From assembly GCA_020693225.1 (NCBI GenBank), contig JAIMJL010000026.1:1-33029 (forward strand): a stretch of 33,029 nucleotides of DNA. The letters run 5' to 3'. The notes under the pieces are model-generated. The model saw only the letters and a program-made list of their open reading frames with translations, made no database searches and was not told where the DNA came from. Of the stretch, positions 1-33,029 are shown in pieces. The position numbers were made by a program, and so were the translations under genes. The DNA is from Sandarakinorhabdus sp. (GTDB lineage: Bacteria; Pseudomonadota; Alphaproteobacteria; Sphingomonadales; Sphingomonadaceae). Position 1 is the stretch's first letter. Every line of letters starts with the position of its first letter.

Positions 1-954
1 ATGGTCGGTTTCATGCAGGATGCGGCTGTTCAGGTTTACCAGCTCCGCTTCATCGAAGCGCGCGGTGGCACGTCCGAGGTGCGAAATATCGAACCCTGCA
101 ATCAACGGCGCATCGCTGGTAACGGGCTCCACCGGTTGCGAAGTCCCTAGCCGGGCCAGCAGTGCCTTGAGCGCCATCGGCTCGATACCCCGCTCGCGGA
201 ACTCGCTCACCCCGATCGAGCCGATCCGCTTGGACAGCGCACCATCGGTGCCGGTCAGCAGCGCCGCATGGCCAAAGCGCGGGAACGCCGCGCCCATCGC
301 CGCAAACATCTGCAGCTGCACACCGGTGTTGGTCACATGGTCTTCGCCGCGCACCACATGGGTCACGCCCATGTCCACATCATCGATCACACTGGGAAGC
401 ATATAAAGCCAGCCACCATCAGCGCGCCGAATCACCGGGTCAGACAGCGATGCCGGATCGATGTGGCTTGGCCCGCGAATCAGATCGTCCCAGCTGTGCG
501 GCGCATCGGGCGACAGCTTGAATCGCCAGTGCGGACGCACGCCCTCTGCCTCGAACCGCGCGTGATCGGCATCGGTCAGCGCCAGCGCCGCACGATCATA
601 AACAGGCGGCAGCCCGCGCCCCAGCAACACCTTGCGCTTCAAATCCAGCTCTTCCGGTGTTTCATAGCAGCGATACACATTGCCCGAGGCAGCAAGCTGC
701 CCAAGCACGTCCGCATAGCGCGCCATCCGGTCAGACTGCTTCTCCTCCGCATCCGGCGCCATGCCAAGCCAGGCCAGATCGTCCCGGATGGATTGAGCAA
801 ATGCTTCGGTCGAGCGCGCCGCATCGGTATCGTCCAGCCGCAACAGGAACCGCCCGCCGCCTTGCCGGGCCAGCAGCCAGTTCAACAGCGCCGTGCGCAC
901 ATTGCCAACATGAAGCCGCCCGGTGGGCGATGGAGCGAACCGTGTTGTAATCAT
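1..954 (-). CDS. gltX: Glutamyl-tRNA synthetase, partial (3' end outside window)
   Basis: Manual reverse translation from ATG at 954: MITTRFAPSPTGRLHVGNVRTALLNWLLARQ..., with class I HIGH-like motif and ...LSKRIGS (KMSKS-like). Open to the window edge, so absent from the ORF track. Confidence 0.95.
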   Translation of the reverse strand, partial: MITTRFAPSPTGRLHVGNVRTALLNWLLARQGGGRFLLRLDDTDAARSTEAFAQSIRDDLAWLGMAPDAEEKQSDRMARYADVLGQLAASGNVYRCYETPEELDLKRKVLLGRGLPPVYDRAALALTDADHARFEAEGVRPHWRFKLSPDAPHSWDDLIRGPSHIDPASLSDPVIRRADGGWLYMLPSVIDDVDMGVTHVVRGEDHVTNTGVQLQMFAAMGAAFPRFGHAALLTGTDGALSKRIGSIGVSEFRERGIEPMALKALLARLGTSQPVEPVTSDAPLIAGFDISHLGRATARFDEAELVNLNSRILHETDH

Positions 955-1009
955 GCTGCGCGCGATAGAACGCCAGCGCGCATTCGGCAAATGCCCGTCA
1001 CCGTACCCG

Positions 1010-1822
1010 TCAACGTTGGCAGCGCGCACAGTAGAAGGTCGAGCGGCCAGCCTGCACGCGCCGGCGGATCGGGTCACCACACGCCCGGCACGGTTCACCT
1101 TCACGACCATAGCTCTGGAAGCGGTGCTGGAAATAGCCAAGATCACCAGAGACCTGGGCATGGTCGCGCAAGGTCGAGCCTCCAGCCTCGATCGCGGCGG
1201 CAAGCGTGGCGCGGATCGCCTCGTGCAGGCGCGTCAATCGTGCGGGCGAAATGGCGCCGGCCATGCGGACCGGATTGATTCCTGCGGCAAAGAGCGCCTC
1301 GCAAGCGTAGATATTGCCGATTCCGGCAACACTCTTCTGGTCCAGCAACAGCGCCTTGATCGGGGTCCGCCGGCCATGCGCGGAAGCGATCAGCGCGGCC
1401 GCGGTGAAGGCATCACCAAGAGGTTCCGGCCCAAGGGCGGCCAGCAGCGGATGCTGGGAAGCCGAAGCGGTGGCAACAATGTGCATCGAGCCAAAGCGGC
1501 GAGGATCCGTATAGGCCAAAGTTCCCCGCCGGGTGGTGAACAGCAGGTGATCGTGGAGGCCTGGCTCGCCCTCGCAAGGGCGGAACTTGCCCGACATGCC
1601 AAGGTGGAAGATCAGCGTATCGTCGCGGTCAGTCTCGATCAGCCCGTATTTCGCGCGGCGGCGGATGGCGGTCACGGTGGCCCCGGTCAGCCGCTGGCCC
1701 AGATCCGGCGGCAACGGCCAGCGCAAATCGGGGCGGCGGACGATAACCGCCGTCAAACATTGCCCCAGCAGCAGCGGCCGCAGGCCCCGCACCACTGTTT
1801 CGACTTCAGGAAGCTCGGGCAT
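1010..1822 (-). CDS. mutM: Formamidopyrimidine-DNA glycosylase
   Basis: N-terminus MPELPEVETVVRGL (mature start at the internal Met of ORF 1010..1831); C-terminal zinc finger CRACGDPIRRRVQAGRSTFYCARCQR. Confidence 0.96.
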   Translation of the reverse strand: MPELPEVETVVRGLRPLLLGQCLTAVIVRRPDLRWPLPPDLGQRLTGATVTAIRRRAKYGLIETDRDDTLIFHLGMSGKFRPCEGEPGLHDHLLFTTRRGTLAYTDPRRFGSMHIVATASASQHPLLAALGPEPLGDAFTAAALIASAHGRRTPIKALLLDQKSVAGIGNIYACEALFAAGINPVRMAGAISPARLTRLHEAIRATLAAAIEAGGSTLRDHAQVSGDLGYFQHRFQSYGREGEPCRACGDPIRRRVQAGRSTFYCARCQR

Positions 1823-1868
1823 TTCTGCCACGGTGACAGACCATGCCGGTTCGCGCTAGGGGGACCAA

Positions 1869-2612
1869 GTGACTGAAACTTCCGAACCGATGGTAAGCTT
1901 GGGCTTCCGCGATGTGGCCCCGGCCGAAAAAACCGCAGCCGTGGGCGATATCTTCGCCCGCGTCGCCCGCCGCTATGATTTGATGAACGATCTGATGTCG
2001 GGCGGCATGCACCGGCTCTGGAAGGATGATTTCGTGAATCGGGTGCGCCCGCAGCCGCACGAAGCCATCCTCGATCTGGCCGGCGGCACCGGCGACATCG
2101 CCTTTCGCATGGCACAGCGAGGCAGCCGGGTCACGGTGGCCGATATCAACGCGGAAATGTTGAAAGTGGGCGAAGCACGCGCCGCGAAAAAGGGCATCGC
2201 CGGGCTGACCTTCGTGGAGGCCAATGCCGAGGCCATGCCGTTCGCCGATGCATCGTTCGACGCCGTAACCATCGCGTTCGGCATCCGCAATGTCACCAAC
2301 ATACCCAAGGCCCTGCGCGATATTCACCGCACCCTGAAATGGGGCGGGCGCTTCTATTGCCTGGAATTCTCCACCTGCGAATGGCCGGGATTTGCCGAAC
2401 TGTATGACGCCTACTCGCTGAACGTGGTGCCGCGAATCGGTGCCGCCGTCGCCCGCGACAAGGACGCCTACCAATATCTGGTGGAATCCATCCGCCGCTT
2501 TCCGCCCATGGCCGCCTTCGCTGGCATGATCGGCGAAGCCGGGTTCAAGCGGGTGACAGCCACACCGATCCTCGGCGGCGCGGTCGCAGTCCACAGCGGC
2601 TGGAAGATTTGA
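1869..2612 (+). CDS. ubiE: Ubiquinone/menaquinone biosynthesis C-methyltransferase UbiE
   Basis: GTG start; RYDLMNDLMSGGMHRLWK, LDLAGGTGDIAF, IAFGIRNVT motifs; divergent from mutM and followed by ubiB. Confidence 0.95.
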   Translation: MTETSEPMVSLGFRDVAPAEKTAAVGDIFARVARRYDLMNDLMSGGMHRLWKDDFVNRVRPQPHEAILDLAGGTGDIAFRMAQRGSRVTVADINAEMLKVGEARAAKKGIAGLTFVEANAEAMPFADASFDAVTIAFGIRNVTNIPKALRDIHRTLKWGGRFYCLEFSTCEWPGFAELYDAYSLNVVPRIGAAVARDKDAYQYLVESIRRFPPMAAFAGMIGEAGFKRVTATPILGGAVAVHSGWKI

Positions 2613-2685
2613 GCATTCGCGAAATGGCGCGAGTTCGTGTCTCCAGCCGCCGCAGGCCGATCTCTGTGTGCCAAGGCGGCCGCGC

Positions 2686-4206
2686 ATGAGCGGCTTAACC
2701 CATGGCACCCGCCTGCTGGGAGATTTGCGCAAGCTTGCCGCGCACGGGGCGCTCAGGCCTTTTGAAGCGCACCCGGATGTGCCGGCCCGTCTTAAACTTG
2801 TCGCCAAGCTGCTCCGATTCGGGACCGGTGCGCCAAAAGAGCCGGACTATGCCGGCGGCCTGAAAGCCTGCGGCCCGGCAGCGGTGAAGCTGGGGCAGGC
2901 GCTGGCAACCCGCCCGGATCTTGTCGGCGCACAGGCAACGGCCGATCTGAAGCGCCTGCAGGATGACATGCCGCCCGCACCCTGGGCGGCCATTGAGGCG
3001 GAAATAGACAAGGCCTTGCCCGGCGGCTGGCGGGCGCATTTTTCCAGCATTTCCGAGACGCCTGCGGGTGCTGCATCCATCGCGCAGGTTCATCGGGCGG
3101 TCACGCTGGATGGGCAGGTTGTGGCGCTGAAGGTTCTGCGCCCCGGCGTCGAGGCGGCGTTCAGCGAGTCGCTCGCCAGCTATGCCTGGGCTGCGGCGCG
3201 GCTGGAAACTTTCGGCGGAGAATTTGCCCGGCTGCGGCCCAGGATCGTGATCGAAACCTTCCGCCAGTGGACCTTCACCGAGCTCGACCTGCGCCGCGAA
3301 GGCGGCAATGCCTCGGAACTGGCAGACGCCGTTCGCGGTGCACCGGGCCTGCGCGTGCCAGCGGTGCTGTGGCCGTTCACAACCCGGCGAACATTGGCTC
3401 TGGAGTGGGTCGAGGGCACCAAGCTCACCGATCTCGCGGCCCTGGATGCAGCCGGGGCAGACCGCAAGGCGCTTGCCGAAACGCTGGTTCGCGGCTTCCT
3501 GGCCCAGGCCATCGGCGGCGGCTTTTTTCACGCCGACATGCACCAGGGCAATATGATGCTGGCCGCCGACGGCACCCTGGTGCTGATTGATTTCGGCATC
3601 ATGGGGCGGCTGGATCGGCGCGCGCGTGTCTACCTGGCGGAAATCCTCTATGGCCTGCTGGTTGGCGACTACAAGCGCGTTGCCGACATCCATTTCGAGG
3701 CCGGCTATGTGCCCGCTTTTCATGACCGCGGTGCATTCGCGACAGCACTCAGGGCGGTCGGTGAGCCGATTCGCGGCAAGGACACGCGCGACATTTCGGT
3801 CGCCAACCTGCTGGACGGGCTGTTTGCCATCACCCGCAGCTTCGATATGGCCGTGCAGCCGCATCTCCTGCTGCTGCAGAAAACAATGGTGATGGTGGAA
3901 GGCGTGGCGCTCACCCTCGATCCGCAGGTCAATATGTGGGAGGCGGCCAGCCCCTATGTGAAACGCTGGATCCGCGATGAACTGGGCCCGGAAGCGCGCG
4001 CCGCCGATGGCCTGCTGGCCAATCTGCGGCTGCTGGCGGGATTGCCGCGCGTGGCACAAAGGCTGGTGGACGCGCTGCCGCCCGATAGTGCAGCCCCGCC
4101 CCTGCCGCCGCTTCCGGAGCCAGCCCCAGTTCCGCCCGCGCGCTGGCCATTGCTGCTCGCCGGCATGGGGCTGGGGGCAGCGATCATGTGGGCTGTCGCA
4201 TTCTGA
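2686..4206 (+). CDS. ubiB: UbiB family protein kinase-like, ubiquinone biosynthesis
   Basis: KLGQALATRPDL, AAASIAQVH-type, FFHADMHQGNMML, LIDFGIMGRLD motifs; C-terminal TM segment. ORF opens at 2668; ATG at 2686 preferred. Confidence 0.94.
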   Translation: MSGLTHGTRLLGDLRKLAAHGALRPFEAHPDVPARLKLVAKLLRFGTGAPKEPDYAGGLKACGPAAVKLGQALATRPDLVGAQATADLKRLQDDMPPAPWAAIEAEIDKALPGGWRAHFSSISETPAGAASIAQVHRAVTLDGQVVALKVLRPGVEAAFSESLASYAWAAARLETFGGEFARLRPRIVIETFRQWTFTELDLRREGGNASELADAVRGAPGLRVPAVLWPFTTRRTLALEWVEGTKLTDLAALDAAGADRKALAETLVRGFLAQAIGGGFFHADMHQGNMMLAADGTLVLIDFGIMGRLDRRARVYLAEILYGLLVGDYKRVADIHFEAGYVPAFHDRGAFATALRAVGEPIRGKDTRDISVANLLDGLFAITRSFDMAVQPHLLLLQKTMVMVEGVALTLDPQVNMWEAASPYVKRWIRDELGPEARAADGLLANLRLLAGLPRVAQRLVDALPPDSAAPPLPPLPEPAPVPPARWPLLLAGMGLGAAIMWAVAF

Positions 4207-4232
4207 CTTGATACGTCACGCAACCTGAAGAA

Positions 4233-4266
4233 GGGCCGCCCGGTTTCCCGCGCGGCCCCGATTTTC
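4233..4266 (+). terminator. Putative Rho-independent terminator downstream of ubiB
   Basis: Inverted repeat GGGCCGC (4233-4239) / GCGGCCC (4252-4258) followed by cgatttt. Confidence 0.5.
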
Positions 4267-4396
4267 GTTCACCCCTTGGCTGACCGTCCGGATCACGCCG
4301 CCTTTCTGTGCGAGGCATAAAACGTGAGCGGGCAGACCCCGAACCCTGGCCGCAATCGCTGCTTGGGCGAGCCCTGCATAGATTGTCGCAGGGGGG

Positions 4397-4414
4397 CTGT
4401 CATCAAACTGGCAC
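4397..4414 (+). promoter_or_regulatory. Pho-box-like element CTGTCATCAAACTGGCAC
   Basis: 16/18 match by eye to CTGTCATAWAWCTGTCAY; in the 296-nt gap between ubiB and proS. Confidence 0.35.
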
Positions 4415-4502
4415 AATCCATTCGCAATTCTTGCCCGGCCTGTTGCAGCAGTGCCACAGCATCGGCTAAGCCCCCGCCACTCTTCCCCGCAGGAATCCCC
4501 CC

Positions 4503-5792
4503 ATGTTGCTGTCCCGCTACCTTCTGCCCGTGATGAAGGAGACGCCTGCCGACGCGCAGATCGTTTCGCATCAAATGATGCTGCGTGCCGGGCTGGTGCG
4601 GCAGACAGCAGCGGGGATTTACGCCTGGCTGCCACTGGGTTTGCGCGTCTTGAACCGCATTGCCAGCGTCGTGCGCGCCGAGCAGGACCGCGCCGGTGCC
4701 ATCGAAATGCTGATGCCGACCATCCAGTCAGCCGACCTCTGGCGGCAATCGGGCCGATTTGATGCCTATGGCCCGGAGATGTTGCGCATCAAGGATCGCG
4801 GCGGGCGCGAGATGCTGTACGGGCCGACCAACGAGGAGATGATCACCGCCATCTTCCGCGATTGTGTGAAGAGCTATCGCGATCTGCCGCGCACACTGTA
4901 CCATATCCAGTGGAAATTCCGCGACGAGGTGCGCCCCCGCTTCGGCGTGATGCGCGGCCGCGAATTCCTGATGAAGGATGCCTACAGCTTCGACATGGAC
5001 GAAGCGGGCGGACGTGCCAGCTATGACGCGATGTTCACCGCCTATCTGCGCACCTTCGCCGCGCTTGGCCTGCGCGCTGTCCCCGTGCGCGCCCCCACCG
5101 GCCCCATCGGCGGGGATCTCAGCCACGAGTTTCACATCCTGGCCGATACCGGCGAAAGCGAAGTGTTCTTCGATAGCGCGCTGGATGATGTCGATCTCGG
5201 CGATCCCGATGCCCCCGCAAAGCTGCGCAATCTCTATGCGATGGAGGCCGAAGAGCATGAGAAGATTGCCGATTGCCCGGTGCCCGCCGAGCGGCTGGCC
5301 AAAAGGCGCGGCATCGAAGTGGGGCACATCTTTTTCTTCGGCACGAAATATTCGCAGGCCATGGGACTGCAGGTGCAAGCGAAAGACGGCTCGCAGGTCA
5401 CGCCGCTGATGGGCAGCTACGGCGTCGGGGTGTCGCGCCTGATGGGCGCCATCATCGAGGCAAGCCATGACGACGCGGGCATCATCTGGCCGGAAAGCGT
5501 GTCGCCGTTTGACATCGGCCTGATCAACCTGCGCGTCGATGATCCGGCCTGCGCGGCCGCGGCGCACGCCTTGCAGGCGAAACTCGAAGCCGCCGGCCGC
5601 ACCGTTCTGCATGATGACCGCGATGCCCGCGGCGGCGAGAAGTTCGCCACGATGGATCTGATCGGTCTGCCCTGGCAGATTGTTGTCGGGCCCAAGGGCG
5701 TTGCCGCCGGCACGGTGGAGCTCAAGCGCCGTTCATCGGGCGAAAAGCATGAGGCCTCCATGGAAAGCGTGATGGCGAAACTCACCGCGTGA
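4503..5792 (+). CDS. proS: Prolyl-tRNA synthetase (alphaproteobacterial short form)
   Basis: [50 protein letters not shown]; class II aaRS motifs ([39 protein letters not shown]-like). Confidence 0.96.
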
Positions 5793-7036
5793 TCACCTCC
5801 TACGAACGGATGATAGCCAAGCGCTATCTGATGCCCGGCCAGGGCGAGCGGTTCATCTTCCTTGTCGCCGGCATTTCGCTGATCGCGGTGGCGCTTGGTG
5901 TTGCCGCGCTGATTGCGGTCATGAGCGTGATGAACGGCTTTCGCGCCGAGCTTTTCGATCGCATCCAGGGGCTGAACGGCCATGCCGTCGCGCAAGGCTA
6001 TGGCGGACGACTTTCCGGCTGGGAAGCGGTCGTCGCCGAGGCCCGCCGCACACCCGGCGTCACGGAAGCCACCCCGTTGGTCGAGCAGCCGCTGATGGCC
6101 ACCGCCAGCTCGCGCGTCGAGGGCGTGCTGGTGCGCGGCATGCGGGTCGAGGACATCGCCAACACGGGCGTGATCGCCGACAATGTGCGCTCCGGCGACC
6201 TGAAGGCGCTGGCCGAAGGCCAGCAGGTGGTCGCCATCGGCGCCCAGCTGGCGCAAAATCTGGGTGTGCGCGTGGGCGATCGCATCGCGCTCATTTCTCC
6301 CGATGGCAACACCACCCCGTTCGGCACCGTGCCGCGCATCGTCTCCTACGAAGTCGGCGCCATCTTCGAAGTCGGCATCTATGATTATGACAAGGCGTTC
6401 GTCGTCATGCCATTGGGCGAATCGCAGGCGCTGCTCAGGCTCGGCAACGATATCGGCATGGTGGAAATCGTCACCGTCGATCCCGACAAGGTGGGCGCGA
6501 TTCTTGCTCCACTGGCAGACAAGATCGGCCTGAAGGCGCTCATCACCGATTGGCGGCAGCTCAATTCCGCGCTGTTCGAGGCGCTGGTCGTAGAGCAGGT
6601 GGTGATGTTCTGGGTGCTCTCCATCATCATCCTCGTGGCCGTTTTCAACATCCTGTCATCGCTCATCATGCTGGTCCGCGCGAAAACCCGCGACATCGCC
6701 ATCCTGCGCACCATGGGCGCGTCGCGTGCCGCGCTGATGCGCATCTTCATGACCGTGGGCACCATCATCGGCGGGCTCGGCGTGCTGCTCGGCGTTGCCA
6801 TCGGCTTCCTCATCCTCGCCTTCCGCCAGCCCATCGTCAGCAGCGTCTCCGCGCTCACCGGAACCGATTTGTGGGATCCGTCCGTGCGCTATCTGGCCGA
6901 ACTTCCGGCCAAGACGGATCCAGCGGAAGTCGGCGCTATCGTGCTGCTGGCGCTGGTCCTGTCGTTCCTTGCCACCCTCTATCCCGCCTGGAAGGCCGCC
7001 TCCACCGATCCCGTGCAGGTCCTGCGCTATGAATGA
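5789..7036 (+). CDS. lolC: Lipoprotein-releasing ABC transporter permease (LolC/LolE family)
   Basis: [45 protein letters not shown]; FtsX-like C-terminal domain; 4-nt overlap with proS stop; followed by lolD. Confidence 0.9.
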
Positions 7037-7700
7037 CGCGCTGCATCTGCAAGGCCTCAGCCGCAGCTTCACCCAGGGGGACATCACCATCGATGTGTTG
7101 CGCGGCGTCGATCTTTCGCTGCACCGTGGCGAAATCATCGCGCTGCTCGGCCCGTCCGGCTCCGGCAAATCCACCCTGCTGCAAGCCGCCGGGCTGCTGG
7201 AAGGCGGCTTTGGGGGGAGCCTCGCCATCGATGGCGTGCAGGCGGTGGGCCTCGATGATGCCGGCCGCACGGCGCTCCGGCGCGACAAGCTCGGCTTCGT
7301 CTACCAGTTTCACCACCTTCTGCCGGATTTCACGGCCAGCGAAAATGTCGTGCTGCCGCAGCTTGTTGCCGGGCGAAGCATGGCGGAAGCCGAACAGCGC
7401 GCCGATGCTCTGCTGGGCACGCTGGGCCTTTCCCAGCGCCTGCGGCACAAGCCCTCGCAGCTGTCGGGCGGCGAACAGCAGCGCGTGGCGGTTGCCAGGG
7501 CGCTGGCAAACCGGCCGGTCCTCGTGCTGGCCGACGAGCCCACCGGCAACCTCGATGAAGCGACCGCCGCGAGGGTGTTGGACGCTTTCCTCACCCTGGT
7601 CCGCACCGAAGGGTCAGCCGCCCTGGTTGCCACCCACAACAAGGCGCTGGCCGAACGCACCGATCGGATTGTCACCCTGCACGAAGGCCGCCTCGTCTGA
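7029..7700 (+). CDS. lolD: Lipoprotein-releasing ABC transporter ATP-binding protein
   Basis: ATG at 7029 overlapping lolC stop; Walker [10 protein letters not shown], signature LSGGEQQR, Walker [12 protein letters not shown]. Confidence 0.93.
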
Positions 7701-7716
7701 ACTCGTGTGCGAAAGG

Positions 7717-9864
7717 CTATTCCGCCGCTTCGGCTCCATCCGCCGGCGGCATATTGTGCCCCAGCAGGCGCAGCATTTCGGCGGCCGCTTCGATGATGTT
7801 GCTGCCGGGACCGAAAATGGCCCCCACGCCGGCCGCCCGCAGAAACTCATAGTCCGGCGCCGGAATCACCCCGCCGGCAATCACCTTGATATCGCCGCGC
7901 CCCGCTTCCTTCAGCGCGCCGATCAACGCCGGAACAAGGCTCTTGTGTCCGGCGGCAAGGCTGGATGCCCCCACCACATCCACATCCATACTGACCGCAA
8001 GCGCAGCCGCCTCGGCAGGGGTCTGGAACAGCGGGCCAACCGTCACCTCAAAGCCCAGATCGGCGTAAGCCGAGCCCACCACCTTGGCGCCGCGATCATG
8101 CCCGTCCTGCCCCATCTTCACGATCAGCACGCGCGGGCGACGACCGCGGCGGGCGGTAAGGCTCTCGATCCCCTCGCGCACCCGGATGGCCAGCGGGTCC
8201 TTCGCAAGGCGCGGGCCATAGATGCCCGTCACCTGCTTCACCGTCGCCACATGTCGGCCAAACACAGCTTCCAGCGCATCGGAAATTTCGCCCAGCGTGC
8301 AGCGCGCGCGCGCCGCCTCGATGCTCAGCGCCAGCAGGTTCGCCTGGCCGCGCGCGCCCTCCGTCAATGCCTTCAGGGCGGCTTCGGCGCGGGCGGAATC
8401 GCGCGTCGCGCGGATGGTGGCCAGCCGCTCGATCTGCCCCTGCCGCACGCTCACATTGTCCACTTCCAGCAGCTCCGGCGTGTCGTCGTTGGCCGGCCGA
8501 TAGCGGTTCACCCCCACGATCACCGTTTCGCCGGTGTCGATCCCGGCCTGCTTTTCGGCTGCCGCGCGCTCGATTTCCGCCTTCGGCCAGCCGGTCTGCA
8601 CCGCCTGCGTCATGCCGCCCATCGCCTCCACTTCGGTGATCAGCGCAAAGGCCGCATCGGCCAGCGCCTGGGTCAGCGCCTCGACATAATAGCTCCCCCC
8701 CAGCGGATCGACGACCTTGGTGATCCCCGCCTCCTCCTGCAGGATCAGCTGGGTGTTGCGGGCAATCCGCGCGGAAAAATCGGTCGGCAGCGCAATCGCC
8801 TCATCCAGCGCATTGGTGTGCAGCGATTGCGTGCCGCCCAGCGCCGCTGCCAGCGCCTCCACCGTCGTGCGCACCACATTGTTGTAGGGGTCCTTCTCCT
8901 GCAAACTCACGCCGGAGGTCTGGCAGTGCGTCCGCAGCATCCAGCTTTTCGGATCCTTCGCGCCCAGCCCCTGCATCATGCCCGACCACAAAAGCCGCGC
9001 CGCGCGCAGCTTTGCCGCCTCCATGAAAAAATTCATGCCGATCGCGAAGAAGAAGCTCAGGCGCGGCGCAAAATCATCCACCGCCTGCCCGTTGGCAATC
9101 GCCGCGCGGGCATATTCCAGCCCGTCCGCCAATGTGAACGCCAGCTCCTGCACGGCGGTCGCCCCGGCCTCGTGCATATGATAGCCGGATATGGATATGC
9201 TGTTGTATTTCGGCATGTTTTCCGCCGTGAAGGCGATGATGTCTGCCACGATCCGCATCGAGGGCTCCGGCGGATAAATATAGGTGTTGCGGACCATGAA
9301 CTCCTTCAGAATGTCGTTCTGGATGGTCCCTTCCAGCGCCGCCGCCGGCACCCCCTGCTCCTCGGCTGCCACGATGTAGAAGGCAAGGCACGGCAAAACC
9401 GCGCCGTTCATCGTCATCGAAACCGACATCCTGTCGAGCGGAATCCCGTCGAACAGGATCTTCATGTCCTCTACCGAATCGATGGCAACGCCCGCTTTGC
9501 CGACATCGCCGGTCACCCGCGGGTGATCCGAATCATAGCCCCGGTGCGTTGCGAGATCGAAGGCGACGGAAAGACCCTTCTGTCCGGCCGCGAGGTTGCG
9601 CCGATAAAAGGCGTTGGAGTCCTCGGCGGTGGAAAAGCCGGCATATTGCCGGATCGTCCAGGGCCGGCCGGCATACATGGTCGCCTTCACGCCGCGCGTG
9701 AAAGGCGCAAAGCCCGGCAATCCGGGGCTGATTGTTGGGAGATCGGCCGCCGTATAAAGCGGCTTCACGGTGATGCCTTCAGGCGTCTGCCACGCCAGAT
9801 CGCGCCCCTTCACCTCTTTCGCCGCCAGGGCTTCCCATTCACCAAGGCCCGGTTCGTCGGCCAT
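7717..9864 (-). CDS. scpA: Methylmalonyl-CoA mutase (single-chain, with C-terminal B12-binding domain)
   Basis: [89 protein letters not shown]12 motif [11 protein letters not shown]. Confidence 0.95.
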
Positions 9865-9931
9865 CGTGCACCTCCATCTTGCGCCGCAAGGCATGTGGCC
9901 CGCGTGCGCCTTGTGTCAATTGGCGGGATGG

Positions 9932-10816
9932 TCAGTCCCAGCGCGCCTCCGGCGGCAGGCTCATCAGGATGGCATCCACATTGCCGCCGGTCTTCAGCCC
10001 GAAGGTGGTGCCGCGGTCATAGACCAGATTATATTCCGCATAGAGCCCGCGATAGCGCAGCAGCGCGAGGCGATCCTCCGCGGTCCACGGCAGGCCCATG
10101 CGCGCGCGGACGATGGCCGGAAATGCGGCAAGGAAGGTCTCGCCCACATCCCGCGTGAAGGCGAAATTGGCATCGAAATCGGCGTCGGACTCAACGTTCA
10201 GCCAATCATAGAAAATGCCCCCCACCCCGCGCATGCGATTGCGGTGCGGCACAAAGAAATATTCGTCGCACCATTTGGAGTATCTGTCCCAATGCTCCGG
10301 TCCGTGCCGGTCGCAGCTGGCCTTGAAGGCCGCCTTGAAAGCCGCCGTGTCGTCGTCGCGCGGCAATGCCGGGTTCAAGTCCGCACCGCCGCCAAACCAG
10401 CGCTTGGTGGTCACCAGAAAGCGCGTGTTCATGTGCACGGCGGGCACCTGCGGATTGGCCATGTGGGCCACAAGGCTGATGCCGGTCGCAAAAAAGCGCG
10501 GGTCTTCCGCGGCACCCGGAATGCCCTTGGCGAATTCCGGGTTGAATTCGCCGAACACCGTGGAGGTGTTCACCCCCACCTTCTCGAAAATGCGCCCCTT
10601 CATCACCCCCATGCGCCCGCCGCCGCCGGGGGCGCCGCTGTGATCGGTGCGGTCCCAGGGCGTATAGACGAAGCGCCCCGGCGCATCCGGCGCATTGGGC
10701 AGCGCAGGCAAATGCGCGCCCTCGTCTTCCAAAGTCTCGAACGCCGCGCAGATGCGCGTGCGCAGCGATTGAAACCAGCTTTCGGCAGCAAGCTGCTGGG
10801 CATCGAATGTCGTCAT
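9932..10816 (-). CDS. hemF: Oxygen-dependent coproporphyrinogen III oxidase
   Basis: GRMGVMKGRIFEKVGVNTSTVFGEF, WFGGGADLNP, EYNLVYDRGTTFGLKTGGNVDAILMSLPPEARW motifs. Confidence 0.96.
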   Translation of the reverse strand: MTTFDAQQLAAESWFQSLRTRICAAFETLEDEGAHLPALPNAPDAPGRFVYTPWDRTDHSGAPGGGGRMGVMKGRIFEKVGVNTSTVFGEFNPEFAKGIPGAAEDPRFFATGISLVAHMANPQVPAVHMNTRFLVTTKRWFGGGADLNPALPRDDDTAAFKAAFKASCDRHGPEHWDRYSKWCDEYFFVPHRNRMRGVGGIFYDWLNVESDADFDANFAFTRDVGETFLAAFPAIVRARMGLPWTAEDRLALLRYRGLYAEYNLVYDRGTTFGLKTGGNVDAILMSLPPEARWD

Positions 10817-10954
10817 GCAAACCGCTTAGCCAAGCAGCCCGATGCAGCGCAATGCCCCACTCCGGCCAACACGTGAATGCACCGTCCCGAAGCTGACTAT
10901 TTTGGCCTTGCGAGTGCTGAAAGACTAAGCAATTGTTGCCCGCAGGAGGACGCC

Positions 10955-11863
10955 ATGCCGATATTGCGCACACCAGACGAGTGCTTCGAAGGGTTGGAAA
11001 ACTGGCCCTATCCGCCGCATTACACCGAAGTCGATGGCGGGCCCCTTGGGCCGCTGCGGATCGCGCATGCCGAGGACGGCCCCGCTGACGGTCCGGCCAT
11101 CCTCTGCCTGCACGGCGAACCAAGCTGGTCCTATCTCTATCGCAAGATGCTGCCGCGCTTTGCTGCCGCCGGTGCCCGGGCCGTGGCGCCCGATCTGATC
11201 GGCTTCGGCCGCTCCGAAAAGCCATCGGAACAAACCGACTATAGCTATGCCCGCCACGTCGGCTGGATGCTGGACTGGTTCGATCAGCAGGATTTCCGCG
11301 ATCTCACGCTCTTCTGCCAGGATTGGGGCGGGCTGATCGGCCTGCGCCTTGTAACCGCCCGGCTCGATCGCTTCGCCCGCGTCGTTGTTGCCAACAGCTT
11401 TCTTCCCACCGGCGAAGGCAAGGCCTCGGAAGCCTTCCTGCGCTGGCGCCAGTTCAGCCAGTCGGTGCCGGATTTCGAGTCCGGCTGGATCGTCAATGGC
11501 GGCACCGCGCGTGGCATCAGCGATGCCGTGCGTGCTGCCTACACCGCACCTTTCCCCGATGATCGCTACAAGGCCGGCGCGCGAATTTTCCCGATGCTGG
11601 TGCCCACCGAGCCGGATGCCCCGCAAGCCGCCGAGAACCGCGAAGCGTGGAAAGTCCTCGAACGCTTTGAAAAGCCCTTCCTCACCCTGTTCGGAGACAG
11701 TGACTTCGTAACGCTGGGCTCGGAGAAAATCCTGCAAGCCCGCATACCCGGCGCCGCCGGCCAGGATCATCGCATCCTCGAAAAGGCCGGCCACTTCATC
11801 CAGGAGGATGCCGGCGAGGAATTGGCGGCTCTGACCCTGCGCTTCATGGGGCTGCCTGCTTGA
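10955..11863 (+). CDS. Alpha/beta hydrolase, haloalkane dehalogenase-like (HLD-I type)
   Basis: RBS aggagg at 10944; CLHGEPSWSYLYRKM oxyanion region; nucleophile elbow FCQDWGGLIG; catalytic His KAGHFIQED. Confidence 0.82.
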   Translation: MPILRTPDECFEGLENWPYPPHYTEVDGGPLGPLRIAHAEDGPADGPAILCLHGEPSWSYLYRKMLPRFAAAGARAVAPDLIGFGRSEKPSEQTDYSYARHVGWMLDWFDQQDFRDLTLFCQDWGGLIGLRLVTARLDRFARVVVANSFLPTGEGKASEAFLRWRQFSQSVPDFESGWIVNGGTARGISDAVRAAYTAPFPDDRYKAGARIFPMLVPTEPDAPQAAENREAWKVLERFEKPFLTLFGDSDFVTLGSEKILQARIPGAAGQDHRILEKAGHFIQEDAGEELAALTLRFMGLPA

Positions 11864-11904
11864 CAGCGTCCCCCCGCCGCCATAAAGCCGCCGCTCACTT
11901 TTGC

Positions 11905-11981
11905 GCGGGTGTAGCTCAGTTGGTTAGAGTGCCGGCCTGTCACGCCGGAGGTCGCGGGTTCGAGCCCCGTCACTCGCGCCA
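11905..11981 (+). tRNA. tRNA-Asp (anticodon GTC), CCA encoded
   Basis: Acceptor GCGGGTG/CACTCGC (one G-T), D-arm TAGCTCAGTTGGTTAGAG, anticodon stem CCGGC-CTGTCAC-GCCGG, T-loop TTCGAGC, discriminator G then CCA. Confidence 0.97.
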
Positions 11982-12007
11982 TTGGTGATTCGGGCCGGAC
12001 GGCCACC

Positions 12008-12592
12008 TCAATCCACCAATGAACAGCTCGCCTGCAGGGTGCGGATATTGATCCCGACCCGCTTCGCCGGCGGATCGGCCCAGCTGTAGGCCACCGCCCG
12101 CTCGCCGCCGTCAGGCGTCAACACATACAGCACAAGGCTCGGCTGGTTCGGCCCCGCTGGCCACACCACATTGCGCATCTTCAAGGTGAAACGCTGCGGT
12201 ACCGGCTCATCCGTCACAAGGTCCGCGCGCCCGCCCTGGTCGTGCAGGGCAATGTCGCGCTTCCCCCACCAGTCCTCGCTGCCATCCGCTTTGCGCGCCT
12301 GCTTCGGCACCGCTGCCCAGCAGGCAAAGCGTCGCGCACGCCGCATATCAAGCGAGACGCCGTCCGCCGAGAGAATCAGCCTGCCGGTTCCGATCTCGTC
12401 AGCCCTGAGCTTCCGCGCAGGCCCGGCCTCCCGGCCATGCGCGTCGACGGGGGTTGCCCGACCCTGATCGTCCACCACAAAACCGGTCCACGGCGGAGCC
12501 TGCGTCCTGGCCTCGCGGGCAAAGCTGACCTGCTCCTCGTTGGTCCAGACGCCGACAAGCGACGCCGCCACGGCGAGCGCCAGCAGGCTCAC
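12008..12592 (-). CDS. Uncharacterized exported protein translationally coupled to the DUF1838 gene
   Basis: GTG start at 12592 overlaps the upstream stop as GTGA; N-terminal hydrophobic signal-like segment VSLLALAVAASLVGVWTNEEQ; no family recognised. Confidence 0.7.
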   Translation of the reverse strand: MSLLALAVAASLVGVWTNEEQVSFAREARTQAPPWTGFVVDDQGRATPVDAHGREAGPARKLRADEIGTGRLILSADGVSLDMRRARRFACWAAVPKQARKADGSEDWWGKRDIALHDQGGRADLVTDEPVPQRFTLKMRNVVWPAGPNQPSLVLYVLTPDGGERAVAYSWADPPAKRVGINIRTLQASCSLVD

Positions 12593-13485
12593 TTCTTCGC
12601 AGCCCGCTCGGCCTCCACAAACTTGCGGAACTCGGTCCATGTCGTCGCATTCTTGCGCGTGTCATCGCCCGGTGGTGGCACACGATACTCCGGATAATTC
12701 TTCGCGATCTGCTCCTGCAAAACCTTTGGCAGCGCCTCGATCCCGTCCACCACGCCGCCGGTCGCGTTGAACACCAGCCCACCGGGCCGCGAGCCCATCT
12801 CCATGAAGGGCATCCAGCCCGAAAGCCGCACCCAGCTGACCGCCGCATTGGCCGCGGTGGTTTTCGGCGAGCGCAATTCCTTCTCGTCCACAATGAAGTT
12901 GAAGATTTCCATCGCGTGATACTGGTTGCCGGCATAGTCCTGGAAATCGCCACCCAGCGGATTGGTGTAGAACAGCGGCACCTCGATGTTCCAGAACACC
13001 CGCCCATTGTCCACGCGCGCCGGCAGCGTGAACGGCTTGCCGTCGCGCCCGGTCTGGAACATCGGCCCCTGGTTTACCGGATCATTCGCCACATGAAATA
13101 TTCGATTGGATTTGCCCGTCCAGGGGTTTTGCCAGCTATCCAGAACCGCCCCGGTCTTCGGATCGAGATAGAACATCAGCTCGCGGCTCACCATGCGAAC
13201 GCCACCACCCTTGGCGGGATCGTTCACCGTCACACAGGTGCGGACATTCATCCCCTCCACATCCCACAAATGCCGATCCGGCTCGCCCTGCACCCGGCTC
13301 CACACCCGGCCGGACCAGTGATAGACAACCGGCACATTGTCCTTCGTGGAGCACTGAATCTTGCGATACATCGCCTGCGCGTCCGCCGGCTTGTCGAACG
13401 CCAGCATTGCGCCCTGTGCGCTGGCACTTCCAGCCGCCATCGAAAGTGCCAGTCCGGCCAAAGCCATCCGCAAACATCCGCCCAT
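12589..13485 (-). CDS. DUF1838 family exported protein
   Basis: Signal peptide MGGCLRMALAGLALSMAAGSASAQG; DUF1838-like body (IQCSTKDNVPVVYHWSGRVWSRVQGEPDRHLWDVEGMNVRTC...). Confidence 0.78.
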   Translation of the reverse strand: MGGCLRMALAGLALSMAAGSASAQGAMLAFDKPADAQAMYRKIQCSTKDNVPVVYHWSGRVWSRVQGEPDRHLWDVEGMNVRTCVTVNDPAKGGGVRMVSRELMFYLDPKTGAVLDSWQNPWTGKSNRIFHVANDPVNQGPMFQTGRDGKPFTLPARVDNGRVFWNIEVPLFYTNPLGGDFQDYAGNQYHAMEIFNFIVDEKELRSPKTTAANAAVSWVRLSGWMPFMEMGSRPGGLVFNATGGVVDGIEALPKVLQEQIAKNYPEYRVPPPGDDTRKNATTWTEFRKFVEAERAAKK

Positions 13486-13525
13486 CGAACACTCCTGTGA
13501 AAACCTGCCGCTCCATGCGCGGAGC

Positions 13526-13554
13526 TTGACAAGAAAGTTGTCCGGACAAATAGC
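13526..13554 (+). promoter_or_regulatory. Putative promoter/operator: TTGACA -35 and overlapping 12-bp perfect palindrome TTGTCCGGACAA (13538-13549)
   Basis: TTGACA at 13526-13531; palindrome in the spacer/-10 region; lies between divergent DUF1838 and MaoC genes. Confidence 0.5.
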
Positions 13555-13586
13555 TTGCCCGTCAAGCCTGAATTGAAAGTTTGCCC

Positions 13587-14096
13587 ATGCGCCCTGGTGT
13601 CATCGAAGTCGGCCCGCAACGCTACCGCGAAACCTTTGGCCGCTATTACGAGCAATTCGTGGTGGGGGATGTCTATGAACACCGCCCCGGCCGCACCATC
13701 AGCGAGGCTGACAACACCTGGTTCACGCTGTTGTCGATGAACACGCATCCGGCCCACTTCGATCATGAATATTGCAAGCAGACCGAGTTCGGGAAGCCCA
13801 TCGTCGCCTCGCCGCTCACCGTCGCCATCCTGGTCGGCATGAGCGTGTCCGATGTCAGCCAGAAGGCCGTCGCCAATCTCGGCTGGAAGGAAATCCGGAT
13901 GACACACCCGGTGTTCCACGGCGACACGCTTTATGCCGAATCGGAAGTCATCGAAAAGCGCGAAAGCGCAAAGCGCCCGGAACAGGGCATTGTGACAATC
14001 AAGACCGTGGGCAAAAATCAGAACGGCGTTGTAGTGTGCGACTTTCTGCGCACCATGCTGGTGTGGAAGTCGGGCTTCGGCCCTTCCGACAGCTGA
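13587..14096 (+). CDS. MaoC family (hot-dog) acyl-CoA hydratase/dehydratase
   Basis: YYEQFVVGDVYEHRPGRTISEADNTWFTLLSMNTHPAHFDHEYCKQTEFGKPIVASPL; PVFHGDTLYAESEV hydratase motifs. Confidence 0.87.
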   Translation: MRPGVIEVGPQRYRETFGRYYEQFVVGDVYEHRPGRTISEADNTWFTLLSMNTHPAHFDHEYCKQTEFGKPIVASPLTVAILVGMSVSDVSQKAVANLGWKEIRMTHPVFHGDTLYAESEVIEKRESAKRPEQGIVTIKTVGKNQNGVVVCDFLRTMLVWKSGFGPSDS

Positions 14097-14105
14097 GGAC
14101 CAAAG

Positions 14106-15311
14106 ATGACCGCTGCTTACTCCCAGGTCCGATCGATCGATCCCGATTTCGAGACCCAATTGCTGGATTCGATCGACAAATGGATCGAGCGCGATCTGAA
14201 GCCGGTGGTGATGCACCATGATCACGGCGACATCTGGCCGACCGAAACAGTGGCCCAGATGCAACAGCTCGGGCTGTTCGGCGCCACCATCGGCGAGGAG
14301 TATGGCGGCCTTGGCCTGCCGTCCTCCAGCTATGCCAAGATCGTCGCCCGTATCGCCAGCTTCTGGATGGCCCCCACCGGCATTTTCAACTCGCACCTGA
14401 TCTGCGCCCACGCCATCGAAAAGTTCGGCACGCCCGATCAGAAGGCGAAATGGCTGCCCAAGATGGCCAGCGGCGAACTGCGCGGCGGCCTGGCACTCAC
14501 CGAGCCGGATGCCGGAACCGACCTTCAGGGCATCCGCATGACGGCGAAAAAGACCGGAAATTCGGGCTACACCATCAACGGCACCAAAACCTGGATTTCC
14601 AACGGCATCAAGGGAGACGTGTTCGCCCTGCTGGTGAAAACCGATCCCGAGGCCAACCCCCGCTACAAGGGCATGTCGCTCTTCATCGCCGACAAACATG
14701 GTCTGGACCCTGAAGGGCCCGCTCGCGAAGGCTTCCGCGTCGGCAAAAAGATCGAGAAGCTAGGCTACAAGGCGATCGATTCCGCCGAGCTGATCTTCGG
14801 GGATTATGCCATTCCCGCCGACCAGCTGATCGGTGGCGTCGAAGGCGAAGGCTTCTTCCAGGCAACCGGCGGGCTGGAGCTGGGCCGCATCAATGTCGCC
14901 GCCCGCGGTGTCGGGCTGGCGGAGGGTGCGCTGCGCCTCGCCACCGAATACGCCCAGATTCGCCGCACCATGGGCAAACCCATCGCCGAGCATCAGGCCA
15001 TCCAGCTGAAACTCGGCGAAATGGTCACCCGCGCACGCGCCGCGCGCCTGCTCACTCTCGATGCAGCCGCCGCCTATGATTGCGGCGAGCGGGTGGATAT
15101 GGAGGCCGGCATGGCAAAATATTTCGCCTCCGAAGCCGCCGTGCGCAACAGCGAAGAGGCCATGCGCATCTTCGGCGGCTACAGCTACTCCAAGGAATAT
15201 GAGATCGAGCGCTATTACCGCGATTCGCTGCTCATGTGCATTGGCGAAGGCACCAACGAAATGCAGCGCATGATCATTGCCAAACAATGGATAAAGCGGA
15301 ATCCGGCGTGA
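14106..15311 (+). CDS. Acyl-CoA dehydrogenase
   Basis: ALTEPDAGTDLQGIRMTAKK, FSNGIKGDV-like FAD region, IFGGYSYSKEYEIERYYRDSLLMCIGEGTNEMQRMIIAKQ C-terminal signature. Confidence 0.94.
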   Translation: MTAAYSQVRSIDPDFETQLLDSIDKWIERDLKPVVMHHDHGDIWPTETVAQMQQLGLFGATIGEEYGGLGLPSSSYAKIVARIASFWMAPTGIFNSHLICAHAIEKFGTPDQKAKWLPKMASGELRGGLALTEPDAGTDLQGIRMTAKKTGNSGYTINGTKTWISNGIKGDVFALLVKTDPEANPRYKGMSLFIADKHGLDPEGPAREGFRVGKKIEKLGYKAIDSAELIFGDYAIPADQLIGGVEGEGFFQATGGLELGRINVAARGVGLAEGALRLATEYAQIRRTMGKPIAEHQAIQLKLGEMVTRARAARLLTLDAAAAYDCGERVDMEAGMAKYFASEAAVRNSEEAMRIFGGYSYSKEYEIERYYRDSLLMCIGEGTNEMQRMIIAKQWIKRNPA

Positions 15312-16498
15312 GCGCGCTTCCCCTTTCCGGCATCCGCATCCTCTCGCTCGAGCAATATGGCGCCGGCCCCTACGGCACCATGGCGCTTGCCCAGCTTGGT
15401 GCCGAAGTCATCAAGCTCGAACCCCCGAAGGGCGGCGACAGCAGCCGCGCCACCGGGCCCTATTTCCTGGGACAGGACGACAGCCTGTTCTACCAGAGCT
15501 TCAACCTCAACAAACGCTCGCTCACCCTCGATCTGAAGGCACCGGAAGGCCAGGATATCCTGCACCGGCTGGTGAAATCCGCGCACGCCGTCACCAACAA
15601 CGCCCGCGGTGATCAGCCGGAAAAGCTCGGCCTCACCTACGCGGCGCTCAGCCGCTCCAATCCGGCCATCGTCTGTGTTCACGCCAGCGCCTATGGGCGA
15701 GGCAATGCGCGCGAGAGCTGGCCGGGCTATGACTATCTGATGCAGGCCGAGGCCGGCTTTCTGTCGGTGACCGGCGAGCCGGACGCGCCGCCCACCCGCT
15801 TCGGCCTGTCCATGGTGGATTTCATGACCGGCCAGATGCTGGCAACCGCCACGCTCGCCGGCATCACCGAAGCGCGCGCCACCGGCAAGGGCCGCGATTT
15901 CGATGTCTCGCTGCTGGAAGCCGCGCTGCACCAGACCAGCTACCCAGCCGTCTGGTATCTGAACGAGGGCGCCATCACCGGCCGCAGCCCGCGCTCGGCG
16001 CACCCGGCCGTCACCCCCAGCCAGCTGTTCCGCACGGCAGACGGCTGGATGTTCATCATGGCGCAGCTGCCGAAGTTCTGGGCGCGACTGGTGGAATCCA
16101 TCGGCGCGCCGCAGCTCGCCACCGATCCCCGCTTTGCCACCACCCCCGCGCGCCTGGAAAACCGCGCCGCCCTCACCAGCACGCTGGATGCCATCTTCAT
16201 GACGCAGCCAACCGCCCACTGGGTCACGCTGTTGGGCGGCATCTGTCCGGTGGCCCCGGTCAACGATCTGGCGCAGGCCCTGGACAATCCGTTCATCCGT
16301 GCGCGCGGCATGGTGGAAACCATCCCGCACCCGGATGGCAAGCCGCTGCACACGCTGGCCAGCCCCACCCTGCTCGATGGCAAGCGACTGCCCAATCGCG
16401 CCGCGCCAAAGCTCGGTGCCGACACCGAAGCCTTGCTCGGCGAAATCGGCTTTTCGGCACAGGAAGCGGCAGACCTGAAGGCACGGGCCATCGTCTGA
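15308..16498 (+). CDS. Class III (CaiB/BaiF) CoA-transferase 1
   Basis: GTG start overlapping ACAD stop (GTGA); LPLSGIRILSLEQYGAGPYGTMALAQLGAEVIKLEPPKGGDSSR; conserved Asp in FDVSLLEAALHQ. Confidence 0.92.
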   Translation: MSALPLSGIRILSLEQYGAGPYGTMALAQLGAEVIKLEPPKGGDSSRATGPYFLGQDDSLFYQSFNLNKRSLTLDLKAPEGQDILHRLVKSAHAVTNNARGDQPEKLGLTYAALSRSNPAIVCVHASAYGRGNARESWPGYDYLMQAEAGFLSVTGEPDAPPTRFGLSMVDFMTGQMLATATLAGITEARATGKGRDFDVSLLEAALHQTSYPAVWYLNEGAITGRSPRSAHPAVTPSQLFRTADGWMFIMAQLPKFWARLVESIGAPQLATDPRFATTPARLENRAALTSTLDAIFMTQPTAHWVTLLGGICPVAPVNDLAQALDNPFIRARGMVETIPHPDGKPLHTLASPTLLDGKRLPNRAAPKLGADTEALLGEIGFSAQEAADLKARAIV

Positions 16499-17547
16499 TG
16501 GGCAAATTGTCCGGCCTGAAAGTCGTCGATCTCTCGCTGTTCCTGCCGGGCCCGATGCTCACGCTGATGCTGGCGGATCAGGGTGCCGAAGTGCGCAAGA
16601 TCGAGCCACCCACCGGCGATCCGGCGCGCCAGATGGAGCCGTTCGAGGCCGGGCAATCCTTCTGGTTCCGCAACCTCAATCGCGGCAAGCTCTGCGAATC
16701 CCTCGATCTCAAAACCCCCGAAGGCGCGGCGAAGCTGTGGCAGCATATCGAAGCGGCCGATGTTCTGGTCGAGGGCTTTCGCCCCGGAGTCATGGCCCGT
16801 CTGGGCTTCGCCTATCCGCAGGTCGCCGCCCGCAACCCCGGCATCATCTATTGTTCGATCAGCGCCTTCGGCCAGACCGGAAGCCACGCGCACCACCCGG
16901 CGCATGATCTGGGCGCGCAGGCGCTTGGCGGCTTTTTGTCGGTCAATGATGGCGCGGATGGCACCCCCGTGGTCCCCGGCGTTCCCGCCGCCGACATGGC
17001 CGCCGCGCTGACCGGCTGTTCGGCGGTTCTGATGGCACTCTACGGGCGCAGCCGCACCGGGGAAGGCGCCTATATCGATCTCGCCATGTTCGACAGTCTG
17101 CTGCCCTGGTGTGCCCACATCGCCGGCGATGCCGCGATCGCCAACATCCCCATTGCATCGGCAACCCAGCGATCGCTCGGCGGAGCCGCCTTCTATCAGG
17201 TGTATCGCACATCCGATGCGCGCCACATCGCCCTGTGCGGGCGCGAACTGAAGTTCGCGGAAAATCTGCTCACCGCACTCGGTCGGCCGGATCTCGTTGC
17301 TTTGGCGGCTGCGCCCGCCGGCCCGGCACAGGATCCGCTGAAGGCGTTCCTGGCAGAAACCTTCGCGCAGCGAACCCGCGATGAATGGACGCTCTGGTTT
17401 GCAGACAAGGATGTGGCGTTTGCCCCGGTGCTGGATTTCGCCGAAGCCCTGCGGTCTCCCCTCGTCCGCGAACGCGGCCTTCTGATCGAGCAGGATGGCG
17501 CGCACACCCTCGCGTCAGCGATCCGCTTCAGCCCCGTCGCGTCCTGA
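16498..17547 (+). CDS. Class III (CaiB/BaiF) CoA-transferase 2
   Basis: ATG overlaps preceding stop (TGATG); LSGLKVVDLSLFLPGPMLTLMLADQGAEVRKIEPPTGD; YIDLAMFDSLL. Confidence 0.92.
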   Translation: MGKLSGLKVVDLSLFLPGPMLTLMLADQGAEVRKIEPPTGDPARQMEPFEAGQSFWFRNLNRGKLCESLDLKTPEGAAKLWQHIEAADVLVEGFRPGVMARLGFAYPQVAARNPGIIYCSISAFGQTGSHAHHPAHDLGAQALGGFLSVNDGADGTPVVPGVPAADMAAALTGCSAVLMALYGRSRTGEGAYIDLAMFDSLLPWCAHIAGDAAIANIPIASATQRSLGGAAFYQVYRTSDARHIALCGRELKFAENLLTALGRPDLVALAAAPAGPAQDPLKAFLAETFAQRTRDEWTLWFADKDVAFAPVLDFAEALRSPLVRERGLLIEQDGAHTLASAIRFSPVAS

Positions 17548-17552
17548 AATTC

Positions 17553-17577
17553 GCGGCAGCCAAAGTCCGGCTACCGC
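17553..17577. terminator. Putative hairpin between convergent CoA-transferase and PPK2 genes
   Basis: GCGGCAGCC (17553-17561) / GGCTACCGC (17569-17577), one mismatch, 7-nt loop; no clear U-tract. Confidence 0.35.
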
Positions 17578-17592
17578 TGCGTCGGGTCCCTG

Positions 17593-18378
17593 CTACTTCG
17601 GCTCCAGAACCACCCCAAGCTCACGCTCCGCCAGAATGCGCAAGTCCGCATCCAGCGGCGGATCCGCAAGGTCCACACCCTTCGCCAGCGCATCGGCAAT
17701 GATATGCAGGCCTTCCAGCCGCGCCTGCTGCTTGTGGTTCGCCCCGATGATGTGCCAGCGGGCATGTGGCGTATCGCAGGCGGCAAACATATCTTCGTAG
17801 GCCGCCAGATAGGCCTCCCGCTTGGCGCGGTTGCGAAAATCGTCCGGGCCAACCTTCCACCGCTTCCACGGCTGCTGCAGCCGGTCGATCAGCCGCTCGT
17901 CCTGCTCGGCCTGCGTGGTGTGCAGAAACAGCTTCACGATGCGTGTGCCATGCGAAACCTGCGCCTGCTCCATGGCGTTGATTTCGGCATAGGCCCGGCT
18001 CCATTCTGCCTTGGTGGCAAAGCCCTCCACCCGTTCCACCAGCACCCGGCCATACCAGCTGCGATCGAAAACCGTCCAGTTTCCCTTGGGCGGCAGCCGG
18101 TCCCAGAACCGCACCATATAGTGCTGCGTCCGCTCGATGGCGTTGGGGGCGGCGATCGGCACCACGGCCACAAAGCGCGGATCCAGCTCGGCAGTCAGCC
18201 GCTTGATCAGGCCGCCCTTGCCGGCCGCGTCCCAGCCTTCCAGCAGGATGATCGCCGAAAGCCCCTGCCGGTGATAGGCCACCTGCAACTGATACAGCCG
18301 ATATTGCAGGGCAATCTCGCGATCCCGGTGGGCATCGGGCGCCTTGCGGTGCGCAATCCGCTCCAGCCGGCTGGTCAA
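17593..18378 (-). CDS. ppk2: Polyphosphate kinase 2 family protein
   Basis: Walker A ILLEGWDAAGKGGLIKRL; Walker B FDRSWYGRVLVERVEGF; PPK2 lid/acceptor region. TTG start overlaps def stop (TTGA). Confidence 0.9.
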   Translation of the reverse strand: MTSRLERIAHRKAPDAHRDREIALQYRLYQLQVAYHRQGLSAIILLEGWDAAGKGGLIKRLTAELDPRFVAVVPIAAPNAIERTQHYMVRFWDRLPPKGNWTVFDRSWYGRVLVERVEGFATKAEWSRAYAEINAMEQAQVSHGTRIVKLFLHTTQAEQDERLIDRLQQPWKRWKVGPDDFRNRAKREAYLAAYEDMFAACDTPHARWHIIGANHKQQARLEGLHIIADALAKGVDLADPPLDADLRILAERELGVVLEPK

Positions 18379-18923
18379 GCAAATGCCTTCTTGCGGCTTT
18401 GTTCCTGGCGGAACTTGTCCAGCTTCTTCAGAACCATCAGCCGCTTCAACCGGGAAAGATGATCGATGAAGATGATACCGTTCAGATGGTCCATCTCATG
18501 CTGCAGGCAGGTTGCCAGCAACCCCTCCAGCACCTCGTCATGCGCGAGTCCCTGCTCATCCAGCCAGCGGACACGCACGGTCGCCGGCCGCTCCACATCG
18601 GCATATTGATCCGGAACCGACAGGCAGCCCTCATTGTAGACGCTATAGTCTTCAGAAGGGTCCAGGATTTCCGGATTGATGAAAATGCGCGGATTCTTCG
18701 TGCGGTTGCCGTCGGCATCTTCCGGCCCGTCGGTCAGATCCATCACCAGCAGACGCAGCGGCACATCCACCTGCGCTGCTGCAAGGCCAATGCCGGGCGC
18801 GGCATACATGGTTTCCAGCATGTCGGCGGCCAGGGTCCGAATGGCGTCATTCACCTCCTGCACCGGTTCAGAGATACGGCGCAGGCGAGGATCGGGAATT
18901 TCAAGAATGGGCAGAATGGCCAT
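18375..18923 (-). CDS. def: Peptide deformylase
   Basis: MAILPILEIPDPRLRRIS; GIGLAAAQV, EGCLSVPDQYADV, LQHEMDHLNGIIFIDHLSRLKR motifs. Confidence 0.96.
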   Translation of the reverse strand: MAILPILEIPDPRLRRISEPVQEVNDAIRTLAADMLETMYAAPGIGLAAAQVDVPLRLLVMDLTDGPEDADGNRTKNPRIFINPEILDPSEDYSVYNEGCLSVPDQYADVERPATVRVRWLDEQGLAHDEVLEGLLATCLQHEMDHLNGIIFIDHLSRLKRLMVLKKLDKFRQEQSRKKAFA

Positions 18924-18954
18924 GCGCCCTAGCTAGGCATGGCGCCCGATGCGG

Positions 18955-19554
18955 TCAAGGGAGTGGCCGCCGCAACCGCAGCGCCTGTTGCAACGTGCCT
19001 TCGTCCAGATAGTCCAGCTCGCCGCCAACCGGCATGCCGTGCGCCAGCTGCGTCACCTGCACGCCGGTGTCGCGCAGCCGGTCGCCGACATAATGTGCCG
19101 TTGTCTGCCCCTCCAGCGTGGCGTTCATTGCCAGCACAACCTCGCGCACTGGCGGATCGCCGGCAATCCGCAGCAGCAGCGAATCAATGGCCAAGGCATC
19201 CGGCCCCACGCCATCCAGCGCCGAAAGCGTGCCCCCCAGCACATGGAAGCGGCCGGAAAACAGCCGCCCGCGCTCCAGTGCCCACAGATCGGCCACATCC
19301 GCCACCACACAGAGCAAGCCCGCATCCCGGCGCGGATCGGTGCAGATCCGGCACGGCGCCGAAACATCCAGGTTGCCGCACTGCGGGCAGAGCACCAGCG
19401 CCCGGTCCACCCGATCGAGTGCCGCCGCCAGCGGCTGCAACGCGGTTTCGCGATTCTTCAGCAGATGCAGCACCACCCGCCGGGCCGAGCGAGGCCCCAG
19501 CCCGGGCATTCTGGCCACCAGCGCCGTCAGTTGTTCCAGTTCATTGCCGGCCAC
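18955..19554 (-). CDS. recR: Recombination protein RecR
   Basis: [40 protein letters not shown] zinc finger; Toprim domain. GTG start. Confidence 0.94.
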
Positions 19555-19595
19555 GCGCCTTCCCGTTCCCTTTCCCGTTCGCTAACAGCCTTGCC

Positions 19596-20495
19596 ATGCG
19601 CCTTGTCTTCATGGGAACCCCCGACTTTGCCGTCGCCGCACTGGACGCGCTGGTAGCCGCAGGCCATTCCCTTGCCGCCGTCTACACCCAGCCGCCGCGG
19701 CCCGCCAATCGCGGGCGATTGACCGCCTCGCCGGTGCATCGGCGCGCCGAAGCCCTGGGCCTGCCGGTCCGCACGCCCCTGTCCTTGTCCGACGAGGCCG
19801 AGCGATCCGCCTTTGCTGCCCTGCATGCCGATTGCGCCATCGTTGCCGCCTATGGCCTGATCCTGCCGCAAGCCGTGCTGGACGCGCCAACCCATGGGTG
19901 CCTGAACATTCACGCCTCGCTCTTGCCCCGCTGGCGCGGAGCAGCCCCGGTGCAGCGCGCCATCCTGGCCGGTGATGAAGAAACCGGCGTCACCATCATG
20001 CGCATGGAACGCGGGCTCGACACCGGACCGATGCTTGCCAGCGAGCGGATTGCCGTCGGCGATCACACCGCCGGCAGCCTCGCCGATGCGCTCGCGGCCA
20101 TGGGCGCACGCATGATGATCGCAACGCTGGCGCATTTTCCGGGGCTCGCCGAACTGCCGCAGCCCGCCGAAGGAGTCACCTACGCGCACAAGATCGACAA
20201 ATCCGAAGCGCGGATCGATTGGCAATCGGACGCCCGCCAGATTGCGCGCCTCGTGCGGGCGATGCAGCCCTCGCCGGGCGCCTGGTTCGAGGCATCAGGA
20301 CAAAGGATAAAGCTGATCGCCGCCCAGGCGGTGGATGGGGCGGGCCTGCACGGTCATCTGTTGCCGGATGGCCGGGTGGGCTGTGGCACCGGATGCCTGC
20401 GCCTCATCACCGTGCAACCGGAGGGGAAAGGCAAGATGCCGGCCGAGGACTGGCTGCGCGGCCTGCGCCTCGGCCAGGATGCGCGACTGACATGA
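19596..20495 (+). CDS. fmt: Methionyl-tRNA formyltransferase
   Basis: [60 protein letters not shown]. Confidence 0.96.
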
Positions 20496-21250
20496 CCCGC
20501 TATCGCCTCACCGTGGAATATGATGGCCGCGGTTTCATGGGATGGCAGCGGCAGCCGCACGGCCCCTCGGTGCAGGCCGCCATCGAGGATGCCGTGCTGG
20601 CCATCAGCGGCGAGGAACGGCAGGTTCATGCCGCCGGCCGCACCGATTCCGGCGTCCACGCCAGTGGCATGGTCGCGCATGTGGATATCGATCGGCCGTT
20701 CACGCCCTTCAAGCTCGCCGAAGGCCTCAACGCCCGGCTGCGGCTTGCCGGCGCCAAAGCAGCAATTGTTGCAGCCCGCTTCGCGGCAGACGATTTCCAC
20801 GCCCGCTTTTCGTGCATTGGCCGGGCCTATGAATATCGCATCCTGTGTCGACGAGCGCCGCTGACATTCGAGGAGGGCCTGGTCTGGCGGAGGCCGGCGC
20901 CGCTGGATATTGCCGCGATGCGGCACGCCGCCACCCACCTGATCGGACAGCATGACTTCACCACGTTTCGCGCAGCGCAATGCCAGGCCCTCTCCCCGGT
21001 CAAGACACTGGACGTTCTGGACATGGAAATGCGCGGCAATCAGGTGATCGTGCGTGCCGAGGCGCGCTCCTTCCTGCATCATCAGGTGCGCTCGATGGTG
21101 GGCTCGCTTGTCTGGGCCGGCGAAGGCCGCTGCACCCCGAATGACGTGAAATCGGCCCTGGAGGCGCGCAATCGCAGCGCGCTCCTTTTCAACGCCCCAC
21201 CCGATGGCTTGTGGTTCATAGGTGCAAAATATCCCGAGAGTGTCGGATAA
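20492..21250 (+). CDS. truA: tRNA pseudouridine(38-40) synthase
   Basis: [59 protein letters not shown] overlap with fmt stop. Confidence 0.96.
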
Positions 21251-21308
21251 CCTTACAATCGACCATTTCGCTTTTAGCCAAGTGACTGATTTCGTGCGTT
21301 TGCCTATC

Positions 21309-21324
21309 TGGCACGATTCATGCA
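21309..21324 (+). promoter_or_regulatory. Sigma-54-like promoter element TGGCACGATTCATGCA
   Basis: GG (-25/-24) and GC (-13/-12) with exact 12-nt spacing; matches TGGCACG-N4-TTGCA except T to A in the -12 box. Confidence 0.45.
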
Positions 21325-21381
21325 GGGGTAGTGTGGGTCGCTCCGTTAACCAAAGAAGCAAGCGCATTGAACAGGAACATC

Positions 21382-21552
21382 ATGGCCGAAAAGCCCAAAA
21401 GCGGTTTGCGAAATGTGGTTCTCGTCTGGGTCATTGGCTTGACCCTGGGCGTGGGTGCCGGCGCGGCGACCGCCCTGCTGCTGATGCCCTCTGCCAAGGG
21501 TGACCTGCCGAGCGGTGCCTCACTCGCCGACAAGCTCAAAATCGGCGGTTGA
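21382..21552 (+). CDS. Small (56 aa) single-pass membrane protein, uncharacterized
   Basis: MAEKPKSGLRNVVLVWVIGLTLGVGAGAATALLLMPSAKGDLPSGASLADKLKIGG; aggaac RBS-like sequence upstream; one predicted TM helix. Confidence 0.65.
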   Translation: MAEKPKSGLRNVVLVWVIGLTLGVGAGAATALLLMPSAKGDLPSGASLADKLKIGG

Positions 21553-21569
21553 GCCCTGCCGGTTGAGCC

Positions 21570-22946
21570 CTAGCGGTCGAAGGGATTTTTCGCCGATCGC
21601 ATCGTCAGGCGGATCGGCAAGCCCTGCAGATCCAGATCATCACGCAAGGTGTTCACCAGAAAGCGGCTGTAGCTTTCCGGCAGCAGATCCAGCCGGGTGC
21701 CAAACACGATGAAGCTCGGCGGTCGGTTGCGCGCCTGCGTGATGTAGCGCAGCTTGATGCGCTTGCCGCCGGGTGCCGGTGGCGGATTGCGTTCCTGGGC
21801 GCTTTCAAACCAGCGGTTGAGCGCCCCTGTTGAAACCCGCCGGCTCCAGCGTTCGCGCGTCTCGAAGGCCACCTGAACCATGGTGTCCAGCCCCTTGCCC
21901 GTCAGCGCAGACACCGTCAGCAGCGGCACGCCCTTCACTTGCGCCAGGCCTTCATCCAGCGCCTTGCGCACCCCGTTGAAAAGCCGGGACTGATCGGCTG
22001 CGGCGTCCCACTTGTTGAGCACCACCACCAGCGCCCGGCCTTCCTGCAACACCGCATCGGCAATGCGCAGATCCTGGCTTTCCAGCCCCAGCGTGGCATC
22101 CAGCAACAGCACTACCACTTCGGCGAAGTCCACCGCCCGCCGGGCGTCGGCCACCGCCATCTTCTCCAGCTTGTCCACCACCTTGGCGTGTCGGCGCATC
22201 CCGGCGGTGTCGATCAGCTTCACCTTGCGGCCCTGCCATTCCCAATCGATGGCAATGCTATCGCGCGTGATCCCCGCCTCCGGACCAACCAGCAGCCGGT
22301 CGGCTCCCACCAGTCGGTTGATCAGGGTCGACTTTCCGGCGTTGGGCCGGCCAACAATTGCCAGCTGCAACACCGCGTCGGGCGCCACATCAACGATGCC
22401 ATCGCTGCTTTGCTGTGCATCAGGCTCAATCTTGTCCCTCGGCACCGGTAGATGCGGCTCCAGTGCCTCAAAAAGATCGGCAAGGCCTTCGCCATGCTCG
22501 GCCGACATGCCAACCGGATCGCCCAGCCCCAGTTCAAAGGCTTCAAACAGGCCGGCATCGCCCACCCGGCCTTCCACCTTGTTGGCCACCACGATGATCG
22601 GCAGCCGCGCTTCGGTTCGCAGCCAGCGGGCGAAATGCTTGTCCGCCTCGGTCAGCCCCTCGCGCGCATCGATCACGAACAGCGCAACCGTCGCCCCCTG
22701 CAAAGCCAGCGCGGACTGCTCGCGCATCCGCCCCGAAAGCGAGGCCGCCTCCGCTTCTTCGAGGCCCGCCGTATCAACCGCGGTAAACTCCAGGTCGAAC
22801 AGCCGCGCCTTTCCCTCACGCCGGTCCCGCGTCACGCCCGGCTGGTCGTCCACCAGCGCAAGACGCTTGCCGACCAGCCGGTTGAAAAGTGTGGACTTGC
22901 CGACATTGGGGCGGCCAAGGATCACCACCTTGGGCAAATCGGTCAT
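21570..22946 (-). CDS. der: Ribosome biogenesis GTPase Der (EngA)
   Basis: Two G domains: GRPNVGKSTLFNRLVG and GRPNAGKSTLINRLVG; NKWDAA; C-terminal KH-like domain. ATG at 22946. Confidence 0.96.
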   Translation of the reverse strand: MTDLPKVVILGRPNVGKSTLFNRLVGKRLALVDDQPGVTRDRREGKARLFDLEFTAVDTAGLEEAEAASLSGRMREQSALALQGATVALFVIDAREGLTEADKHFARWLRTEARLPIIVVANKVEGRVGDAGLFEAFELGLGDPVGMSAEHGEGLADLFEALEPHLPVPRDKIEPDAQQSSDGIVDVAPDAVLQLAIVGRPNAGKSTLINRLVGADRLLVGPEAGITRDSIAIDWEWQGRKVKLIDTAGMRRHAKVVDKLEKMAVADARRAVDFAEVVVLLLDATLGLESQDLRIADAVLQEGRALVVVLNKWDAAADQSRLFNGVRKALDEGLAQVKGVPLLTVSALTGKGLDTMVQVAFETRERWSRRVSTGALNRWFESAQERNPPPAPGGKRIKLRYITQARNRPPSFIVFGTRLDLLPESYSRFLVNTLRDDLDLQGLPIRLTMRSAKNPFDR

Positions 22947-22971
22947 AGCCGTTGCGCGGTCTGACAAACGC

Positions 22972-24309
22972 TCATCGATAGGCCGCAATCTGCCCATTGT
23001 CGGTCAACACATAGAGCATGCCATTGGCCACCACGGGAGCAAGGTAGGCCGGCGCCGAAAGATCCGAACGCGACAGTTCCTCGCCACCCGTTGGCGACAG
23101 GGTCACCATGTCCTTTTCCGATGACACGACAAACAGGCGATCACCTGCCAGGATGGGGCCGAACCATTCGATGCCGCCGGTCTTTTTCTTGTCATTCTTC
23201 CAGCGCTTCAGCTGGTGCACCCAGCGAATCTTGCCATCAACCCGGGTCAGCGCCACCAGCTGCGCGTCAACCGTCAGGGCATAAACCCAGTCTCCCACGG
23301 GCCAAGGGGTTGAAACACCCGCGAAATCGCGCTCCCAGACGCGCTGGCCAGTGGAAAGCTCCAATGCTGCCATGCGGCCGCCATGACCAATGGCAAACAC
23401 CCGGCCGCGATCGATCACCGGCGACGCCGCAATACCCGAAAGCGCGCCAAGCGCCGTTGTGCGGCCGGTACGGGCCAGTTGATCCTGCCAGACCGTGCGG
23501 CCATTTTCCACGCGCAGCGCAAACAGCTCGCCCGACGGGAAACCGGCGACAACCGTGTCAAGGGCTACAGCGGGAGAACCCGGCCCAAGGATCGACGCCG
23601 GCTCAACCGTCGCCGTTGCCTGCCAAAGCTGGGCACCGGTGGCTGCGTTCAACGCGGTCAGCTGGCTGTCCTGGCTGGTTACGAAGATCCGATCGCCCTC
23701 AACGCTGGGTGCCGCACGCAAAGGCGTTTTCATCTCCACGCGCCAGATCTGCGCGCCGGATGCGGCATCAAAGGCCGCCACCACGCCAAAGCCGGTGGTG
23801 GCAAAAACACGACCACCGCCAACGCTCACACCGCCGCCAAAGGCCGAAGTCGTGCCTTCGCCCTCCAGCTTGATGATCGCCTGCCAGAGCGGCCGGCCGC
23901 TGGTTGCATCAAAGGCCGAAATCCGCCCTTCGGTGTCCATCGCAAACAGACGGTTCTCGGATATGACCGGCGAGGCATTCAGCTTGCGCGTGGCATCCGA
24001 TCCCTTGCCGATGGAAATCTGCCATACCCGCGCTGGCTGGGCAGACAGCGCCAGATGCCCTTTGGCTCCGGAGGCCGACCCGCCCGGCTGGCTCCACTCG
24101 GCATTGACCTGCTGCGGCGGCAGCACAATCTGCACGTCCTGCAATTCGGCTTCGGCCTGCACCTGCTTTTCGAAATCCAGCACGGAAACCCGCTCACCAA
24201 GCGTGCGCGGTTTCTTGTTGCCGCCCTTGAAAACGCCACAACCCGACAGCGCGAAAGCAACCGTCAGCATGGCAACGGAAATGGCGCGCGGGCGCGCGCG
24301 GCGCATCAT
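22972..24309 (-). CDS. bamB: Outer membrane protein assembly factor BamB (PQQ-like beta-propeller lipoprotein)
   Basis: Lipobox FALSGC; repeated propeller strands (RIFVTSQDSQLTALNAATGAQLWQA etc.); gene order der-bamB-yfgM. Confidence 0.92.
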   Translation of the reverse strand: MMRRARPRAISVAMLTVAFALSGCGVFKGGNKKPRTLGERVSVLDFEKQVQAEAELQDVQIVLPPQQVNAEWSQPGGSASGAKGHLALSAQPARVWQISIGKGSDATRKLNASPVISENRLFAMDTEGRISAFDATSGRPLWQAIIKLEGEGTTSAFGGGVSVGGGRVFATTGFGVVAAFDAASGAQIWRVEMKTPLRAAPSVEGDRIFVTSQDSQLTALNAATGAQLWQATATVEPASILGPGSPAVALDTVVAGFPSGELFALRVENGRTVWQDQLARTGRTTALGALSGIAASPVIDRGRVFAIGHGGRMAALELSTGQRVWERDFAGVSTPWPVGDWVYALTVDAQLVALTRVDGKIRWVHQLKRWKNDKKKTGGIEWFGPILAGDRLFVVSSEKDMVTLSPTGGEELSRSDLSAPAYLAPVVANGMLYVLTDNGQIAAYR

Positions 24310-25061
24310 TGTGCGGTCGCTTCGGTTGGCGCCGGAACCGGCCCACCGGCTGCCTGGGGCTTGTCACCAAGCTTCGTCACATCCTCGCCCAGCATGGCCG
24401 CCATCTGCTCGGCCCGACCACGCACGCTTTGCGGTGCCCGCATGTCACCCGCCAGGCGCAGGAAAATCGGCCCGGCCTTGTCCGGATTGCCGGCCTTGAT
24501 ATGCGCGAGCCCGGCCATTTCACCGGCCACCGGAAACCAGGGATTGTCACCATCCAGATAGGGCTGCAGCTGCTTCAGAAGATCGGCCGGGGCCATCTTG
24601 TCATAGTCCAGCCGCAGCTGGTTCATGCGTGCCGCATCGCGCAGCGGGCCGGCCACCTTCGCATCGTCGGCAACACTGCGAAACAGGCCGGCGGCCTTCT
24701 CGGCCTCGCCGGTGCGCACCGCGATCCCGGCCTGGGTCAGCAACGAAAGCGCACGGTAGCTTTCAGGCCCGGCTTTCACGACATCGGCCAAAATCGGCAG
24801 CGCCTCCGGCGTGCTGCCGCTTTCCACCTTGTCCAGCGCCTGGCTGAATTGCTCGCTGGTGGCTTCCACACGGCGCTTCTGCTCGGCCTGCCAATAAAGA
24901 AAGCCACCAAGCGCCGCCAAACCAACACCGATGGCCAGCACAACCCAGCGCCCATAGCGACGGGCAAGCTTGTTCACTTCGTCGCGGCGATATTCCTCAT
25001 CCACTTCGCGGATAAAGGCGTCGTCGCGTGGATCGGTCGGGGCAGGGGGATTGGTCGCCAA
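24306..25061 (-). CDS. YfgM-like tetratricopeptide repeat membrane protein
   Basis: N-terminal cytosolic segment, TM WVVLAIGVGLAALGGFLYW, TPR-like C-terminus; overlaps bamB start. Confidence 0.85.
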   Translation of the reverse strand: MATNPPAPTDPRDDAFIREVDEEYRRDEVNKLARRYGRWVVLAIGVGLAALGGFLYWQAEQKRRVEATSEQFSQALDKVESGSTPEALPILADVVKAGPESYRALSLLTQAGIAVRTGEAEKAAGLFRSVADDAKVAGPLRDAARMNQLRLDYDKMAPADLLKQLQPYLDGDNPWFPVAGEMAGLAHIKAGNPDKAGPIFLRLAGDMRAPQSVRGRAEQMAAMLGEDVTKLGDKPQAAGGPVPAPTEATAQ

Positions 25062-25182
25062 GGGTCTTGTCCGAACTTATCGAGTGTCGCGGGTTGGCCC
25101 TCATACTAAGGCACAGGGCAAAGCGCAAAGGCTGATGGCTGCTTGCCGCCATCGGCCTTGCCGCTCGATGAACAGAACGGCC

Positions 25183-26064
25183 TCAACGGCGCTTTGCGGC
25201 GGTTCCGTAAAGCTCTGCGTCCGCCGGAAAGGTCCGCGCGCGAACCGCCTCGGCATAGCTTGCCGCCGCCGCCGACACATGGTCGGCCAGCGTATCGAAC
25301 CGGCGCACAAAGCGCGGCACCCGTTCGAACATCCCCAGCATGTCATCCACCACCAGCACCTGCCCGTCGCAGGCCGGCGAGGCTCCGATCCCGATCGTGG
25401 CGCAGGAAACCGCTTCGGTGATCGATCGCGCCAACGGCTCCATCACACCCTCGATCACCATGGCAAACGCGCCGGCATCGGAAATGGCCTGCGCATCGGC
25501 CAGGATCTTCGCTGCTTCTTCCGGGCTTTTGCCGCGGGCACCGTAGCCGCCAAGAGCATTCACGGCCTGCGGGGTCAGCCCGACATGGCCAACCACCGGG
25601 ATCCCGCGCCTCACCAGAAAGGCAACAGTGGGCGCCAGCACCTCGCCACCTTCCAGCTTTACCGCCGCCGCCCCGGTTTCCCGCAGCACCCTTGCCGCCG
25701 TCGCAAACGCCTGCTCAGGCGACGCTTCATAGGTTCCAAACGGCAGATCCACCACAACCACCGAGTGATAGCTGCCGCGCACCACGGCAGCACCGTGCGC
25801 CAGCATCATGTCGAGCGTCACCTTCACGGTGGTATCCAGCCCGTAGATCACCTGCCCAAGGCTGTCGCCCACCAGCAGCATGTCGCAATGCCGGTCCAGC
25901 AGCTGCGCCATCCGCGCCGTGTAAGCGGTGAGCATCACAACCGGCTCGGCGGTAACGCCCGCCACCTTGCGTGCGGCGATTGCCGGCACGGTCAGGCGCC
26001 GCACCGGCTCCGGCACCGGGTGCGCGCGCGAGGTGGCAGTATCGAGGGTGAAGGTGGTAGACAT
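25183..26064 (-). CDS. panB: 3-methyl-2-oxobutanoate hydroxymethyltransferase
   Basis: [71 protein letters not shown]. Confidence 0.95.
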
Positions 26065-26085
26065 GGCGGCAATCCTGCTGGCGGG

Positions 26086-26421
26086 TCAGTCGTCGGCGCG
26101 CGGGATGGCTTGTTCGGCAGCATCTTCCGCTTGCTGGCGGCGCTCCCGCGCCTCATCCTCGGCCTTTTCGCGCGCCTTGCGTTCCTGTTTCAGCGCATCC
26201 TTGCGGTCCTTCTCGGCCTTTTCCTCGGCCTTCCGCAGGGCGCGGCCGCGATCCTCGTCCGCTTCCTTCTGCGTCGTGGTGGCGGCATCGATGCCGGTCT
26301 CCACCGCCTTTCCGGCCAGTTTCACTGGCGCTGCCACGATCGCCACCGCTGTGGCGGCCACGCAAGCCGACACTGTGGCCCCGGCCGCCAGCGCCAACAG
26401 CAGGGTAGCAGTCCGGCTCAT
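26086..26421 (-). CDS. Small lipoprotein with highly charged, coiled-coil-like tail
   Basis: Lipobox ATVSAC; tail KEADEDRGRALRKAEEKAEKDRKDALKQERKAREKAEDEARERRQQAED; ATGA overlap with upstream gene. Confidence 0.6.
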   Translation of the reverse strand: MSRTATLLLALAAGATVSACVAATAVAIVAAPVKLAGKAVETGIDAATTTQKEADEDRGRALRKAEEKAEKDRKDALKQERKAREKAEDEARERRQQAEDAAEQAIPRADD

Positions 26422-26693
26422 TGCGGCTGCCCTGCATCGACTGGCGTTTCGTCGCGACGATCATCGACATCCACCGAAGAAGAGGACAGCGCGCCCGCTG
26501 CGGCTCCTGCAACGCCAACCGCGGCGCGCGCCGGCAAAGTCGCCGATTGCACGGCGCCGGCAGCAACCGCAGGGCCCACGGCAGACCCCACCCTCGCGGT
26601 CGCGCGGACCGGCGCGGTCACCACGTCCTTGGTGCTCGTGCTGGCACAAGCAGCACAGGCCAGCGCGCTGGCAAACAGAGCCGTGCGGATCAT
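26418..26693 (-). CDS. Small Ala/Val-rich lipoprotein
   Basis: MIRTALFASALACAACASTSTKDVVTAPVRATARVGSAVGPAVAAG; lipoprotein-type signal; ATGA overlap on both sides. Confidence 0.6.
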   Translation of the reverse strand: MIRTALFASALACAACASTSTKDVVTAPVRATARVGSAVGPAVAAGAVQSATLPARAAVGVAGAAAGALSSSSVDVDDRRDETPVDAGQPQ

Positions 26694-26812
26694 GACGCTT
26701 CCCGATTCAGCGGCCCGGGATTTTCCACCACCGGCTCCACGCCGCTGGCGCGCACAATCGCCAGCACATTGCGCGAGGTGCCGCATTGCGGATTGTGATA
26801 GATCACGATCAT
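26690..26812 (-). pseudogene. Truncated glutaredoxin-fold arsenate reductase ArsC (N-terminal 30 or so residues only)
   Basis: Hand translation from ATG at 26812: MIVIYHNPQCGTSRNVLAIVRASGVEPVVENPGPLNREAS*. IYHNPxCGTSRN is the ArsC catalytic motif; the ORF stops after 40 codons, versus roughly 115-140 in intact ArsC. Confidence 0.75.
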
Positions 26813-26885
26813 CGAGCTTCGGCCTCAGCTATCTGCACCCCGTGCGGGCCGCGCATAGTCTTTGGCGGCATTTTCTCCAAGCGGT

Positions 26886-27254
26886 TCATCGTGCGGGCTG
26901 CATCTGATCTGCCAGTGCCTCAGCATAGATATCCGGCTTGAAGCCCACCAGCAGCAATTGCCCGCCCTGCAGCACCGGGCGCCGGATCAGGCTTGGATGG
27001 GCGAGCATCAGCGCAATCGCCCGCGCTTCATCCAGATCGGCCTGTTCAGCGGGTGCCAGCTTGCGAAAGGTGGTGCCGGCTCGGTTCAGCAAAGCCTGCC
27101 AGCCCACTTCGCCCACCCAGCCGCGCAACCGCCCGTCATCGATCCCTGCCTTCTTATAGTCATGAAAGTCATGGGCGATGCCCGCGTCGCGCAACCAGAG
27201 GCGCGCCTTTTTCACGGTATCGCAATTGACAATGCCGAAAAGGGTCAAGGCCAT
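26886..27254 (-). CDS. ArsC/Spx-family protein, YffB-like
   Basis: MALTLFGIVNCDTVKKARLWLRDAGIAHDFHDYKKAGID... FRKL ... HPSLIRRPVLQGG....LVGF. Confidence 0.88.
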   Translation of the reverse strand: MALTLFGIVNCDTVKKARLWLRDAGIAHDFHDYKKAGIDDGRLRGWVGEVGWQALLNRAGTTFRKLAPAEQADLDEARAIALMLAHPSLIRRPVLQGGQLLLVGFKPDIYAEALADQMQPAR

Positions 27255-27411
27255 GTCCGGCTCCTGGAAGGTCAATCGCCGGAGCATTGGCCTGCGGCGG
27301 GAAACAATGCCACCCCAAGCTGGCCCATTTGCGGCGAACCGTTGCGTCGGATAGGATTGCTGCGGAAGTTTGCACCGGAAGCGGACGCACCATTCGGGAG
27401 GGAGACGAAAG

Positions 27412-27762
27412 ATGCCCTATGTGGATGGCTATGTCCTCGCCGTTCCCACCGCCAGCAAGGCGGCCTACCGCGTCCACGCGGAAACATCCCTGCCGTTGCT
27501 GCGCGAATTCGGCGCGCTCGCGCTGGTCGAATGCTGGGGGGACGACGTGCCCGACGGCACCCTCACCAGCCTGCCGATGGCGGTGAAAAAGCAGCCGGAT
27601 GAAACCGTGGTGTTTTCCTGGATCACCTGGCCCGACAAGGCCACCCGCGACACCGCGTGGGCGAAAATGATGGAAGATCCCCGCATGCAGGCGATGGGCG
27701 AACCGCCTTTTGATCGCAAACGCATGATCTTCGGCGGCTTCGAGGTGCTGCTGAGCGCGTGA
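27412..27762 (+). CDS. DUF1428 family protein (YbaA-like)
   Basis: MPYVDGYVLAVPTASKAAYRVHAE...ALALVECWGDDVPDG...VVFSWITWPDKATRD....MIFGGFEVLL. Confidence 0.88.
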   Translation: MPYVDGYVLAVPTASKAAYRVHAETSLPLLREFGALALVECWGDDVPDGTLTSLPMAVKKQPDETVVFSWITWPDKATRDTAWAKMMEDPRMQAMGEPPFDRKRMIFGGFEVLLSA

Positions 27763-27817
27763 GATGGGCATGTCCGGGGCTCTCTGCCCGGATCAAGACT
27801 CCCGGAACGGAACCAGA

Positions 27818-28681
27818 ATGCAAAACACACCGGCAAAGGCCAACCTGGCACCGCAACCTGATGATTGGGCCGGCGAGATGGGCGCGCGCTGGCTTGCCAA
27901 CATCGATCGCTTCGAATCGATGATTGCATCCATCGGTGCCGCCCTGTTGTCGCGCGCGGCATACCAGCCGGGTGAAAGGGTCGTGGATATCGGCTGCGGC
28001 GGCGGGGCCACCAGCCTTGCCATCGCAAACCGGGTTGGTCCGGCCGGCTCCGTGCTGGGCATCGACATTTCGCCGGACCTCACAAGCAAGGCAACACAGC
28101 GTGCCATTGCCGCACAGGTGGAAAACGCGCGCTTTGTGTGCGCCGATGCAGCAACATATCAGCCTTCAGAACCGTTCGATCGCCTGTTTTCCCGGTTCGG
28201 CAGCATGTTTTTCGAACAGCCAGGCAAGGCGTTCGCCAATTTGCATGCCATGCTCAAGCCCGGTGGGCGCATCGATCTGGCGGTCTGGGGGCCGCCACGG
28301 GACAATCTGTGGATGATGGAGATGATGGGCGTGCTGCGGCAGCAGATCGAAGTTCCCGCCGCCATTCCCCGCGCGCCAGGACCCTTCGCATTCGAGGATA
28401 CCGACTATCTGCAGGCCATCCTCGCGGAAGGCGGTTTCAGCGACATGTCGGTCGAGCCGCTCGCCCGCTCGCAGCCTGTCGGCGGCGAAGGCGCAACGGC
28501 TGAAGATGCTGTTCGCTTCGCTATGTCGTCACTTGCGGCCGGCCGCTTGCTGCAGGACTCCCCGCCAACGCTACGGCAGCGGGTCGAGGCAGACCTTTTG
28601 CAGCTCTTCACACGGCACTATCGGCAGGGCGAGGGAGTCATGATGGCAAGCAAGGTGTGGCTCGTCACGGCGCTCGCGTAA
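27818..28681 (+). CDS. Class I SAM-dependent methyltransferase
   Basis: Motif I VVDIGCGGGATSLAIANRVGPAGSVLGIDIS; LKPGGRIDLAVWG. Confidence 0.87.
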   Translation: MQNTPAKANLAPQPDDWAGEMGARWLANIDRFESMIASIGAALLSRAAYQPGERVVDIGCGGGATSLAIANRVGPAGSVLGIDISPDLTSKATQRAIAAQVENARFVCADAATYQPSEPFDRLFSRFGSMFFEQPGKAFANLHAMLKPGGRIDLAVWGPPRDNLWMMEMMGVLRQQIEVPAAIPRAPGPFAFEDTDYLQAILAEGGFSDMSVEPLARSQPVGGEGATAEDAVRFAMSSLAAGRLLQDSPPTLRQRVEADLLQLFTRHYRQGEGVMMASKVWLVTALA

Positions 28682-28732
28682 GGCTGCCTCGGCACCCCTC
28701 GCCATGTGGCAGTCGCGATGGCCAGAGGCCGT

Positions 28733-29011
28733 TCAGCCAGGCCGGACGATCCGCACAAGCTTGTGACGCGCGGTCTCGCCTTTCAGGATCGTCAAGGCGG
28801 AGCGTGGACAATCCAGCGCCCTTGCCAACAGGTCCAGCACCGCTTCATTGGCCTTGCCCTTTTCGGGTGTCGCCGTGGTGCGCACCGAAAGCACAGGCGC
28901 TTGCCCCGCTTCGGGCAGCTGGATTCCGGCACTGCGGGCATTGGGCGTGGCGTGCACCGCAAGGCACCCCTTGGCATCCACCAGCGCCAGGATCGCCGTT
29001 GCCGGTGGCAT
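28733..29011 (-). CDS. DUF167 family protein (YggU-like)
   Basis: [13 protein letters not shown]...[48 protein letters not shown]. Confidence 0.88.
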
Positions 29012-29103
29012 GCTGGTCGGAGTGCGTGCCAAAAAAGTCCCCCGGCTTTGGGTAGGCATCCCGCTCCAGATGGCGCCAGCGCTGCTCTGCAACAAACACC
29101 AAT

Positions 29104-29244
29104 TCAGCACGGTCCGCAAGTTGCCCGCCGATATCGATCCGGCCACCGTCGATCTGGTGATAACGCTGTGCGCCGAAGAAGTCTGCCCGGTGCTGCCCGG
29201 CCGCGTGCAGCGTCGGCGGCCGATTGCTCCTCCCGCGCTAAAGG
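29104..29244 (+). pseudogene. Remnant of LMW-phosphatase-type arsenate reductase (ArsC)
   Basis: + frame reads ...[38 protein letters not shown], resembling the [13 protein letters not shown](V) core of LMWPTP-type ArsC. No N-terminal CxxNxxRS P-loop found upstream in this frame; sits between two minus-strand genes. Confidence 0.6.
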
Positions 29245-29636
29245 ATTGCCGCAATCTGCCCGATGAGCGGCCGATCCGCGGGCGGCATATCCAGCTTGAA
29301 CAAATCGTTGATCCGCACCCATTGCAGGCGCTGGCCTTCCCTGGCGTGCGGCACGCCGCGCCATTTGCGGATGGCAAAGCCCAGCAGCAACAGGTGAAAG
29401 CGCGCATAGGGATGGCTGGCAAAGCCGCATGGCGCAAGGCAGCTGGTGGCCGTTTCCAAACCAAGTTCCTCGCGCAGTTCGCGCACCAGCGCGGCTTCCG
29501 GCGATTCAAGCGGCTCCAGCTTGCCGCCGGGAAACTCCCACAAGCCCGCCATGTCCTTGCCGGCCGGGCGATCTGCCACCAGCACCCGCCCATCCGCATC
29601 AACCAATATGGCGCAGGCAACGGTCACGATCGGCAT
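29238..29636 (-). CDS. mutT: MutT-type (deoxy)nucleoside triphosphate Nudix hydrolase
   Basis: [61 protein letters not shown] (Nudix box). Confidence 0.92.
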
Positions 29637-29674
29637 GTCCCGAAGCGCAACGCCGCCGGGGCAATCCAGCCCGC

Positions 29675-31102
29675 TCAACCGACGATCAGCTTCAACCGCT
29701 CGCCCGGCACGAGCGCCCGGTTGCCGATGCCGTTCAGCGCCAGAAAACTCTCTTCGCGATTGTAGGGCGCCGCCATGCGACCGGCGAACGCCCGCACCGT
29801 ATCGCCCTTGCGCACAGTCACCACTTCGATCCTGCGGCCACGGCCCGCTTCCGCCAGTTCCTGCGGTGTCAGCTTGCGGAAGGATCGCAGCAGCCCGTCG
29901 AACTGCCCGCCGCGCCCGCCCGGCGCCTGCGTCAGGATCACATAGATCTGATTGCCCGTCCCGCGGATCGCCGTTACCCCCACATCCATCGGGCGGCCAT
30001 TGCTGCTCAGTCGGGTGGTGCTGATTGCGGCATCAAAGCCGTTCAACCGCGTTTCGTCATAGCTCACCTGTGGTTGCCGGCCCTGGGTCACTTGCGACCA
30101 GACCTGCGACACCACCGGCTCCAAAGGCTGTCCGGGTTTTGCCGGCACGCCCTGAAACTGGAAGCGAGACCCGTCCGGCCCCTGTCCCACAACCGCTTGC
30201 GGCGAGTTCTGCAGCCAGAAGCCCGGTGGCGCATCGAAACCGAAGTTCAGCCCGGCATGGCGGAAGGTCGGGCCGGAAATAATGCCCTGATCCGCCGAAT
30301 CTCCGAAGGTCATGCCGGAAAGTGCCGCAAGATAGGGATCGCGATTGGTCTTTCCGCCCGCCGGCATGGTCGCCGCCTGCTGCCGTACCCGCCGGATGCG
30401 ATCAGCCGTTACCGGGTGCGACGAAAAGATGCTCTGCAGCCCGCCGCGCTCGATCGCAGCCTTGCCCTCCACGGCGGACACCCGCTCCAGCGCTTCCAGC
30501 ATCGAGGCCGCAGCACGCGGATCATAGCCCGCCTGCACCGAGTAGCGCAGGCCGCGCGTGTCGGCATCATCCTCCTGCCCACGCGAATAACCGCTCACCA
30601 GCGCCGCACTGCCATAGTTCACGATCTGCGCGGCATTGCTTCCGCCAAAGATCGCCGCCCCCAGCGTTGCAAGCGCACCGGCCGTCGCGCGCCCCTGCCG
30701 CTTGGCAGAATGCCGCCCGGCCACATGCCCGGCCTCGTGCCCCAGCACCGATGCCAGCTCGGCCTCGGTGTTGATCATCGCCAGAAGCCCGCGCGTGATA
30801 TAAAGATAGCCACCCGGCGTCGCCATCGCATTGGGCACGGGCGAGTTCAGCACGGTGATCGTCCAGTCCTGTGGCTGCGACCCCGGCACCGAACCCAGCG
30901 CCACCCGCAGCCCCACACTGCGCACATAATCCGCAAGCGGCCCGTCCACCTTGCCGCCAAACTGGGCCACGATCTGCTTGTAGCCTTCCGCCCCCTGCGC
31001 CCGGTCGGATCGGGACAGGCCAGACAGGGTCTGTTGCTGTGACTGTGCCGCCGGCGAGGCCAGCAGCAGGGCGATGCCCGCAAGGGCTGCAAAGCGCCGC
31101 AT
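29675..31102 (-). CDS. M48 family periplasmic metalloprotease with C-terminal LysM-like segment
   Basis: Signal peptide [21 protein letters not shown]; HExxH in [13 protein letters not shown]-terminal [17 protein letters not shown]....GERLKLIVG. Confidence 0.9.
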
Positions 31103-32037
31103 CAGGCGGCCTGCGAAAATGCCAGAAAGCGGGCGCGGCGGCCGGCCTTCAGGGCATCTGCCGTTTCCCCCTGCATCCCGTCCAGCGCCCGCGCGATCGC
31201 ATCCCCAAGGGTCTGCATCGCCAGCGCCGGCGCCCGATGCGCACCGCCCACCGGCTCCGCCACCACCTCGTCGATCACCCCCAGCTTGAAAAGATCCCCC
31301 GCCGTAATTCGCATCGCTTCCGCTGCCTCCGCCGCTTTCCCGGAATCGCGCCACAGAATCGAAGCGCATCCTTCCGGTGAAATCACCGCATAGACCGCAT
31401 GTTCCAGCATCAGCACCCGATTGGCGGCCGCCAATCCCAATGCCCCGCCCGACATGCCCTCGCCGATGATCGCAGACACCACCGGAACCTTGGCCTGCAA
31501 GCACGCCTCGGTCGCCCGCGCGATGGCTTCCGCCTGCCCGCGTTCTTCCGCGCCGATGCCGGGAAAGGCGCCCGGCGTATCAACAATCGTCACCACCGGC
31601 AGCCCCAGCCGGCTGGCAAGCTCCACCAGCCGCGCCGCCTTGCGATAGCCTTCCGGCAGCGCCATGCCGAAGTTTCGCGCCACCCGGCTCGCGGTATCAT
31701 GCCCCTTTTCCTGGCCGATCAGCATCACCGGATTGCCGCGAAACCGCGCCGGCCCGCCGATGATGGCCGGATCCTCGCCAAAGGCCCGGTCGCCGGCCAG
31801 CGGGGTGAATTCCGTGAACTGGCTTTCCACGATAGCCAGGAAGCGTGGCCGTGTCGGATGCCGCGCCACCAGCGTCTTCTGCCAGGGCGTCAGCCCGCTA
31901 TAGATTTTTGCCAGCAACCCGTCGCGCTTCGCCTCGGCGCGAGCGCGCTCGGCCTCCTGATGCGCGTTGCCGGCAAGCGCGGCGATCTCGGCATCCAGTG
32001 CCGCAACGGGTTTTTCGAATTCCAGAGCCAGTACCAT
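31102..32037 (-). CDS. accA: Acetyl-CoA carboxylase carboxyltransferase subunit alpha
   Basis: IYSGLTPWQKTLVARHPTRP; VVTIVDTPGAFPGIGAEERGQAEAIA; GEGMSGGALGLA; SPEGCASILWRDSGKA. Confidence 0.96.
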   Translation of the reverse strand: MVLALEFEKPVAALDAEIAALAGNAHQEAERARAEAKRDGLLAKIYSGLTPWQKTLVARHPTRPRFLAIVESQFTEFTPLAGDRAFGEDPAIIGGPARFRGNPVMLIGQEKGHDTASRVARNFGMALPEGYRKAARLVELASRLGLPVVTIVDTPGAFPGIGAEERGQAEAIARATEACLQAKVPVVSAIIGEGMSGGALGLAAANRVLMLEHAVYAVISPEGCASILWRDSGKAAEAAEAMRITAGDLFKLGVIDEVVAEPVGGAHRAPALAMQTLGDAIARALDGMQGETADALKAGRRARFLAFSQAA

Positions 32038-32051
32038 AGGCTATCAGTTGG

Positions 32052-32732
32052 TCAGCGGCGGCGATAAATCAAGCGCCACACATCATGCCCCAGCACGCGC
32101 GCCTTCTGCGCAAAGCGTGTATCGGGCCAATCTTCGGGCACAATCTCCCAATCCGCCGCCGATTCGGCGGTCCAGGCAAAGTCCTGCATCCGCTGCATCA
32201 CCACCAGCGTATGCCGCATGTAAAGCGGGTGGTCGGTCGCAATGCGCAGTTCGCCGCCCGGCTTCAGCTTCGCCGCCACCAGCCCGATCGGCCCGGCATT
32301 CACGAATCGCCGCTTGGCATGCCGCGCCTTCGGCCAGGGGTCGGGATGCAACAGCCAAACGGTAGACAGGCTGGCATCCGGCAGTCGCTCCAGCACCTCC
32401 AGCGCATCGCCGCGATGCACGCGCACATTGGCCAGCGCCCGATCCTCCACCTCCGCCAGCAGCCCGGCAACGCCGTTAAGATAGGGTTCGGCACCGATGA
32501 AGCCCCAATCCGGCCGCCGCGCCGCCTGAAAGGCCAGATGCTCGCCCTTGCCGAAACCGATTTCCAGCCCGAGCGGCCGCGCCACGCCAAACAGCCGTTC
32601 TGCGGTAAGACCGCCATCGATCGGCACCTCCAGCTTCGGCAACAGAGTATCCACCAGCCCCTGCGCCCGCTCGCGCAACGGATGCCCCTGGCTGCGCCCA
32701 TAGAGCCTGCGAATGTCCAGCGGATCGGTCAT
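32052..32732 (-). CDS. trmB: tRNA (guanosine(46)-N7)-methyltransferase
   Basis: RRLYGRSQGHPLRERAQGLVDTLLPKLEVP; LEIGFGKGEHLAFQA; LLHPDPWPKARHAKRRFVN. Confidence 0.95.
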   Translation of the reverse strand: MTDPLDIRRLYGRSQGHPLRERAQGLVDTLLPKLEVPIDGGLTAERLFGVARPLGLEIGFGKGEHLAFQAARRPDWGFIGAEPYLNGVAGLLAEVEDRALANVRVHRGDALEVLERLPDASLSTVWLLHPDPWPKARHAKRRFVNAGPIGLVAAKLKPGGELRIATDHPLYMRHTLVVMQRMQDFAWTAESAADWEIVPEDWPDTRFAQKARVLGHDVWRLIYRRR

Positions 32733-32825
32733 ACATTGTGCGCTAGCAGATCGACGCTCCCGCAAAAAGCGCAGGCGTCAAACGCGGCGCAGGGCGTTAC
32801 GGTGCAGGCAATGAGGGAGTGAACC

Positions 32826-33029
32826 ATGGCCGACCGCGATCCACATGCACCACCGCTTGCGCATTGTCCGGGGGATGATGTGCTTGCCATCTGGGCGCGC
32901 GACAATCCCCCCGTTCCCGATATCTACAAGGCCGAAAGCTTCACCGATCTTGGCCCCACCTCCATCGAGGCATCGCGTTACACCTCGGCCGAATTCTTCC
33001 AGGCCGAAGTCGATCATATGTGGCCGCGC
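32826..33029 (+). CDS. Partial N-terminus, likely Rieske-type aromatic-ring-hydroxylating oxygenase alpha subunit
   Basis: MADRDPHAPPLAHCPGDDVLAIWARDNPPVPDIYKAESFTDLGPTSIEASRYTSAEFFQAEVDHMWPR (runs off window); the SAEFFQAEVDHMWPR stretch resembles sequence just before the Rieske domain. Confidence 0.5.
   Translation, partial: MADRDPHAPPLAHCPGDDVLAIWARDNPPVPDIYKAESFTDLGPTSIEASRYTSAEFFQAEVDHMWPR

Follow-up and report, generated by a model that had tools for sequence, protein, structure and literature searches.

A conserved sphingomonad operon with a racemase-like CoA_transf_3 protein, a putative CoA-ester core for branched-dicarboxylate degradation in a candidate GntR-type regulon

Four adjacent genes in a 33,029-nucleotide stretch of DNA from Sandarakinorhabdus sp. 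(the window) had been read as an acyl-CoA operon with two class III CoA-transferases, possibly serving a C5-dicarboxylate route. The locus raises the question of which acid such an operon would handle, and whether both transferase-type proteins are transferases at all. The features are as follows.

12589-13485, minus strand: DUF1838 gene (PF08894, 237 bits), divergent from the operon
13538-13549, no strand assigned: palindromic candidate operator TTGTCCGGACAA, between the divergent DUF1838 gene and maoC
13587-14096, plus strand: maoC (MaoC protein, 169 aa counted from ATG)
14106-15311, plus strand: acyl-CoA dehydrogenase (401 aa)
15308-16498, plus strand: CoAT1, PF02515 protein 1 (396 aa, start GTG at 15308)
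16498-17547, plus strand: CoAT2, PF02515 protein 2 (349 aa)

The four operon genes all lie on the plus strand, and the two overlapping junctions described in the initial annotation were present: the dehydrogenase stop overlaps the GTG start of CoAT1 by 4 bases (GTGA at 15308-15311), and the CoAT1 stop overlaps the CoAT2 start by 1 base (TGATG at 16496-16500). Ratios of pN/pS between close relatives were 0.14-0.41 across the four genes, indicating purifying selection, which we counted in favor of the explanation preferred below. The gene order is not due to chance, since the same order is kept in many relatives. Near the locus, the Rfam search found only a tRNA-Asp.

The MaoC protein (PF01575 and PF19315) had been proposed to be of the itaconyl-CoA hydratase type, and its nearest model was indeed RipB/Ich, though the score against NCBIfam RipB_Ich was 232 bits (E 4e-69), short of the membership cut-off of 340. 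Its sequence suggests a MaoC-fold (R)-specific enoyl-CoA hydratase, RipB/Ich-like and closest to itaconyl-CoA hydratases. At locus L243, where the RipB score was above the cut-off, the five-gene cluster was not seen. The acyl-CoA dehydrogenase (PF02771/02770/00441) was the best-conserved member of the operon, with about 60-88% identity across proteobacterial clusters, and occurred at E<=1e-125 in 43/401 genomes of the order; among close dehydrogenase homologs sought across the phylum, no identifiable Pseudomonas or Cupriavidus reference appeared. In the five-gene clusters of Azospirillum and Rhodococcus the dehydrogenase gene lies immediately 3' of MmgE/PrpD. The substrate of the window's dehydrogenase is probably a substituted succinyl-CoA.

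The earlier reading of two class III CoA-transferases stood for one of the two proteins. Both matched CoA_transf_3, and CoAT1 (383 bits against PF02515) grouped with the class III CoA-transferases in the tree. The nucleophilic Asp was aligned in all CoAT1 orthologs, with Tyr where the racemase has His, and by fold family and nucleophile CoAT1 is predicted to be a class III CoA-transferase (CaiB/BaiF). CoAT2, in contrast, carried the AMACR signature. Its residues His136, Asp166 and Glu250 occupy the same columns as His126, Asp156 and Glu241 of MCR (PDB 1x74), they were invariant in the CoAT2 alignment, and the triad was HDE in 46/46 orthologs found; only one other non-AMACR-like protein of the compared set had it in full. 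The CoAT2 clade was the sister of the AMACR clade, apart from the transferases (joint node support 98/77), and a 27-row set that took in one further HDE protein had support of 100/97. A fold search with the CoAT2 model matched transferases and AMACR alike (TM about 0.55-0.61) and did not discriminate between them. By its triad and tree position, CoAT2 looks like an alpha-methylacyl-CoA-racemase (AMACR)-like protein and not a second CoA-transferase, the latter label being doubtful since Pfam CoA_transf_3 also includes racemases. It differs from MCR, to which it was 31% identical in the structural alignment, in forming a distinct clade and in its fixed place within a dicarboxylate operon, and its racemase role is a prediction. 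The suggested shuttling of CoA between two carboxylates by two transferases is unsupported, because CoAT2 is racemase-like. AMACR works on the carbon adjacent to the thioester and requires a chiral centre there. CoAT2 does not fit plain methylsuccinate, because in the known route this acid is carried as a C4-CoA ester, whose carbon beside the thioester is not chiral.

As previously noted, the window contains no citE-like lyase. The search of neighborhoods for such lyases that the initial annotation had proposed was positive: a RipC-like citE heads the operon, directly 5' of maoC, in about 30 Sphingomonadaceae clusters, that is, in most sphingomonad relatives, and a RipC-like lyase adjoins maoC in Tistrella and others. 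In relatives the longer arrangement reads citE(RipC-like)-maoC-acad-coat1-coat2, with DUF1838 divergent from it, followed by a GntR/UTRA gene divergent from two MmgE/PrpD genes. Five activities matching the characterised ich-mcd-mmgE-ict-ccl set are found in one operon in Rhodococcus and likewise in Azospirillum, but with citE divergent in the latter, and the MmgE loci of P. phymatum and Variovorax PBL-E5 are without the rest of the cluster. The linked lyases of relatives scored 148-245 bits against the Ccl cut-off of 375, with 231-233 for the RipC-like ones preceding maoC in sphingomonads where scored. The linked lyase was lost once, in the lineage of the window, and the sole CitE match in this genome was truncated and divergent. 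A citE-maoC-acyl-CoA dehydrogenase order like that of the relatives is also that of Mycobacterium Rv2498c-Rv2500c (citE, maoC and fadE19); in the present operon, CaiB-type enzymes come next. MmgE/PrpD is the methylsuccinate-isomerase family, and in relatives its genes lie beside the cluster or behind the same operator. In the window's genome the pair is unlinked to the operon (G000 C14), with a GntR gene and a near-identical operator; its proteins belong to other subfamilies than the Azospirillum type, with active-site residues partly matching. The DUF1838 gene keeps its divergent position in most relatives and is thus a conserved operon partner. Its product has a signal-peptide-like N-terminus; a fold search with its model (pLDDT 88) gave no PDB match at E<=0.001, and the literature on DUF1838 yielded nothing useful.

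The palindrome TTGTCCGGACAA occurred once in the window, as an exact match, and nearly every relative that has the cluster carried it at the corresponding position. In the 2.63-Mb genome, 8 WTGTCCGGACAW sites were observed against 0.32-0.36 (~0.4) expected and 0 for a reversed-pattern control. They adjoin the GntR/MmgE pair, an HMG-CoA-lyase-like gene, allantoinase-like and isochorismatase-like hydrolases and a TonB receptor; the gene row of the MmgE pair includes an amidase and that of the TonB receptor a nitrilase. This pairing of site and gene recurs in relatives, and the same genes stand behind the operator in G000, G003, G018, G010 and G282, the regulon members having been read from sequence stretches. 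Because the palindrome is common to several unlinked gene groups, the operon appears to belong to a more extensive degradation system that is as yet undescribed. The literature held nothing useful on the operator or on a link to tetrapyrrole or maleimide breakdown.

Taken together, we favor, with a probability of roughly 0.6, a CoA-ester core for the beta-oxidation of a substituted succinate (a branched dicarboxylate), inside a GntR-type catabolic regulon. CoAT1 would attach CoA to the acid, with succinyl-CoA as the probable donor, CoAT2 would epimerise the carbon beside the thioester, the dehydrogenase would yield the unsaturated ester, and MaoC would hydrate this to a citramalyl-CoA-like 3-hydroxyacyl-CoA. 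In most relatives the RipC-like CitE lyase of the same operon would then cleave the product; in the window's lineage, which has lost that gene, another lyase would have to do so, either a CitE homolog of divergent sequence or the HMG-CoA-lyase-like enzyme whose gene shares the operator. A GntR/UTRA regulator would switch the operon via TTGTCCGGACAA, and with it the MmgE/PrpD pair and the unlinked loci for amide hydrolases, allantoinase-like enzymes and a TonB receptor. Branched-dicarboxylate chemistry is well supported, since the cluster of the relatives resembles the pseudomonadal itaconate/methylsuccinate degradation clusters, ich-mcd-mmgE-ict-ccl (PMC12290011, PMC9875883); C5 substrates are less so. 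An Ich-like MaoC, an acyl-CoA dehydrogenase and a CoA-transferase are common to both, and the relatives add the RipC/Ccl-like lyase and MmgE/PrpD. The present system differs in its AMACR-like protein, a second MmgE/PrpD, the DUF1838 partner and the GntR/operator regulon with amide hydrolases, and in that the window's lineage has no linked lyase and the curated cut-offs were not reached. Since MaoC and the linked lyases miss the Ich/Ccl cut-offs, the substrate may differ from the itaconyl type.

The true substrate may be larger than itaconate and contain nitrogen, for instance a substituted cyclic imide whose opening gives a 2,3-disubstituted maleate or succinate, rather than a free C5 acid. 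We regard this as a real but minority possibility, as a narrower claim that lies inside the preferred explanation and overlaps with it. The shared operator, lying in front of or between the allantoinase-like and isochorismatase-like genes, the MmgE pair with its amidase, the nitrilase/TonB row and the HMG-CoA-lyase-like gene, points in this direction, as does LeuCD, homologous to branched-maleate hydratases, whose genes in G282 and G010 lie in a row headed by the operator; a disubstituted succinate would also give AMACR its chiral centre beside the thioester. However, the allantoinase-like and amidase families are broad, and some operator sites may be fortuitous, several having no assigned gene nearby.

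A plain C5 route (itaconate, mesaconate or methylsuccinate) with two working transferases of differing substrates seems improbable. MaoC is nearest to RipB/Ich, the operon of relatives includes a RipC-like lyase, and CoAT2 retains the shared Asp and had its best PDB sequence matches among transferases (175 bits, then AMACR at 139 bits), but the curated cut-offs were not reached, and the racemase His and Glu of CoAT2 and its place with AMACR in the tree speak against a second transferase. The C5 reading is also weighed down by the lost linked lyase and by the operator link to amide and cyclic-amide hydrolases, for which itaconate degradation has no need.

Slightly less probable still is that CoAT1 and CoAT2 are subunits of one heteromeric CoA-transferase acting ahead of the dehydrogenase and hydratase: the closely spaced tandem stays together across many species, and the known two-subunit class III enzyme BbsEF was also among the sequence and fold matches, but CoAT1 lacks a neighboring CoAT2 in the Azospirillum, Caballeronia, G687 and G409 clusters, the examined stretch of G048 has CoAT2 right behind the dehydrogenase but lacks CoAT1 (separability being judged from cluster neighborhoods), and in the tree CoAT2 sits with AMACR rather than with CoAT1. 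The bbsEFGH genes, for benzylsuccinate CoA-transferase, dehydrogenase and hydratase, resemble the operon in combining two PF02515 proteins, an acyl-CoA dehydrogenase and a hydratase on a substituted succinate; here the PF02515 pair is separable, CoAT2 is racemase-like and the hydratase is of MaoC type.

Returning to the preferred CoA-ester core, its most specific form is tentative, and we consider it rather unlikely as a whole: a sphingomonad GntR-controlled regulon, marked by TTGTCCGGACAA, would take up and open a nitrogen-containing molecule, for example a substituted cyclic imide, and degrade the freed 2,3-disubstituted dicarboxylate by an AMACR-assisted variant of the itaconate/methylsuccinate route. 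The window would then hold the CoA-ester core, and its lineage would have broken up an ancestral supercluster while keeping the operator on the dispersed pieces.

These findings point to a widespread sphingomonad relative of the itaconate/methylsuccinate gene set (43/401 genomes of the order) that includes a racemase and has a regulon to itself, and for this reason labels such as 'CoA-transferase' or 'itaconate degradation' would be misleading. The operator offers a direct and cheap handle on the substrate, as all loci behind it could be tested jointly. The locus may also serve as a natural example of how the parts of a cluster, once scattered over the genome, can still have a regulatory site in common.

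The following genes form the operon, as read from the ORF listing and the sequence:

13587-14096, + strand, MaoC
14106-15311, + strand, acyl-CoA dehydrogenase
15308-16498, + strand, first PF02515 protein (CoAT1), GTG start
16498-17547, + strand, second PF02515 protein (CoAT2)

The operon is real and conserved: the four co-directional genes of the initial annotation were borne out, and both of its gene overlaps (GTGA and TGATG) are present. Comparison of the window with four near relatives gave pN/pS values of 0.14-0.41 across the four genes, indicating purifying selection. The operon is flanked by a divergent DUF1838 gene and, on the other side, by a convergent PPK2 gene. The DUF1838 protein (12589-13485) has a signal-peptide-like start and its gene is constantly divergent from the operon, also in relatives; its model (pLDDT 88) had no PDB match at E<=0.001. 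A 210-aa ORF without a Pfam match (12008-12640, same strand) overlaps the DUF1838 end.

Of the two class III CoA-transferases proposed initially, CoAT1 kept this name on Pfam and tree evidence, whereas CoAT2 was misnamed and, judged by its catalytic triad and tree position, is racemase-like. The active site of MCR, the M. tuberculosis alpha-methylacyl-CoA racemase (AMACR), comprises His126, Asp156 and Glu241, studied through the mutants H126A, D156A and E241A (PMC10967716). We built an alignment from the PF02515 proteins of the retrieved loci, reference sequences from the PDB and paralogs of the own genome. His/Asp/Glu occupied the MCR columns in all CoAT2 orthologs (46/46) and in every AMACR-like protein, and in just one further protein, while the CoAT1 orthologs had Tyr/Asp/other (53/53). 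In the IQ-TREE tree, the CoAT2 clade (100/99) was sister to the AMACR clade with MCR (98/77), a grouping that, with one further triad-bearing protein included, was supported at 100/97; CoAT1 was placed among transferases. The own-genome AMACR (contig C5; 384 bits to MCR, which confirms it) is a paralog separate from CoAT2. However, in phmmer searches with CoAT2 the transferases scored above AMACR (175 and 139 bits), which counts against the racemase reading; Foldseek did not separate the two groups. On Tistrella mobilis plasmid pTM2 (L110:7998-9093, MmgE/PrpD in the cluster), the CoAT2 ortholog consists of two overlapping reading frames, reflecting either a frameshift or a sequencing error.

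In Pfam, CoAT1 matched class III CoA-transferases at 383 bits; its score to PDB 10uh was 242 bits, compared with only ~67 bits to AMACR. The suggested itaconyl-CoA-hydratase type of MaoC held in part: NCBIfam RipB/Ich was its top match (232 bits, E 4e-69) but under the 340-bit cut-off. For the dehydrogenase, no above-cut-off match to a curated equivalog was found.

The dehydrogenase was present in 43/401 genomes of the order (E<=1e-125), and the 15-20 kb around it were mapped in those 43. In the kept layout, DUF1838 diverges from citE-maoC-acad-coat1-coat2, and the locus also contains a GntR/UTRA gene in convergent orientation and a pair of MmgE/PrpD genes. Thus the citE-like lyase, not visible in the window, belongs to the fuller operon of relatives, where it precedes maoC and resembles RipC, the scored copies reaching 231-233 bits against a cut-off of 375. 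Related gene sets were found in Parvularcula, Variovorax, Aminobacter and Tistrella. MaoC, CoA-transferase, MmgE/PrpD, dehydrogenase and CitE stand in a single row in Rhodococcus; in Azospirillum the CitE lyase is divergent from the row of the others. Both rows have the same gene content as the itaconate and methylsuccinate degradation genes of C. necator and P. aeruginosa (Gonner et al., PMC12290011; genetics in PMC9875883). In many genomes a 370-469 aa protein with only a weak AMP-binding C-terminal match adjoins the MmgE pair (L238:3499-4908, own genome, contig C14; L181:13859-14971).

In the dehydrogenase tree the window fell inside a nine-member clade (100/99) with linked citE in 0/9, which is consistent with a single loss. 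In the own genome only a fragment, at the end of a contig, matched CitE; since the assembly is 98% complete, a CitE gene may have been missed. The sole CitE of the relative G003 is divergent, at about 39% to the cluster type, and comparable divergent CitEs are present in genus members that lack the cluster. The own genome retains the GntR-MmgE-MmgE block (contig C14).

A putative operator lies upstream of maoC:

13538-13549, intergenic, perfect palindrome TTGTCCGGACAA, sole window match within two mismatches

As 0.8 such matches are expected in the window by chance, the case for the site depends on its conservation and on counts across the genome. Nearly all relatives have the palindrome at the equivalent position, and copies with one mismatch are present between GntR and MmgE. 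The pattern WTGTCCGGACAW had 8 sites in the own genome against 0.32-0.36 expected (reversed pattern, 0), 5-9 in genomes with the cluster and 1 each in two genus members without it. Gene-assigned sites lie mostly within about 125 bp of the starts of the same genes across species: a TonB receptor with MFS and nitrilase genes after it, an isochorismatase-like/unknown pair, GntR/MmgE, HMG-CoA-lyase-like/CoA-transferase, an allantoinase-like gene, and DUF1838/maoC. In the relatives G282 and G010, most of these sites fall within about 45 kb, and one of the rows there contains LeuCD. The GntR protein probably binds the palindrome, as its gene constantly adjoins the site. Two sites unassigned by the distance rule have an acyl-CoA dehydrogenase near: G000 C40:970 (own genome), which adjoins an allantoinase (PuuE)-like gene, and G003 C28:143988. 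In G000, G003 and G018, members of a family of about 310 aa start either at the operator or over it (L287:2765-3718; L297:10768-11694); the G000 member had no Pfam or NCBIfam match.

In the proposed pathway, CoAT1 would move CoA from succinyl-CoA onto the acid, CoAT2 would epimerise the CoA ester, the dehydrogenase would oxidise it, MaoC would hydrate, and a CitE-type or HMG-CoA-lyase-type enzyme would cleave the product. The target of a racemase is the carbon adjacent to the thioester. The methylsuccinyl-C4-CoA route already described (PMC12290011) has a CH2 at this position, so that an operon with CoAT2 suggests either a C1 ester or an acid that is 2,3-disubstituted. Of the C5-dicarboxylate route guessed initially, the branched-dicarboxyl-CoA class of chemistry is well supported, but not the exact C5 substrate. 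As amide and cyclic-amide hydrolases share the operator, the substrate may plausibly be larger and contain nitrogen.
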